Source: Candidatus Chloroploca sp. Khr17
Lineage (GTDB): Bacteria; Chloroflexota; Chloroflexia; Chloroflexales; Chloroflexaceae
NCBI RefSeq assembly: GCF_004138165.1
Contig: NZ_RYFF01000006.1
Location: 62,001-126,000 of the forward strand
DNA length: 64,000 nt
Direction of reading: 5' to 3'
This document shows, piece after piece, positions 1 through 64,000 of this stretch; position 1 is the first letter of the stretch, and every line of letters starts with the position of its first letter. The notes beneath the pieces are model-generated. The model did not search any database and was not told where the DNA came from. It was given only the letters and a program-made list of their open reading frames with translations. A program made the translations under genes and the position numbers.

Positions 1-10
1 CAACCTTTGC

Positions 11-817
11 TCAGATCCGCGGGAAACGATACTCGGCCACAGGCACAAATTGTTGCACCTCGGCCTGGTAGAGCAACTGGCTAATCTGGATGGCCTGATC
101 ATCAATGGCGATCAGATTGCACGAATTCTGACCTTTTTCGCGCCCATAGCCGCGGTTCGACGTCGTTGTGCCACTCTGACAGATGATCGTGCCATGCTCA
201 AGCTGGGGCATCATAGTGCGGGTATGACCGATATAGCCAGCGTGCAGGTGCCCGGTCAACAACAAATCGACGCGCTGCTCATCAAGCAATTGCATTGCAG
301 AGGTAGCCCCGCGCATCACCCGATTTTTGCGTGCGCCTGGTGGATTCGCCACAGGATGGTGCCACACGACGATCTTATAGACCTCGGGGCCATAGCGAGC
401 CAGGATGCGCCGCAGGTTGGCCCGCTGCGTACGACCCAGCCGTCCGCCATCACTGGTCAACCCGTGAGCCGTATTGGCACCCACCACTACCAGACCTGGC
501 TGCTCAAAGACTGGATTGAGTTCTGTGGTCACGTAGCGGCGATAGCGCCCAAGTGGCTTGAAGAGCCGCAGGTGAAGATGAAAGAGTGGCACATCGTGAT
601 TGCCAGGAACCACCAGTTGCGGTTGAGGCAAGGCCTCACGCAGGGCACACGCAGCGCGCCACTGAGCGACAAAATCAGCTCGTTGGACAAAATCCCCCGA
701 GACAACCACAAGATCGGGTTTGATCGTGTGCGCCTGCGTAACAAGCGTATCGGCAACAGTCTGACGGAAGGGCGGGCCGGTATGGAGATCAGAAACGTGC
801 AAAATCCGATACGCCAC
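11..817 (-). CDS. Calcineurin-like metallophosphoesterase
   Basis: Cytoplasmic two-metal phosphoesterase of 268 aa; the substrate cannot be told from sequence. All family metal-binding blocks are visible: D10-x-H12 in HVSDLHTG, GD at 41-42, GNHD at 72-75, HH at 153-154 and GHLH at 189-192. The start is a GTG with a GAGGAG ribosome site six bases upstream, and that site overlaps the stop codon of the small membrane-protein gene before it, so the two are probably translationally coupled. SbcC lies further upstream on the same strand, but this protein is shorter than SbcD, lacks a capping domain and follows rather than precedes sbcC. It is more likely an independent phosphodiesterase (nucleotidase or cyclic-nucleotide type) than SbcD. 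Confidence 0.85.
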   Translation of the reverse strand: MAYRILHVSDLHTGPPFRQTVADTLVTQAHTIKPDLVVVSGDFVQRADFVAQWRAACALREALPQPQLVVPGNHDVPLFHLHLRLFKPLGRYRRYVTTELNPVFEQPGLVVVGANTAHGLTSDGGRLGRTQRANLRRILARYGPEVYKIVVWHHPVANPPGARKNRVMRGATSAMQLLDEQRVDLLLTGHLHAGYIGHTRTMMPQLEHGTIICQSGTTTSNRGYGREKGQNSCNLIAIDDQAIQISQLLYQAEVQQFVPVAEYRFPRI

Positions 818-820
818 AGA

Positions 821-961
821 CTACTCCTCGGTGGTAGGTACGACGACGGCGGCCCGCGCTTTTTCTCGAGCCAGCCCGATCAAGGCACGCCCAATTAAAA
901 CAGCTTCCACCGCGAGGGCCGCCACAAAGACATAGCGCACCACAAAGGCTACAGTTTCCAT
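821..961 (-). CDS. Small single-helix membrane protein
   Basis: A 46-aa protein starting METVAFVVRY, with one strongly hydrophobic helix (about residues 4-27) and a short charged tail ending PTTEE. I chose the ATG at 961 over a longer in-frame start at 1033 because GGGAG lies at the right distance before it. The stop codon lies inside the ribosome site of the downstream phosphoesterase gene. No family is recognised. It may be a membrane tether or an accessory of the phosphoesterase, judged only from coupling. Confidence 0.5.
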   Translation of the reverse strand: METVAFVVRYVFVAALAVEAVLIGRALIGLAREKARAAVVVPTTEE

Positions 962-1082
962 ACCAATACTCCCGCAGGATAACACGCATCGAAAGGACAC
1001 AAAGTACCCCAATTGTAACATGGTTTGTTGCACTTACCGCACTTCAGTTGCGCAATTGCACGGTTAAAGGGGAATTCTTTCG

Positions 1083-4000
1083 CTAACGCAATTCCCAGTA
1101 CGATCCGGCGGGAGTTTTGGTGATCTCGATCTGGGCAGGGAAGCGGTCTTTTAATTCGTCAATATGGGTAATGACGATAATGCGACGGAAATCGTCCTGG
1201 ACGCTTGTGATGGCTTCAACCATCCGTTCGCGGCCTTCGGCATCGAGGGTACCAAAGCCTTCGTCGATCACCAGGGTTTCGAGGCGTGCGCCGGCCCGAT
1301 GCGCCAGCAGTCGCGAGAGGGCGATGCGGATCGCGAAGTTGGCGCGCATAGCCTCGCCCCCGCTAAAGGCGTCGTAGACCCGCGTCCCGAGGGCGTCGGC
1401 GAGCTTGATTTCCAGGGTTTCAACCGTGTCGCCCTTTTTGGTGTCCCGCTGCATCTCAAAGCTGAGGTGCATCTGGCCGTTGGTCATCCGGGCGAGCAGG
1501 CGGTTGGCTTCGTCTTCAATTTGGGGGATCGCCGTCTCGATCAGCATCGCCTGGATGCCTTTTTTGCCAAAGGCTTCGGCCAATTCGGCAAAGAGGCTCT
1601 GCCGTTCGCCGAGGGCCTGCTCGGTTGCGCGTTGGTGAACCAGTTGCGCGGCAGCGGCTTCGGCCTGTTTGAGATAGCCCCGCTTTTCGCCCAGATCGTG
1701 CTGGGCTACCGTCAGATCGCGACGGGCGCTAGTCACGCTTGTCTGCAATTCGACAGCACGTGCCGTGACAATGGGCAGTTCACGTAACGCTTCGGCAAGC
1801 AGCCTATCCTCACCAGTCAGTTGCTCGATGTGGCTCGCATCACGCGCACGAAGTTCTTCGGTCTGCTGGCGGAGCATCGTATCACGGGCGAGCGATTCTT
1901 CGGCGACGGCGAGGCGGCGGGCGTCTTCCTCCCAATGGCGCAAGACGCGGCTCTGTTCGCGGGCGTCGTTATGGGCTTCGGGGCTATAGCCAAGGCCATC
2001 GCGCTCGTTCATGATCTGGCGCCCTTCGAGGCGTATCGCGTGAGCAAAATCGCCTTGCTCGATCTGGCGGGCGAGTTCAGCGGCCTCGGCTTCGAGGTCG
2101 GGCAGGCTCGCGAGGTCGCGGGCAAGTTCTTCGAGGCTGGTATAGCGTGCGCTGATTTCCCCATGTAGGCGACTACGAACCTGAAGTTGTTGTTCAAGCT
2201 CTTGCAACTCTTTAGCTAGCTGCTGACGTTGCGCGGTCATCGCGGCCGCATCGCCGAGCGCGTGTAGCGCTTGTTCGACTTCGTTGCGTTCCTGTTGGAT
2301 CGCCGAGGCATAGGTGCCAGCCGTCAACTGGGCCTCCAATTCGGCGCACATCTGCTGATGGCTGGCCCGCTCTTCGTGCCAGCGCTCGGCCTGGGCCACC
2401 TGCTGGGCTAGGCTCTCGGCGCGGGCTGCGGTTGTGCGCAGCTTATTCAATTGATCTTCAAGGCGGGCCACTTCGTCGCGCAGCTTTTGCATCTGGTGAT
2501 CGGCGGCGGTTGCGGCCTGGCCTGCTGCCGCGTACTGCTCACGCAACAGCTTGAGTTCATCCTCGTAGTGCGTATGCACCCGCGCAAGCCCCGCCGTGCC
2601 CAGGTTGCTCTGACAGACAGGGCAGACCTCGGTGCCGTCCTGTAACATTTCCTGAGTCTTTTTCAGCTTATCGGCGGCAGCTTTGAGGCGCGTCCGTTCG
2701 GCGCGCTGCTCACTCGCACGATCAGCGGCGGCTCGTTCATCCTGGCGCAGCTGGCTCAGGGTTGCCTCAAGCGTTGCCACCTGGGCGGCGGACGCCTGGG
2801 CGGCGGCCAGATCGTTGCGCCAGCGCGCTTCGTCGCGCAACTGCTTGTCGAGGCGCGCCACCAAGCGGGCCTGCTCATCACGTAGCCCGGTGAGGCGCTC
2901 GGTCTCGCGCACAAAGGCACTCTGCAGATCGTTGGCACGCAGTTGCAACTCGCGCAACTGATGGAGCGTGGTATCGGCCGTCTCGCGCTCGGCGAGTCGG
3001 GCCTGCTTTGCTGCTTCGAGCGGGGCGAGTGCGTCAAACTCAAGCGTCAGGCGGGCGAGATCAGCTTCGAGTTCACGCTGGCGAGCGGCGCGCTGACGCA
3101 AACCATCGCGTCGTTCCGCAGCACGTTCGGCGCGACTTCGCAACACATTGGTGGCCTCACGCAACTCTTGTTGCAACTCTTTCCGCCGATCCTCCAACTG
3201 TTGCCACTGCTCGCGGAGCCCATCAAGGCGTTCGACCTCATCACGAGCGGCGGCAAGTTCAGCCAGACCAGCGTGAATCGCTTCGCGCTGGGCAAGCAAC
3301 GTCTCGGCGCTTTGAATAGCCGCATGCAAGCGGGTCAGCGTCGTCTCGCGCTCGTGCTGCGCAGCGCGTAGCTCTTCGAGGCGACGGAGCACCTCTTTGC
3401 GGCGTTCGGCCTGCTGTTCAAGCACACGACGACGCTCGGTTGCCCGTTGATACTCAAGCTCAACCTGTTGCACCCGTTCTTCGATAGCCTGCACGCGGCG
3501 TTCAGCATGGTCGACCTCAAGTTGCCAAAAGGGTGCTCGTTCAGCCTCAAGGCTCAACTGTTCAATGCTGCCCCTGAGCGACATCAACTGATCAGCGAGC
3601 GCACGCGCACGCTCTTTGGCGCGACCCTCAAGCACCGCATACTCGCCGAGATCGAGAATCTCGGCGAGCACCTGCTTGCGTTCGGCGGGGGTACGAGCGG
3701 TAAACTCATCAGCGCGGCCCTGCAACAAAAACGAGGCATTAATAAACGTCTGATACGACATCCGCAGCAAGCCCTCGATGAGCACCTGGGTCTCACGCAC
3801 AGCCGTCTCAGCGATAGGACGCCAGCCCTGGGGTCCAGCGACCTGCAGGTCAAGCTGCGTTTTGCCCGCAGTCTGTCCGCCACGCTTCCCGGTGCCACCG
3901 CGCTGGCGGCGACGGCTCACCCGATAGCGCTGTTCGCCAAGCAGAAATTCGAGTTCGACACTCATCTCGCTACAGCCCTGGGCGATCAAATCATCATCGG

Positions 4001-4184
4001 GCATCCGCGCCGTGCCCCAGAGTGCCCAGGTCATCGCGTCGAGCAGCGTTGACTTACCGGCCCCATTTTCACCAGTGAGGCAAACGACGTGCAAACCATC
4101 GAAATCGAGGGCAGGCGGGCCTGCCGTCGCCCCATTTGCACGATAGCACATGAAATTATTCAGCGTTAATCGAGTTGGAATCAC
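1083..4184 (-). CDS. sbcC: SbcC/Rad50-type DNA repair ATPase
   Basis: SMC-like nuclease-associated ATPase of 1033 aa, normally partner of SbcD in opening hairpin and protein-blocked DNA ends. Walker A is GENGAGKST near residues 38-46. Two long coiled-coil arms rich in Glu, Arg, Gln and Ala flank a zinc hook CPVC near residue 521. The ABC signature FSGGEAM (about 936-942) and Walker B LVIDEGFGTLD close the protein. The start is a GTG. No SbcD gene is in the window; the phosphoesterase downstream is separated by the small membrane protein. The gene for a nucleotidyltransferase is 36 bp upstream on the same strand. Confidence 0.93.
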   Translation of the reverse strand: MIPTRLTLNNFMCYRANGATAGPPALDFDGLHVVCLTGENGAGKSTLLDAMTWALWGTARMPDDDLIAQGCSEMSVELEFLLGEQRYRVSRRRQRGGTGKRGGQTAGKTQLDLQVAGPQGWRPIAETAVRETQVLIEGLLRMSYQTFINASFLLQGRADEFTARTPAERKQVLAEILDLGEYAVLEGRAKERARALADQLMSLRGSIEQLSLEAERAPFWQLEVDHAERRVQAIEERVQQVELEYQRATERRRVLEQQAERRKEVLRRLEELRAAQHERETTLTRLHAAIQSAETLLAQREAIHAGLAELAAARDEVERLDGLREQWQQLEDRRKELQQELREATNVLRSRAERAAERRDGLRQRAARQRELEADLARLTLEFDALAPLEAAKQARLAERETADTTLHQLRELQLRANDLQSAFVRETERLTGLRDEQARLVARLDKQLRDEARWRNDLAAAQASAAQVATLEATLSQLRQDERAAADRASEQRAERTRLKAAADKLKKTQEMLQDGTEVCPVCQSNLGTAGLARVHTHYEDELKLLREQYAAAGQAATAADHQMQKLRDEVARLEDQLNKLRTTAARAESLAQQVAQAERWHEERASHQQMCAELEAQLTAGTYASAIQQERNEVEQALHALGDAAAMTAQRQQLAKELQELEQQLQVRSRLHGEISARYTSLEELARDLASLPDLEAEAAELARQIEQGDFAHAIRLEGRQIMNERDGLGYSPEAHNDAREQSRVLRHWEEDARRLAVAEESLARDTMLRQQTEELRARDASHIEQLTGEDRLLAEALRELPIVTARAVELQTSVTSARRDLTVAQHDLGEKRGYLKQAEAAAAQLVHQRATEQALGERQSLFAELAEAFGKKGIQAMLIETAIPQIEDEANRLLARMTNGQMHLSFEMQRDTKKGDTVETLEIKLADALGTRVYDAFSGGEAMRANFAIRIALSRLLAHRAGARLETLVIDEGFGTLDAEGRERMVEAITSVQDDFRRIIVITHIDELKDRFPAQIEITKTPAGSYWELR

Positions 4185-4220
4185 GTTTTTTCTGGCTTCC
4201 CCTCTGCTGTGCCCATCGCT

Positions 4221-4832
4221 TTATCCACCACCCCGCAAGGCCGTTGACGAGATATCGAGCCGGAAGAGATCCTCAGGAATCTGGGTGAAGAGATCCGCCC
4301 ATTCTTCGGGCAGATGCAGATCATCCAGGGTCGCAAACCGGCCCGCGCTGAGCCGCCCGGCCACCAGGAAGTGGCATCCCGCCTCGCGCACCGTGCGCAA
4401 CGCCTTGGCCATGCCTTCGTCGCCACCATAGTACCGCGGCGCAAGCAGGCGCACTGCGGTATCGTAACCGAGAATGAAGGTTCGCCCTGGGTAGAGCCGC
4501 GCTTTTTCGGTGAAGAGGGGCGAGCGTGATAAGACCAGGGTGGAACGCCCAAGAAATTGCCTTGCCCGCCGTTCGATCTCGCTCAGCGCCAGTGCGCCTT
4601 TGTCGGCATTGACGACCGCAAGCTCAAAGCTGACTGGTAAGCCCGTCAGCCGCGTAGCCGCCACCGCCATGCCCTCGTGTCCCGCGTGCAATGGGTTGAA
4701 AGCCCCCGAGAGGATTGCCCCCTCGGGTGGCTCATCAAGCCGAACCGTTCCCGACGGCTCCATCGTCACCGTCTGGAGCGATCCAGCCAGGAGATCAGTG
4801 ATAAGCGCTGTGAGCATAGCTATACATACCAA
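4221..4832 (-). CDS. Cytidylyltransferase-like nucleotidyltransferase
   Basis: A protein of about 203 aa with the HxGH nucleotidyltransferase motif in GAFNPLHAGHEGM near residues 42-54, and a C-terminal ISSTALR block resembling the ISSTxIR motif of NadD-type adenylyltransferases. It probably transfers a nucleotide to a phosphorylated substrate. It is closest in feel to the cytidyltransferase-related domain that in other organisms follows a CinA-like N-terminal domain, which is missing here, with only about 40 residues ahead of the motif. The start is uncertain: TTG at 4832 or ATG at 4817. It sits 36 bp before sbcC on the same strand. Confidence 0.6.
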   Translation of the reverse strand: MVCIAMLTALITDLLAGSLQTVTMEPSGTVRLDEPPEGAILSGAFNPLHAGHEGMAVAATRLTGLPVSFELAVVNADKGALALSEIERRARQFLGRSTLVLSRSPLFTEKARLYPGRTFILGYDTAVRLLAPRYYGGDEGMAKALRTVREAGCHFLVAGRLSAGRFATLDDLHLPEEWADLFTQIPEDLFRLDISSTALRGGG

Positions 4833-4879
4833 TTACACCTGAAGATGCCGTATCGTCATACTGAGCGCCCGTCAGACCT

Positions 4880-5028
4880 AGGGCGATTGCATCTTCTGTG
4901 CATGCACCCCGCCAGGGCACCCCTTGCGGGTGCCCTGGCGGGGTGTCGCCGTTTGCGCCGCTGGTTGCATGCACATGCTGCCAAATAGAGCATATTCTTT
5001 ATCCGGTTTCGTATGATGCAATCGCCCT
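4880..5028. mobile_element. MITE-like inverted-repeat element, family A, copy 1
   Basis: A 149-bp element bounded by 14-bp perfect terminal inverted repeats: AGGGCGATTGCATC at 4880-4893 and its complement at 5015-5028. The 10-bp direct repeat CGTCAGACCT flanks it at 4870-4879 and 5031-5040, as expected of a target-site duplication. The interior holds a GC-rich hairpin centred near 4925 and no ORF. A second copy lies at 45788-45941. The right flank has two extra bases (AC) between terminal and direct repeat. Confidence 0.7.
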
Positions 5029-5034
5029 ACCGTC

Positions 5035-5067
5035 AGACCTCACAGGTCATCAAGACCTGTGAGGTCT
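5035..5067. terminator. 14-bp perfect hairpin downstream of valS
   Basis: Arms 5035-5048 and 5054-5067 are exactly complementary around a five-base loop. It lies 85 bp past the valS stop on the minus strand and probably ends that transcript. Its left arm contains part of the direct repeat created by the adjacent family-A element. Confidence 0.5.
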
Positions 5068-5151
5068 CTGTTCAGAGGGGTGTCTCGCCTCTTGATCCGC
5101 TTGACCTATTTCCTGCTCTCTATCTCCTAAATCCTAGTCTAAGCGTCCGGT

Positions 5152-7932
<2,781 letters not shown>

Positions 7933-8035
7933 AAACGCTTCCTCAATCAATGCTGCATCCGAAACAATCAGGCTGGCACTATTATACACAGAGAACAAAC
8001 CCGCTTTGCTCTGCTCAAAGAACACGGGTACTTTG

Positions 8036-8117
8036 CCGCAAAGACGCGGAGACGCAAAGGTCTGATGCACCTCTATGCACTCGCCTATTTCCTATTTGCT
8101 ATTTCCTATTTCCTAAG
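8036..8117. repeat. Short tandem-repeat tracts upstream of valS
   Basis: Two simple tracts lie between valS and the SDR gene: AAGACGCGGAGACGC-type repeats near 8040-8058, and a CTATTTC/CTATTTG run at about 8092-8115. Similar motifs recur at 45976-45999 (CTTCGCGT repeats) and 5105-5135. No coding or regulatory role can be read from them. Confidence 0.4.
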
Positions 8118-8118
8118 C

Positions 8119-8931
8119 TCAGCGTCGCTTGAGCGCGGCCTGCAAGAGGCGCCAGAGCGAACGATGACGCGGCATCACCTCAAAGACCTTGCCCGAAACA
8201 CCGTCCGTCGTCGAAGAGGCCATCTTGAGGGCAAGCAGCGCCGTCTCTTCGGCGGTCGTGCCAAAGATCGCTTTGATCCGGGGAAACGCCTGCAGGGCCT
8301 CGGCAGCCTCGCCAAGCGCTTCCCACTCATTCGTCATATCGGTAGGCACAATGCCGGGGGCCAGCACATTAAAAGAGAGCCCCGACTGCTTGGCATGCTC
8401 ACGGGCCATGCTTTCGGTCAGGCGCACCACCCCGGCCTTGGAAACACTGTAGGCACCGAGAAAACGCTGCGCTCGCCTGAACCCACCCCCGGTGACATTG
8501 ATCACCTTGCCATAGTTGCGTTCGAGCATATGCGGCAACACCGTCACACACCCATAATAGGTACCCATCAGATTCACCTGAATGACCCGTTCCCAATCGG
8601 CTTGCGGCACATCAAGCGTGCGGCCAAATGGCCCCGAGATGGCCGCATTATTCACCCAGATATCAACCTGGCGATACATCGAGAGCGCATGGACAAAGAG
8701 TTGCTCGACCTGTTTACGATCGGCGACATCGCACGCCATCCCGGTCGCATCAATTCCTTCGGCCCGTAACTGCTCGACCGTCGCCGCAACCGCTTCGGGG
8801 CGTGAAGAAGAGATCACCACCCGGGCACCAGCCGTGCCAAAACATTCAGCCATTGCCCGCCCGATGCCGCGCGTACTGCCGGTAATCACGGCCACCCGAC
8901 CACGTAGAGAAATCGTTTTTCGCCCCATCAT
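8119..8931 (-). CDS. Short-chain dehydrogenase/reductase
   Basis: NAD(P)-dependent oxidoreductase of 270 aa with a Rossmann fold. It has TGSTRGIG at 18-25, NNAA at 94-97 and the catalytic pair Y161/K165 in AYSVSK. The usual catalytic serine, about 13 residues before the tyrosine, appears replaced in INVTGGG (Thr147 or Gly148 at that place). It may be a weak or specialised enzyme. Substrate unknown. It follows the ArsA-like gene by 21 bp on the same strand, so they may be co-transcribed. Confidence 0.85.
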   Translation of the reverse strand: MMGRKTISLRGRVAVITGSTRGIGRAMAECFGTAGARVVISSSRPEAVAATVEQLRAEGIDATGMACDVADRKQVEQLFVHALSMYRQVDIWVNNAAISGPFGRTLDVPQADWERVIQVNLMGTYYGCVTVLPHMLERNYGKVINVTGGGFRRAQRFLGAYSVSKAGVVRLTESMAREHAKQSGLSFNVLAPGIVPTDMTNEWEALGEAAEALQAFPRIKAIFGTTAEETALLALKMASSTTDGVSGKVFEVMPRHRSLWRLLQAALKRR

Positions 8932-8952
8932 AGACTCCAGGCATAGAGAAAT

Positions 8953-10089
8953 TTACGTACCGGTTTCTTTGCGCGGACGGATAATAAGGGTTTCGCCCTG
9001 ACGCGACGCCCGGATCGCGGTAATGCCACGCAACCCTTCTGGCATCAGCAAGTGGCGCCGATATGGCCCAGCACGAATAATAAGTTCATCACCACTCAAC
9101 GTCAGCCCGAGCAGTTCGCGGGGGAGACCGGGGAGATCCAGCGCAACCTGCGGATCAGGCAGCCCGATCAGACGAATGGGGGTCGCTGGAGGGGCACCAG
9201 GCAAGGGTGAGTCACCATTATACAGATGACTCCCAAGGGTCATCAGGACCCCAAGATTATCGGGAGTTCCAAAGATCGGCAAGCCATACACCGGGCGGCC
9301 CTGCCAGATGGTACCGGCCTCTTCCATGACCGCTTGCTGTTCGGCCACCATTGGTTCCAGTTCAGCCACGCCAGTCGGCATCAGCGGCGCAGCCACCAGC
9401 GACTCGACCGCCAACCCAAAGAGTTGCAACGCCGGAATATTGAGCCGTGCCTCGGCCAAGCCTGAACGATCAGGCGGCAAAACATAGCGCACCCGCGAGA
9501 CCTGAGCATTGACCATCTCGTCGCGCATGCGCTCGAGTTGTACCCGTGCATCCTGAATCCGCCCAAGCCAGTCGGTTGATATAGGCAACAGCGCCGTGGG
9601 AATGATCGCCCGCGCCACCGATGCACTCGAACGACCTGGCCCACGATCCAGCCCGATCAACAGGCGTACAAACCAGCGAAAGGTATCCGGTGCCCCCAGC
9701 GACCGCAGCAACGTCTCGGGGGGGCCAGCATCCGCACAAACCAGATCATAATTGTTCTTGTACTTCTGGAGACCGGTGACAGCGAGAAAGAGATCACTCC
9801 CAGGAATAACCGGGAGTTCATCACCGGTGATCGTCGGATTCCCCCCCGAACGAATAGCCCCCCAGACTTTGCTGAGATCTTCCAACGGATCAATACACCA
9901 GAGATCAAGGTTTGGGCCAACTGGGTGTGGTTCCACAGCGGAAGCAACCCCCAACAGCGAGGCAACTGGATGTGCCGGGCCGACGCTGGCAAGCAGCACC
10001 CGTGAGCCAGCCTGCGCCGCTGCTGCAGCCGTGACTGCCGCAGCGCGTGCGGTGACTCCGACGGGTCCAGTAAAAATTAGTGTTTGCAT
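8953..10089 (-). CDS. ArsA/Get3-family protein lacking the P-loop
   Basis: A 378-aa protein aligning with anion-transporting ATPases of the ArsA/Get3 family. The N-terminal strand-loop reads FTGPVGVTARAAA where the family has GKGGVGKTT, so both P-loop lysines are gone. The following LLASVGPAHPVASLLG matches the family STDPAHSLADVLG block. The last ~70 residues resemble the HSP20-like tail of bacterial ArsA homologues (LPGLPRELLGLTLSGDEL). Start at the ATG at 10089, preceded by AGAGGG; a longer frame reaches 10137. It probably does not hydrolyse ATP conventionally. It could be a regulatory partner of an intact ArsA paralogue, which is not in this window. Confidence 0.65.
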   Translation of the reverse strand: MQTLIFTGPVGVTARAAAVTAAAAAQAGSRVLLASVGPAHPVASLLGVASAVEPHPVGPNLDLWCIDPLEDLSKVWGAIRSGGNPTITGDELPVIPGSDLFLAVTGLQKYKNNYDLVCADAGPPETLLRSLGAPDTFRWFVRLLIGLDRGPGRSSASVARAIIPTALLPISTDWLGRIQDARVQLERMRDEMVNAQVSRVRYVLPPDRSGLAEARLNIPALQLFGLAVESLVAAPLMPTGVAELEPMVAEQQAVMEEAGTIWQGRPVYGLPIFGTPDNLGVLMTLGSHLYNGDSPLPGAPPATPIRLIGLPDPQVALDLPGLPRELLGLTLSGDELIIRAGPYRRHLLMPEGLRGITAIRASRQGETLIIRPRKETGT

Positions 10090-10139
10090 GCATTCCCTCT
10101 GGGCCAGAAAACAATCGCTACTTGGCAAGTGTAGCATAC

Positions 10140-10165
10140 TTGTCGATCCTTCAGGCTGCTATAAT
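10140..10165 (+). promoter_or_regulatory. Putative promoter of the fchA-folD operon
   Basis: A perfect TATAAT lies at 10160-10165. The only -35-like hexamer is TTGTCG at 10140, with a short 14-bp spacer. The ~145-nt leader that would follow has no recognised riboswitch. Confidence 0.35.
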
Positions 10166-10310
10166 ACGTGCAGAGGCGCGGCAGCGCAGCCTGTGATCAC
10201 CTTCCACATCACGAACATAACTGGCTGCAGCAACCAGCATCTGGTGTGCGGCCTCAGGATATCCGTCTATTGTATCAGGTCATACGAGTCTATTTGACAG
10301 GAGGCCTACA

Positions 10311-10949
10311 TTGACTGCTTCATTGGATAGCCAGTCCCTTGGCACTTTTCTTGACACCCTCGCCTCACGCGCCCCAACCCCGGGCGGGGGCAGCGTTGCG
10401 GCGCTCAATGGGGCGATGGCCGCTGGCTTGATCAGCATGGTCTGCGCCCTCACCATTGGCAAAGCACAGTACGGCGCGCTTGAAGAGGACCTGCGCGGCA
10501 TCCACGACCGGGCCGAGACGCTGCGGCGTGAACTGCAACACCTTGCCGATCAGGATATCGAGGTCTTTGAACGCCTCTCGGCGGCCTATCGTTTGCCCCG
10601 TACCACCGAGGCCGACGCAGCGGTGCGCCGAGCCGCCATCCAGCAAGTCACCCGTCAGGCCGCCGACATCCCTTTGCGCACAGCCCAGGCTGCAGCAGCG
10701 CTCATCCCGCTCGGTACCACCCTGGCTCCACAGGTTGGGCGCCTGATTGTCAGCGATATCGGCGTCGCCATCCTGATTACCAAAGCGACGATCCAGAGCG
10801 CGATCCTCAATGTCGAGATTAACCTTGCGGGGCTCGACGACCAGCAGTATGTGCGCGAAACACGGGCAAGCATTGAAGACCTTGTGGCGAACCTCAATGA
10901 AAAGACCGAGGAGATTGTCGCAATTGTTCGCGATCGCATCAACGGATAA
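10311..10949 (+). CDS. fchA: Methenyl-THF cyclohydrolase / cyclodeaminase family
   Basis: Cyclodeaminase/cyclohydrolase-fold protein of 212 aa. Stand-alone members (FchA) interconvert 5,10-methenyl-THF and 10-formyl-THF. The family signature APTPGGGSVAALNGAMAAG is at 21-39. The start is a TTG with a strong AGGAGG six bases upstream. folD begins ten bases after its stop. The adjacent FolD lacks its cyclohydrolase lysine, which makes cyclohydrolase rather than formimino-THF cyclodeaminase the better call here. No formiminotransferase domain or histidine-degradation genes are nearby. Confidence 0.8.
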   Translation: MTASLDSQSLGTFLDTLASRAPTPGGGSVAALNGAMAAGLISMVCALTIGKAQYGALEEDLRGIHDRAETLRRELQHLADQDIEVFERLSAAYRLPRTTEADAAVRRAAIQQVTRQAADIPLRTAQAAAALIPLGTTLAPQVGRLIVSDIGVAILITKATIQSAILNVEINLAGLDDQQYVRETRASIEDLVANLNEKTEEIVAIVRDRING

Positions 10950-10958
10950 GGATACGGC

Positions 10959-11816
10959 ATGACACCCATCATTCTAGATGGACGCAGCCTGGCCCAGGAA
11001 TTGCGCCAGGAGGCAGAACTGGAACTGGCCGCACTCCAAGAGCGCCTCGGACGCCCCGCTGGGATGGCCGTCATTCAGGTCGGCAATGATCCTGCCTCAT
11101 CACGGTATGTCCGTACGATTAGCAAACTCTGTCATACCCTGGGCGCTTCGTTCCGCCTCGAACAACTCGCCGCCGACGCTGCGCAGGACGATCTCCTCCG
11201 GGTTATTGCGGCCCTAAATAGTGCCGATGAAGTGGACGGCATCATGATCCAGATGCCGCTCCCGCTCCATCTTGATACCACTAGCGCAATCCTGGCCCTT
11301 GATTATCGCAAAGATGTGGACGGCGTCCATCCGATCAATGCCGGTCTGCTCGCCCAGGGTCGCCCCGGCATTGTGCCCAATACCCCCGCCGGGGGCATGG
11401 AGTTGCTACGGCGCAATGGCATTGAACTACGTGGCAAACGCGCTGCCGTGGTTGGACGCAGCCCTGTGGTTGGGCGACCGATGGCCCAGTTGTTGACCAC
11501 CGCTGATGCCACTGTTACCATCTGCCATTCCCGTACCGCCAATCTTGGGGAGGTCTTGCGTACCTGCGAGATCGTCTGTGTTGCCGTAGGCCGGCCCCGG
11601 TTGATCACCGCCGAGATGATCAGCCCCGGTACCGTTGTCGTTGACTTTGGTACGAATGTTGATGCAGAGGGTCAGTTGATTGGCGATGTTGATTTTGCCG
11701 GTGTCGCTGAACGCGCACGCGCGATTACACCCGTACCCGGTGGCACCGGCCCTGTGACCAACAGTATGTTGATCAAAAATATCATCACGGCGGCTCGTAC
11801 ACGGCTGGTGCAATAG
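10959..11816 (+). CDS. folD: Methylene-THF dehydrogenase FolD, cyclohydrolase lysine replaced
   Basis: FolD of 285 aa, full length. It retains the family blocks [29 protein letters not shown] (NADP-binding loop) and [11 protein letters not shown]. In the active-site helix the usual YVxxKxK reads YVRTISK: Tyr50 is kept but position 54, the catalytic lysine in E. coli FolD, is Ile. This predicts an enzyme that still oxidises methylene-THF but cannot do the cyclohydrolase step, which the neighbouring FchA could supply. Its stop codon overlaps the GTG start of the next gene by one base. Confidence 0.93.
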
Positions 11817-13150
11817 TGAAGATCCTGGTACTTGGCTCCGATGGGCGCGCCCATGCGCTGGTCTGGAAGCTCTTTCACCATACCAGCGCCGACGTCTTGG
11901 TTGCGCCAGGGAATGGTGGTGCCTCGTTGCTCGCGCCTGTGGTCGAGCTTGATGCTACCAATGCCGTCGCGATCGCCCGCTGGGCTTTTAGCGAACAGAT
12001 CGACCTCATCGTGCCAGCCGATACGACGGCCCTCGCAGCCGGGTTGGTTGATGAGGTTGTCGCGATGCATATCGGGGTGTGTGGTCCGGCACTACGGGCA
12101 ACCCGTCTCGAAACAAGCCGTTGCTCTGCCCGTGCTTTTCTCGAACGCCACGGGCTGCCGCTCGCCCCTGGGCGCGTCTGTGAGGATCTGGCAACGGCCG
12201 AAAAATATCTGGCCGCCCACGCCCTGCCGGTTATGATCAGAGCGGATCAACTCGAAGATGGCGCTGGCATCTACACCGAACGCTACGCGGCGCTCGAAGG
12301 CCTGAGGGCAAGTTATGCCAATCGCTCGGTCGCCGGACCAGAGGCCGGGGTCGTGATTGAAAACTATCTGCCTGGGCCAACCTTTAGCTTTACGGTACTC
12401 ACCGACGGCAGCACCGCCGTGCCCCTCTTGCCCGTCCATACCTATGATCGCCTTGGGCCAGAACCAGCAAGCCCACATGCCCCGGGGATGGGGGCCGCAA
12501 CCGGCAATTCCACCTATGCCCAGAAACTCGGCCACTTCCTCCATACCCGCATCATGCAACCTTTGGTTGCCGCCCTCACCCTCGACCAGATCCCTTACTG
12601 GGGCTTTCTCGGCATCGATGGGATCATTACCCAGAAGGGACCGATCATCACCGGTCTTCGCTGCAGCCTGCGTGATATGGAAGCCCAGACCGTTTTGCCA
12701 CGCCTCGATGACGATCTCGAACCACTGATCGAGGCAACCATTGCCCGTCGCCTCGACCAAATCGCCCCGCTCCGCTGGAAAGACGAAGCAAGTGTCGCCC
12801 TCGCCCTTGTGACCATGGGCTACCCTCATCATTACCCAGCCGGCGCACCTATCGCCGGGTTGAGCGAGCTTGATGAAGGCATCCTCGTCTTTCATGACCA
12901 GACCCGCCACCCCGCCGGGCTGCAGCATGCCCCCGCTCAGCCCCACCGCGGCCTCGCAACCTTATTCACTGGCAATAATCCTGGTTTGAGCGGACGGCCA
13001 ACGATCACCGGGGGGCATGTTCTTACCGTCGTCGCGATGGGGGCCACCCTGGCTGGTGCCCGTGGACGTGCCTTGCTCAACGCCGAACGCATCACCTTTC
13101 CGGGACGCACCTACCGTGAAGATATCGGTCTCCATCTTTTTCAGGCTTGA
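11816..13150 (+). CDS. PurD-like ATP-grasp protein with degraded active site
   Basis: A 444-aa homologue of phosphoribosylamine-glycine ligase (GAR synthetase). The fold markers are clear: GSDGRAHALVWKL at 8-19, an SVAGPEAGVVIENYLPG block, PGMGAA and the C-terminal FPGRTYREDIG. The ATP-grasp residues are not. The KADGLAAGKG motif reads RADQLEDGAG at 142-151, QDHKR reads HTYDR, and the metal-binding LEFNxRFGDPETQ reads TGLRCSLRDMEAQ, losing the Glu and Asn. Catalysis of the GAR reaction is unlikely. It may be a paralogue with a new role in the C1 cluster, and a canonical purD is expected elsewhere. The start is a GTG overlapping the folD stop. Confidence 0.75.
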   Translation: MKILVLGSDGRAHALVWKLFHHTSADVLVAPGNGGASLLAPVVELDATNAVAIARWAFSEQIDLIVPADTTALAAGLVDEVVAMHIGVCGPALRATRLETSRCSARAFLERHGLPLAPGRVCEDLATAEKYLAAHALPVMIRADQLEDGAGIYTERYAALEGLRASYANRSVAGPEAGVVIENYLPGPTFSFTVLTDGSTAVPLLPVHTYDRLGPEPASPHAPGMGAATGNSTYAQKLGHFLHTRIMQPLVAALTLDQIPYWGFLGIDGIITQKGPIITGLRCSLRDMEAQTVLPRLDDDLEPLIEATIARRLDQIAPLRWKDEASVALALVTMGYPHHYPAGAPIAGLSELDEGILVFHDQTRHPAGLQHAPAQPHRGLATLFTGNNPGLSGRPTITGGHVLTVVAMGATLAGARGRALLNAERITFPGRTYREDIGLHLFQA

Positions 13151-13175
13151 CTCTCATGACGCAGCGTGTTATACT
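13147..13175 (+). promoter_or_regulatory. Promoter of the phasin gene
   Basis: TTGACT at 13147-13152 and TATACT at 13170-13175 are separated by 17 bp. The -35 box overlaps the stop codon of the PurD-like gene. A 13-bp palindrome, AACGCAGTGCGTT, follows at about 13183-13195 and could be an operator. Confidence 0.6.
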
Positions 13176-13286
13176 CTGTTTATAACGCAGTGCGTTAGAG
13201 CCTGCAAACGAAAAATGAGTGTGGTATGATATCACACAACAGGTTGCAGGGCTTGTTTATAGACACACAAGATTGGGAGGAAAATC

Positions 13287-13772
13287 ATGGCCGTAACACC
13301 TGATGAGGTCGAGGTTAACGTTCGCGAAATCGAAGAGCAGCCCGAAGCTGAAAAGCAGATGGTGCCAATCTTTGACGTTGTTCGCCGCATGATCCTGGCG
13401 GGCTTTGGGGCGTTTGCCCTGACACGTGATGAAGCCGAGCATTTCCTGAACCGCCTGGTGGAGCGGGGTGAGATCGCGCAGAAGGATGCGCAGCATCTAA
13501 TCGAAGAGACGGTCGGTAAATTCCGTCAGGTCGCGCAAACACCAACCGTGCAGGTCGAAAACAGCGTGCAGAACCTGTCCACCCAGGTAGAGACGGGCCT
13601 CGAGCAGATGCTGAACCGGATGAACATCCCTTCCAAGCGCGATATTGACGAACTGAGCGCCAAGATCGCCCAGCTCGCTGCCCGCGTCGAGGAACTCCGC
13701 CGTGCAGATCCTACCCCGACAGCCAGCAAGCCTCGTGCAGGCAAGGCTGCCGATGGTAAAGCTGACGAATAG
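13287..13772 (+). CDS. Phasin-like PHA granule-associated protein
   Basis: A 161-aa phasin of the PhaF/PhaI type that coats polyhydroxyalkanoate granules. An amphipathic segment, VVRRMILAGFGAFALTRDEA (about 31-50), is followed by a heptad-like helix. The family phrase NIPSKRDIDELSAKIAQLAA sits near the C terminus, with a Lys/Ala/Pro-rich tail (SKPRAGKAADGKADE) like the DNA-binding tails of PhaF. GGGAGG precedes the ATG. A hairpin follows the stop, then the PhaR-type regulator gene on the same strand. Confidence 0.78.
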   Translation: MAVTPDEVEVNVREIEEQPEAEKQMVPIFDVVRRMILAGFGAFALTRDEAEHFLNRLVERGEIAQKDAQHLIEETVGKFRQVAQTPTVQVENSVQNLSTQVETGLEQMLNRMNIPSKRDIDELSAKIAQLAARVEELRRADPTPTASKPRAGKAADGKADE

Positions 13773-13791
13773 TCCTGTCATTCCCCCTGCG

Positions 13792-13839
13792 CAGATGAGC
13801 GCAGCAGGTCGATCCCGTTCGACTTGCTGCGCTCATCTG
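13792..13839 (+). terminator. 21-bp hairpin after the phasin gene
   Basis: Arms 13792-13812 and 13819-13839 pair with one G-T wobble around a six-base loop. It lies 20 bp after the phasin stop and separates it from phaR. There is no strong T-tract, so termination efficiency is uncertain. Confidence 0.5.
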
Positions 13840-13865
13840 TCTCGTCAACGCGGAAGCACACGAAT

Positions 13866-13884
13866 TGACACAGCGTGTTATAAT
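13866..13884 (+). promoter_or_regulatory. Promoter/operator motif before phaR, shared with phasin promoter
   Basis: A 19-bp stretch ending in TATAAT (13879-13884) matches 13157-13175 upstream of the phasin at 17 of 19 positions; the shared core is CAGCGTGTTATA. No -35 hexamer is found at 17 bp. The common block may be the binding site of a shared regulator, most simply PhaR itself. Confidence 0.45.
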
Positions 13885-13916
13885 AGATGTACCGCGCTGA
13901 AAGAGATCCGAGTGCT

Positions 13917-14447
13917 ATGAATGTGATAAAGAAATACGCGAATCGCAAGCTTTACCATACCAACCGCAAGCAATACATTACGCTTGATGGCATTGCCAAG
14001 TTGGTGCAAGAGGGCGAGCCTGTCCGGGTACTTGATAATGAGACGGGCGAAGATATTACTTCGGTCATTCTGGCCCAAGTGGTGCTTCAGTCGCGTGGGC
14101 GCAATGGCACGCAGTTGCCCACCCAACTCTTAACCGGGTTGATCCAGGTTGGCGGCGATACGATCTCTAGTTTGCGACGTTCACTCGCAACGTCGCTCGG
14201 CGGGGCCGAAGTTCTTGATGGCGAAATTGAACGTCGGATTGATTATCTGGTGGTGACAGGGGCGTTGACCGCTGAAGAAAGTCAGCGCTGGCGACATTTG
14301 TTGACCGGAAGTCATTTCAATCAACCTGCCGAAAATTCCATTGATGCCATGCCGAGCCGCAATGACGTGGCTCGCTTACACGAACAGGTTGATGCGCTCT
14401 CTCTGATTATTGAGCAGTTAGCAAATCAACGCGAGCACGAGGTCTAA
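13917..14447 (+). CDS. phaR: PhaR-type PHA synthesis regulator
   Basis: A 176-aa protein with the PHB/PHA accumulation regulator DNA-binding domain in its first ~60 residues: VIKKYANRKLYHTNRKQYIT followed by LDGIAKLVQEGEPVRVLDNETGED. In the family this domain represses phasin and PHA genes until polymer binds it. I took the ATG at 13917, giving the conserved MNVIKKYANRKLY start, over a frame opening at 13887. The C-terminal part is helical and differs from proteobacterial PhaR. It lies just downstream of the phasin gene. Confidence 0.85.
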   Translation: MNVIKKYANRKLYHTNRKQYITLDGIAKLVQEGEPVRVLDNETGEDITSVILAQVVLQSRGRNGTQLPTQLLTGLIQVGGDTISSLRRSLATSLGGAEVLDGEIERRIDYLVVTGALTAEESQRWRHLLTGSHFNQPAENSIDAMPSRNDVARLHEQVDALSLIIEQLANQREHEV

Positions 14448-14509
14448 GTCGTTTGGGTCATCGCCTGGTGCGGCCCAGAACCGTACCTACATTCCTAGAT
14501 GGGGCATCT

Positions 14510-15751
14510 ATGCAACGCAGCAAGACCGCCCTTGTGCTGGCGGGTGGTGGAGTCGCCGGGGCAGCGTACGAAATCGGTGCGATGTGCGCAATTGATCAGC
14601 TCCTTGATCAAGTGTCGGTGAATGAGTTCGATATCTATGTTGGTACCAGTGCCGGTGGGCTGATTGCGTCTTGCCTCGCGAATAATATCTCCCCACGCAC
14701 CCTTCTCTCTGTCCTCAATAGTTCGCTGCTTGGCATTGATCAGCTCGCACCGCAGCATCTCTTTTCACTCGATGTGCCGGGGATGTTCAAGCGCATCCAA
14801 CGGTTGCCCGGGGCTATCGGTACGATGCTCCGCCGTATGCTGGCTGAAGGTGAGACCTTTACGCTGCTCGATACGGTTGAGTATCTCGCCTCTGGCTTGC
14901 CAACCGGGCTCTATGATACGCATATGCTCGAAGAGTATCTGCGTTCCGCTCTTTCCCAACCAGGCCGAAGCAATCGCTTTGCCGATCTCCCCCATCAACT
15001 CGCGATTGTGGCGACCGATCTCGATACCGGTGAACGTGCGGTCTTTGGCAAACCACCCCTGCAGGATGTCCCGATTTCGCAGGCGGTTTGTGCTTCCGCT
15101 GCCATTCCCCTCTTCTATCGCCCTGTCTTGATCAATAATCACTACTATATTGACGGGGGTATTCGTGGTACTGCGAGCCTTGATGTCGCCATCGAGTCAG
15201 GTGCCGAGTTGATCGTTTGTATCAACCCAATGGTGCCGTTTGATAACCACAACCATAAACCCGGTGCCGGGCTCAATGATGAGGGTATTCACCGTGTGGG
15301 GAGCCAGGTCTTCCGTACTTTCATCCACGCTGGTCTCCACTACCATATGAAGCAGGTGCGCCGTCGCCATCCTGAAGTGGATATTGTGCTGATCGAGCCG
15401 ACCCGTGATGACCATGTGATGTTTGGCGATAGCACGATGCGCTATCATACCCGCCTGAAGATTGCGCAACACGGCTATGAAACCGTCGCACGCCACCTCA
15501 ACGAGCACTACACCTACTACAAGGCCATGATGGGACGCCACGGGGTGCAGATCAGCAATAAACGCATTACCCACGATCTGCGCAATCTTGCCTCAGTGGG
15601 CAATGATGTGCGCAATGTCCACGCCGCCCTCGCCGCCGATGGGTCACTCCATAGCGCTCCGGCCGGGCTGGCCCATACCCTCGCTGAACTCGACCGCCTC
15701 ATTACGCGCCTCGAGCAACAACCTGCTCGGCCTGCCCATCAAGTGAGGTAA
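14510..15751 (+). CDS. Patatin-like phospholipase/esterase
   Basis: A 413-aa patatin-fold serine hydrolase. It has the oxyanion-hole GGGVAGAA at 12-19, the nucleophile elbow GTSAGG near 48-53 and the catalytic Asp in DGGIRG near 215. No signal peptide is seen, so it should act in the cytoplasm or at granule surfaces. A GTG/TTG-initiated extension to 14453 is possible, but the ATG at 14510 gives the family-typical MQRSKTALVLAGGG start. Its position 62 bp after phaR suggests lipid or PHA-granule metabolism; that link is inference. Confidence 0.85.
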   Translation: MQRSKTALVLAGGGVAGAAYEIGAMCAIDQLLDQVSVNEFDIYVGTSAGGLIASCLANNISPRTLLSVLNSSLLGIDQLAPQHLFSLDVPGMFKRIQRLPGAIGTMLRRMLAEGETFTLLDTVEYLASGLPTGLYDTHMLEEYLRSALSQPGRSNRFADLPHQLAIVATDLDTGERAVFGKPPLQDVPISQAVCASAAIPLFYRPVLINNHYYIDGGIRGTASLDVAIESGAELIVCINPMVPFDNHNHKPGAGLNDEGIHRVGSQVFRTFIHAGLHYHMKQVRRRHPEVDIVLIEPTRDDHVMFGDSTMRYHTRLKIAQHGYETVARHLNEHYTYYKAMMGRHGVQISNKRITHDLRNLASVGNDVRNVHAALAADGSLHSAPAGLAHTLAELDRLITRLEQQPARPAHQVR

Positions 15752-15761
15752 TGCCGCTACG

Positions 15762-15818
15762 CGACGACGACCCAAAGAACCGGCTAGCGCAGCTAGCCGG
15801 TTCTTTGGGTCGTCGTCG
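15762..15818. terminator. 27-bp perfect hairpin between convergent genes
   Basis: Arms 15762-15788 and 15792-15818 are exactly complementary with a three-base loop. It is centred between the patatin gene (+) and pspC (-), so it probably ends both transcripts. Confidence 0.7.
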
Positions 15819-15831
15819 GGCCACGTTCTAC

Positions 15832-16446
15832 TTAGCGTTTGCGCAAGAGGAGCATGCCCCCCGCGATGATCAACAATACTGGGAAGATCAAGGACATGTT
15901 GATCCCGAGTTGCTCAAGGAAGATCAAGCTCCCAATGCCCAGCAAAATGATCCCGAGCAAACGCCAGCTACGTTTGCGCCGTGGCCCCCCCTCGAGCACG
16001 AGATCGGCACCATAGGGCCGGGCAGGATCGGCACCGACCGGGGCATTAGGATCAAGCATCTGGCCTGTGTATGGGTCAAAACGGTAGACCGGCGCATCAG
16101 GTGCAGCCGCAAAATTGGCATCACCCCCGAGCCGCGTCCGCGCTCCCTCTTGACGTTGCCCAACCAGTACCTCACGCGCTAGAGCGCCTTGAACCTGTTG
16201 CTGCTCATCAAGGTAGCCATAGGTTGATGAAGCCTGATGCTGCTTCTCTGCGACCGTGGCCGCTGCGCCCCTGGGCATAATCATCCAGAGGACAAGATAG
16301 ATCGGGAGGCCAAAGCCACTCGTCAGCGTCACGACCACAAAAAGTAACCGGACGATCACCGGGTCAATAGCAAAGTATTCGGCGAGACCACCGCAGACCC
16401 CCGCCACCATCGATTCGCTGGTGCTACGGGTAAGGCGCGCTTGCAT
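15832..16446 (-). CDS. PspC-domain membrane protein
   Basis: A 204-aa envelope-stress type protein. The N-terminal PspC domain carries RLTRSTSESMVAGVCGGLAE at 4-23 and a membrane helix ending IYLVLWMIMP. A hydrophilic ~90-residue middle follows, then a C-terminal hydrophobic hairpin (RLLGIILLGIGSLIFLEQLG to LLIIAGGMLLL) like LiaF/DUF5668 tails. AAGGAG precedes the ATG. No psp operon partners are adjacent. Confidence 0.85.
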   Translation of the reverse strand: MQARLTRSTSESMVAGVCGGLAEYFAIDPVIVRLLFVVVTLTSGFGLPIYLVLWMIMPRGAAATVAEKQHQASSTYGYLDEQQQVQGALAREVLVGQRQEGARTRLGGDANFAAAPDAPVYRFDPYTGQMLDPNAPVGADPARPYGADLVLEGGPRRKRSWRLLGIILLGIGSLIFLEQLGINMSLIFPVLLIIAGGMLLLRKR

Positions 16447-16512
16447 GGGTTGCTCCTTCTCAGATCACAGGGCGGTCAATCTGCCGCTTCTAACCCTTTG
16501 ACGCTGCAACCC

Positions 16513-17346
16513 TCACGCTTGTTGCACCTTTTCACAGTGACCACACACCGCGCAGGTGCGGCTGGTGTTGCGCGGGTCTACCGCAATCACCAACACGCCC
16601 GCTTGCTGCGCCTTGTAGGTGACAAAGCTCCGCAACTGCCGAAAAGCCCAACTCGTACGAAGACGACGCTGCGAACGTCGACAACCGTGATCTGTGCGCT
16701 TGCGGATATGGCTCAACTCCTCAAGCGCCAGTGCCTTCCGTTCCGTCTTCGCTTTCGCGACCAACTTCTTGCTGATGCAGTGATTGACATCCCGCTGGAA
16801 GCGCGTCTCACGACGGGCGTTCTTCCGTAACCGCCAGCGGGCGCGGCGCGTGTTTGCTTTCTGAAGTCGCTGACGATGGCGGAAACGCCGTTCACGAATC
16901 CGCTTCACATCCTCGCCGCTATAGGTCTCACCATCACTATCGACGGCAAGGTTGACGATGCCGAAATCGACCCCCAGGAAGCCGGTTGGCTCGTCGGGCG
17001 TGGGGTTGAGCTTGGTCTGCGTGATGTGCAGGAAGAACTGCCCATCACGCTGCACCAGTTCCGCTCCGCCGATCTTCCAACTCGTGTCGTAGAGATGGCG
17101 GCGCTGAAACTCGCCCAGCACCAGTTGGCCCATGACCCGCCCCGTGAGGGTGTTCAGGCTCACGCGGTCGAGGCTCATCATTCCGAACGCCTGTGCAAGC
17201 GTACGCGAAAGCGGGCGAAAGCAGGGCGCTCCTCCCAGGCGTAAACGTCCTGGGTTTCCGCGCCTAAAGGAAAGCATTCTATGAGAATTGAGTACTCTGC
17301 ATCGGATCGTGCTGCCAGCACGCATTGGAACGTCATACCCGGCCAT
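16513..17346 (-). pseudogene. TnpB (IS200/IS605 OrfB) remnant
   Basis: The frame encodes most of an IS605-family TnpB. It has a VSLNTLTGR block, the first RuvC Asp in FLGVDFGIVNLAV, LALEEL with the second acidic residue, and SRTCAVCGHC, the first half of the zinc finger. It stops nine residues later, so the second CxxC and the third RuvC Asp (NADxNAA) are absent. About 100 N-terminal residues of a normal TnpB are also missing. No tnpA and no clear element ends were found. This is probably an inactive relic of RNA-guided nuclease ancestry. Confidence 0.75.
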
Positions 17347-17381
17347 CTACAATCCAAAAGCTGCCATCTGAAATGGCAAGA

Positions 17382-17414
17382 GTGACGGTACATGTCACAG
17401 GAGTCTTCTATACT
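17382..17414 (+). promoter_or_regulatory. Possible promoter/operator of the TPR gene
   Basis: An inverted repeat GTGAC...GTCAC spans 17382-17398, just ahead of a TATACT at 17409-17414. No convincing -35 box is seen. The repeat may be a regulator site. Confidence 0.3.
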
Positions 17415-17448
17415 GTCTACAAAGCCCCACGCAAAGGAGTTTTCATCA

Positions 17449-18315
17449 ATGTCATCACAGGCTCGCAAATCGTGGCCCACACTCACCACCGGGCACCCCT
17501 TCAACTGGCTTGGCAAGCAACTCTTGCTTGTGCCCGAAGCGGTGCTCTTGCTCGTGGTGCTGCTTTTCCACGTCCTGCTTGGCGGTAGCCTGCTCACTGC
17601 CTTGATCGGCCTTGCCCTCATGCTCTACCTTGCACTCCGCCTCAGTCTCCTGGGGATAGCACGCCAAGCTGTCATGACAGCCAGTTATGCACGCGCTGAA
17701 CAGGTGCTCACATGGCTGCTGTGCCTCTATCCATACTCGGCCGATGCGTATGCCTTGCAAGGAGCTACCTTGTTGGCACGGGGCCAGAGCGAAGCCGCGA
17801 TCATGGCCTTTCAGCGGGCGATTGCGCTCTTTCCTGCACATCCCGAGTTGCACGCAACGCTGAGTGCCGCCCTGCTCGATGTTGGGCTCTTCCACGAAGC
17901 ACGCCAAGCCGCAACCCAGGCCCTTGAGCTTGATCCACGTTCGGCAAGTGCCTACCTGCAACTCGCCGGCATCGAGGAACAACTGGGCAAACCCGTCGCG
18001 TCCATCGAAATGCTCTTGCGCTCAGGGCTGGCCGTGCATCCAGCGCCTCCCGATGAAGCCGCTTTGCGCTGTGCGCTGATCGCTCTCTTGCTCAATCAGC
18101 AGCGCAGCCACGAGGCCAGACACATGCTCACTTTGATTGAACCCTTGCTCCCAGCATGCCCTGCCCCGCAACGTGCCGACATCCATTTCTATCTTGGGAC
18201 GCTGCTCAACGCTATTGACGCGCCCGAGCAGGCGCGCCTCCATTTCGAGCAGAGTACGCAGATCGACCCGCGTGGTCGTCACGCTGCCGATGCCTGGCGT
18301 GCCGGCAGACAGTAA
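17449..18315 (+). CDS. Membrane-anchored tetratricopeptide repeat protein
   Basis: A 288-aa protein with two N-terminal membrane helices (about residues 26-70: LLLVPEAVLLLVVLLFHVLL and ALIGLALMLYLALRL), followed by at least four TPR units ending in the family PxSAxAYLQLA and DPRG signatures. It should act as a scaffold at the membrane. ATG at 17449 with AAAGGAG upstream was preferred to the frame opening at 17392. Partners are unknown; the neighbouring divergent operon encodes wall hydrolases. Confidence 0.75.
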   Translation: MSSQARKSWPTLTTGHPFNWLGKQLLLVPEAVLLLVVLLFHVLLGGSLLTALIGLALMLYLALRLSLLGIARQAVMTASYARAEQVLTWLLCLYPYSADAYALQGATLLARGQSEAAIMAFQRAIALFPAHPELHATLSAALLDVGLFHEARQAATQALELDPRSASAYLQLAGIEEQLGKPVASIEMLLRSGLAVHPAPPDEAALRCALIALLLNQQRSHEARHMLTLIEPLLPACPAPQRADIHFYLGTLLNAIDAPEQARLHFEQSTQIDPRGRHAADAWRAGRQ

Positions 18316-18348
18316 GTATAAACACATTAGTACGCTTGTGATCTGCTC

Positions 18349-18552
18349 AGTAGTAGGTAACAAAAGTTTTCTGCTCTCGGGCGTTGGCTTCGACAAGCTT
18401 AGCCAACGGCGGACGATGGGCGTTGCGAGACGTCCCCAGTCGTCCATGCATCGGGGCCACCAAGAAACGCAGAGCGTAGCTCATCTTCGTTTATTCGTGA
18501 TCAGCATTCGTGGTCGGCGGCGCTACCGGGAAACGTACGTTGACAGACTACT
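18349..18552. mobile_element. MITE-like inverted-repeat element, family B, copy A
   Basis: A 204-bp element with imperfect terminal inverted repeats. The left end reads AGTAGTAGGTAAC...GTTTTCTG; the right end, on its other strand, reads AGTAGTCTGTCAACG...GTTTCC. Related copies lie at 20772-20873 and 55498-55594. Its right end reaches the first base of the M23 peptidase stop codon. The interior has a short hairpin (TTGGCT/AGCCAA near 18384) and no ORF. Confidence 0.55.
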
Positions 18553-19223
18553 CAAGGAACCAACTCGAACGGGCTGAAATCGAGGGGATTGCGATTGACC
18601 CACGCACCATTGACCTTTTCCCAGACCTGATAATCAAGGTGCGGACCCGACGACATCCCAGATGATCCCATCGTGCCAATAAGATCGCCACGGGCAACAA
18701 CCTGCCCGTTGCTTACCGTAAAAGTAGCCAGATGAGCATACCCCGTACGATACGCATCGTTGACGATCCAGACATGATTGCCAGCGGGATGACTATTTGG
18801 CGTGACGGTGATAGCCCCGTCGTGGGTTGCATAAATCGGATGGTTCCAACTACCCTGGGGATCAGCCATGCCATTACCGGTGCTGTCGATCGCCAGATCA
18901 ATCGCCCCCCAGACATTCGCCGGGGCATGCGTGCCAACGCCATACCCCTGCGTCATCACTGTACTGGTTGCCCGCAGCGGGTTGCCATAAGGACGCTGCG
19001 CATCTGGTTGACCACGCCCCTGTTGAGGTTCAGCGACGGCGCGTAGGCTATTGTCGTTGGCCGAGACCAGCGCATTCGTCATGACCGCCGGGGCAAGGCC
19101 TTGCCAGCGCGTATACTGCACTGGCTCGTCGTGAGCGCGCAACCACAAGGCCAGGATGCCAAGCGAGACCACAACCAAGAAGATCAACGGGCGGCGCCTG
19201 CTCTGAGCATAGGGGGCACCCAT
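18552..19223 (-). CDS. M23-family peptidase, membrane-anchored
   Basis: A 223-aa LytM-type endopeptidase. One N-terminal helix (PLIFLVVVSLGILALWLRA) should be a signal anchor, placing the domain outside the membrane to cut peptidoglycan cross-links. The zinc motif HxxxxxxxAIDLA is present, with GYAHLATFTVSNGQVVARGD and GSSGMSSGPHLDYQVW. The usual HLHFE zinc-binding His is Asp here (HLD), so metal binding may be altered. Third gene of a same-strand operon with the glucosaminidase-like and VCBS-like genes. Confidence 0.82.
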   Translation of the reverse strand: MGAPYAQSRRRPLIFLVVVSLGILALWLRAHDEPVQYTRWQGLAPAVMTNALVSANDNSLRAVAEPQQGRGQPDAQRPYGNPLRATSTVMTQGYGVGTHAPANVWGAIDLAIDSTGNGMADPQGSWNHPIYATHDGAITVTPNSHPAGNHVWIVNDAYRTGYAHLATFTVSNGQVVARGDLIGTMGSSGMSSGPHLDYQVWEKVNGAWVNRNPLDFSPFELVP

Positions 19224-19225
19224 AA

Positions 19226-20215
19226 CTACTGTACCCCCTGGGTACGCCAGCGATCAACGAGATTCTGGACGACGTTGACATAGCCGTTGACATCATTTTC
19301 AAAGGAAGGTGCATAGACAGGAATGATATCGGCGACCGTTTGATGCCCGCGCCCCTGCAGATACTCAACATCGATCAGACGGTACCAATCGGCAATGCCC
19401 TCGTTCCACGAAGGATAATCACGAAATCGACCATAACAGGTTGCATACCCGGCACAGATAATATTGCCAACATTATGCGTCGTTGAGCCATCAGGCTTGA
19501 GCCCGGCCCAACCCTGAGCGGTACCAGCACCGCTCTCGTGAATGAAAAAGGCAACTGCAAAAGCCGGATCAATGCCACGCTGCTGCCCCAGATCAAACCA
19601 TACGTCACCCGTGCCGGTGGCTGGTGAACCGTACGAGGCCAGGATCGCATCAATCTGCTGTGGTGTTAGGCTCGGCGCGGCACGCAAGCTATAATCACCC
19701 GGAGGACGGGCATCACTCAGAAACACGGCACTCAGGCTATTGGTAACCTGCGGCTGCCCCTCAGAAAATACTTGTGTGCTCCAATTGCTGATTAAACCAC
19801 CGTTACCATCAGGACGCATTAGCACCAGCACCAGCAGGCTGAGCAGGGCCACACCCCCAAGGATGAGCCACTGCTTGAAACCACTGATTGATGGAGCGGA
19901 AGGCAGTGACGCAAGATGCATCCCTGTGCGAAAATTGGTGCGAGCCGTCTGATGTTCAAAGCGGATCGCCTCTTCGGTAAGCTCATCAAAACGCTGCTCT
20001 GAACGCTGCAGTGGTTCGCTTGCCACCGCATACGCTTCATTGTCGCCAGGCAGTTCGTCAAGTGGGGCAGGACGGGCACGTGTGGGTAGCGGCAGATCAT
20101 CGCCCTTTAGCCAGTCAAGCGAAGAACGACGCATTCGTGGCACCGGCCGCGAAGCAGCTGGCGCTCCCCTGGATGTACTGCGACGTCTGACTGAATCTTC
20201 GTCAAACCTGTTCAC
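19226..20215 (-). CDS. Glucosaminidase/lysozyme-like membrane protein
   Basis: A 329-aa protein: a cytoplasmic N-terminal region of ~110 residues rich in Arg, Ser and Pro, one membrane helix (WLILGGVALLSLLVLVLM, about 115-132), and an extracellular domain of the mannosyl-glycoprotein endo-beta-N-acetylglucosaminidase type. FFIHESGAGT holds the probable catalytic Glu, followed by GLKPDGSTTHNVGNI and YPSWNEGIADWYRLI. It should hydrolyse peptidoglycan. It overlaps the upstream gene by four bases and is 2 bp from the M23 gene, so it is part of a wall-remodelling operon. Confidence 0.75.
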   Translation of the reverse strand: MNRFDEDSVRRRSTSRGAPAASRPVPRMRRSSLDWLKGDDLPLPTRARPAPLDELPGDNEAYAVASEPLQRSEQRFDELTEEAIRFEHQTARTNFRTGMHLASLPSAPSISGFKQWLILGGVALLSLLVLVLMRPDGNGGLISNWSTQVFSEGQPQVTNSLSAVFLSDARPPGDYSLRAAPSLTPQQIDAILASYGSPATGTGDVWFDLGQQRGIDPAFAVAFFIHESGAGTAQGWAGLKPDGSTTHNVGNIICAGYATCYGRFRDYPSWNEGIADWYRLIDVEYLQGRGHQTVADIIPVYAPSFENDVNGYVNVVQNLVDRWRTQGVQ

Positions 20216-20736
20216 AGCCCCTGCTCCTGCATCATTTGTTGCTGCTCTTCTAGTGTTGGGAGGCGGAAACCCTCGGCACGATTGAGGTAGATCATCTGCT
20301 CATTCCGTACCGTGGCGAGGAGGTCAAGGCGACCATCACGATCAATGTCATATAGGGATAATATCACAGGCGTCAAATCTTCGCGTGCCCCAAAGAGATA
20401 CGGGCCAGGTAAACTCTGCACATGAGTCGCATCTCCTCCCGGTAAAGCGAGAATAACAACCTGACGGTCGAGATTCAACCCGATGAATCGGGTTGCGCGA
20501 CCGGCCTCTTCCGCCGGATGCCCAACAAAACCTTCAATATGGGTGGTACGAGGACGACCATAACGCACATCATCAAGACGCTCTTTTGTCCACCCAACGG
20601 CCGCATCAATGACGACGTAACTTGCCATCGCGACCAGCAGGAGGGTGACAAGGTAGGCAACAACGTTGATGCTGCCTGGCAAACGTCTGACGGCGGTAGA
20701 ATTGTTGCGGCCGATCTGTTCGCGTGTTGCTGCCAT
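20212..20736 (-). CDS. Membrane protein with Ca-binding VCBS/FG-GAP-like repeat
   Basis: A 174-aa protein with one N-terminal helix (VVAYLVTLLLVAMASYVVI, about 25-43) and a presumed outer domain. The domain carries one DxDxDG calcium loop, YDIDRDGRLDLLATV, as in FG-GAP/VCBS beta-propeller repeats, but only one such repeat. It starts the operon leading into the glucosaminidase-like and M23 genes; the four-base stop/start overlap suggests coupled translation. Function unknown; perhaps it supports or senses the hydrolases. Confidence 0.6.
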   Translation of the reverse strand: MAATREQIGRNNSTAVRRLPGSINVVAYLVTLLLVAMASYVVIDAAVGWTKERLDDVRYGRPRTTHIEGFVGHPAEEAGRATRFIGLNLDRQVVILALPGGDATHVQSLPGPYLFGAREDLTPVILSLYDIDRDGRLDLLATVRNEQMIYLNRAEGFRLPTLEEQQQMMQEQGL

Positions 20737-20771
20737 AGATGCCCCCCGCTTTCCTCATACCACACGTAGTC

Positions 20772-20873
20772 GTCTGTAACGTACGTTTTCTGCTCTGCTG
20801 TCGAAGGGAGTGTCGACTTCAGCCGGCTAAAGCCGGCACTCCAGAAGCGTATCAGCAAACTTGGTTGACAGAC
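20772..20873. mobile_element. MITE-like element, family B, copy B
   Basis: A 102-bp core. The left end is GTCTGTAACGTACGTTTTCT; the right end, read on the other strand, is GTCTGTCAACCAAGTTTGCT. A GC-rich hairpin (GCCGGC arms near 20823-20837) lies inside. It falls between the wall-hydrolase operon and the RNA methyltransferase gene. No coding capacity. Confidence 0.55.
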
Positions 20874-20949
20874 AATTTCGTGGTGTTTGAACAAGAACAA
20901 AAGTTCTTAGAAGATGATGGACATATGATATCAGAACACAAGTTCGGTG

Positions 20950-22176
20950 TCAAGCAGATAAATCGAGGATGGCCATGGTTTCAACATGCGGGGTATGGGG
21001 AAACATATCGTAGCCCTGCAGTTGTTCCACCCGATAGCGGCGTGTGAGCAACTGCAAATCCTCGATCTGGGTCAGCGGATTACAAGAGACATACACGATC
21101 CGTGCCGGGGCCAGGCGCAAGAGTTCAGCACACACCTCGGGCCCCAGGCCCGTACGCGGCGGGTCGGCGACAACAAGGTCGAGCTGCGACGCCGCTGATG
21201 ATTGCAAAAAGGGTAAAACCTCCTGAGCAAAAGCCTGCACATTCGTGACGCCGTGTGCTTCGGCATTGCGTGCCGCCAGCACCGCACTCTCTTCGACCGC
21301 CTCGACACACATCACGGTGGCCGCGTGAGGGGCCAGGTGCAAAGCAAGTGTCCCAACCCCACCATAGAGATCGCCAACCGTGGGCAGAGCTTGCCCAGGG
21401 ACAGAAGCAGCGATGACGGCGTCACGCACATCATCAAGCAGCCGTTCGAGCAAATGGACATTGTTTTGAAAAAAAGTATTCGGGCCAATCGCCAGTTCCG
21501 TCGCTCCGGCACGCATCAAGAGGGTCGCGTTGCCCCAGTTACGTACCGGTGTACCAAACGAAAGATCGGTACGACTCGCATTGAGCAACCAGTGAAAGCC
21601 AACCACCCCAGGTTGCGCCAGCGCAACCTGGGCTAGCGCGTGCATTGCTGGTTCGTACTGTGCCCCTTCAGCCGTCACGACGGCGAGCAACAGGGCATCA
21701 GTGGGGCTACGCCGAACAACAACGTAACGCAAAAAACCCTCGTGCGTACGCAGATTGTAGTCGGGCAAGCCCAGTTCGGTCGCACTGTTCCAGATCGCTT
21801 TGGCCGCAGCAAAAGCGGCAGGAGGAATCAAGTGACATGTCTCAAGTTCCACAATATAGTTAAATTTGCCACGCGCACGCAGGCCAAAGCGTCCTTTGGT
21901 GGCAACATAATCCATCCGTGTACGGTACGCATATGGGTCAGGTGACGCCACAACCTCAAGTGGTTGCGCAGGCAAGCAAGGGGCGAGTTGTTCTGTCGAT
22001 GCAAAGAGCCTGTTCAACGCCTCGGCTTTGGCCGCCACCTGGTCGCTATACCGACGATCCTGGAAGGCACAGCCACCACACATGGTCGTATGAGGACAGC
22101 GCGGCTCTTGTTCCTCACCTGCTCGTGCAAGGCTTGTCACCAGTGACCGAAACTCTTTGGAACGCATGCGCGTCAT
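20950..22176 (-). CDS. RlmD/TrmA-family RNA m5U methyltransferase
   Basis: A 408-aa SAM-dependent methyltransferase that should make 5-methyluridine in 23S rRNA or tRNA. The iron-sulfur motif CPHTTMCGGC is at 27-36. The SAM site is DLYGGVGTLALHLA, catalysis uses VADPPRTGLG and the nucleophile Cys in VYVSCNPLT. The N-terminal TRAM domain of RlmD is absent. It starts 3 bp after the LeuD-like gene and is the last gene of the thrC operon. Which uridine it modifies cannot be told from sequence. Confidence 0.88.
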   Translation of the reverse strand: MTRMRSKEFRSLVTSLARAGEEQEPRCPHTTMCGGCAFQDRRYSDQVAAKAEALNRLFASTEQLAPCLPAQPLEVVASPDPYAYRTRMDYVATKGRFGLRARGKFNYIVELETCHLIPPAAFAAAKAIWNSATELGLPDYNLRTHEGFLRYVVVRRSPTDALLLAVVTAEGAQYEPAMHALAQVALAQPGVVGFHWLLNASRTDLSFGTPVRNWGNATLLMRAGATELAIGPNTFFQNNVHLLERLLDDVRDAVIAASVPGQALPTVGDLYGGVGTLALHLAPHAATVMCVEAVEESAVLAARNAEAHGVTNVQAFAQEVLPFLQSSAASQLDLVVADPPRTGLGPEVCAELLRLAPARIVYVSCNPLTQIEDLQLLTRRYRVEQLQGYDMFPHTPHVETMAILDLSA

Positions 22177-22179
22177 CTC

Positions 22180-22683
22180 CTATTCGGCATACCCTTCGTC
22201 TTCAACGACACGGCGCATACGAGCCAGTAGCTGTGTTCGGCGCACGGCATCAAGCGTCGCCCGCTCAAGCGGTTCATAAGACCAGGTGGTGTCAGCGCAC
22301 GCCAGCGAGCCGCGTTCTAGATCAAGACGAACAAGATGCGCTTCGGTCAGCCTCGTGCTTGCCTCAGCAAGGGCAAGGATGGGGAGCCCATAGGTGTGCG
22401 CCATCGCAACAACCTCAGGGTCAACTGCGGCACAGATCACTGCGGCAAACCCGACAGACTGCAGAGCAATGACCGCCATCTCGTGACCTTGCCCGGCTTT
22501 CACCATGCCCGCAACCACCAGCACATCACCCTCAACCACGCGTTCCGTCAGCGCAGGATCGACCGCAGCGAGACACTGCGCGGCAAGCAAGGCCGGATCG
22601 CCACTGGCCGCAGTCGCGTGATCAATAATCTGGTGCGGCCACAGATCCCCCTGGACACAACGGACATAGCCGGTGAGAACCAT
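22180..22683 (-). CDS. LeuD/aconitase-swivel-like protein, active site changed
   Basis: A 167-aa protein that aligns over residues ~10-105 with the small subunit of isopropylmalate dehydratase. GDLWPHQII stands for GDNxxTDxII, and VEGDVLVVAGMVKAGQGHEM stands for PGDIIVAGxNFGCGSSREQA. The substrate-binding GCGSSR is not kept. YGLPILAL matches the end of the swivel domain. No large subunit is near. It lies between thrC (6 bp away) and the RNA methyltransferase (3 bp away), so it is co-expressed with both. A non-catalytic or new binding role is likely. Confidence 0.6.
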   Translation of the reverse strand: MVLTGYVRCVQGDLWPHQIIDHATAASGDPALLAAQCLAAVDPALTERVVEGDVLVVAGMVKAGQGHEMAVIALQSVGFAAVICAAVDPEVVAMAHTYGLPILALAEASTRLTEAHLVRLDLERGSLACADTTWSYEPLERATLDAVRRTQLLARMRRVVEDEGYAE

Positions 22684-22689
22684 GGCGCC

Positions 22690-24135
<1,446 letters not shown>

Positions 24136-24210
24136 CTACGATGAAACAGGGTACAATGATGCAAGGGAAAACATTGCGATCGTCCACCTCAACAACTCGG
24201 GAGTTTGATC

Positions 24211-25212
24211 ATGATTGAGGCCTATCAACTAAGCAAGCAGTTTGGCGGCTTCCACGCGGTACGTAGCATTGATCTTGAGGTGCATCCTGGTGAACTGCTT
24301 GCCCTGCTCGGACCAAATGGGGCCGGCAAGACCACGACCGTACGTATGCTCGGGGCCATCCTGCGCCCGTCGGGCGGGTACGCCCGGATCTGCGGTCTTG
24401 ATGTCGTCGAACAGGCGCAAAAGGTGCGTGGCAAAGTCGGCCTTCTCACCGAATATCCGGGGCTCTATGGGCGCATGGCAGCCCTCGAGTATCTCGATTT
24501 TTTTGGCGGCTTACTCGGGCTTGATCCAGGTCAACGCAGTGCGCGCGCCAATCGCCTATTGCAACAGTTTGGCCTATGGGAAGCCCGCCACCGGCGTCTC
24601 GACGGCTATTCCAAAGGTATGAAGCAGAAGATTGCCCTCGTCCGTGCCTTGATCCACGATCCGCCGGTGCTCTTTCTCGATGAACCAACGACCGCCATGG
24701 ATCCGCAGAGCGCCCGCACCGTGCGCGATGCCATCGGTGAGTTGCGCCAGGCTGACCGCTCGATCCTGTTGACGACCCACAATCTGGCCGAGGCCGAAAC
24801 GCTGGCTGACCGCATTGCAATCATTCGCGGCGGGCAGATCATTGCGCTCGGTACCTTTGCCGAGCTGAGCCGCCAGTTGCTCGGCGAGCCGCTCTTTGAA
24901 CTGGTGCTTGCTGCGCCCTGCACAGGTGCCCAGGCCGAACCGCTGCTTACCGATCTCGTCACGGTTGAAGCCACCAACGAAACACGTCTGCGCTTCCGTG
25001 CCGCCGCGCCCAACCAGGTCAATCCGGTCATCTTGAGCCGCCTGACTGCCCGCGGGATGCCCGTCGTGGCGCTTGCTGAAGTGCCCCGTAGCCTTGAGGA
25101 TGTCTATTTGCGTATCGTCGCCGATGATTCTTCGTTTGGCCGCACCACACCCGTAGCGAACGCAGCGGGCATGCCCAACTTGAATCCAGAGCTTGACTCG
25201 GCACAACTATGA
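24211..25212 (+). CDS. ABC transporter ATP-binding protein (ABC-2 exporter)
   Basis: A 333-aa ATPase. Walker A is GPNGAGKTT at 34-42; the signature appears as YSKGMKQK; Walker B is VLFLDEPTTAMDP; the H-loop is LLTTHN. The order and DrrA/NatA-like sequence indicate an ABC-2 type exporter. GGGAG precedes ATG 24211; an in-frame TTG at 24205 is less likely. The permease gene overlaps its end by four bases. Substrate unknown; NatA-like Na+ export is one possibility. Confidence 0.92.
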   Translation: MIEAYQLSKQFGGFHAVRSIDLEVHPGELLALLGPNGAGKTTTVRMLGAILRPSGGYARICGLDVVEQAQKVRGKVGLLTEYPGLYGRMAALEYLDFFGGLLGLDPGQRSARANRLLQQFGLWEARHRRLDGYSKGMKQKIALVRALIHDPPVLFLDEPTTAMDPQSARTVRDAIGELRQADRSILLTTHNLAEAETLADRIAIIRGGQIIALGTFAELSRQLLGEPLFELVLAAPCTGAQAEPLLTDLVTVEATNETRLRFRAAAPNQVNPVILSRLTARGMPVVALAEVPRSLEDVYLRIVADDSSFGRTTPVANAAGMPNLNPELDSAQL

Positions 25213-27464
25213 AGACCAACCATATGCTCGCTATTACGCGACGTGAAGTGCGCGAAACCCTGGGCGATTGGCGCGTTGTCTTACCGATGCTGCTCTTGAC
25301 CCTGATTTTGCCCCAGTTGCTCGTCGCAGCCTCGTCGCAGGTGATCCGTTTTGTTGACGATCCCGATCTCGCTGAACGCCTCGTGCCCTTTGGCGCCCTG
25401 CTGGTCGGGTTTGTCCCTGCGAGCTTTTCGTTAATTACGGCGCTCGAGTCCTTTGTCGGCGAACGTGAACGCAATACGCTCGAGTCACTGCTCGCGATGC
25501 CTCTCTCGGACAATGAACTCTATCTGGGTAAGCTCGGTTCGTCACTCTTGACGCCGCTGCTTTCGAGTTTGGTCGCGATGCTGATTTTTGTTGGCCTCTT
25601 GCTTGGCTTCCGCCCCGAGCTCTATTATGGCTCGATGGATCTGTCGCGCCTGGTTTTGCTGTTGCTCCTGATTACCTGTATGGCCGTGGTGATGGTGACC
25701 GGTGCCGTCGTGATTTCGTCACACATCACGACCGTGCGTGCGGCCAACTTGATGTCGAGTTTTATCCTCATCCCAATGGTGGGGATTATGCAGATCGCTG
25801 CCTTTCTGATCATCAACGGTCGGTGGACTGCGTTGTGGCTGGTTGCGGCCGCCCTGGTTGTGCTCGGTGCACTTTTGATTCGTATCGGTATGCGTACCTT
25901 CAGTCGCGAAGAACTCCTCTCGCGTGAGCATCTCCAGGGCCAGGTACGCTGGAGTGTACCCATGCCAGCCTGGTGGGGCAAACGCAGATCAAAGCGCAAG
26001 GCGCATCAAGCCAGGTGGACACAATCGGCAGTCTGGCTCATTGCCCGACGTGAACTAAACGAGGTCATCACCGACTGGCGCGTGCTTATTCCGCTCTTCA
26101 CCTTGATCTTTGGGTTTCCACTGGGGCTGCTGGCCGGGGTGAATCTGGCCCTCGGCTTTGTTGAGGGCGAAGGAAATATTGCTCGCCTGATCCCTTTTGT
26201 TGGCCTGCTCGTCGGGTTTGTTCCCGCCAGTTTTGCCCTCATTACGGCCATCGAGTCCTTTGTCGGCGAACGCGAACGCAACAGTCTCGAGTCGCTCCTG
26301 GCTATGCCCGTCTCGGATCGCGAACTCTACATGGGCAAGTTGATCGCCGCCCTGATCGTGCCCCTCTTTGGGAGCCTGACCGCTATGTTCACCTTTCTCG
26401 CGGCCATTCGCCTCGTCTTTCCCCGGCTCTATCTGGTGGGGATGCAGCCCGAGTCACTGCCCCTGCTGATCCTGATGATCAGTGTGGTGAACCTGCTGAT
26501 GGTCGCCGGGGCCGTGGTGATCTCGACCAATACGAGCAGCATCCGGGCCGCCACGCTCCTCGCTTCGGCTGTCTTGGTGCCCACCGCCGTCGTCATCCAG
26601 CTTCAAGTCCTGCTCTTCATTGCCCAACGCTACGATGTGCTCTGGTATGTGCTCGCCGCTCTCTTTGTGGTTGCGCTCGGCTTTATACGCAGTGGCATGG
26701 CCGGTTTTAATCGCGAGGAGATCCTCTCGCGTGAGCATGACGACCTCAATCCAGGGCGCATTGCGGCAACCTGGCGCAGTTTCTTCCGCGAGTACCAGCC
26801 TGCTGGGGTGCCCGTAACCGCGTATCAGGGGTTGGCCTTTTCACCACGCCGTTTTTATCGGCACGAGTTTCCGGCCCTCTTGCGCGAGTTGCGCTTGCCC
26901 ATCCTGGCCGTGCTGCTCGTTTCCATCGGTGGAACGTGGCTGGGGTTTAGCTTTGCGCCCTCAATTCTCAACATTGATCTGCAAAACCAGCTTGGCAATC
27001 CTCCGCCTCCTTCATTATCATTGGCTGCATTTGTCTTTGCCAATAACCTGCGCGTCTCGGTACTTTCCAATATCTTTTCGGTGATCAGTTTCGGTATCTT
27101 TGCGCTGATGGTGCCTGGGGTCGCCTTTGGTCAGATCGGCTTTTTTGCCGGCCAACTGGCCCGCGAGGGCGGCAACTGGCTGGCACTCGGCAACGATAGC
27201 CCGTTGCAATTCCTGCTGGCGTATGTGATCCCCCACGGGATCATCGAATTGCCCACGTTTATCCTGAGCGCGGCTCTGGGCTTGCGGATCGGCGCGGCCT
27301 TGCTCTCGCCACCGCCTGGGTTTAGCCCCGCCGAAAATTTGCTCTGGGCTCTCGCGAATTTCGCCAAAGTCTGGATGCTCGTGCTTGTGCCGCTGATCGC
27401 GCTGTCGTCGCTGGTCGAGGGATTGATCACGCCCCGGGTGGTGCTGATGCTCTATGGGGGCTGA
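25209..27464 (+). CDS. Triple-domain ABC permease: two ABC-2 domains plus SpoIIM-like domain
   Basis: A 751-aa membrane protein. Residues ~1-240 and ~275-525 are two copies of a NatB-like ABC-2 permease domain, visibly duplicated: both contain GFVPASFxLITAxESFVGER and ERNxLESLLAMPxSDxELYxGKL. Residues ~565-750 form a third domain of the SpoIIM/DUF95 type (RLPILAVLLVSIGGTWLGF, VLSNIFSVISFGIFALMVPG, YVIPHGIIELPTFILSAALG). The protein therefore carries both halves of a permease dimer. Its start overlaps the ATPase stop. A long hairpin follows it. Confidence 0.85.
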   Translation: MKTNHMLAITRREVRETLGDWRVVLPMLLLTLILPQLLVAASSQVIRFVDDPDLAERLVPFGALLVGFVPASFSLITALESFVGERERNTLESLLAMPLSDNELYLGKLGSSLLTPLLSSLVAMLIFVGLLLGFRPELYYGSMDLSRLVLLLLLITCMAVVMVTGAVVISSHITTVRAANLMSSFILIPMVGIMQIAAFLIINGRWTALWLVAAALVVLGALLIRIGMRTFSREELLSREHLQGQVRWSVPMPAWWGKRRSKRKAHQARWTQSAVWLIARRELNEVITDWRVLIPLFTLIFGFPLGLLAGVNLALGFVEGEGNIARLIPFVGLLVGFVPASFALITAIESFVGERERNSLESLLAMPVSDRELYMGKLIAALIVPLFGSLTAMFTFLAAIRLVFPRLYLVGMQPESLPLLILMISVVNLLMVAGAVVISTNTSSIRAATLLASAVLVPTAVVIQLQVLLFIAQRYDVLWYVLAALFVVALGFIRSGMAGFNREEILSREHDDLNPGRIAATWRSFFREYQPAGVPVTAYQGLAFSPRRFYRHEFPALLRELRLPILAVLLVSIGGTWLGFSFAPSILNIDLQNQLGNPPPPSLSLAAFVFANNLRVSVLSNIFSVISFGIFALMVPGVAFGQIGFFAGQLAREGGNWLALGNDSPLQFLLAYVIPHGIIELPTFILSAALGLRIGAALLSPPPGFSPAENLLWALANFAKVWMLVLVPLIALSSLVEGLITPRVVLMLYGG

Positions 27465-27475
27465 GTCGGATCTAA

Positions 27476-27526
27476 CTGCTTGCCCTGAAAACAGCCAGCT
27501 TCGCTGGCTGTTTTCAGGGCAAGCAG
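27476..27526. terminator. 24-bp perfect hairpin between convergent genes
   Basis: Arms 27476-27499 and 27503-27526 are exactly complementary around a three-base loop. It lies between the ABC permease (+) and the nitroreductase gene (-). Probable bidirectional terminator. Confidence 0.7.
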
Positions 27527-27548
27527 CGGTTTCCCAACCACTCAATAC

Positions 27549-28028
27549 TTATTCCAGCACCATCATTGGAATAACACGCCCGTCAGTATTGTTCTGATAC
27601 GACGCATAGCCAGCATAGAGGGCAACGGCGCGCTTCCAGAGGTGGTCGCGCTCTTCGCCTTCAGCCTGGCGCGCCCGATAGGTTGTAGTGCGTCCGGCAA
27701 TGTGTACCTGGCACGCAGGGTTGGCCTTGAGATTGTGGTACCAGGCCGGATGTTTCCTTGAGCCGTAGTTCGAGGCGATCAGCACAATCCGTTCACCGTC
27801 ACGCAAATAGACCAGCGGCACGGTGCGCAGCTCACCACTCCGCGCCCCCGTGGTCGTCAACATAAGCGTGGGCACGAAAAAATTGAGAAAGAGGATCTGT
27901 CCTCCACTGGCTTGATAAAAAAGATGGTCAAGCGGCTGGATCACATTGCGAATAACCTCAACCCCGATGGGTGAGCCGAAGAAGTTGACTGCGCATTCGC
28001 GCATGCGTATTAGTGGATAATTTTGCAT
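27549..28028 (-). CDS. Ddn-like F420(H2)-dependent nitroreductase family protein
   Basis: A 159-aa split beta-barrel protein of the deazaflavin-dependent nitroreductase family (DUF385). Marker phrases are LMLTTTGARSGELRTVPLVY, IVLIASNYGSRKHPAWYHNL and NPACQVHIAGR. These enzymes use F420H2 or related flavins to reduce quinones or nitro compounds. Whether this organism makes F420 cannot be judged here. The start at 28028 lies four bases after the MetF-like stop; the frame is open further upstream, overlapping that gene. No clear ribosome site, which supports coupling. Confidence 0.8.
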   Translation of the reverse strand: MQNYPLIRMRECAVNFFGSPIGVEVIRNVIQPLDHLFYQASGGQILFLNFFVPTLMLTTTGARSGELRTVPLVYLRDGERIVLIASNYGSRKHPAWYHNLKANPACQVHIAGRTTTYRARQAEGEERDHLWKRAVALYAGYASYQNNTDGRVIPMMVLE

Positions 28029-28032
28029 ATTT

Positions 28033-28980
28033 TTATGAGACAGGTAAGCCATATTCGTGCGCAACATCACGCAGCGTATGCATCAATTCAATCGTCGCCC
28101 CGATTTCAGCTTTGTTGATCGAGACGCTCTCGACCACAATGCCCAGCGGGATCTGGTCGCGATAGGGTTGGTCGAGGATGCGCCGCAGCAGATCCCGACA
28201 CACCGCAATCGAGCGACTCAACGGGGCTGGATCATCTAAAATTGCCGCTGCCGTGGCATCGGGAAGAGCAATGCCGAGCCAACGCATAAAGTTCATGGTC
28301 TGAGGACGACCGACCGGGACAAAGTCGAGCAGTATGCGTTGCGGTCGCTCATTGCGTGCGGCACAGTCACGGACATAATCGCCAAGCAGCCGGATCGTCG
28401 GCTCGGCATCATAGACCGCCTGCGAGATAAAGTAGCGTATCCCTCGCTGCGCCTTCTGAATAAGGCGGAGACTCTCGCTCCGTCCGGCCCCATGACGCTC
28501 GGCAATCGCGACCCCACCAAGCACAAAGCCAGCAGGATGGGCAGCTGCAAGCTCGGTTGCCCGCGACAGCGCAATGCTACTTTGCGCATCTTTGGCACTC
28601 GACAAGCCAACGAGCGAGAGATAGTGAACCTTATGCTGCTCAGCCGCCCGGTCAAGCCATGCGGGCCAACTCTGCTCGTTTTCGGTAGCAATGCATTTGT
28701 AGGTCACGACCGGCTTGCGCGTCAACTGCCGCAGCAGCGTGGCATACGGTGGTGAGTCAACCGTCGGGAGAAAAGGAAACGGGCGCGGCTCACTCGTCCG
28801 CGCTGATTCGTCCTGAACATCATAGACAACCAGGCCGTCGAGCGGCAGATCCGCGACGCGCTCGGCGAGCCGCGCCGCCGCCCCGAGAACCCGGTCAGCC
28901 GGGGCATCAGCGCGTGGCGGGGTTGTTCCATAGAGCAGCGCAAAACGCTCCGGATCAGCCATCGTTGTTTCAAGTGACAT
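28033..28980 (-). CDS. Methylenetetrahydrofolate reductase (MetF)-like protein
   Basis: A 315-aa TIM-barrel protein resembling flavin-dependent MetF. The N-terminal motif appears as FALLYGTTPPRAD, where MetF-type enzymes have an acidic residue (FEFFPP / ExxPPRG), so the Glu that helps protonate the folate is replaced. Later blocks are KPVVTYKCIA, AGFVLGGVAI, YFISQAVYDAEPTIRLL and RILLDFVPVG. The enzyme may act on another substrate. ATG 28980 was taken although the frame runs to 29046. It is coupled to the downstream Ddn-like gene, suggesting a shared flavin/deazaflavin redox pathway (inference). Confidence 0.6.
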   Translation of the reverse strand: MSLETTMADPERFALLYGTTPPRADAPADRVLGAAARLAERVADLPLDGLVVYDVQDESARTSEPRPFPFLPTVDSPPYATLLRQLTRKPVVTYKCIATENEQSWPAWLDRAAEQHKVHYLSLVGLSSAKDAQSSIALSRATELAAAHPAGFVLGGVAIAERHGAGRSESLRLIQKAQRGIRYFISQAVYDAEPTIRLLGDYVRDCAARNERPQRILLDFVPVGRPQTMNFMRWLGIALPDATAAAILDDPAPLSRSIAVCRDLLRRILDQPYRDQIPLGIVVESVSINKAEIGATIELMHTLRDVAHEYGLPVS

Positions 28981-29033
28981 AAACCCATCCCTACGGCAAG
29001 GCGCAACGGGGCCTACGGCCCCAACCACATTTG

Positions 29034-29078
29034 CTGACCGAGTCAACCGCCCGCATTGCGGGTAGTTGCCTCGGTCAG
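29034..29078 (-). terminator. Long imperfect hairpin between glpX-like and metF-like genes
   Basis: Arms 29034-29042 and 29070-29078 pair perfectly. The helix continues with two mismatches and closes on a 5-bp CCCGC/GCGGG stem. A second GGGGCC...GGCCCC hairpin follows before the metF-like start. It could be a terminator or attenuator; it fits no riboswitch I know. Confidence 0.4.
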
Positions 29079-29114
29079 GTATGAATCTAGTCTAGGCTGA
29101 AAATGCTCTCGCTG

Positions 29115-30095
29115 TCAAGGTGTTTCCGGTTCAAGCAGATGCTCAGCGACAATCATGCGGCGGGTTCGGGTTTCACTCCGCAAGATCAGCGAATTGGTCG
29201 TCGCCCGTGCGCCCTCAAAATGTACCCCGTCCAACAAAAGGCCATCAGTAATGCCCGTCGCCACAAAAAAGATCTGATTGCTACGCACCAGATCGTCACA
29301 CATCATGGTACGACGTAGATCGAGACCTGCCTCAACGACGGCCATACGCTCGTCAACGCTCTGCGGGGCCAGGCGCGCCAGCATCCCCCCGCCAAGGGCC
29401 TTGACTGCACATGCGGCCATCACGCCTTCGGCCGCCCCTCCCGCCCCCATCAAGGCATCAACCGGGCCATCAGGCAAACTCGCGAGCACAGCCCCCGAAA
29501 TATCACCATCATCGGCAAGCATCACCCGCGCCCCAGCCGCCCGGATCTCGGTAATCAGGTCAGCATGACGAGGCCGCTCAAGCACAAAAATCACGAGGTC
29601 ACGGATCGCTTTGCCTTTAGCCCGGGCAATCAAGCCAATCGTCCAGGCCGCCGGAGCCGTTATGCACTCGGGCACCAGGGCCGGGGCAACGACCCGATTG
29701 ACGACGATCTTTTCCATATAGATCGCAGCACTGGCGGCCCACATCGTGCCTTGCGGTGCAACAGCAGCGACGGCCACCGCGCCCGGTCGCCCCCGCGCCA
29801 GCAGGCGGCGTCCATCAATCGCATCCACCACCACATCAACGGGCACCCCTCGCCCGCTCCCTACCCGCTCACCGCCAGGCAAGGCACTCCGCAGCCGCAG
29901 CCGTCCACCTTCACAGATGACAATCCGCCCATCGAGATCAATCGCCGCCAGCGTATCGCTCATCGCCTGACTCGCCGCGAGTTCAGCTTCCTGGCGGTAT
30001 CCAAGGCCCATCCAACGTGCAGCGGCCATCGCCGCCGCCTCGGTGGCCCGCACGAGATCGAGCCCCGTATTGCGATGGAGTTCCGGCTCGCTCAT
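29115..30095 (-). CDS. glpX: GlpX-type (class II) fructose-1,6-bisphosphatase-like protein
   Basis: A 326-aa protein with GlpX order: LDLVRATEAAAMAAARWMG at the N terminus, VVDAIDGRRLLARGRPGA for the metal site DPIDGTT, LADDGDISGAVLAS, GAGGAAEGVMAACAVKALGG and a C-terminal RTNSL-like block. It should act in gluconeogenesis or the Calvin cycle. The GEGERDEAPML metal loop reads CEGGRLRLRSALP: the Glu remains but the following Asp/Glu are lost, so activity may differ. AGGAG precedes ATG 30095. It starts 22 bp after the SulP gene. Confidence 0.8.
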   Translation of the reverse strand: MSEPELHRNTGLDLVRATEAAAMAAARWMGLGYRQEAELAASQAMSDTLAAIDLDGRIVICEGGRLRLRSALPGGERVGSGRGVPVDVVVDAIDGRRLLARGRPGAVAVAAVAPQGTMWAASAAIYMEKIVVNRVVAPALVPECITAPAAWTIGLIARAKGKAIRDLVIFVLERPRHADLITEIRAAGARVMLADDGDISGAVLASLPDGPVDALMGAGGAAEGVMAACAVKALGGGMLARLAPQSVDERMAVVEAGLDLRRTMMCDDLVRSNQIFFVATGITDGLLLDGVHFEGARATTNSLILRSETRTRRMIVAEHLLEPETP

Positions 30096-30117
30096 CAATG
30101 CTCCTCTCTCTCTAACC

Positions 30118-32241
30118 CTACGTCTCAACTGCCATCAACAGATTCTGGCCTTCCCAGGTCAAGAGCCCCCCCCCAAGAATGCGGACATTCGCATACCTTT
30201 GCTCGGTCAAAGCCAGAAAAGCCCGTTCACTCCGACGGCCACTGCGACAAACCAGGATAAGCGGGGCTTCGCGCGGCAGATCCGACGGATTGATGAGTAG
30301 GTCGCTCAGCGGAATCGAAATTGCCCCCGGGATATGGCCCAACCGGAACTCACGTGGTTCACGGACATCAACCACCAGAGGGGGCACCTTGTCGTGCATC
30401 ATCTTCCAGAGTTCATGGGCTGCAACTGTTGGGGCCGAGACACTGCCAAGCGGCAACAACGGAATGGGAGGAGCCCCACCCGGCAGGGTACGTTTGGGCA
30501 GCGAGTGGCACTCACGAAAGGCGCGCCACTCGCACTCATAGATGCAGACGGCTGGATCAAGAATTCGATAAAAGATCGTCTCAATCGCCAGATCTTCATC
30601 AAGAAAGCGCGCCGCCCCAACCTGATCATAAAACCCGGTCAAACGCATCCGTTCCAGCACCGGATCCCGCACCCGCACAAAATAGATCTCGCCCCCGCGA
30701 TCCCGTACGACCCGCCGCACATTTTCGAGCATACGAATGCCACTGATATCGCAATGCTGCACGCTATGCATGCGCAACAATAAAAACCGTTGCCCCGGTG
30801 GCGCATCAAGAATGCGAAGCAGTTCCTCTTCGATATGATTGACGGCCCCAAAATAGAGATCGCCCAGCACATCAACCACCGCCAGTTGTGGACATTGCGG
30901 ACGCTCGGGAAAAGCCGCCCAGTGACTGAAGGTCAGGTCAGGCAACACCGCGACCACCCGCGGCATACTGGTGCGCAACAGATAGTACCCCAACGACATC
31001 AACACCCCGATCAAGATGGCAAACTGCAGCGGGAGTACCAGCGTTGCCAGAAACGTGACCACCATAATCACCGCATCGCCCGGTGCTCCACGCCAGATCC
31101 GCTTCATCGAACGCAGATCGATCATGCTCCAGGCCGTCACTGCCAGTGCCCCGGCAAGCACAGCCAGCGGAATTTGGGCAATCACATCGCTCAAGACAAA
31201 CGCAGCCACCAGCACAAACACGCCACTGAACGCATTGCCAAGCGCCGTCATCCCGCCGGCCTGATAGCTGAGCGCTGAACGGTTAAACGAACCCGAACAG
31301 GGATGCCCACCAAAAAAACCAGCGGCAATATTCGCCATGCCCTGCCCAACAAATTCCTGATTGCTATCAAGACGCTGGCGCGAATGGCTCGCCACCGCCC
31401 GCGCAATCGCAACAGCCTCGACCAGGCCAATCAGCGCAATGGCAAGAGCGCCATTCGCCAGTTGCCCAATCAGATTGAGATCGAACAGTGGCAGCGATGT
31501 AAAGGGCGGCAAACCCTGGGGCAACGTGCCAAGCAAGCGCACTCCCTGCCCTTCAAGTTGCAACACCCAGGCACTGAGGCTGATCGCCGTCACGCCAACA
31601 AGCACCGCTGGCACCACGCGTGTGACCCGCGGCCAGAAAATGATCAAGCCAATCGTCGCCACACCAAGCACAAGTGACGGCACATGAACCGCCTCAAGCT
31701 GTGATACCGCCCCGATCACCGAACCAAGCGGGCCTTCAGTTGCAGGAATCGACAGGCGCAAGATCGGGCCAATCTGATTTGACATGATCAACAGGCCAGC
31801 GCCCGCTGTAAAACCCACCGCCACCGAATCAGAAACAAAGTTAACCAGAATCCCGAGGCGCGCAAGCCCCATCAGCAGCCTGATCAGCCCGGCAAGCACG
31901 GCAAGCAACCCGGCCGCCAGTAGAAACTCGGGCGAGCCAGGCAAAAAGAGCGGGGCCAGAATCGACAGGGTCAGAATCGAAGCCGTATTGGTTGGCCCAC
32001 TATTGAGATGGCTCGACGAACCCCAGAGTGCCCCGACCATTGAGGCAACAAAGGCCGTATAGAGCCCCATCGTTGGGGGAAGCCCGGCAAGCAGCGCAAA
32101 CGCGAGCGCTTGAGGAAGCAACACGAGGCCAACCGTCAACCCGGCAAGCAGATCAGACCGCAGGGCGACAAGAGGATAGCCACGCAAGAGACGCACCGGC
32201 TGGCTCAACAGCACCGGCATCGTCCGCAAATAAGCCAGCAT
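30118..32241 (-). CDS. SulP anion transporter with STAS and rhodanese domains
   Basis: A 707-aa fusion. Residues ~20-420 form the multi-helix SulP permease core, starting GLTVGLVLLPQALAFALLAG and including ANIAAGFFGGHPCSGSFNRS. A STAS domain follows (~440-560: VVDVLGDLYFGAVNHIEEEL, MHSVQHCDISGIRMLENV). The C terminus (~600-700) is a rhodanese domain with the active Cys in LVCRSGRRSERA. SulP proteins move sulfate, bicarbonate or other anions; the fused rhodanese hints at sulfur handling. The GlpX-like gene follows closely. Confidence 0.88.
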   Translation of the reverse strand: MLAYLRTMPVLLSQPVRLLRGYPLVALRSDLLAGLTVGLVLLPQALAFALLAGLPPTMGLYTAFVASMVGALWGSSSHLNSGPTNTASILTLSILAPLFLPGSPEFLLAAGLLAVLAGLIRLLMGLARLGILVNFVSDSVAVGFTAGAGLLIMSNQIGPILRLSIPATEGPLGSVIGAVSQLEAVHVPSLVLGVATIGLIIFWPRVTRVVPAVLVGVTAISLSAWVLQLEGQGVRLLGTLPQGLPPFTSLPLFDLNLIGQLANGALAIALIGLVEAVAIARAVASHSRQRLDSNQEFVGQGMANIAAGFFGGHPCSGSFNRSALSYQAGGMTALGNAFSGVFVLVAAFVLSDVIAQIPLAVLAGALAVTAWSMIDLRSMKRIWRGAPGDAVIMVVTFLATLVLPLQFAILIGVLMSLGYYLLRTSMPRVVAVLPDLTFSHWAAFPERPQCPQLAVVDVLGDLYFGAVNHIEEELLRILDAPPGQRFLLLRMHSVQHCDISGIRMLENVRRVVRDRGGEIYFVRVRDPVLERMRLTGFYDQVGAARFLDEDLAIETIFYRILDPAVCIYECEWRAFRECHSLPKRTLPGGAPPIPLLPLGSVSAPTVAAHELWKMMHDKVPPLVVDVREPREFRLGHIPGAISIPLSDLLINPSDLPREAPLILVCRSGRRSERAFLALTEQRYANVRILGGGLLTWEGQNLLMAVET

Positions 32242-32284
32242 GAGCCTGCCTCAATAACAGCGGTATGTTACACCGCCAAACGCG

Positions 32285-33337
32285 TCACTGTGGTGGTGCA
32301 GGAACCTGCTGGGTTAGACAATGCCAAGCCCCGAGGCCCCATACAAGCTCGGTACAATCAAGTCCCACCACCTCACGCTCAGGGAAACACTGTTGCAGGA
32401 TGGCCTGGGCCCGTTGATCATTGGTATGGTTAAAGAAGGGCACCAGTACCACCCGGTTCGCGACATAAAAATTGGCATAACTGGCAGGCAAGCGCTGACC
32501 TTCGTACACGACCGGTGGAGGCATCGGCAGCGTCAACACGGTCAAATGACGACCGGCCAGGTCAGTCATATGCTGCAAGCGGGCGAGATTCTCTTGCAAC
32601 ACATGGTAATTCTCATCAGACGGATCTTCTTCCACGGCTGCAAGCACGACCCCAGGGGCCACAAAGCGGGCGATATCATCAACGTGCCCATCGGTATCAT
32701 CGCCTACAATGCCCTCACCGAGCCAAAGAATGCGTTGCACCCCAAGGTATGTACAGAGTTGCGCCTCGATCTCGGCCTGGCTCAGCGTCGGATTGCGGTT
32801 TGGATTGAGCAGGCACTGCTCACTCGTCAGAAGCAACCCGGTGCCATCCACCTCAATCGAGCCACCCTCCAGCACCATCGAATTCGCAAAGCAGGGCGTA
32901 TCAAGATAGGCCGCCATCTGACGGGGAATCTCGTTATCGAGCTCAAACGGCGGGTATTTGCCCCCCCACGCATTATAGTTCCAGTCAATTGCCGCCACCT
33001 GCGGCTCTTCATCACGCACCACAAAGATCGCCCCGTGGTCACGGCACCAGGCATCATTGGTCGGAAAACGATGAAAAAAGAGCTCACCCGTTGCCCCAGC
33101 AGCAGCAAGCAAAGTGCGCGCTTGGGCTTCCATCGCCGCATCGTTCACATTGATATGCACCGGCTCAGAGCGCAGCAAAACCGCCACTGCCTGCGCGTAG
33201 ATCGGCAGAATTGCCTCAAGTTTGCCCGGCCAACTTGCCTTATTGTGCGGCCACGACAACCATGTCGCCTGATGGAGGACCCATTCTGGCGGCATCCGGT
33301 ACCCAAGTTCAACTGGAGTTGCGCGCATAGCTCTCAC
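32285..33337 (-). CDS. aguA: Agmatine deiminase
   Basis: A 350-aa enzyme of the peptidylarginine-deiminase fold that converts agmatine to N-carbamoylputrescine and ammonia. Signatures: PPEWVLHQATWLSWPHN at the N terminus, DAWCRDHGAIFVV, GGSIEVDGTG, GDDTDGHVDDIARF and the catalytic Cys340 in WHCLTQQVPAP. Its start overlaps the upstream aguB stop by four bases; the two enzymes act in sequence to make putrescine. Confidence 0.95.
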   Translation of the reverse strand: MRAMRATPVELGYRMPPEWVLHQATWLSWPHNKASWPGKLEAILPIYAQAVAVLLRSEPVHINVNDAAMEAQARTLLAAAGATGELFFHRFPTNDAWCRDHGAIFVVRDEEPQVAAIDWNYNAWGGKYPPFELDNEIPRQMAAYLDTPCFANSMVLEGGSIEVDGTGLLLTSEQCLLNPNRNPTLSQAEIEAQLCTYLGVQRILWLGEGIVGDDTDGHVDDIARFVAPGVVLAAVEEDPSDENYHVLQENLARLQHMTDLAGRHLTVLTLPMPPPVVYEGQRLPASYANFYVANRVVLVPFFNHTNDQRAQAILQQCFPEREVVGLDCTELVWGLGAWHCLTQQVPAPPQ

Positions 33338-34218
33338 TCATCAATAAAACGGCGCGTGATGTCGGCATAGGCATCGATCCGGCGGTCACGCAGGAACGGC
33401 CAGTGGGTACGCTGCACATCAAGCTTGCCCAGATCAACCGGCACAACCAGTACCGCAGGCGCATCCACTGGCGCAAGCGCCAGGATCGTACCCTGGGGAT
33501 CACTCACAAAACTCTGCCCCCAGAACTCGATGCCACCCTCGGGATCGCCTTCGTGACCAGTGCGATTCACACTCACCACATAACATCCATTGGCGACCCC
33601 GTGCGAGCGCTGAATCAACTCCCAACTCTGGTGCTGAGCCGCGCCATGCGCGGCCTTTTCAGAAGGATGCCAGCCAATCGCCGTCGGGTAAAAGAGGATA
33701 TCCGCGCCACGCAGGGCCGTCAAGCGGGCACCCTCGGGATACCACTGATCCCAACAGATCAGCACCCCAAGCCGCCCAAAACGCGAGGGAAAGACTTTGA
33801 AACCAAGATCACCGGGGGTAAAGTAGAACTTCTCATAGAAGAGCGGATCATCGGGGATGTGCATCTTGCGATACTTGCCAAGATAGCTCCCATCGGCATC
33901 TAGCACCGCAGCGGTATTATGGTAAAGACCTTCGGCCCGCTTTTCAAACAGGCTGACAATCAAAACCACCCCGAGCTCACGGGCCAGTTGACCAAAGCGC
34001 TCGGTGGAAGGACCCGGTACCGGCTCGGCCAGTTGAAAATGATCATGATCTTCACGCTGGCAAAAATAGAGCGACCGGAAGAGTTCGGGCAAACAGATGA
34101 TCTGTGCCCCACGGGCGGCAGCCTCACGAATACCCGCCTCGGCGCGACGATCATTCTCGGCGGCCTCAGCCGTCAGTCGCAACTGCACCACCCCGAGGTG
34201 AACCTGCTGAGCGGCCAT
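33334..34218 (-). CDS. aguB: N-carbamoylputrescine amidohydrolase
   Basis: A 294-aa nitrilase-superfamily enzyme that hydrolyses N-carbamoylputrescine to putrescine, CO2 and ammonia. The catalytic triad is visible as E45 in CLPELF, K118 in YRKMHIPDDP and C155 in LICWDQWYPE. PDDPLFYEKFYFTPGD is characteristic of AguB. GAGGAG precedes ATG 34218; the frame is open to 34254. It is the first gene of the aguB-aguA pair. Confidence 0.95.
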   Translation of the reverse strand: MAAQQVHLGVVQLRLTAEAAENDRRAEAGIREAAARGAQIICLPELFRSLYFCQREDHDHFQLAEPVPGPSTERFGQLARELGVVLIVSLFEKRAEGLYHNTAAVLDADGSYLGKYRKMHIPDDPLFYEKFYFTPGDLGFKVFPSRFGRLGVLICWDQWYPEGARLTALRGADILFYPTAIGWHPSEKAAHGAAQHQSWELIQRSHGVANGCYVVSVNRTGHEGDPEGGIEFWGQSFVSDPQGTILALAPVDAPAVLVVPVDLGKLDVQRTHWPFLRDRRIDAYADITRRFIDE

Positions 34219-34292
34219 GTCTCTCCTCATCCCTGGGCTATCCTCCCTCAGCATTGTACCATAGACCAGATTATACCCTTACGCCCCCCAAA

Positions 34293-34339
34293 AGGGCTAC
34301 TTCGAGATGCCAGAAAAGCTGGCATCTCGAAGTAGCCCT
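34293..34339. terminator. 21-bp perfect hairpin after the WecA-like gene
   Basis: Arms 34293-34313 and 34319-34339 pair exactly with a five-base loop. It lies 14 bp past the stop of the minus-strand WecA-like gene and upstream of aguB. Probable terminator of the surface-polymer/recN transcript. Confidence 0.6.
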
Positions 34340-34352
34340 GGTTTTGAGGTCG

Positions 34353-35375
34353 TCAGCCCTGCCCAGATCCCCCACGAGGGCACGCCCGTTCCAGCCAGAT
34401 CAGCGCCGCAACCCCCACCGCAGCCATCATCACCGCCACAAAATAGGCCTCGACCATCGTGGCCCGCGTCAGGTACACCCCCACCATGCCCGCCGCACCA
34501 CCAAGCAGATAACAGGTCAGAACCGCCTCGCGCCGGGTCAACCCGAGCGCATGCAGGCGGTGCGACAGGTGATCTTTGCCCGCAGTTGTGAATGGGTTGA
34601 CCCCACGCCGCATGCGTGAGACAACCACCAGGCTCGTGTCAAAGAGGGGCACCGCGAGAATGCAGAGCGGCACCATCCATGTAACAACCGGGGTGCTGCT
34701 TGGGAAACGGAGCTTGATCGCCAGCGCCGCCAGCATAAAGCCGAGAAAGAGACTGCCTGTATCGCCCATAAAGACAGTTGCCGGGTTGAGGTTGTAGCGT
34801 AAAAAGCCGATGCACGCACCAATCAAGGCCGCTGCCATTGCGCCAACCAGCACCTGTCGTGGCTCGTTCATTGCCGCAAGCAAGAGAAAAAAGGTCGCCG
34901 CAATCGTCGTAATCCCACCCGATAGGCCATCCATATTATCGAGAAAGTTGATCGCGTTGGTAATAATGACGACCCAGAGCAACGTCACAAGCCAGTCGAG
35001 CCAGATCAGCGGAAAGAGTTGCACCTGCGTGCCACCAAGTAACAAGACGATCCCGGCCAGCAGTTGACCCGCCAATTTCGCCCACGCACTGAGGCCCCAC
35101 CGGTCATCGGCCAACCCAAAGAGCGAGACCAGGGTCGCCCCAACCAGGATCGCGATCAACTCGACAATATACGCCCGATCACCAAACAGAATCAGCGCCG
35201 CCACAAAACTGCCATAGATCGCCAACCCACCCAACAGCGGCACCGGGGTGATATGCAGATCACGCACGCGTGGCACCGCAACCACCCCCGCCCGCAACGC
35301 TAGACGCCGAACCAGCGGCGTCGCTAGCATCGAAAAAGTCAGCGCGACGATGGCGATCAGGGCCGTCTGAATCAT
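34353..35375 (-). CDS. WecA/MraY-family undecaprenyl-phosphate sugar-1-P transferase
   Basis: A 340-aa polytopic membrane enzyme with ~10 helices that moves a UDP-sugar-1-phosphate onto a lipid carrier at the inner face of the membrane. Family motifs: [49 protein letters not shown] and the C-terminal cytosolic [18 protein letters not shown]. Absence of MraY-specific marks points to the WecA/TagO branch. It begins 1 bp after the O-antigen-ligase gene stop, so both serve surface polysaccharide synthesis. Confidence 0.88.
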
Positions 35376-35376
35376 G

Positions 35377-38300
35377 CTAGGGTGCTCCCTGCAATTGCTC
35401 GAAGTAGGCGATCAGTTGTTGCGCCTCAGCAATTGTGGCTTCGTTCCCCGTCCCCGCCTCGAGTCGCCCGATCAACGCTCGCAACTCGGCGACTGCATCG
35501 GCATGCCGCGACACTTCGCTTAGCACAATCGCATAGTTGCGAATATAGTTGAGGTTATTTGGTTCGAGTTCAGCCGCTCGAGCATATGCAACTAGCGCTG
35601 CCTCGGTGTCACCACCACGCACCGACAACAGACCAGCCACCGTGTGCAGCAAGGCAAGATCGGTGCGCAAGCTTTGCGCTGCGCTGCTCTGCGGGTCAAG
35701 TTTCTGGTAACGCTCCTCTTGGGTTGCGATCACGCGCAGATAGGCATCACGCAACTGCAGGATCAACTCGGGTTGCTCGGCTAGCGCATTGGCGACATTC
35801 TCAATTGAATTGACCGTCTGGCGGGCCGAGATACCGATGGCTTGACTATACGCATTGGTCGCCGCAACCAGATCTTGATTGCGCGACAGGGTCAGATCGG
35901 CAAGCCTGATATACGTGTCAACATAACGCTGGTCAAGCGCCGCCGAACGCTGAAGCAACTCCTCGGCCCGCGCAAAAGCAGCCTGAGCCTCTTCCGTCTG
36001 CCCCTCGGCGATCAACTGATCACCCTTGAGAATCAAGACCCCCGCAAACTCGTTGAGCAGCGTGACATCCTGAGGGGCCAACTCTTCGACCTGATCGTAC
36101 CAACTGAGCGCATTTTCGAGGTGTGCCGGGTCATTCGACCAGCGATACCAGACACTGTTGAGCCGCCCAAGATTGGCAAAATGGTCTTTGTTCAGCGGGC
36201 TCCGGTTATGTGCATGCAGCAAGACTGCCTCGGCATAACTCATCAATTCATTCGGGCTGCTCTGCTGCACAAAAGCGGCAATCGCATTGCTCGATTCAAG
36301 CCCCAAGAGCACCGTGAGTTGAGGATCGTCTTTGGGAGTGCCGAGTTCAGGGCTTTGCGCACGTACCGTATCAGCAAGCGACATCAGCACCCGCCCAAGG
36401 TTCAAGTAGTAGAAATCTTCGCGTGTATTGAGGCGAACCGTTTGCAGATACTCATTGAGGGCCACGATCAAGCCATCAGCCGATGCCTCGGCGCGTTCAC
36501 TCAGCCCCTGGGCTTGCTGGAAGTGCATATCGGCCCTGATCGGATTGAAATTAAAGCTGAAAATGGCAATGAAGGTGAGTACAGCAATCATGCTATAGGC
36601 AAAGATCGGCCCCGCCCCTGGCACCGTATTGCGTGAACGCGCCGCGTTGCTTCCACGTGCAACCTGCTGACCACGCGCCGGCCCCTTGCGCCGTTTCCCA
36701 GTCGCCTGTCCACCACGGTGAACCTGCGCAGCACTTGCGCCATCTTCAGGTACGGTAGCCACGGCTGGTTCCGGTGGCGCAAGCGAGAGGTGATAGTGCC
36801 CCGCCAGAGCTCCACCCGTCACGGTCATTGCCAGCACCATCCAGAAGTGGGTCAGGGTCGAGACAATGGGAATACCCGTCAAGCCCTCGACAAACGTTGC
36901 AGTAATTGTACTCAAACAGGCAATGAAAAAGACCTGCCAGCGCCAACTCGCACTGTTGCGCATCAGTTTCCAGCTCAAGAAGACAAAGCTCACGAGCAGG
37001 AAAAGATAACTGACCAGGCCCAGCAACCCTCGGGTCACCAGTTCATCAAGCAGCGCCTGGTGGGATCGGTCTGGTGAAGCCCCACGCGCCTCGATATTGG
37101 CCAGCGAAGGTGGATAAAACGGGTTAAAAGCGACAAACATGCTCTCGGGGCCCCAGCCAATCACCGCACGCACTGGATCGCTCATAATCAACGCGACCGC
37201 GCCGCCCGCATGCTCATCGCCAATCCAAATCAACCGCCGCACCAGGCCCGTACCTTCACCGACTTCGAGCAAACGCCCCATGCGCCCGATGTAGGGCACT
37301 TGGCGCAGTTGCTCAAACACAGGTGCGTTCGACAGGTTGAACGTGATCAGAAAACCACCGACAGCCAGCGTCAACGTGACCCAACTGATCAAAAGACCAC
37401 GGAAGAGGCGCGCCCGCGCCATCTGCTCGGTCGCCCTGGCATGACGCCAGGCTTGCCACAGCACAAGCGAGAAGAAGACAAAGAGCCCCGCCCCGAGACC
37501 AATCCACGGGCCACGACTCTGCGAAAAGACAATTGCCACTAGCAGCATCAGGGCCGCCAGGCTAGCCGCCGCCCCGTCAAGCAACCGACCGGCACGGGTT
37601 GGCTCAAGCGGGCGACGTGGCAACGTCATCCCCAGGGCATACGCCCCAATCAGCGCGGCAAGCGACGCAAAAAACCAGAGGCTCCAGTCACTTGCATGAG
37701 CCGCCTGATCACTGGTCAATAACGTCTGCGCCCCACTGCCCGCCGAGATGGCAAACTGCATTGCAAAGACCAGCAGAAAGCCCATCGTGAAGAGACCGGG
37801 CCAGAGCGGCATACGTCGGTCGCCGCGGTCAAAATTGGTCGTCAGCAGCCACCAGATCGTCGTCGTCGCCACAATCGAACCCGGCCAGACCCACCAGTAG
37901 CGTGCATCAATAACCCGGATCACGGCCCCAAATTTAATCGTCGCCAGCAAGAGCATCAAACCGGCCAGCACCAGCAGTGCCCGCACCAGGATCCACAACC
38001 ACTCACGCCCGAGCAACGGCCCCGCCTGTGGGGCCGTTGGGGCGTCACTGAAGGCAACAAGCGACCGGTAGAGCGCGAAGGGCACGATCATGATCATATA
38101 AGCGGCCACAAAGATCGAGTTGCCCATCGTCGAGGCAATGCGGGTCAACACATCGCCGCGCCAGGGCAGTGGATCGAGGCCGAAGTGCTGCAAAAGCCCG
38201 TAGCCCGCTACGGCGATCCCCGTCGCAATCATCATGGTGACCATGCGTTCAAGCTGTTCGCGGTGACGCAACGTCACCAGAATCACGATAAACAGCATGA

Positions 38301-38718
38301 TGTACGAGAGATTCGTATACGTTCCCTGAAGGCGCTGGTACGATCCCCAGAAGCTCATCCAGGGCGTCACCGACGTGATCGTCGTCAGCAAAAAGACCCC
38401 TGCATACACTGTGGTTGGCACAGCTAGAGGAATGGCCGCAAATCTTCGCCAAAGTGGCGGCACCGGTTTGGCCTCTTCGGGCGGGGGATCGGTTACGGCA
38501 GGTTTGCGTTTCTCACCTGACAACCAGCCATCAAGCAGACCAATCAGCACGGCAGCGGCCCCGACCAGTGCCAGCGAACGCAGCACTGCGATCTTGTCGG
38601 GTTCGAAATGGCGGGCCGAATAGAGATTAAAATAGAGTGGAATAAAAGTCAGGGCAAGCAACCAACTGGCCTCGGCAATACGTGCCGCCCAGCGGCTGAC
38701 AGACGTGTTCGCAGTCAT
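35377..38718 (-). CDS. O-antigen ligase/polymerase-like membrane protein with TPR tail
   Basis: An 1113-aa protein. The N-terminal half (~20-660) has about twelve membrane helices in the pattern of Wzy/WaaL-type O-antigen ligases, with a long outer loop carrying [20 protein letters not shown] and [20 protein letters not shown], close to the Wzy_C signature. The C-terminal ~400 residues are tetratricopeptide-like repeats ([20 protein letters not shown]-like units, ending [20 protein letters not shown]). It should join or polymerise surface glycans. It overlaps recN by four bases and abuts the WecA-like gene. Confidence 0.82.
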
Positions 38719-40472
38719 GGCGTAGATACCTGTCGCTTCACTTTCCAGGCAATGGCCCGCTCGATGATTTCGCGGGCGTTGGCGCGACTATGCTCGCTGG
38801 GGCTACCATCAAGCATGGCCGCGAGTTCATCAATCCGTTGGTGCTCATCAAGACGTTGAACCTGTGTACGCGTGCGTCCAGGCTCAAACTCTTTCCGAAT
38901 ATGGTAATGCGTATCGGCAAACGCAGCGACCTGTGGAAGGTGCGAGATGCAGATGACCTGATGATTCTCGGTGATCGTCCAGAGTTTCTGGCCGACCACC
39001 TGGCCAGCACGCCCGCCGACGCCAACATCAATTTCATCAAAAATGAGGGTTGCGACTTCATCGACCCGCGAGAGAATTGATTTCAGCGCAAGCAGCAAGC
39101 GGGCACTCTCGCCACCCGAGGCAATCTTCGCCAGGGGCTTGAGTGGTTCGCCAGGATTCGGCGCAATTTGAAATTCAACCTGATCAATGCCAGTGCGATC
39201 AACTGCCACCTTGCGCCCCGCCAACGGTATACCCTGCTGATCAGGGGTCTGCTTGATGCTGACAAAGAAGCGCACCTGCGGCATTGCGAGATCGCCCATC
39301 GCACCTTCGATACGCTGGGCCAGTTCATCACCAACCTCGCGTCGTCGCTGCGACAAGCGACTGGCAAGACTCCCCAATTCGGCCAGGGTTGCCGCCTCTT
39401 GTCGTTCAAGTTCGACAATATGCACCGCGCTATTTTGCAAGCGCTCAATCTCGGTCTCGGCATTGGCCGCCCGTTCGACCAGGCTGGCAAGATCGCCCCC
39501 ATATTTGCGCTGCAAATCACGCAGCACCGTCAACCGATCTTCGAGGGCATCAAGACGGCCTGGATCGGCATCAAGCCCGAGGCGGTAGGTACGCAGGGCA
39601 GCCGCCAAGTCTTCAAGCTGGTAATGCAACTCGCTCGCCGTCGTCGCCATACTCTCTACCGAAGGATCAAGGCGCGCCAGTTCGGCCAGATTACCCGCAA
39701 CTGTGGCGATCAACTCGATGATTGGACGACCAGGCGTACGTCCACCTTCGCGCCCCGCATACAGGTCGGCATACGCTTCCGTCGCCAACCCGGTCACCCG
39801 CGCCATATTTTGCACCACCTGCCGCTCACGCACCAGATCTTCTTCTTCACCCGGTCGCACCCTGGCGGCGGTCACATCCTCGATCAGAAAGCGCAACTCT
39901 TCGATTCGCGCCTGACGCTGGGCCTCGTTGCGCCGCAGATCAGCCAACTCATTGCGAAGACCGCGGAGGATCTGCACCTGGCTGGCAACCTGTTCGCGAA
40001 GGGAGAGCAATTCGCCAAAACGGTCAAGCATCTCGAGATGCGTTCGCGGATTAAAGAGCGAGAGGCCCTCGTGCTGCCCGTGGATGTCAATCAAGCGCCC
40101 ACCAAGCTCACGCAGCACCGCCGTATTGACCGCACGCCCATTGATCCGTGCGACACTTCGTCCTGACTCAGCACTGATCTCACGCACAACAATGACTTGC
40201 CCGTCATCATCATCAAGCAGATCATGCTCACGTAGCAGCGGGGCCACTTGGGGGCAATCGTCCAGGCTAAAGACACCCTCGATCCGCGCACGCGTGCAAC
40301 CCGCCCGCACAAATGTAACATCAACCTTTTCGCCCCGTAACATGCCCAGCGCATCAATAATAATTGACTTGCCCGCCCCGGTCTCACCGGTCAACACCGT
40401 AAAACCTTCACCAAGGCGAAGGTGTAGACGATCAATAATGGCAAAATCACGGATCTGCAGCTCAAGTAGCAT
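38715..40472 (-). CDS. recN: DNA repair protein RecN
   Basis: SMC-like repair ATPase of 585 aa. Walker A GETGAGKSIIIDAL is at 29-42; IDIHGQHE and coiled-coil arms follow; the signature is KIASGGESARLLLALK; Walker B is LIFDEIDVGVGG; the late VICISHLPQVAAFADTHYHI is RecN-typical. It holds broken DNA ends together in recombination repair. ATG 40472 gives the family-typical MLLELQIRDFAIID start. Its stop overlaps the start of a surface-polymer gene, an unusual functional pairing. Confidence 0.95.
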   Translation of the reverse strand: MLLELQIRDFAIIDRLHLRLGEGFTVLTGETGAGKSIIIDALGMLRGEKVDVTFVRAGCTRARIEGVFSLDDCPQVAPLLREHDLLDDDDGQVIVVREISAESGRSVARINGRAVNTAVLRELGGRLIDIHGQHEGLSLFNPRTHLEMLDRFGELLSLREQVASQVQILRGLRNELADLRRNEAQRQARIEELRFLIEDVTAARVRPGEEEDLVRERQVVQNMARVTGLATEAYADLYAGREGGRTPGRPIIELIATVAGNLAELARLDPSVESMATTASELHYQLEDLAAALRTYRLGLDADPGRLDALEDRLTVLRDLQRKYGGDLASLVERAANAETEIERLQNSAVHIVELERQEAATLAELGSLASRLSQRRREVGDELAQRIEGAMGDLAMPQVRFFVSIKQTPDQQGIPLAGRKVAVDRTGIDQVEFQIAPNPGEPLKPLAKIASGGESARLLLALKSILSRVDEVATLIFDEIDVGVGGRAGQVVGQKLWTITENHQVICISHLPQVAAFADTHYHIRKEFEPGRTRTQVQRLDEHQRIDELAAMLDGSPSEHSRANAREIIERAIAWKVKRQVSTP

Positions 40473-40537
40473 AAAAAATAGCACGCACAAAAGAGCTATG
40501 GATCACCACTAAAAAGCATTGTACCACAACGCCCCTG

Positions 40538-42613
40538 CTAATGCGTTTCTGCCTCTTTCCAGGTAGACACCCGATTGCGTCCGGTATACTTCGCATAATA
40601 GAGTGCCTGGTCAGCCCGCCAGATCAATTCACCCAGGGTCGTGAGATCGGGTTCAAGCGTTGCGACCCCAAAGCTCATTGTGATCTGCACTGGCCCACTC
40701 AACGTCTCAACGGGCATACGCTCGATGATCTGTCGCAAGCGCTCGGCAACCTGCATCGCCTCACTCAAACCGGTCTCTAGACAGACAATGATAAACTCTT
40801 CGCCGCCATAGCGGGCAACAATATCGAGTGGGCGTACCTGCTTAAGCGCTTTTGCTACGTGCTCCAGCACCTGATCGCCAACGGCATGGCTAAAGACATC
40901 ATTCACCCGCTTGAAATGGTCAATATCCATAAAGATCGCCGAGAGTTTGCCCCCATAACGCTGCACGCGCCTGAACTCGGTCTCGGCCAGTTCACTAAAC
41001 CGCCGCCGATTGTACAGCCTCGTCAGCGGATCAGTTCCAGCCAGCATATAGACTTCGCGGAAGAGCCGCCCATTCTCGAGGGCTGTGGCAACCTCATTGG
41101 CGAGCACCTGCATCATCGCTACCTGACTTGGCGTATATGTCTCTTCCTGCTTGCTTCCAAGCGTTAAAAGCCCGAGCAGATGCTCTTGATAAAGCAGCGG
41201 GAGACCCATCCAGCTCTTGAAACCTGTTACCAGGGGAAGCTCAAGCGACGCCATGGCCGCTGCATCAAGTATGAGCGGCATCCGACGTTGCATAATCTCG
41301 GCAAATGGGGGCTGTTCAGAACTGAACTCTTTACCAGTTAGTCTGGCTGTCCATTCAACAGGATGGGCAGAAACAAGGCGCAGGGTGTTCTCTTCCAATA
41401 AGAAAAGAAGCGACTGGTGGTTTGGCACTATCTTATCAAGCTGCACTAATACTTGATGTAACATCGCATCCATATCAACATTCGAGTTGAGATGGGCCAT
41501 CATCTGGCGCAGTTCTTCCGTCAAATCACGTTCACTCCGTAATGAGGATTCCGCCTCGCGCAACATCGAATAGGTGCGCGCATTAGCCAGGGCAAGCCCA
41601 CACTGATTGGCAATCGCCAACCCCAGGTTGAGGTATTGATTGCGATATTCGGGAAAGGTGATATGCCGTACCACCACCAGGCCAAAGGTCTCGTCGTGAT
41701 AGCGGATCCGCAGATAAAAGCCCTCTTCCTGAGGAATAAGCGCGTGATCACCCTCCATCGAGGCTAGTACCGGCGCAAGTTCACCGTGGCGTGCGGGCTG
41801 ATCGTGACCATCTTTGGCAAAAACAGCGACAATCTGATGACCCTGGATCTGGGCGTATTCTAGATTGTTACAGCCAAAGAGCATCGCAAACATATGGCGA
41901 ATTGCGGTAATGGTTGTTTCTTCTGAACGGATCTGCGAGAGATCAACCAGCAGATCAAAGGCCATCGCATATTCGGCAATTTTGCGCTTCGCATCTTGCA
42001 AGACGCTTTTCGTCTCGGTTTGTGATGTCTTGAGATACCATTCTAAAATGATCTTCGCCAGGTAGAGCTTGAGATAATCAAGCCCAATCGTCCGCACCCG
42101 GTACGGCAGGGCAAGATAGGCGGCAAATTCTTCTAACCTAGACAGCGCCTCGGGATCAGTCTCGGTATCAAGCAACAACAACTCTTCGACCGCCTCGTGA
42201 AAGTAGTCACGGGCGAGCATTTGATCAAACCCCCACGCATACAGATGCGCACGCCAAGCCCGCAACCAGCCCGGCGAAAGCAGGTAGGTGCCGTGTTTCG
42301 TTTCGGTGTCGATCAACTCTGGCCCGGCAAGCATGACCAGACAGTGGCTCAGATGAATCAACTGCGTCTGAGCGTCTAGCTTCGCCGGGAGTGCATCGGG
42401 TGTTGCCGCACATGCGCCAAGCACGATCAGATCAGTTCGTGACGAAGCAACTGGTCGTGCAAAGATCTGGTCGGTATGCTGCAACAATTGCGGTCGCCCG
42501 CAGGTCAGTGCATATGCTTCAACGGTTACAAAAGGATACCCAAGTTCACGGACAGCCTGCGCTACATCCTCATAATAGTGTCGACACACGCGCAGACAGA
42601 GCTTACCGTTCAT
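40538..42613 (-). CDS. Diguanylate cyclase with GAF domain and novel N-terminal sensor
   Basis: A 691-aa cytosolic signalling protein. Residues ~1-195 form a domain with Cys-rich start (MNGKLCLRVCRHYY) and YLLSPGWLRAWRAHLYAWGF, faintly like DUF1638, which elsewhere accompanies corrinoid methyltransferases. A GAF-like region (~205-340), a short coiled coil and a second GAF domain (~375-525) follow. The C-terminal GGDEF domain has RYGGEEF and an I-site RPLD five residues earlier, so it should make c-di-GMP with product inhibition. Its start overlaps the methyltransferase gene by 11 bp, making it part of the corrinoid operon. Confidence 0.85.
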   Translation of the reverse strand: MNGKLCLRVCRHYYEDVAQAVRELGYPFVTVEAYALTCGRPQLLQHTDQIFARPVASSRTDLIVLGACAATPDALPAKLDAQTQLIHLSHCLVMLAGPELIDTETKHGTYLLSPGWLRAWRAHLYAWGFDQMLARDYFHEAVEELLLLDTETDPEALSRLEEFAAYLALPYRVRTIGLDYLKLYLAKIILEWYLKTSQTETKSVLQDAKRKIAEYAMAFDLLVDLSQIRSEETTITAIRHMFAMLFGCNNLEYAQIQGHQIVAVFAKDGHDQPARHGELAPVLASMEGDHALIPQEEGFYLRIRYHDETFGLVVVRHITFPEYRNQYLNLGLAIANQCGLALANARTYSMLREAESSLRSERDLTEELRQMMAHLNSNVDMDAMLHQVLVQLDKIVPNHQSLLFLLEENTLRLVSAHPVEWTARLTGKEFSSEQPPFAEIMQRRMPLILDAAAMASLELPLVTGFKSWMGLPLLYQEHLLGLLTLGSKQEETYTPSQVAMMQVLANEVATALENGRLFREVYMLAGTDPLTRLYNRRRFSELAETEFRRVQRYGGKLSAIFMDIDHFKRVNDVFSHAVGDQVLEHVAKALKQVRPLDIVARYGGEEFIIVCLETGLSEAMQVAERLRQIIERMPVETLSGPVQITMSFGVATLEPDLTTLGELIWRADQALYYAKYTGRNRVSTWKEAETH

Positions 42614-43655
42614 TACTTACCCAGTCGAGCGGATACCGACCCCAGCGTTGTACCGCTTCACTGATCGCCAGCAATGTTGTTTCAGGTACCTGGAAAGGTA
42701 TTTCACCATGATTATCGGCGAGAATAAAGCCGCCCCCGGGCCCCGCCGCCGCAAGCGCCGCCTTGACGGCCACCTCAGCCTCGACTTCCGTCCAACGACG
42801 CATCTCAATCCCATTCAGATTGCCAAGCAGACTCACCCGGCCCGCGACCTTCTGCTTCATCAGGGCCAGATCTTCCTCGATACTGACCGCAACCGCCAGT
42901 GTCCCTGTCTGCGCAAAATCATCAAGCAGCGGCATGCAGCGCCCCGAGGCCACGTGGGTTGCGACCGGCCCTTTGATCCGTGCAATCACGTCTTTACTCA
43001 GGCGATGATCAAAGTCCAGATATTGTTCCCGCGCGACCACCGTGGTTGAGGCAACCGGATCAAAATAGCAGATGGCCGTCGCCCCGGCGTCAAGCTGCGC
43101 GTTGGCCCAGGCCACCGAAAATTCTGCATTGATCTGCAAGAGATGTTTGACCACCTCAGGCTGTTCGTACATCCACGTCAGGTACTGCTCGAAGCCCAGT
43201 TGCATCACGGGCAAGGAGAACGGGGCAATCACAACCCCAATGATCGGCATCGCCTCCTCACTGCGCGCACGCATCTGCCTGATCGCCTCGAGAACACGCC
43301 CAAGCACAGGTGAGCTTTCAACCGCAGGTGCTTTGAGCGTGCGAATCTCTTCCGGCTTGCGGATCATTGGCTCGCCTGCGTTGGCCGGACCATCATCGCT
43401 GAAGATTACCTCGCCCCCCCACGCCTCGACCTCTAGGGCCGCATAAAAAAGTGCGTAGAGGCAGTCGCTCTGATACTTGCGTGCCATCCGCAACTGACCT
43501 TCAGCCACATACTCGGCGTGCGCGAAATAGTCCCGCAACGACAGGCCCAGTTCACGTGCGCCATGCATCGTGACGAGCAGAAAGAGCGGCACCCGATCAG
43601 GTTCCTGATGCCCAAGCGTCGTCAAGACCCGCTCTAGTGAAGTCATAGCTGTCAT
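42603..43655 (-). CDS. Uroporphyrinogen decarboxylase/MtaA-family methyltransferase-like protein
   Basis: A 350-aa TIM barrel of the UroD/MtaA/CmuA superfamily, whose methyltransferase members pass methyl groups to or from a corrinoid protein. EPDRVPLFLLVTMHGARELG opens the fold; DAGATAICYFDPVASTTVVA and LLGNLNGIEM are typical. MtaA enzymes bind zinc by H-x-C-xn-C; here the sites read H-V-A and, at the second Cys, DNHGEIP, so the ligands would be His/Ala/His. Start and stop overlap the corrinoid-protein and GGDEF genes. Role in methyl transfer is likely, but the substrate is unknown. Confidence 0.78.
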   Translation of the reverse strand: MTAMTSLERVLTTLGHQEPDRVPLFLLVTMHGARELGLSLRDYFAHAEYVAEGQLRMARKYQSDCLYALFYAALEVEAWGGEVIFSDDGPANAGEPMIRKPEEIRTLKAPAVESSPVLGRVLEAIRQMRARSEEAMPIIGVVIAPFSLPVMQLGFEQYLTWMYEQPEVVKHLLQINAEFSVAWANAQLDAGATAICYFDPVASTTVVAREQYLDFDHRLSKDVIARIKGPVATHVASGRCMPLLDDFAQTGTLAVAVSIEEDLALMKQKVAGRVSLLGNLNGIEMRRWTEVEAEVAVKAALAAAGPGGGFILADNHGEIPFQVPETTLLAISEAVQRWGRYPLDWVSNER

Positions 43656-44302
43656 GCGGATGCCTCCAGGAAACTCGTCACCAGCGCAACACTATCCGAC
43701 GCCGTGCTGCCCATCGCATCGGCCCCGACCTCTTGCCAGAGCTGTCGGTCAAACCGGAACGGGGCACCACCAACTATGATTTTTGGTCGCCATCCTGCCG
43801 CATCGAGTCGCTGACGCACCGCTTTGACCTGCAATGCCGAGGGCAGCATCAACACCGAAATAAGCAAAATGGCAACCCGTTCACGCACAACTCTGGCAAC
43901 AAGATTATCGGTATCAATCCGACCATAATCGCTGACAACAAAGCCACCCGAGCGCAATGTCGCATAGACCATCCGCTTGCCCAGCATATGGTAGTCTTCG
44001 AGCACTGCAATCGCGATAACAGGTTGTCTTTGCTGCTGCACATTCGCCGCTGGCAAAAGCGTATCAACAATCTCTTCACAGATACGCCCACTCATATAGA
44101 CCTGGGCCAGCGATACGTCACCTTGCTCCCAGCGTTCACCAATCACTTCAAGCGCCGGCACAATGAGTTGCTCAACCATCATGACCGGACTCATCTCGGT
44201 CACAAGTTCTTCGAGCAGGCGCCGCACCTCAAGGCGATCAATGGCAAGCAAGGCTTCGAGAAATGCGTTGTGTTGTGCGCCAATGTCTCGTTCAGCCGTC
44301 AT
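43652..44302 (-). CDS. Corrinoid (B12-binding) methyltransferase carrier protein
   Basis: A 216-aa protein of the MtaC/MtbC kind. The N-terminal helical cap (~20-90) has the typical VEQLIVPALEVIGERWEQGD. The B12-binding Rossmann domain carries the DxHxxG motif in LEDYHMLGKRM, with the His that ligates cobalt, then VVSDYGRIDTDNLV, LLISVLMLPSALQ and KIIVGGAPFRFD. GAGAGG precedes ATG 44302; a longer frame runs through the leader but has no family sequence. First gene of the corrinoid-GGDEF operon. Confidence 0.87.
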   Translation of the reverse strand: MTAERDIGAQHNAFLEALLAIDRLEVRRLLEELVTEMSPVMMVEQLIVPALEVIGERWEQGDVSLAQVYMSGRICEEIVDTLLPAANVQQQRQPVIAIAVLEDYHMLGKRMVYATLRSGGFVVSDYGRIDTDNLVARVVRERVAILLISVLMLPSALQVKAVRQRLDAAGWRPKIIVGGAPFRFDRQLWQEVGADAMGSTASDSVALVTSFLEASA

Positions 44303-44320
44303 AAGAACCTCTCTCGTTGT

Positions 44321-44369
44321 GCTTTGCTGGACAACAAGCCAACTAAGCTGGCTTGTTGTCCAGCAAAGC
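44321..44369 (-). promoter_or_regulatory. 21-bp perfect hairpin in the leader of the corrinoid operon
   Basis: Arms 44321-44341 and 44349-44369 are exactly complementary. The hairpin ends 18 bases before the first ATG of the operon, beside its ribosome site. No T-tract follows, so it may control translation or RNA stability, or act as an attenuator. Confidence 0.5.
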
Positions 44370-44482
44370 AACCAGGTCTGGGAACCGCAGGCCCATAGGG
44401 ATGTCATAGGCATGGTACACGCCGAGCGCCCTCCCGTTGGAAGAGAGACAGTTATCCCCGGGAAAGATCCCTTCACTGGGGC

Positions 44483-44575
44483 GTCAAGGATAATCTGCCC
44501 TGCAGCTGATCGCGTTTGTAACCAGTACTCAAGAGTCAAGGATAATCCGCCCTAAGGCTGATCTTGTTTGTAACC
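44483..44575 (-). repeat. Two tandem 41-nt repeats at the start of the corrinoid leader
   Basis: Units 44483-44523 and 44535-44575 agree at 35 of 41 positions and repeat with a 52-bp period. Each contains GTCAAGGATAATC, GCCCT, GCTGATC and GTTTGTAACC blocks. The upstream unit starts close to the predicted transcription start. They could be operators or paired RNA elements. Confidence 0.6.
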
Positions 44576-44581
44576 GGGTTT

Positions 44582-44587
44582 ATTATA
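44582..44587 (-). promoter_or_regulatory. Putative -10 box of the corrinoid operon
   Basis: TATAAT on the minus strand. Initiation about seven bases on would begin the RNA at the first 41-nt repeat and give a leader of about 270 nt. No clear -35 hexamer. An overlapping TATACT on the plus strand (44584-44589) could serve the divergent gene. Confidence 0.4.
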
Positions 44588-44674
44588 CTCATCACAGGTC
44601 AGGCGTCCGGAGCGACAGACGTGTCCCTGACAGATACCTCTAATAACCCCACTGTCGTCCCCTTATACCCCCAA

Positions 44675-44694
44675 CGGCTGCCATATGGCAGCCG
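44675..44694 (+). other. 20-bp perfect palindrome ahead of the anchored propeller-like gene
   Basis: CGGCTGCC and its complement meet around ATAT, giving a self-complementary 20-mer. It ends about ten bases before the AAGGAGG ribosome site of the next gene, so it could form an RNA hairpin affecting initiation or be an operator. Confidence 0.4.
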
Positions 44695-44714
44695 TTTCCA
44701 CATGAAGGAGGCAT

Positions 44715-45689
44715 ATGAGACGTTCCCGCTTACCATCCGGGCAGCAGCCCAGACCACGGCATAACTCCCGACGTACCATGCTGGCAATGGGGATGCTTTT
44801 GGCCCTCGGAACGCTTCTTTTGATCGTTATGTTGGTCACGAGGTCGCCAACAAACCAACCGACTGCCACCGTCCCGTTAGCAACCGACGGATGCCGCGGG
44901 TTGCCCGCCTTTGCCACTACCTTCACTGCCGAAGCCGGCGGTACGCTAGCGCTGGCAACCGATCGCACCGAACAAGGCCTCGTTCTGCTCACCGACGCAA
45001 CCGTCTACCAGCACCCAACCTGGGACGATGCCGGGTACCTTGGGGCCATGGCCTATGATCAAATGGGCAATGTCTATGTGGCCCCCACTCCGCGGATTTC
45101 ACTGCAAGATAACCCCCTGGCAGGCGTGACCACCCTCTGGCGCGTTGATAGTGCCACCGGGACAATGCATCCCTTTGTCACCCTCGCAGGCGAGGCTGGC
45201 GAGCGCAATCCGTTTGGGGTTCTGGGCCTGACCTATGCCTGTGGGCTTGACCGCCTCTTCGTCGGCACTGTCATTGGCTCAACCCCTGGCGAAGAACGGG
45301 GCGGCATCGTTGCACTCGATCGCGCTGGGCAACAGACCAGCCTGGTGACGGGCCTTGATGTGATGGCGGTGCTCGTTGTGGCAACCCCCGATGGCTATGA
45401 TCTCTATGCGGGCCTGGCACGCAGCCCTGATCTTGTTGCACTTCCGCTCGATGCCAGCGGAAACCCCAGCGGGCCACTGCGCTCCCTCCTCGATCTCACC
45501 ACCGCCGGAGCCACCGCCGGCGAACGTGCCCGCAAAATGCGTCTCGTTGGCGACGAACTCGTTGTTGATCTGGTGCCCTTCAACTTCTCATTGCAATCGA
45601 GCGCCACCGGCAACCCCCAGGCTCGTCAAGCCACCTGGGGGTGGGATGCCGATCAGGGCACCTGGGTCGTTCGTGCCTCGGCACGGTAA
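44715..45689 (+). CDS. Membrane-anchored protein, probable beta-propeller
   Basis: A 324-aa protein. Residues 1-20 are basic, and a single helix follows (MLAMGMLLALGTLLLIVMLV, about 22-41), so the rest should lie outside the membrane. The outer part has repeated strand-turn blocks (YLGAMAYDQMGNVYVAPTP, FGVLGLTYACGLDRLFVGTV, AVLVVATPDGYDLYAGLARS) as in SMP-30/NHL-like propellers. No enzyme motif is recognised. AAGGAGG gives a strong start. Divergent from the corrinoid operon. Confidence 0.65.
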   Translation: MRRSRLPSGQQPRPRHNSRRTMLAMGMLLALGTLLLIVMLVTRSPTNQPTATVPLATDGCRGLPAFATTFTAEAGGTLALATDRTEQGLVLLTDATVYQHPTWDDAGYLGAMAYDQMGNVYVAPTPRISLQDNPLAGVTTLWRVDSATGTMHPFVTLAGEAGERNPFGVLGLTYACGLDRLFVGTVIGSTPGEERGGIVALDRAGQQTSLVTGLDVMAVLVVATPDGYDLYAGLARSPDLVALPLDASGNPSGPLRSLLDLTTAGATAGERARKMRLVGDELVVDLVPFNFSLQSSATGNPQARQATWGWDADQGTWVVRASAR

Positions 45690-45696
45690 ATGGTTT

Positions 45697-45716
45697 GTAC
45701 CGTACGTTTTCTGGTG
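45697..45716. repeat. Solo left end of a family-B element
   Basis: GTACCGTACGTTTTCTGG, here just after the propeller gene, matches the left terminal repeat of the family-B elements at 20772 and 18349. No matching right end is found downstream, so this may be a decayed or truncated copy. Confidence 0.35.
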
Positions 45717-45787
45717 TTTTGCAAGCCCGGGTGCGCGGGCCTCCCGCCCGCTGTTGCTCCCGAAGCGATCGTCCCGCCCGCGCACCC

Positions 45788-45941
45788 AGGGCGATGGCAT
45801 CTTCCGTGTATACATTCCCCCAAGGGCACCCGCAAGGGGTGCCCGTACACCGGGTCCGAACCCCGGCCGGTAGGGGCACCCCTTGCGGGTGCCCTGATAG
45901 CGCGTCTTTTTGTCTCCGGTTTTGTATGATGCAATCGCCCT
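45788..45941. mobile_element. MITE-like inverted-repeat element, family A, copy 2
   Basis: A 154-bp element with the same ends as copy 1: AGGGCGATGGCATC at 45788-45801 (one mismatch) and GATGCAATCGCCCT at 45928-45941. The 10-bp direct repeat CCCGCGCACC flanks it at 45777-45786 and 45943-45952. The interior differs: two oppositely oriented GGGCACC-type hairpins near 45822-45845 and 45872-45895. No ORF. Confidence 0.7.
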
Positions 45942-46043
45942 ACCCGCGCACCTTTGCGTAGGTGGGCTTCACCCTTCGCGTCTTCGCGTCTTCGCGTGAG
46001 CTTATTTGAAAAGTATTGGGTCTAGCCCGAGAGAAGAGCGATC

Positions 46044-47009
46044 TTACGGGCGCCGTCGCGGGAGGCGAAAGGTGAGCAGGTTGCGGCGTTCGGGTTCAGG
46101 TTGGTGCAAAAAGGCATCTTCACCGGGGCGCAGGCCGGGCCGCGTCTCAAGCCAGCCTTCGCGTTGCTCGCGTACCCGTTGCAGCAACGCCTCGATGTCC
46201 TCGGCGTCGCCCTCGTCAACCTGATCGCGGACTTCCAACAGAAAGCTGATCATCTCGTTGATCCAGCGCTTGAGGCCGTCGCGATTGGTCATCAGGATAT
46301 CGCGGTGCATTTCAGGGTCACCCGAGGCGAGCCGCGAAACGTCGCGAAAGCCCGTCGCCGCCAGGGCCGCCATCTCTTTCCAGGCTGGGCTGCGCCCGGT
46401 GATCTCGACCAATCCGACCGAAAGCAACATAGGCAGGTGCGAGATACCAGCCACATAGACATCATGCTCTTCAGGGTCGATATAGTACGGTTTGGCTCCG
46501 ACCGTCCGCACCATCGCCTCAACCGCTTCAAGCGCCGCCTGAGGGGTGCTCCGCCCGGTGGTTAAACAGTAGATCGCTCCATTGAAGAGCTCAGGATCGG
46601 CGGCTTTTGCCCCGGCTTTCTCTTTGCCTGCCATTGGGTGCCCACCCACATAAGCCACCCCCGACGGCAAGGTTGCGGCCCACCGGGACACTTCGGCCTT
46701 GGTACTCGCAACATCAGTGACAACCGTGCCTGACGCCAGCAGCGGGCCAAGCTGGGCAAACACCTCGCGGATCGCACGCACCGGGGTTGCCACCACAATA
46801 ATCTGAGCGTCACGCACCGCCTCGGCCAGCGTCCGCGCCTCGCGATCAATCGCCAGCCGCCCGCGTGCCTCCTTGACCGCCCGCTGATCACGATCCCACC
46901 CGACAACTTCCAGGGCCCCCAGCGGCGACTCGCTCGCCTCAGCCGAACGCAACGCCATGCCAAGCGACGTGCCAATCAATCCCATCCCGATAATGCTTAT
47001 CCGAACCAT
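46044..47009 (-). CDS. tyrA: Prephenate dehydrogenase
   Basis: A 321-aa TyrA making 4-hydroxyphenylpyruvate for tyrosine. It has the NAD-binding IIGMGLIGTSLGMAL at 6-20, VVATPVRAI, VTDVASTKAEV, GGHPMAGKEKAGA with the catalytic His, and the dimerisation region ISHLPMLLSVGL. No ACT or chorismate-mutase domain is attached; the last 15 residues are Arg-rich. It is the final gene of a minus-strand run aroC - membrane protein - tyrA. Confidence 0.93.
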   Translation of the reverse strand: MVRISIIGMGLIGTSLGMALRSAEASESPLGALEVVGWDRDQRAVKEARGRLAIDREARTLAEAVRDAQIIVVATPVRAIREVFAQLGPLLASGTVVTDVASTKAEVSRWAATLPSGVAYVGGHPMAGKEKAGAKAADPELFNGAIYCLTTGRSTPQAALEAVEAMVRTVGAKPYYIDPEEHDVYVAGISHLPMLLSVGLVEITGRSPAWKEMAALAATGFRDVSRLASGDPEMHRDILMTNRDGLKRWINEMISFLLEVRDQVDEGDAEDIEALLQRVREQREGWLETRPGLRPGEDAFLHQPEPERRNLLTFRLPRRRP

Positions 47010-47018
47010 GCATGCTCC

Positions 47019-47612
47019 TTAGACTTCGCCGCTTACTTCGGCACCCACCTGCGCGAGAAAGAGCAATTCAGCAATCACGACCACCACCGTCAGCAACAGC
47101 AAACTGACCCAGGTGAGCACCCGTAGCCCGGCGAGCATGGCAATCATTGCCACCAGCAGGCCAATTTCATACGACTGACGACGCACTCGCCGACTATCAA
47201 GCGCTCGCGCCCGTGTGCGAAAGAGGCGCAGGCTGGTAGCATGAAGAAAAGGACGACTGATCGCCGCCCCAACCAGAAAGAGAGCCCCGATGAAGAGGGC
47301 GTAGATGGGCAGATCAGGCAAATCAAGCAGCCAGTCTTGTGGTGCAGGCACAAAGGCAAGAATGTAGAGCAACAAAAACGAACCGACGGTACCCTCAATC
47401 GTCAACCCCGTCAGACCCATCGCCCGTTCAACCGGGATAAAGGTCAACAGCGGAGCCGTCAGGGCCAACCCATAAAAGAGCAGCCGCTGCAGTGCAAAGA
47501 CGGGATCAGTCGGGGCAAGCCCGCCAAAAAGCAGCAGCGCCAGCGCCGCCGCCCAGCAGAGGCCAGCGATCGCTGCGAGTAGCAACGAAATTTGCGGTCG
47601 CGCAAGATTCAT
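47019..47612 (-). CDS. Six-helix membrane protein of unknown function
   Basis: A 197-aa hydrophobic protein with about six membrane helices (for example LLLAAIAGLCWAAALALLLF, LIVGALFLVGAAISRPFL-like and LLLLTVVVVIAELLFLAQV) and a short Arg-rich cytosolic loop RTRARALDSRRVRRQSYE. I do not recognise a family. It lies 9 bp before tyrA and 14 bp after aroC on the same strand, so it is probably co-expressed with them. A transporter role for aromatic intermediates is only a guess. Confidence 0.6.
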   Translation of the reverse strand: MNLARPQISLLLAAIAGLCWAAALALLLFGGLAPTDPVFALQRLLFYGLALTAPLLTFIPVERAMGLTGLTIEGTVGSFLLLYILAFVPAPQDWLLDLPDLPIYALFIGALFLVGAAISRPFLHATSLRLFRTRARALDSRRVRRQSYEIGLLVAMIAMLAGLRVLTWVSLLLLTVVVVIAELLFLAQVGAEVSGEV

Positions 47613-47626
47613 AGCATCATTCAGCG

Positions 47627-48697
47627 TTATACCCGCGCCGTACGCTGGCGCAAGAGATGGTCAGCCAGCACGAGTGCCAGCATCGCCTCAGCCACCGGCA
47701 CCAGGCGCGGCAGCACCGTCGGATCGTGTCGCCCGCGCACCTCGATCGTCGCCGCATTGCCCTCACGATCCACCGTTTGTTGCGCCTGCGCAATGCTCGC
47801 CGGCGGTTTGGCGGCCAGGCGCACCACAATCTCTTCGCCCGTCGAAATGCCACCGAGGATTCCTCCGTGGCGGTTGCTGACTGTGCCAATGCGCCCATCC
47901 TCGCGGCGCACAAAGGGGTCATTATGCTCAGAGCCACGCAACCCGGCGACCCCAAAACCCTCACCGATCTCGACCCCTTTGATCGCTGGGATCGAAAACA
48001 TCGCCTTGCCGATCTCAGCCTGCAGTTTATCAAAGACTGGCTCACCCAGACCAGGTGGCACACCACGGGCGCGCACCTCGACAATGCCACCAAGCGAGTC
48101 GAGCGACCGACGCGCCTGATCAACCCGCTCAACCATCAACGCAGCCACCCGCGCATCCGGGCACCGCATAATGTTGCGCTCAATCTCGTCCTCGTCAAAC
48201 ACCTCGGCACACAGATCACCCATCTGTAGCGTATAGGCAATGATCGAGATTCCTTCGCGAGCGAGGAGCAAGCGCGCAATTGCCCCACCAGCAACCCGCC
48301 CGATGGTTTCACGCGCACTCGAACGCCCACCGCCCCGCCAATCGCGAAAGCCATACTTGGCATCCCAGCTATAATCGGCGTGGCCGGGTCGATAGAGATC
48401 TTTGATATTTTCGTAATGCCCCGACTTGGCGTCAGTGTTGAAGACAAGCATCGTAATCGGCGAGCCAGTGGTGCGCCCCTCGAAAACCCCCGACAGGATC
48501 TGTACCTGATCAGGTTCCTGCCGTTGTGAACTCACCTTGCTCTGTCCAACACGGCGACGGTCAAGCTCACGCTGGATCGTCTCAGGTTCGAGTGGCAACC
48601 CAGACGGGCACCCATCAACCGTGCATCCCACGGCTGGCCCGTGCGACTCGCCCCATGTGGTTAACCGAAAGATCTGCCCAAAGCTATTGCCTGCCAT
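47627..48697 (-). CDS. aroC: Chorismate synthase
   Basis: A 356-aa FMN-dependent enzyme that removes phosphate from EPSP to make chorismate, the last shikimate step. Signatures: [20 protein letters not shown] near the N terminus, [20 protein letters not shown] with the PGHAD block, [18 protein letters not shown], and the late [13 protein letters not shown]. Length is normal. It heads the aroC - membrane protein - tyrA run. Confidence 0.97.
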
Positions 48698-48709
48698 ACG
48701 AATGTAACG

Positions 48710-48880
48710 CCTCCGGCTGAAGCTCGCGGGGCTTGCACTCTCAACCTCGGCTTCTTTCCAGCAAAAGAAAGCTGCCTGGGTGGCGCTGCCCCATACGCAT
48801 GAACGGAGAAACCAACGCGTATGCTGGCTTTTGTCGCCACCACAAGCCTGATTTCGGGGAGCCTTCGGCCCCTAAACTCC
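48710..48880. other. Structured intergenic region between aroC and yvcK
   Basis: The 294-bp gap between divergent aroC and yvcK has several nested inverted repeats. GGTGGCG (48779-48785) pairs with 48835-48841; CATACGC (48792-48798) pairs with 48817-48823 inside it; GGGG...CCCC with a CTTCG-type loop lies near 48857-48872. It could fold as RNA on either strand, as a leader of aroC or a small RNA. I match it to no known family. Confidence 0.4.
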
Positions 48881-48991
48881 CTGCCAACATAACATAGTTT
48901 TCAGGGCACGGCAAGTCAGAAGTACTGGCTGAAAAGAGAAGGATCTACCGTACAATAGGATATGGTAGAGTACGACGCCAGGAGATAAACC

Positions 48992-50023
48992 ATGACCAAT
49001 GGCATAGATGAGGGAGCGGGTTTCAAGCTCGTAGCGATCGGTGGCGGTGGTGGGGTCAGCCAGATATTGCAGGGGATGCTGCCCTATCATGGCAACCTCA
49101 CCGGGGTGATTGCGGTCACTGACACCGGGCGCAGCACCGGCATCGCGCGTGAACTTGGGGGCATCCCGGCCCCGGGCGATCTGCGCAATACGCTCGCCAA
49201 ACTCGCCCGCGATCCCGATGACCTGCTCGCACGGTTGATGCAATATCGCTTTGTTGCCCCAACGCTGCCAACCCTTGACGGCATGGCCTTTGGCAATCTC
49301 TTGATCGCTGCGCTGGCCCAGATGACTGGCGATTTTGGGCAGGCGATCACGATTATCAGCTCAATGCTTGCTTGTCGTGCGACCATTCTGCCCGTTGCAA
49401 CCGTTGATGCCCATCTCTGCGCCGAGCTCGCGGATGGCAGCCTGGTCGAGACCGAACTGGCCGTACGCGGCCTCAACAAGCCTCCGCTTGCCCGCCTCTT
49501 TCTCAAACCCGCTTCAGCCCCCGCCAATCCTGCGGTGCTCGCAGCGATCAGTGAAGCCGATCTGATTGTGCTTGGCCCGGGCAGTTTCTTTACGTCGGTG
49601 CTGGCCTCATTGCTCTTTGACGGTATGATCGATGCCCTGCGCACAAGCAAGGCACGCATCGTTTTTGTCTGCAATACCACCACCCAGCCAGGCCAAACCG
49701 ACGGCATGAATGTCTATGCCCATATCGATCACCTGGTCGCTCTGCTTGGGCCAGGCACCTTGACAGCCGCCTTGATCAACCGCAGTGAAGATCTTGATCC
49801 TGCGATCCTGGCGCCCTACGCCGCCGAAGGCGTGCATCTCCTTGAGCCTGACGACCAGGAACTGGCCCGCATCGCCGCACGCGGCGTCACGCCACTGGTG
49901 CGCAACCTCACCGAAACCCCCTCAGGCAAACGCGAGCTCTGGAACAAACAGGACACCATCCGTCACGACCCTGCCTTGATCGGCATGGCGCTCTGGAAAC
50001 TCATCCTCGATCAACGCCTCTGA
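48992..50023 (+). CDS. yvcK: YvcK/CofD-family protein (gluconeogenesis factor type)
   Basis: A 343-aa cytosolic protein of the YvcK family. It has AIGGGGGVSQILQGM at 15-29, the TDTGRSTGIARELGGIPAPG block, and later CNTTTQPGQTDGMN. YvcK binds UDP-N-acetylglucosamine and helps shape the cell and carbon flow to peptidoglycan; the related CofD makes F420 precursors. The GRSTG motif and length favour YvcK. AGGAG precedes the ATG. The usual partners RapZ and WhiA are not here. A perfect hairpin follows. Confidence 0.85.
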   Translation: MTNGIDEGAGFKLVAIGGGGGVSQILQGMLPYHGNLTGVIAVTDTGRSTGIARELGGIPAPGDLRNTLAKLARDPDDLLARLMQYRFVAPTLPTLDGMAFGNLLIAALAQMTGDFGQAITIISSMLACRATILPVATVDAHLCAELADGSLVETELAVRGLNKPPLARLFLKPASAPANPAVLAAISEADLIVLGPGSFFTSVLASLLFDGMIDALRTSKARIVFVCNTTTQPGQTDGMNVYAHIDHLVALLGPGTLTAALINRSEDLDPAILAPYAAEGVHLLEPDDQELARIAARGVTPLVRNLTETPSGKRELWNKQDTIRHDPALIGMALWKLILDQRL

Positions 50024-50119
50024 AAGCCGCTCCTTTGCTCGACATGCTTTCAGAAAGGGCCGGATCAGCTTTACCCTCGACGCGGAGCGTAAACGGCACA
50101 GCACCCTGAAACCTTGCCC

Positions 50120-50155
50120 TAGCACAAACGGCCAGCAGGCTGGCCGTTTGTGCTA
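50120..50155. terminator. 17-bp perfect hairpin between convergent genes
   Basis: Arms 50120-50136 and 50139-50155 pair exactly with a two-base loop, followed by an A-rich stretch on the plus strand. It lies between yvcK (+) and the ABC permease (-). Confidence 0.65.
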
Positions 50156-50185
50156 ACAAAAAGCAGCGACGCTTGGAGGCCGCCC

Positions 50186-51172
50186 TCAAGGGCGCTCGAA
50201 GCGTTGCCCAAGGGCCGCAGGGGCGGCCACGGCCAACCGCGCAACAAGCATTCCGACAGGGCCGCGCAAGGTCGGTGGGAGGCTCGCAATCCGCCGTAAC
50301 GCTTGCGGGCTAGAGACCAGGTTGACCAGCGCCAACACCAAGATCATCAGCACAAATGGTGCCACCTGGAAGACCTGTGTTGGGACACCTGCCATCGTAC
50401 GCTGCGAGCGAAGCGCGACAATCTCGAGCGCCGCAAAGAGATAGCAGCCAAAGGCGACGCGCCACGGACGCCATCCCCCAAAGATCACAATCGCCAGCGC
50501 GATCCATCCCATGCCAAAGGTATGCCGGTACGACCATCCCTGACGCAGATCGAGCGAATAGGCCGCCCCGGCGATGCCCACCAGTGCCCCCCCCAGAATG
50601 CACATCAGGTAGCGCATCCGCGTCACGGGAACCCCACGCGCAAATGCTGCGGCAGGGCGTTCACCAAGCGCTCGCACCGTCAAACCCACTCGTGTATGAA
50701 AAAGCATCCACCAGATGAAGGGCACCAGCAGAAAACTAAGATAGATCAGCAAATTATGCCGAAAAAAGATCACTCCAACGATGGGCAGATCAGCCAGCAA
50801 CGGAATTGGCAGAAACGGCACTGATGGGCCAGGCACGCGCACGACTGGTGCGCCAAGAAACGAGGAGAGCTCAATCCCAAGCAGAGCAAGCACAAACCCC
50901 ACCGCTGTCTGTGATTGGCCCAGCGTGAGGCTGAGGATGCACAGGATCAAGGCGATCGCCGCCCCGATCAGCGCCGCTGCGCCAAAGCCCAGTGGAACGT
51001 TGTTGGTCACAAGGGCCACCGTGAACCCACCCATCGCCCCCAGCATAATTGTGCCATCAAGCGAGAGATTGATCACACCCGAGCGCTCGCTGAGCAACGC
51101 GCCCATCGTGGCAAAGATCAGCGGTGCCGCCGCCGCAAGCACAGCCCCCAGATCAATCGCTAGCTGGTTCAT
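50186..51172 (-). CDS. BMP-type ABC importer, permease 2
   Basis: A 328-aa inner-membrane permease of the simple sugar/nucleoside (NupQ/YufQ, BPD_transp_2) type, with about nine helices. Marker phrases: RSGVINLSLDGTIMLGAMGG near the N terminus, VRALGERPAAAFARGVPVTR (the coupling-loop EAA-like region) and GWIALAIVIFGGWRPWRVAF. Its start overlaps permease 1 by four bases. Last gene of the BMP operon. Confidence 0.9.
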   Translation of the reverse strand: MNQLAIDLGAVLAAAAPLIFATMGALLSERSGVINLSLDGTIMLGAMGGFTVALVTNNVPLGFGAAALIGAAIALILCILSLTLGQSQTAVGFVLALLGIELSSFLGAPVVRVPGPSVPFLPIPLLADLPIVGVIFFRHNLLIYLSFLLVPFIWWMLFHTRVGLTVRALGERPAAAFARGVPVTRMRYLMCILGGALVGIAGAAYSLDLRQGWSYRHTFGMGWIALAIVIFGGWRPWRVAFGCYLFAALEIVALRSQRTMAGVPTQVFQVAPFVLMILVLALVNLVSSPQALRRIASLPPTLRGPVGMLVARLAVAAPAALGQRFERP

Positions 51173-52245
51173 GCCCTTCTCCTGCGCTGCATCAAACCGC
51201 GTGATACCAAGGCAGCCAGCACGAGTGTCCCCTGCAAAACACCGGCAATGCTGCTATCAATCCCCAGAGTCAGGGGCAACTGCACACTCCCAACGGTAAA
51301 CGTAGCAAAAACGACCGCCACTGGCAACACCCAGATCGGGCGGGCCAGCACCAGCAAGACCACCAACAAACCAATGAGGCCAACCCCACTCGAAATATTG
51401 GGAATCAGTTGGTGAAAAACACCAAGCACCTGAAGCGTGCCGGCCAGACCGGCGAGCAGGCCACAACCCGCCATAGCTTGCGCCATGCGTTTGACCGCTG
51501 GCACACCCAGGCGATCGGCTGCCGCCCCATTTAGCCCGACCGCCCGCACCTCTAGACCCCAGCGCATCCGTGACAGTACCCACCAGACTACGACCAGGGA
51601 CACAATGGCAATGATTGGCGCAAGCGGAGCCAGGCGCAATGAACCGATTGTAGGCAACCAGAGTTCGCGTGGCAACAGCGCCGTCCCCGAAGAAGAAGCA
51701 CTACCCTCACGTCGCCACGGCCCAAGAATAAGATAGAGCGCAATCCCACTGGCGAGAAAATTCAAGCCCAGGCCCGCAAAGATCTCGTTCACCCCCGCCC
51801 CAAGGCGCAAACTCGCCGCCAGCAGGGCCCAGAGCGTCCCACCGGCAGCGCCAAACGCAAAACTGAGCATCCAGAGCAACGGGGGCGGCAGATCGGGAAA
51901 GAGCCGAAGCGGGATCATCGCCGCAATCGCCCCGAGCACGACCTGCCCTTCGATCCCCAGATTATAGAGCCCTGCGGCAAAAGTCAGCGTCAACCCACCG
52001 GCACAGAGGATCAACGGGGACGCAAGCATCACCATATCACCAAACCGGATCGGGGTACTGAAAGCACCAAAAAGAAGGATTCGGTATGCATCAAGTGGAG
52101 CCACATCAACCGTCAGCAACACCACGGTTGTCAGCACCAGGGCACCGAGAAAAGGCAAAACCAGACGAGCCAGATAATCAGCGAGATCAGCTAGCCGATA
52201 TGTCGTGCGACTGGTGAGTTGTCCTCCTGCGTCTTGGATCTGCAT
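51169..52245 (-). CDS. BMP-type ABC importer, permease 1
   Basis: A 358-aa permease of the NupP/YufP type. Helical core includes LTFAAGLYNLGIEGQVVLGA, LGAGVNEIFAGLGLNFLASG and the coupling segment LEVRAVGLNGAAADRLGVPA. It pairs with permease 2 to form the channel. The first ~20 residues are hydrophilic. It follows the ATPase gene by 32 bp and overlaps permease 2. Confidence 0.9.
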   Translation of the reverse strand: MQIQDAGGQLTSRTTYRLADLADYLARLVLPFLGALVLTTVVLLTVDVAPLDAYRILLFGAFSTPIRFGDMVMLASPLILCAGGLTLTFAAGLYNLGIEGQVVLGAIAAMIPLRLFPDLPPPLLWMLSFAFGAAGGTLWALLAASLRLGAGVNEIFAGLGLNFLASGIALYLILGPWRREGSASSSGTALLPRELWLPTIGSLRLAPLAPIIAIVSLVVVWWVLSRMRWGLEVRAVGLNGAAADRLGVPAVKRMAQAMAGCGLLAGLAGTLQVLGVFHQLIPNISSGVGLIGLLVVLLVLARPIWVLPVAVVFATFTVGSVQLPLTLGIDSSIAGVLQGTLVLAALVSRGLMQRRRRA

Positions 52246-52277
52246 AACAACTTCAGGCTAACGCCCTTCAAGGTGCG

Positions 52278-53840
52278 TCAAGACGCACTGCGTTCAAAAC
52301 CAACGCCACCAATCAACTCGGCCAGACGTGCCCCCGTCAGCGTAGCTCGTGGCAACGGGGCCGACATTTCGCCCGCAAAAAACACCAGGATCTCATCACT
52401 ATAAGCCAGAAGTTCATCAAGATCCGCCGAAGCAAAAACCACCGAGCAGCCAGTGGCACAGCGTGCCTGCAAGCGTTGCCAGATCCCCTGCGCCGAGGCC
52501 ACATCAAGCCCACGGGTCGGCTGTTCACATGCCAGCCCGCGACAAGCATCGGGCACCAGCGCAAGCATCGCCCGCTGCTGATTCCCCCCAGACAACGCAA
52601 TGAGTGGGGTGATCGGGGTTGCCTTAATTTCGTACGCTGCAATCGCCTCGCGGGCCGCCTGCACGGCAACCTGCCGATCAACCGTAAGCCCCGTCGGTTG
52701 CAACAGCGCAAAATGATCAGTCAAAGAGAGGGCACCGACAATGCCATCACGCATACGATCCGCCGGCAAGTATTCGATCCCGGCCTCGCGGTAGGCGCGC
52801 GTGCGTGTACGCGTCATATCCACACCATTGACCAAGATCCGGCCACTATCGGGGTGCAGACGACCGGCCAGCAGGCGGAGCAAAATCTGTTGTCCACTGC
52901 CATCCAGTCCCGCCAGACCAATGACCCGCCCCTGCGGGATCCGCAGATCAACGTTACGTAGCCTGACCATCCCCTCGCGAGCGGTGACCTGCTCAAGCTG
53001 CCAGACCAGTGGAGTCGTTAGGCTAGCCTCAGAGGATCGCTCATCCTGGCCTGGCTGAACCACAGGCACACCCGGCGGTTCATCCACCGTCACCCCTGCC
53101 AGCAACAACGCCTGTCCACTTGTCTTCACAATCCGTTCACCAAACATCAACTCGAGCAAGCGTTGCTGTGGTTGCGGCATCGGTAACTGTTCACCGACCA
53201 GTTGCCCGGTGCGCAGCACACTGACGGTATCGCACAGCGCCGCCACTTCATCAAGCTTGTGGGAAACAAAAAGCACCGTATTGCCATCAGCGGCCAGTTG
53301 GCGCAGCGCTTCAAAAAGAGCTTGGGCCTGGGCCGCCGTGATCCCGGTCGTTGGCTCATCAAGAATGAGCGTACGGGCACCACAGGCGAGCAGGCGGACA
53401 ATTTCGAGCTGCTGCCGTTGCCCAACCGTCATCGCCCCGACCGGCGTATCAGGCGCAAGGGTAAAACCGAGGCGTTGCGCCATCGTGGTCAATGTTGTCC
53501 GGGCCATCGCCCGTGAAGGAAAAGCACGCCGCGGGGCTGCACAGAGCAGATTTTCTAGGGCCGTAAAACCAGGCACATCAAGCGGATCTTGATGCACCAT
53601 ACCCACCCCAGCCTGAAGCGCATCGCCCGGCCCACGTAGCCTGACGGGCTGACCGTCAAACGCAAGCTGACCCGCATCGGGCTGCAGAAAACCTGACACG
53701 AGTTTCATCAGGGTACTTTTGCCGGCCCCGTTCTCACCCAGCACACCGTGAATCTTGCCCGACGCAAAGCGCAACGACAGCCCATCGTTGGCACGAAGGC
53801 TGCCGAAGGTTTTGGTTAAGTTCGTGACGGCAATTTCCAT
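52278..53840 (-). CDS. BMP-type ABC importer, duplicated ATPase
   Basis: A 520-aa protein with two ABC domains, as in NupO/RbsA. The first has Walker A GENGAGKSTLMKL, a MTVGQRQQLEIVRLL signature and TLILDEPTTGIT. The second has a degenerate Walker A, GLDGSGQQILLRLL, with the signature LSGGNQQRAMLAL and QPTRGLD. The second P-loop lacks GKS/T, as in many of this subfamily. ATG 53840 gives the natural MEIAVTNLTKTFG start; the longer frame runs through the upstream hairpin. Confidence 0.92.
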   Translation of the reverse strand: MEIAVTNLTKTFGSLRANDGLSLRFASGKIHGVLGENGAGKSTLMKLVSGFLQPDAGQLAFDGQPVRLRGPGDALQAGVGMVHQDPLDVPGFTALENLLCAAPRRAFPSRAMARTTLTTMAQRLGFTLAPDTPVGAMTVGQRQQLEIVRLLACGARTLILDEPTTGITAAQAQALFEALRQLAADGNTVLFVSHKLDEVAALCDTVSVLRTGQLVGEQLPMPQPQQRLLELMFGERIVKTSGQALLLAGVTVDEPPGVPVVQPGQDERSSEASLTTPLVWQLEQVTAREGMVRLRNVDLRIPQGRVIGLAGLDGSGQQILLRLLAGRLHPDSGRILVNGVDMTRTRTRAYREAGIEYLPADRMRDGIVGALSLTDHFALLQPTGLTVDRQVAVQAAREAIAAYEIKATPITPLIALSGGNQQRAMLALVPDACRGLACEQPTRGLDVASAQGIWQRLQARCATGCSVVFASADLDELLAYSDEILVFFAGEMSAPLPRATLTGARLAELIGGVGFERSAS

Positions 53841-53858
53841 TACGTCCCAAAAACTCGA

Positions 53859-53909
53859 TACGTTGCGGTCGAGCAAGCCGACATTGCCGACTTGCTCGAC
53901 CGCAACGTA
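53859..53909 (-). other. 19-bp hairpin between binding-protein and ATPase genes
   Basis: Arms 53859-53877 and 53891-53909 are exactly complementary. It lies between the first and second genes of the BMP operon. Such a hairpin can stabilise the upstream mRNA or partly stop transcription, giving more binding protein than transporter core. Confidence 0.55.
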
Positions 53910-53933
53910 GTTGGCTTCCACAGGCCCTATGCG

Positions 53934-55250
53934 CTACGGCGCACTCTGACCTTCGATACCCTCAAGTAGCTGCGGTGTATTCCAGATCGCCAGATCTTCA
54001 GCAACCTCACCATCAGCCACAAAAACCGTCCCATCCTGGAAATTCAGCGGCCCGGTAAAGAGATTCAGACTGCCATCGGCCAGTTTGCTGATGAAATCAT
54101 CAAGCAGCACCCCATTCTCAGGCGTCAATCCTGGCCCCTTGATAAACCCAATCATACTGCTGTCGGGATTATTGATATCGTTCCAATCCGGCCCGATCCA
54201 TTCCCACTGTGACTCAAACCGGCCTTCGATCGCATCACCGAGAATCTCGGTATAGCGTGGCCCCCAGTTAAAATAGGGCACCCCAAGACACACATCCTCA
54301 CCTTGAGCACAGGCATCTTTGTAGTCATACGGCACCGCCCAGACTGTTCGCCCGGCTGCCGAGGCCTTATTCGCCTCAACCAACCCCTCAGTCGTATCAA
54401 TGCCCGAGATGATGACATCATTGCCTTCACTGATAAAATCAGTCGCCACACGGGTTGGATCAAGCGTAACCCCAGGAATATTGAACCAGAAGCCAATCCA
54501 GGTCACCTTGAAGTCAAGGCTGTCAGCCGGCTGCTCACGGTAATTTTCCCAGCAATACTTCGCGCCCAGATAGGTCGAGTTGACCAGACGGCGCGTCTCG
54601 GGGTCAATCAACGGGCCCAGGTAGGCCAGTTTGCCCGCGTCGCTCTGCAGCGCAGCGGCACAACCTGCCATCATTTTGCCATATTCCATGCGCCCCATCA
54701 GATTGGTCACATTCGGTGGCGCACTCCCCGTCAAGACTGCATCACCCGAGGCATGCAAGAAATAGACATCCGGATGGGCTTCGGCCGCAAGATTGGTTCC
54801 CTCACCAAACTCGGCGCTATTGGTAATCACAAACTTCGCGCCCTGGCTGATCAACTCCTCAATCGCTTGCTCAACCTGGACATTGGGGCGGTCAGCGGGA
54901 TTGACTTTATCAATGTAGATAAAGCGTGACCCCGGCAAACGCGCCTCGGCATACTTAGCCGCCTCGAAGTGGGCCTGGTTCCAGCCACCATCATTCGTCG
55001 GTCCAACCAGAATCATGCCAAAGACAAACTCTTCTTCAGCCGGAGCTTCGGTCGCTGCGGGTGGCTCGGTCGGTTGAGTCGCTTCAGCCGTAGGCTCAGC
55101 GGGGGCATCTGTTGGCTCAACCGGTGGCGCACCGGTAGCCTCGGGGGCAGGAGCAGCGGTCGGTTGCGCGGCGGGGGTTGTCCCACACGCGCCCAGCAGC
55201 AAGGCGAACAGAACAAGCAGGGCAATGAACCGGACGGGTGGCTGACGCAT
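53934..55250 (-). CDS. BMP-family ABC transporter substrate-binding lipoprotein
   Basis: A 438-aa exported lipoprotein. A signal peptide ends in the lipobox LLGAC, followed by a ~60-residue Thr/Pro/Ala/Glu linker. The PnrA/BMP domain includes FGMILVGPTNDGGWNQAHFE, FVITNSAEFGEGTNLAAEAH, YFLHASGDA and GIDTTEGLVEANKA. Members bind purine nucleosides or related ligands. GAGGAG precedes ATG 55250; the frame is open to 55346. First gene of the operon, driven by the promoter at 55427-55455. Confidence 0.9.
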   Translation of the reverse strand: MRQPPVRFIALLVLFALLLGACGTTPAAQPTAAPAPEATGAPPVEPTDAPAEPTAEATQPTEPPAATEAPAEEEFVFGMILVGPTNDGGWNQAHFEAAKYAEARLPGSRFIYIDKVNPADRPNVQVEQAIEELISQGAKFVITNSAEFGEGTNLAAEAHPDVYFLHASGDAVLTGSAPPNVTNLMGRMEYGKMMAGCAAALQSDAGKLAYLGPLIDPETRRLVNSTYLGAKYCWENYREQPADSLDFKVTWIGFWFNIPGVTLDPTRVATDFISEGNDVIISGIDTTEGLVEANKASAAGRTVWAVPYDYKDACAQGEDVCLGVPYFNWGPRYTEILGDAIEGRFESQWEWIGPDWNDINNPDSSMIGFIKGPGLTPENGVLLDDFISKLADGSLNLFTGPLNFQDGTVFVADGEVAEDLAIWNTPQLLEGIEGQSAP

Positions 55251-55290
55251 GGTTGCGCTCCTCTGATACCTGGACAAGCCGGCAATAACA

Positions 55291-55325
55291 AATGCTGACA
55301 ACAACGTGGAGTTGCTGTCAGCATT
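55291..55325 (-). promoter_or_regulatory. Hairpin in the leader of the BMP operon
   Basis: AATGCTGACA (55291-55300) pairs with 55316-55325, with further pairing inside. It lies in the ~170-nt leader before the lipoprotein gene. A nearby duplicated decamer (AGCCCATTGT on the minus strand, about 55345-55370) adds structure. No riboswitch class is recognised. Confidence 0.35.
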
Positions 55326-55426
55326 GATGCATTCGCACGAAGACAATGGGCTTACAATGGGCTCGTGCCCTTTGCCGCGTCATCGCTGGCGTTCATATAT
55401 TAAGTTCAGGTTAACAACTATGGCTG

Positions 55427-55455
55427 AGTATACTCTATGCCTGGATGCGTGTCAA
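55427..55455 (-). promoter_or_regulatory. Promoter of the BMP ABC operon
   Basis: On the minus strand TTGACA (55450-55455) and TATACT (55427-55432) are separated by exactly 17 bp. Initiation near 55420 gives a ~170-nt leader. Best sigma-70-like promoter for this operon. Confidence 0.7.
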
Positions 55456-55458
55456 CCT

Positions 55459-55491
55459 GGGGGTGCTGCCAGCGAAGCTAGCAGCACCCCC
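55459..55491. terminator. 11-bp GC-rich hairpin downstream of the GH5-like gene
   Basis: GGGGGTGCTGC (55459-55469) pairs with 55481-55491 around a small inner stem. It stands just upstream of the BMP promoter and past the minus-strand GH5-like gene, probably ending that transcript. Confidence 0.5.
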
Positions 55492-55497
55492 ATTATT

Positions 55498-55594
55498 AGT
55501 AGTCAGTAACCTAAGTTTTCTGCTCTGTTGCGGAAGGGAGTGCCGGCTTCAGCCGACACTCCAGAATACCAGCAAATGGAGTTGACAGACTACT
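55498..55594. mobile_element. MITE-like element, family B, copy C
   Basis: A 97-bp element. The left end is AGTAGTCAGTAACCTAAG; the right end, on the other strand, begins AGTAGTCTGTCAACTCC. The inner hairpin GGAGTG...CACTCC resembles that of copy B. It ends 24 bp before the GH5-like stop codon. Confidence 0.55.
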
Positions 55595-55617
55595 GCGAAT
55601 GGGTAGCGTCCCTCAAC

Positions 55618-56772
55618 TCAGTTGGCGATGAAGAGATCGCCAATTAACCCATCAAGTGTCGCCTGAAAAGGCCAGAGCACAACCCCCGCTGCACCTCTAG
55701 CACGGCTCGTGGCAAGCCCGATGCGCAGATCTCGCCGCAATTCCTCTTCGTTACGCAGGGCTCCGGGGCCAGTGGGAAAACCGAGTTCAGTGACGACGAT
55801 CGGTTTTTGCTGAGGCAAATTCCTCAATTCAACGAGCGCACGGCGGAGATCAGTGGGAAAACCGGCTCCATAATACCAGTGCGCAGCATAGCGCCCCGCA
55901 TCATACGGATCATTGTCGTAGTAGTGAAACGAGTAGAAATCCACCAGATCTGCCGGTGAAGCATAGAGTCCAGCAGGACGGAAATAGCTTTTACCAAAAC
56001 CCATACCAATCGTTATTGGGCGCCCGGGGTCAAAAGCACGCACATCGGCGCTCATTCGTGCGAGAAAGACCACGCGATGCCAAGCCAGTTCACGACATAA
56101 CGGAAAATCACCATTATCCCAGTCCCAGCACCGCTGGTCCATCGGACTCCCAATATCAGGCTCATTGAAGAGATCCCAGCCGAGCAGACCGGAACGTCCT
56201 GCGAGATGACTGACGACCGGGCGAATATGCAAGGCAGCGGCAGCCTCATACTGACCACCGTGCAGCTGATCTTGCGGAAATTTCGCCAGCAAGACCGGCA
56301 AGACATAGATGCCGTGGCGGTTGGCGCTGGCAATCAAGGTATCAAGGTGCGCCAGGGCAGGGGCTTTATCATACGCTTCACTCGTTGTCCGTGCGCCACC
56401 AAACACATAGTAATTGAGAAAGATCCGGATTGTATTGACGCCAAGCGCCTGCAGGCGCACCATATCGGCATCAATCAACGCCTGATCCCATGGGCAGCGT
56501 CCATCCGCTCCGAAATGCAATTCAGGGCACCCAGGCGGGGCACCGGTATAGTCAATGTAGTTGACGCCACGCACCTCAAAGGGTTGCCCATCGACGAGCA
56601 ACTGATCACCAGCGATAGTGATCGCGGGCAAACTGGGCGTATCCGGCAGGGTAAGAACACTACGCTGCTGTGCGTTCGCAAGATCTGCGCTTGTGGTAAC
56701 CAGCACAACCAAGAGCAACACTAGCGCTATCTGTCCGATCGGTCTACGCCAACAAGATGCGATCATCATCAA
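55618..56772 (-). CDS. Secreted GH5-like glycoside hydrolase
   Basis: A 384-aa protein with an N-terminal signal sequence (IGQIALVLLLVVLVTTSADLA) probably cleaved after ANA. The TIM barrel resembles glycoside hydrolase family 5 and related clan A enzymes: VRGVNYIDYTG, LGVNTIRIFLNYY, WDLFNEPDIG with the acid/base Glu, FYSFHYYDND, and VVTELGFPTG with the nucleophile Glu. It should cut a beta-linked polysaccharide outside the cell; substrate unknown. It follows the PfkB kinase gene by 95 bp. Confidence 0.82.
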   Translation of the reverse strand: MMMIASCWRRPIGQIALVLLLVVLVTTSADLANAQQRSVLTLPDTPSLPAITIAGDQLLVDGQPFEVRGVNYIDYTGAPPGCPELHFGADGRCPWDQALIDADMVRLQALGVNTIRIFLNYYVFGGARTTSEAYDKAPALAHLDTLIASANRHGIYVLPVLLAKFPQDQLHGGQYEAAAALHIRPVVSHLAGRSGLLGWDLFNEPDIGSPMDQRCWDWDNGDFPLCRELAWHRVVFLARMSADVRAFDPGRPITIGMGFGKSYFRPAGLYASPADLVDFYSFHYYDNDPYDAGRYAAHWYYGAGFPTDLRRALVELRNLPQQKPIVVTELGFPTGPGALRNEEELRRDLRIGLATSRARGAAGVVLWPFQATLDGLIGDLFIAN

Positions 56773-56867
56773 CCACAGCCTCTCCTACCAATTGGAATTG
56801 AGCCATCCACATCGGTCGTGCTGCCAGAGTGCAGAGAAATGTCATGCGCGGCAAGCGGTGCATGCGA

Positions 56868-57707
56868 TCACATCTGGAGACGAGCCAACACCGCGTCACG
56901 GTTGGTCAAATTGCCCAGATCCCGCCCTTCAACCGCTAGGGCAGCCGCAGCACTGGCAAACTGTGCGGCAGCCAGCGCATCACCGGTCTCAGCCAGACGC
57001 ACGAGCATCGCCGCAGCGAAGACATCGCCCGCACCAGTTGGATCATCTTCCTGCGCAGGACACGCAGCGATTGGTTGGATCACACCATGCTGGTAGAGTG
57101 TCGCCCCCGCAGCCCCGCGCGTCACCACAACGAGCGGGCAATGGCGCGCATAACTCGCGACCAGCGCTTCATCACCAGCCACATCCTCAATACTAACCAC
57201 CAGCAGATTGATCCGACGCAACAATGCTGGCGGCGGCAACCAGTGGCACGGTTGCACGAGTGCCGGCAGAGGTTCGGTCCAGGTTCGCATCCAGCCCTGA
57301 GGTGTCACCACAATCAACGCCTCAGGAAACGCCGTGATCAGCGCAAGATCAAATTCATGGGCAACAGGAGCCAGATGCACAAGCGGGGCGGCATACCAAG
57401 CATGGGGCAGATGCTCAAGCAGAAGCGGCGAAGCCAGCGCGTGCAGCCACTGGTTTCGCCGCTGAGCCTCATAGCGATTTTCAAATGTTGTCACCGCAGG
57501 TGAAGGCACCAGAACGATCTGAACACCTTCATGATCGGGAAGGCGTGCCGATGGCGTGCTTGCCGTCACCATTGCGGCATTCAAACCCAGACGCGCCGCA
57601 GCCCCCGTCGCATAACGCACGGTGCCCCCAGGCGCAAACCGGCCATCAGGCAACTGATCGTACGTGGCATGCCCGAGGGCAAGAAACTGCGGCACCATCG
57701 TCTTCAA
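56868..57707 (-). CDS. PfkB-family carbohydrate/nucleoside kinase
   Basis: A 279-aa ribokinase-like enzyme. It opens LALGHATYDQLPDGRFAPGG, where PfkB proteins have GEALxDxxxxxGG. The C-terminal PfkB signature DPTGAGDVFAAAMLVRL includes the catalytic Asp. VVVTRGAAGATLY is the conserved strand before it. Substrate not predictable. It starts 15 bp after jag on the same strand. Confidence 0.85.
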   Translation of the reverse strand: MKTMVPQFLALGHATYDQLPDGRFAPGGTVRYATGAAARLGLNAAMVTASTPSARLPDHEGVQIVLVPSPAVTTFENRYEAQRRNQWLHALASPLLLEHLPHAWYAAPLVHLAPVAHEFDLALITAFPEALIVVTPQGWMRTWTEPLPALVQPCHWLPPPALLRRINLLVVSIEDVAGDEALVASYARHCPLVVVTRGAAGATLYQHGVIQPIAACPAQEDDPTGAGDVFAAAMLVRLAETGDALAAAQFASAAAALAVEGRDLGNLTNRDAVLARLQM

Positions 57708-57722
57708 CAGCCTAGCAACAAC

Positions 57723-58418
57723 TTATGAGCGTGCCGGAAAGATCACAATCTTACGATTCTCACCCTCACCCGAACTCTCGGTATAGATCGTCTTATCATC
57801 ACGGAGCGCAAGGTGGACAATTCGACGCTCGTAGGCCGCCATTGGTTCCAGCATCATCGGGCGACCGGTCTGGCGTACCCGTTCAGCCATCCGGCGGGCC
57901 AGACCCTCGAGTGACTCCTGGCGACGCTGGCGATAATTGCCAACATCAACGACAATTTGCGGCCACTTCTGCACTTGACGACTCACGAGCAGATTAAGCA
58001 TAAACTGAAGAGAACGCAGTGTCTCGCCACGGCGACCAATCAATAGGCCCATTGCCTCTTCATCGGCACCCTCGACGTGCAGCGTGATCGTCTCTTCGAC
58101 ATCACCTTTTTGCCCAGGCACCCGCGAGACAACTGGCGTCACATAGGCATGGATATCCATACGTGCGAGCAACTCATCAAGCACCGTCTGGGCTATCGTC
58201 TGCACATCATCGGTCGAAGAGGCTCGAGTGATCGGAAGCGCAGACACTGGTTCGTCATCATCATCATCTACCACCGTGACACGTACCAGGGCCTCATCAC
58301 CAGCCTCGCCAGGCTCGAGCACCGCGATCATCACCTCGTCACGGTCTTTGCCGAGCTGCGCCAGGGCGAGCTCAACGGCTTCCGTAACGGTGCGTGCGCT
58401 GATCTCGATGCTTTTCAT
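57723..58418 (-). CDS. jag: RNA-binding protein Jag/KhpB
   Basis: A 231-aa protein with the Jag_N domain (IEISARTVTEAVELALAQLG, residues 4-23), an acidic linker, a KH domain (EEAMGLLIGRRGETLRSLQF) and a C-terminal R3H domain (YRQRRQESLEGLARRMAERV, then YERRIVHLAL). It is known to bind RNA with KhpA and affect cell elongation and division. It sits directly after yidC, the usual place in many bacteria. Confidence 0.93.
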   Translation of the reverse strand: MKSIEISARTVTEAVELALAQLGKDRDEVMIAVLEPGEAGDEALVRVTVVDDDDDEPVSALPITRASSTDDVQTIAQTVLDELLARMDIHAYVTPVVSRVPGQKGDVEETITLHVEGADEEAMGLLIGRRGETLRSLQFMLNLLVSRQVQKWPQIVVDVGNYRQRRQESLEGLARRMAERVRQTGRPMMLEPMAAYERRIVHLALRDDKTIYTESSGEGENRKIVIFPARS

Positions 58419-58434
58419 AGTCTTCCTTTTACTC

Positions 58435-59454
58435 CTATTTGCGTCTACGATTGCGACGTGGACTTACTTGTCCTCGCATCTGTGCCTGAGATGCCTTATC
58501 GACCGGTTCGCCTGATTTATCCACGATCAGCTCAGCACCACCTTCGGTGCTACTCGCTGATGCAACCGCAGGCTGTAACTCGGTCAACGGACGCATCACA
58601 TCCCAGAAATCAGCACGTGTGGTTGCTACAGATGCTTCATCCGAAGCACCCGTGTCGGTAGCAACGGCGGCAACTGCCGACGTAGGCAGGCTCGTCGGCT
58701 TGCCATCTGGGGGTAAAAACTTGAGATAATTGGCCAGTGAACCCCACCCGCTAATGAAATACTGTTGCACCACCCCAACCATGCTGCTGACAACCCAGTA
58801 GAGTACCGCACCCTGAGGGAAGGTGAAGGCGATATAACCAAACACCAGCGGCATAAACATCATCATCTGGGTCATCATCTTCTGCTGGGGATCCTGCACC
58901 CGTGGGGTTGCCATCACCGTCTGCAAGAACTGGAAGACGATCGAGAGAATCGGCAGCACAACATAGGCCACGCCGACAAAACCATTGGGCCCAAACGCGA
59001 CACCGCCGGGCTCAATCACACCAAACAACTTTTGTGAAAAGACTGCGGCAACGGCAGGATCTTGTAACGCCGCTTCAGCCGCAGAACTCAGATACTGGCG
59101 TCCCTGTTCACCACCAAACAGGTGATAGACCGCCTGATACACACCAAAAAAGATCGGCAGCTGGAGCATCAACGGCAGACATCCACCAACTGGATTAACC
59201 TTATGCTCTTTATAGAGCTTCATCGTCTCTTCTTGCAGCTTTTGCGAATCTTTGCCGTACTTTCGCTGCAATTCTTTCATCAACGGCTGAAGCTGCTGCA
59301 TTGACCGGCTCGAACGAATCGAGCTCAGGGTGAGGGGCAAAATAAGCAGACGTGCGGCAATGGTAAAGAGAATAATGCCAAGGGCCACATTGCCTGTAGC
59401 TGATGAAAACCAGATCAGCGCCTGCTCAAGCAGGCCAACAAACCATGACCACAT
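58435..59454 (-). CDS. yidC: Membrane protein insertase YidC
   Basis: A 339-aa Oxa1/YidC insertase of the short (Gram-positive-like) type without the large periplasmic domain. Five helices with the family phrases LLILPLTLSSIRSSRSMQQL, MKLYKEHKVNPVGGCLPLML, FMPLVFGYIAFTFPQGAVLY and WVVSSMVGVVQQYF are seen. A charged C-terminal tail ends SPRRNRRRK. It inserts proteins into the membrane alone or with Sec. Confidence 0.95.
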   Translation of the reverse strand: MWSWFVGLLEQALIWFSSATGNVALGIILFTIAARLLILPLTLSSIRSSRSMQQLQPLMKELQRKYGKDSQKLQEETMKLYKEHKVNPVGGCLPLMLQLPIFFGVYQAVYHLFGGEQGRQYLSSAAEAALQDPAVAAVFSQKLFGVIEPGGVAFGPNGFVGVAYVVLPILSIVFQFLQTVMATPRVQDPQQKMMTQMMMFMPLVFGYIAFTFPQGAVLYWVVSSMVGVVQQYFISGWGSLANYLKFLPPDGKPTSLPTSAVAAVATDTGASDEASVATTRADFWDVMRPLTELQPAVASASSTEGGAELIVDKSGEPVDKASQAQMRGQVSPRRNRRRK

Positions 59455-59531
59455 ATGGTCTCCTCAACGTATGCGCACCCTTGACGACCTAAACATCTTC
59501 TTCGGAAGGGGCGAAATTGACACTCGACAGT

Positions 59532-59876
59532 TTAAAGGCTGCGCCAGAGTTTTGCCTGGCGCAGCAATCCTTCAACCAACTCTTGCAACTGTGGGAAAGG
59601 TAGCTCACCCACTTCAGGCTTACGTACAACAAAAACGAGATCGTAACCTGTTTCAACGTGGGGCAAAGCCAGACGAACAGCTTCACGCGCTCGTCGTTTG
59701 GCTCGATTGCGTATCACTGCACTTCCCAGGTACTTGCCAACGACGAACCCACAACGAAGACGGTGTGGTCTGCCGATCCGCACGTACAAGGTCAGCAGGG
59801 GTGACACGAAACGTTGACCCTGGTTTCGTACACGCCGAAACTGTTCAGGATGACGCAAGCGGAGAGCACGTTTCAT
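59532..59876 (-). CDS. rnpA: Ribonuclease P protein component
   Basis: A 114-aa basic protein with the RnpA signature NRAKRRAREAVRL preceded by RRLRCGFVVGKYLGSAVIRN. It helps the P RNA cut 5' leaders from tRNA precursors. It lies between rpmH and yidC in the standard order; the 77 bp to yidC leaves no room for yidD, which many bacteria have there. Confidence 0.93.
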   Translation of the reverse strand: MKRALRLRHPEQFRRVRNQGQRFVSPLLTLYVRIGRPHRLRCGFVVGKYLGSAVIRNRAKRRAREAVRLALPHVETGYDLVFVVRKPEVGELPFPQLQELVEGLLRQAKLWRSL

Positions 59877-59947
59877 ATCAGATCATGACACCATAGCCAC
59901 GGCTTCAGGCGTGTTGTGATCGTACGCTGTGCGACGTGCAGACCCAT

Positions 59948-60121
59948 TTAGCGATGCCCACGTCGCACCTGACGACGCTCATCGCTCACCGATAGTTTAT
60001 AGCGACCCTTGATGCGACGACGGCGCAGGATGGCACGCCCGTCTTTTGTCTCCATCCGTGAAAGAAACCCATGTTTACGCCGGCGCGGAATGCGCTTGGG
60101 CTGCCATGTACGTTTTGGCAT
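59948..60121 (-). CDS. rpmH: 50S ribosomal protein L34
   Basis: A 57-aa very basic protein read by eye, starting [20 protein letters not shown] with [19 protein letters not shown] following, which is the classic L34 pattern. The C-terminal tail ([15 protein letters not shown]) is about ten residues longer than E. coli L34. GAGAGGAG precedes the ATG, and a strong promoter lies 33-62 bp upstream. First gene of the rpmH-rnpA-yidC-jag run. Confidence 0.96.
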
Positions 60122-60153
60122 ATCTACGCTCCTCTCTATGACAAACTCAGAGT

Positions 60154-60183
60154 ATTATACGTGCCACGTTCGGGCAGTGTCAA
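60154..60183 (-). promoter_or_regulatory. Promoter of the rpmH-rnpA-yidC operon
   Basis: On the minus strand TTGACA (60178-60183) and TATAAT (60154-60159) are separated by 18 bp: both consensus hexamers are perfect. The rpmH start codon is 33 bp downstream of the -10 box. Confidence 0.8.
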
Positions 60184-60213
60184 ATACGTTTCCCCTAGGT
60201 GCGAATACTTATT

Positions 60214-60274
60214 CCCCACGTTATCAGGTGGGTGTGAGCGACGAAGTCGCTCACACCCACCTGATAACGTGGGG
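60214..60274. terminator. 29-bp perfect hairpin after the S1-domain gene
   Basis: Arms 60214-60242 and 60246-60274 are exactly complementary with a three-base loop, the longest hairpin in the window. It separates the S1-domain gene from the rpmH promoter. Confidence 0.7.
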
Positions 60275-60324
60275 ACTGGGGAGGGGACATCCCAGACCGT
60301 TGCGCAAGCCCTGGCAAGGGCAGC

Positions 60325-61956
60325 CTACTCGTCGCGGCCAACCTGCTGCAACGTTCGTTTGATGGCATCACGCTGGCGGCGTTCCTGCCGATCCTGGCGC
60401 TCTTCTGGATCGTCGTCAAAGTCCTGTTCTTCGCGCTTATTTGTTTTGCGCTCACGACGTGGCGGAACCGCCCCACCAAACTTACTGAGCAGATCTTCGA
60501 GGGTTGCATCACCGACAAACTCTTCTTCAACATCCTCGGTGCTATAGGTTTCGGGTTGAACGGCATTGCGACGCTCGCGTTCACGCTCACGACGTTCGCG
60601 GCGCTCACGCTCACGCTCACGCCCGGCCTTGGCCTCGGCTGCGGATGAGGCAAAGCGTGCTGCTGCTGGTGCATTCGCTGAACTGGCCGCCGCACGTGAC
60701 TGGGCAGGGGCATTGCTCGTCGCCGGAGCGTAGCCCTCTTCGTCACCCTCAACCATCGCTTCGTCATCGGTCTCTTCAAGCCGCATGGTTAGGCTGATCC
60801 GCTTGCTCTGCTGGTCAACTTCAAGCACCCGGACACTGACCTTATCGCCAACAGACACGACATCCTCAACTCGATTGACCCGATTCGACGACAGAGCTGA
60901 AATATGCACCAGGCCATCGCGTCCAACCCCGATATCAACAAAAGCACCAAACGGGGCAATGCCACTGACAACACCTTCAAGAATCTGATTGGGCTCAAGT
61001 TGCTGCATCTTCTGCGAGCGTTGAGCACGGCGCAGGCTCAAGCTGATGCGCGTTCCATCGGGGTCAACTTCCAGGATTTTGAAGGCGAAGCGATCCCCAA
61101 CTTTGACCGCATCTTCAGGCTTTTCAACCCGACCTTCAGCCAGTTCACTCACGTGAACCAGGCCATCCTTGCCCACACCGATATCCGCAAAAGCACCAAA
61201 CGGTGCATAGCCCGTAATGACCCCTTCGACCACATCACCGATTTTCAACGAGGCAAGGCGTTCTTTGTCAACCTCGGCACGGCGTGGACGATTTGCATTG
61301 CGTGCCGCCCCACGAACGACCTCAGCGCCACGTTCGCGTTCACCGCTCCCGGTTCGCATGGTCAGACTAATCCGGCGCGCTTCGGGATCGACACTTTTGA
61401 TTCGCACGTTGACGGTATCGCCAATTTGCACCAGATCAGACGGAGTATCAATGCGGGTATCACTCATTTCCGAGATATGCACCAGACCATCGCGCCCAAC
61501 CCCGATGTCAACAAAAATACCATAGAGCGCAATCGACGTGACACGGCCTTCGAGTTCCATTCCCGCACGCAGATCTTTGAGTTTACGTGGGCGCGAACCA
61601 TCCTCGGCCACCGGGGTAAAACTAGCTCCTGACTCGGCAGAAGTTTCGCCTGTCACCACGGTTGCAACCGTCGCGGCCTCTTCGGTCACGGCTGCAACTA
61701 CCGGCTCAGCCTCGGGTGTGGCGACCGCTTCCGCAGCAGCAGAGGCATCTTCAGTTGCCACAACCTGTGCGGTGTCGGTGTCTGCTGAGAGAGCAGACTC
61801 AGTCAGTTCAGACGCAGGCTGACCCTCAGACACAACCGCTTCTGCTTGCTCTGATGGGGCTACTGTGGCCTCAACTGCTGGAGTTTCCACTGCGGTGAGT
61901 GGCGTCGTCAACCCCTCATTCTCGGTGGTCTCATCGTTACGTACCTGATCGGTCAT
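60325..61956 (-). CDS. rpsA: S1-domain RNA-binding protein (ribosomal protein S1-like)
   Basis: About 543 aa. An N-terminal ~115-residue Ala/Glu/Thr/Val low-complexity region is followed by three S1 domains, each with a form of GxFVDIGVGRDGLVHISE and RISLTMR endings. The C-terminal ~140 residues are highly charged with RERERRERRERER runs and a DDDPEERQDRQ tail. Bacterial S1 usually has four to six domains, so this is a short form. ATG 61956 has AGGAGG ten bases upstream; an alternative ATG at 62004 directly abuts the chelatase stop. Confidence 0.82.
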   Translation of the reverse strand: MTDQVRNDETTENEGLTTPLTAVETPAVEATVAPSEQAEAVVSEGQPASELTESALSADTDTAQVVATEDASAAAEAVATPEAEPVVAAVTEEAATVATVVTGETSAESGASFTPVAEDGSRPRKLKDLRAGMELEGRVTSIALYGIFVDIGVGRDGLVHISEMSDTRIDTPSDLVQIGDTVNVRIKSVDPEARRISLTMRTGSGERERGAEVVRGAARNANRPRRAEVDKERLASLKIGDVVEGVITGYAPFGAFADIGVGKDGLVHVSELAEGRVEKPEDAVKVGDRFAFKILEVDPDGTRISLSLRRAQRSQKMQQLEPNQILEGVVSGIAPFGAFVDIGVGRDGLVHISALSSNRVNRVEDVVSVGDKVSVRVLEVDQQSKRISLTMRLEETDDEAMVEGDEEGYAPATSNAPAQSRAAASSANAPAAARFASSAAEAKAGRERERERRERRERERERRNAVQPETYSTEDVEEEFVGDATLEDLLSKFGGAVPPRRERKTNKREEQDFDDDPEERQDRQERRQRDAIKRTLQQVGRDE

Positions 61957-62004
61957 CTCCTGCGTTCCTCCTGACGTGTGGCGTCCACTGCTCTGCTTAT
62001 CCAT

Positions 62005-64000
62005 CTATATTTGCATCTGGCGACGGACAGCCTGCACCAGGCCATCATCGCTCAGGTCTTCAAGCCGATAATATGATCCTTTGAGGTGTTCAGCGAGGCG
62101 ACGTGAAAGCCCCCGTTCAAAGGTTGGATGCTCGGTATCGATCACGATCGCCCGAATATCGCGGGCCGCAATCAGATCAGCAATCTGATAGGCCTCTTGT
62201 TGAGGAGGCAGTTGACTAATTGCAACATTGGCCTGGCCGTCAGTCAAGAGTACCATCAACGGCAAGATTTCGCTATCCTGACGACGTGCCCGTTCGAGTA
62301 ACTCAAAGGCGGTCAACATACCCCGCGCAAGTGGCGTTTTGCCACCCGTCGGCATAGTCTGGAGGCGTTTCTGGGCAAGTTCGACACTATTGGTGAGGGG
62401 CAAGAGCACCCGAGCATAGTCGCGCTGAAAACTCACCAGACCAACGCGGTCGCGGCGCTGATAGGCATCGCGCAAGAGTGACAGCACTGCTGCTTTCGTC
62501 GCCTGCATGCGTTCTTCCGCAGCCATACTCCAACTTGCATCAACGACAAAGCAGACCGCATTACGGGTACGTCGGACGCGCACCTTCTGGCGGAGATCGC
62601 GGCGGGTGAGCAGCACCCGTGGGCGGTGACGCCCGTGGGCTGAAACCAACGTGCGGCGCTCGCGCTGATAAATCGCGGCTTCGCGCAAAGTTGCATCAAG
62701 CGCCAGATCAGTTACACGGTGTTGCTGACGACTCGTAATGTAACGCCCCTGCTTGCGGGTTGTCCGGGTACGGGTACGCTTACCCGGCGAACGTCGCTGC
62801 TTCCGATCAGAAGTCGCCTCGAGTCGACGCGTTCGAAACATCTCATCGGCGTCGAACTGCTTCCCCCCCGTCTGTTTGTCACTCGTCTGTCCACTCACGT
62901 CAGCAGTCCCCGCACTGCCAGTTGGTGTCACTGAGCCATCCGTATTGCCCTGATCATCGCCACTCTCACCATCATCACCTGGTTCACCTAAATCAGCTTT
63001 TTTTTTTACTTCATCCTGGGCCGCAGCTTCAGCAGCCTTGCCATTGCGCTCAAGAATCGAGGCAACACGCTGTTCATCAAGCTTGATCTCGGCAAAGGGT
63101 TGACGACGCATCCGATGGGGCAATGCCAGTTCGGCGGCAGTACGAATATCTTCCACCGTCAGTTGCGTACGACCGCTCCACGCAGCGTGCGTGCGAGCAG
63201 TCTCAAGGATCGTTAGATCAGCGCGATGGCCGTCGACACCGAGTTCGATACAGAGGCTCGCGACGGCAGCCATATCAGAGCGATCCATGCGCACTGCGGG
63301 TAATAACTCACGTGCAGCGACAATGCGCGCAGCTAACTCAGTTTCAGCGGCACGCCACTCTTCACTGAAAAGGTGCGGATTCGTCTCATAAGCGAGACGG
63401 CGCTCGATCACAGCCACCCGGGAAGCAACGTCGGTCAGGCCGACAACCTCAACCGCAAGGCCAAAGCGATCAAGCAACTGCGGGCGCAACTCACCCTCTT
63501 CGGGGTTCATCGTGCCAACGAGGATGAAGCGTGACGGATGCGAAATACTCACCCCTTCACGTTCAACCGTATTAATGCCCATCGCAGCGGCATCAAGCAG
63601 TAGATCAACAAGATGGTCATCAAGCAGATTGACCTCGTCAACATAGAGCAGGCCACGATTGACTTGGGCAAGCAGACCAGGCTCAAAACGGCGTTGCCCT
63701 TCGGTAATCGCATGCTCAAGATCGAGGGAACCAACGACCCGATCTTCTGACGCTGAAACAGGCAACTCAACCAGACGAATAGGTCGGGTACGAGTTGGGG
63801 GTGGCTCCCCTTCGCCGAGGGCCTGACAGGTATGGCAGAGACCGGCGACGCGATCCGGTTGGCAGGAATAGGGACACCCTTCCACGACCGTAATTGACGG
63901 CATCAGATGAGCCAGGCCGCGCACAGCGGTCGACTTGGCCGTCCCCTTCTCACCACGAATAAGAACCCCGCCCACACGTGGATTGATCGCGTTGAGGATC
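62005..64000 (-). CDS. Fused Mg/Co-chelatase ATPase-VWA subunit (partial)
   Basis: At least 665 residues; the 5' end lies beyond the window. The AAA+ (BchI/ChlI-like) part has GEKGTAKST as Walker A, a Cys-rich insert GCPYSCQ...LCHTCQ, LLYVDEVNLLDDHLVDLLLD as Walker B and the GTMNPEEGELRPQLLDRFGL sensor. A Gly/Asp/Ser/Lys/Arg-rich linker leads to a VWA domain with the MIDAS DASWSM and LTDGQAN (BchD-like). Such fusions insert Mg2+ into protoporphyrin or Co2+ into the corrin ring. Photosynthetic or B12 role cannot be decided here; the corrinoid operon in the window makes B12 need plausible. Confidence 0.88.
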   Translation of the reverse strand, partial: ILNAINPRVGGVLIRGEKGTAKSTAVRGLAHLMPSITVVEGCPYSCQPDRVAGLCHTCQALGEGEPPPTRTRPIRLVELPVSASEDRVVGSLDLEHAITEGQRRFEPGLLAQVNRGLLYVDEVNLLDDHLVDLLLDAAAMGINTVEREGVSISHPSRFILVGTMNPEEGELRPQLLDRFGLAVEVVGLTDVASRVAVIERRLAYETNPHLFSEEWRAAETELAARIVAARELLPAVRMDRSDMAAVASLCIELGVDGHRADLTILETARTHAAWSGRTQLTVEDIRTAAELALPHRMRRQPFAEIKLDEQRVASILERNGKAAEAAAQDEVKKKADLGEPGDDGESGDDQGNTDGSVTPTGSAGTADVSGQTSDKQTGGKQFDADEMFRTRRLEATSDRKQRRSPGKRTRTRTTRKQGRYITSRQQHRVTDLALDATLREAAIYQRERRTLVSAHGRHRPRVLLTRRDLRQKVRVRRTRNAVCFVVDASWSMAAEERMQATKAAVLSLLRDAYQRRDRVGLVSFQRDYARVLLPLTNSVELAQKRLQTMPTGGKTPLARGMLTAFELLERARRQDSEILPLMVLLTDGQANVAISQLPPQQEAYQIADLIAARDIRAIVIDTEHPTFERGLSRRLAEHLKGSYYRLEDLSDDGLVQAVRRQMQI

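Follow-up and report, generated by a model that had tools for sequence, protein, structure and literature searches.

Why would genes for a corrinoid protein and a methyltransferase-like partner share a locus with a gene for a diguanylate cyclase? The question is raised by three genes in a stretch of 64,000 nucleotides (the window) from Candidatus Chloroploca sp. Khr17, a green filamentous bacterium of a phototrophic group. A reading made from the DNA before any database search (the sequence-only reading) had proposed that the corrinoid pair senses rather than catabolises, and that a methylation state or a methylated ligand may set c-di-GMP output. We found this interpretation to be partly supported. 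Its core idea, the tie of the pair to signal transduction, holds, but several kinds of output occur, of which the cyclase is one, and the DUF1638 domain with which the cyclase begins is not always present.

Three overlapping genes form a predicted operon

All three genes lie on the minus strand. The first (43652..44302, with its ATG at 44302) encodes a corrinoid, i.e. B12-binding, protein of 216 amino acids recognized by Pfam; the second (42603..43655) a UroD-family protein of 350 amino acids with an MtaA/CmuA-like fold (PF01208); and the third (40538..42613) a predicted diguanylate cyclase of 691 amino acids with the architecture DUF1638-GAF-GAF-GGDEF (Pfam/NCBIfam). The corrinoid and UroD genes overlap by 4 bp (ATGA), and the UroD and cyclase genes by 11 bp; the coordinates, strand and overlaps had been read correctly from the start. 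At the level of DNA, we consider it established that the three genes constitute one operon. Each of them is under purifying selection (dN/dS 0.06-0.27), and their pairwise distances are correlated (r 0.92-0.96), a value which shared ancestry alone would also raise. Upstream of the operon there are two 41-nt direct repeats (44483-44523 and 44535-44575; spacing 52 bp), candidate regulatory sites which are also kept in C. mongolica and C. asiatica. Neither a cobalamin riboswitch nor any other Rfam RNA was detected in 40000-46500 at the gathering threshold.

The corrinoid protein is of the methyltransferase kind

The first gene product combines a helical cap (PF02607) with a Rossmann B12 domain (PF02310) bearing the D-x-H-x-x-G motif (here DYHMLG), as had been recognized before, and this is the combination by which methyltransferase corrinoid proteins are defined. 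Its closest solved structures are MttC and MtmC. Residues D103, H105 and G108, together with W58 of the cap, are invariant among 11 orthologs, and the DxHxxG ligands are retained by every copy of the module, so that these proteins probably bind cobalamin.

The W-x9-E-H motif, which we take to be the cap signature of the CarH photoreceptor, is present in the CarH-like protein and in the C79 protein of the same genome, yet in none of the 15 module corrinoid proteins checked, the Chloroploca copy reading W-x9-V-Y. This bears on the idea that light is sensed by the corrinoid protein, much as by CarH or the photocobilins, and that the whole module serves a phototroph as a B12 photoreceptor controlling c-di-GMP. 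Such a role would suit the phototrophic host group and the cap tryptophan, a residue shared with photoreceptors; the genome also encodes further candidates for B12-based light sensing (C136 and C79), and cyclases with a fused B12 photoreceptor have been described, as in the photocobilin-diguanylate cyclase AbDPcob, whose B12 domain governs a GGDEF cyclase (PMC10979010). However, the cap motif lends no support to light sensing of the CarH type, the closest relatives belong to the methyltransferase corrinoid proteins, and the UroD partner would be left without a role. We thus regard a photoreceptor as quite improbable.

The UroD-family protein lacks the zinc site of MtaA

The second gene product had been called UroD/MtaA-type. 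Its match to PF01208 (184 bits) bears out the first half of this name, but not the second: against TIGR01463 (MtaA/CmuA-type) the protein scores 120.9 bits, under the cut-off of 235.4, and alignments place H-V-A and DNHGEIP where MtaA has its H-x-C and PGC zinc ligands, so that membership in the MtaA/CmuA group is ruled out. The 15 full-length module UroD proteins form a single clade (100/100), in which no member has the H-x-C...C zinc site by alignment, whereas a Chloroflexota sample of six non-signalling UroD methyltransferases retains the site throughout; the flanks read around those six show neither a kinase nor a GGDEF gene. Within the sampled UroD proteins, loss of the zinc site therefore matches the association with signalling exactly. 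The combination of a UroD fold with a separate corrinoid protein (PF01208 adjoining PF02607/PF02310) is that of CdmB, MtvB, OdmB and MtoB, substrate-specific members of the family, of which CdmB has no zinc and was proposed to be a substrate-selective scaffold (PMC13222342).

The third gene product joins DUF1638 and two GAF domains to an intact GGDEF domain

Residues 1-195 of the predicted cyclase (42029..42613, minus strand, as are all its domains) form a DUF1638 domain (PF07796) with cysteines at positions 10, 68 and 91. The resemblance to DUF1638 had been described as weak, which is too cautious, since residues 62-182 match at 49.1 bits versus a gathering cut-off of 27. Among standalone, GGDEF-fused and kinase-fused members, Cys68 and Cys91 are invariant, and Cys10 is found in every sequence having the N-terminus. 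The AF2 model of the domain is confident (pLDDT 90). In a fold comparison it matches unrelated chains at best (VIA Z 7.5), LacI/periplasmic-binding-like and PrpR sensory domains ranking high among the hits; as this score is under the meaningful level, we assign no fold. DUF1638 is also carried by cytosolic kinases beside reductive dehalogenase genes, and in Phaeobacter inhibens a DUF1638 protein, whose gene adjoins the B12 gene, is needed for B12-dependent methionine synthesis (PMC5764234).

The following segment (residues about 196-370; 41504..42028) was missed by Pfam and unnamed in the sequence-only reading, which had recognized a GAF-GGDEF protein. In the AF2 model it is GAF-like, the fold itself spanning residues about 208-350 and aligning with DosS GAF-A over 117 residues (VIA-align Z 14.0, rmsd 3.0), and tblastn/phmmer searches found it retained in the kinase-type transducers of the host family as well. 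The second GAF domain (residues 380-512; 41078..41476; PF01590, 51 bits) is found in the GGDEF versions. GAF domains are generally ligand-binding. The GGDEF domain itself (residues 526-681; 40571..41038; PF00990, 145 bits) has both its GGEEF site and its RxxD I-site (RPLD in Chloroploca), as previously read; GGEEF is intact in 9/9 GGDEF orthologs and RxxD in seven of these. With a TIGR00254 score of 170.6 bits versus a cut-off of 37.4, the protein is a predicted diguanylate cyclase, and c-di-GMP its putative output.

The corrinoid and UroD genes are inherited together, coupled to exchangeable transducers

A search for the three-gene synteny, which the sequence-only reading had recommended, recovered ten host-family genomes with the gene order B12-UroD-transducer, at identities down to 35-60% and with flanking genes unrelated between genera. 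The same order recurs in four genomes from three further families of Chloroflexota. Each of the UroD orthologs examined down to 39% identity is adjoined by a signal transducer (12/12 in the host family, 9 with GGDEF and 3 with a kinase, and 4/4 outside it), and above 39% identity no pair without a signalling protein was found. Nine genomes have the GGDEF output, and three (G038, G019, G017) a DUF1638-GAF-HisKA-HATPase-REC protein, its DUF1638 being broken in G017. Outside the host family the transducer has no DUF1638 and is either GAF/PAS-HK-REC (G325) or GAF-HK (G108, G189, G161), so a read-out specific to DUF1638 is not general. There are two exceptions in layout: the B12 gene of G019 is convergent and its UroD split, and the 14 kb read in G017 revealed no B12 gene. 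This search covered Chloroflexota; beyond it, one degenerate-pattern scan was made with the DUF1638 domain of the window, which detects close relatives only.

Might the cyclase stand beside an unrelated corrinoid pair by chance? The same order in ten genomes, the overlapping genes, the differing flanks and a transducer always beside UroD, even where the output is swapped at the same position, rule this out for practical purposes. Comparative genomics rather establishes the pair as a unit of inheritance, to which GGDEF proteins, hybrid histidine kinases and plain histidine kinases are coupled exchangeably. The same pair beside swappable signalling proteins in distant relatives looks like a B12-based sensor and not like a metabolic pathway.

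Catabolic partners of the pair

Neither an activase nor a substrate-specific methyltransferase is encoded in the three-gene locus, as the sequence-only reading had stated. For the activase, this is not true of the whole genome: the contig carries one RamA/RACo activase gene, 56 kb from the locus and part of another corrinoid operon, and methyl cycling could thus take place in Chloroploca. For the methyltransferase, the statement stands on uncertain ground, since CdmB and other members of the UroD family can themselves be substrate-specific. MttB and MtrH, the latter being the acceptor type covered by our search, are absent genome-wide in Chloroploca and from 12/12 host-family carriers. RamA is absent from eight of these twelve, genomes of 99-100% completeness included. 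With no RamA in the operon and no MttB or MtrH in the genome, the locus differs from a RamA-dependent catabolic system. Neither of the two counter-findings named in the sequence-only reading, loss of the cyclase from the locus in most relatives and an ordinary catabolic role of the pair elsewhere, was made: where the cyclase is missing, a kinase stands in its place.

The pair might nevertheless be a metabolic methyl-transfer enzyme, whose co-transcribed transducer couples c-di-GMP or expression to its use, sensing otherwise through its own GAF domains. The scarcity of RamA, the missing MttB and MtrH and the module's want of any methyl acceptor enzyme speak against this, as does the exact coincidence of zinc-site loss with signalling; moreover, a transducer-free copy would be expected somewhere, and none turned up above 39% identity. 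Still, a zinc-less corrinoid methyltransferase of the UroD family does exist (CdmB, PMC13222342), ligand binding is common among GAF domains, Chloroploca encodes a RamA, and in seven genomes a second operon, corrinoid-UroD-RamA, closes with a GGDEF gene of its own. Taking both sides together, we consider a metabolic enzyme rather unlikely. Our preferred reading, to which we give a probability of about 0.65, is a soluble cytoplasmic signalling module, in which the corrinoid protein and the zinc-less UroD barrel would form the input and c-di-GMP would be the output here.

A possible mechanism of sensing

In such a module, the UroD barrel would admit or bind a small effector, possibly a methyl or alkyl donor (compare CdmB-type UroD scaffolds with haloalkanes), and offer it to the corrinoid cobalt. 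Altered cobalt ligation or redox state might then change the docking of the corrinoid protein on the transducer, via DUF1638, a domain with three conserved cysteines and known genetic ties to B12 proteins, and via the GAF domain next to it. A GAF-GAF rearrangement would finally switch GGDEF dimers on or off. It needs to be mentioned that products of neighbouring genes need not make contact.

Provided that the module is a sensor, a methyl or alkyl ligand is our first, if tentative, candidate for the sensed state; a barrel-bound ligand without methyl transfer is doubtful, cobalt redox state or oxygen equally so, and light is improbable. The full proposal, that a methyltransferase-derived pair has turned sensor, the barrel taking a methylated or alkylating compound, the cobalt becoming alkylated and a swappable DUF1638/GAF transducer reading the alkylation, is possible but has less than an even chance by a wide measure. 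If true, alkylation-state sensing would be a categorically new sensing chemistry. A corrinoid pair acting as signalling input would mean that C1 chemistry has been repurposed to detect a methylated compound, or the condition of the cell's corrinoid pool, and would give the uncharacterised DUF1638 a testable role as the reader of a B12 protein. Cobalamin has a known role in light sensing, but a corrinoid methyl-transfer pair as c-di-GMP or two-component input is apparently undescribed: in agreement with the sequence-only reading, we found neither a corrinoid protein with a diguanylate cyclase nor B12 with a kinase and UroD, in such a design, in the openly accessible literature.

Comparison with known systems

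The module resembles AbDPcob and CarH in that a B12-binding domain would control a GGDEF cyclase (AbDPcob) or another output. In those proteins, however, the B12 domain has the W-x9-EH light signature and shares a polypeptide with the output or with a globin-like bilin domain, whereas the module B12 protein is a separate chain, has no such signature, is kin to the corrinoid proteins of methyltransferases and is accompanied by a UroD barrel. The Methanosarcina acetivorans kinases MsmS and RdmS sense heme or thiol redox. They are linked to corrinoid methyltransferases (cited in PMC11784639), and those enzymes are catabolic; in the module it is the corrinoid pair that is passed on together with the transducer, and no catabolic partner accompanies it. 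With DUF1638 and RamA reactivation in P. inhibens and Ruegeria pomeroyi the module shares the three conserved cysteines, but there DUF1638 is a free protein in B12-dependent methyl transfer, whereas the module has it as the N-terminal part of a cyclase or kinase, with RamA usually absent. The methylcobamide:coenzyme M methyltransferases MtaA and MtbA share superfamily and overall fold with the module UroD protein (4AY7, E 2e-16), which differs from them in its missing zinc ligands and in a score far under the family cut-off. CdmB, MtvB, OdmB and MtoB are likewise UroD-fold barrels with a separate corrinoid protein; their further partners are an activating enzyme and an acceptor methyltransferase, in place of which the module has a signal transducer.

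A corrinoid protein, a UroD-family protein and a cyclase share one operon. The three genes lie on the minus strand exactly where the sequence-only reading had placed them. They encode, by Pfam, a corrinoid protein (44302-43652; PF02607 and PF02310), a UroD-family protein (43655-42603; PF01208; 4-bp overlap with the corrinoid gene) and a cyclase (42613-40538; PF07796-GAF-GGDEF; 11-bp overlap with the UroD gene). Modelling cyclase residues 1-370 with AlphaFold2 (pLDDT 88) gave an alpha/beta DUF1638 domain (PF07796) followed by an extra GAF fold, missed by Pfam, which matches DosS GAF-A over 117 residues (VIA Z 14.0), so that the predicted architecture of this transducer is DUF1638-GAF-GAF-GGDEF. 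Its GGEEF motif is intact, as are the DxHxxG corrinoid ligands in every module copy; three Chloroploca genomes give dN/dS values of 0.06-0.27, and the nearest named loci, from C. mongolica and C. asiatica, share 93% and 91% identity in the DUF1638 domain.

Two kinds of repeat were seen upstream. An inverted repeat of 25 nt (44320-44370), nearly perfect and with 1 nt separating its arms, sits just before the corrinoid start codon, within a stretch missing from the two sister species. A pair of 41-nt direct repeats spaced 52 bp apart (44483-44575) lies in the interval that separates the operon from the divergent gene and is kept in three Chloroploca genomes.

The trio is conserved as a unit. PF07796 was found in 13 of the 82 genomes of the order Chloroflexales, and the UroD and corrinoid genes directly precede the DUF1638 frame in all order genomes with a long frame (10/10), at identities down to 35-60%. 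Searching with the UroD protein, independently of DUF1638, gave 12 carriers in the window's family (>50% identity), whose transducer is DUF1638-GAF-GAF-GGDEF in nine and DUF1638-GAF-histidine kinase-receiver in three (G038, G019 and G017). Two of these kinase loci depart from the pattern: G019 has a convergent corrinoid gene and a UroD gene split over two frames, and G017 has a broken DUF1638 and no visible corrinoid gene within 14 kb. Across genera, the 67 flanking proteins include no shared ortholog, the only matches being generic stress and receiver domains. Since order is kept while flanks differ, the trio, judged by its gene neighborhoods, stays together and behaves as one unit amid changing surroundings. 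Chance adjacency of cyclase and corrinoid pair is excluded.

In G038 (L033 1-9272) the neighbors on the flanks of the kinase version are PP2C/RsbU-type phosphatase genes, two with receiver domains, which suggests a partner-switching output. Elsewhere (L127 7286-9520), a 744-residue frame has its DUF1638 match at the C-terminal end, a possible fusion or mis-called start.

The transducer is apparently exchanged outside the family. Among 400 Chloroflexota genomes, four further UroD relatives (39-56% identity) were found in three other families, all with a corrinoid protein before UroD and a soluble kinase after it (GAF/PAS-histidine kinase-receiver in G325; GAF-histidine kinase in G108, G189 and G161), and all lacking DUF1638 in the transducer. 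As kinase neighbors thus recur beyond the family, corrinoid-UroD is the constant part of the module and the transducer its variable part. Kinase versions lie at the base of the UroD tree and GGDEF is confined to the window's family, so c-di-GMP probably came in later as a replacement output.

The UroD protein lacks the zinc site. The sequence-only reading had called this protein MtaA-type. However, at the positions of the MtaA zinc ligands, which we take to be H-x-C and a later C and which were placed by alignment to 4AY7, it has H-V-A and D-N-H-G-E-I-P, and it scores 121 bits against the MtaA/CmuA family model, whose cut-off is 235. Zinc-site loss and this low score rule out MtaA identity. 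The 15 full-length signalling UroD proteins form a single clade (100/100 support), and every one lacks the site; it is kept in 6/6 other UroD methyltransferases sampled from Chloroflexota, in whose flanks (1.5 kb each side at four loci) neither a kinase nor a GGDEF gene turned up. The further claim that no substrate-specific methyltransferase is present is not secure, because the UroD family includes substrate-specific members. A zinc-less UroD protein, CdmB, works with a corrinoid protein, and its proposed role is that of a substrate-selective scaffold guiding haloalkanes to cobalt (PMC13222342).

Catabolic partners and the activase do not follow the module. MttB was found in only two family genomes, both unrelated, and MtrH in none of 41. 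The activase RamA occurs, within the family, in seven genomes with a second corrinoid operon and in G031; it is absent from 8 of the 12 carriers (G002, G017, G019, G032, G033, G038, G039 and G040), several of them 99-100% complete genomes. That most carriers in the family lack it speaks against continuous Co(I) methyl cycling being what the module is for. For the window's genome, the pattern in relatives does not prove a lack of such cycling: RamA is there, about 56 kb away, in an operon of corrinoid protein-UroD2-RamA-GGDEF. All four carriers outside the family have RamA elsewhere in the genome. The corrinoid and UroD proteins could instead serve metabolism, the cyclase being co-regulated with them; this rival is made serious by the RamA of the window's genome and by a second corrinoid operon likewise ending in GGDEF, even if we consider it rather unlikely.

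In that second operon (L039 6104-10600, contig C148) an SDR gene comes first and all genes lie on one strand; the corrinoid-UroD2-RamA-GGDEF order is kept in seven family genomes, and, of the zinc-site residues, UroD2 retains the His and a single Cys (H-x-A...C). A corrinoid-UroD-RamA set also occurs in G161, where the short stretch read beside it holds no GGDEF gene. G031, of the same family and without the module, carries in a single stretch of one contig (L029) MttB, RamA and a standalone DUF1638, a classical catabolic arrangement contrasting with the module.

A light-sensing role is disfavored. W-x9-E-H, the photoreceptor signature of CarH, is missing in 15/15 module corrinoid proteins checked, whereas the window genome's CarH-like protein and that genome's third B12-GGDEF pair (contig C79) have it, which makes a light sensor quite improbable here. 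The C79 pair itself (L040 2157-4272), in which the gene for the W-x9-E-H B12 protein overlaps a GGDEF gene (370 aa), is a candidate B12 light sensor of two genes that would drive c-di-GMP.

A sensing mechanism may be proposed. The sequences show gene linkage, intact corrinoid ligands, intact cyclase motifs and zinc-site loss; the steps of the reading that we prefer, in which the corrinoid/UroD pair senses and sets transducer output, are inferred. The UroD barrel would select an effector and present it to cobalt; the corrinoid protein would then shift its ligation or redox state and dock differently on the transducer, whose GAF domains would relay this change to GGDEF or kinase. As for DUF1638, higher levels of a Ruegeria pomeroyi member are seen on glycine betaine (PMC12478193). 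Two cysteines of the domain, Cys68 and Cys91, do not vary across 45 sequences, Cys10 is present in every sequence having the N-terminus, and the pattern is alike in standalone, cyclase-fused and kinase-fused members, which suggests that DUF1638 kept its original chemistry on becoming a sensor input.

Dehalococcoidaceae-like genomes encode, beside reductive dehalogenase genes, DUF1638-PAS-histidine kinases paired with a response regulator (L112, L114, L115, L117, L118 and L120-L123). Just upstream of these kinases is encoded a small protein, a distant, degenerate B12-fold relative (PF02310 at 1.6e-4 in one; probability 92 by profile comparison) that lacks the His motif for cobalt binding. Placing a B12-fold protein together with a DUF1638 transducer may therefore be a design that recurs. 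Kinases beside reductive dehalogenase genes are cytosolic and their signal is unknown according to published work (PMC13390414); DUF1638 with the degenerate B12-fold protein is a possible answer to what they sense.

Comparison with known systems. We found no description of the module's design in the openly available full-text literature. B12-dependent signalling is already known in kind from CarH and photocobilins; corrinoid alkylation as the signal, if true, would be categorically new.
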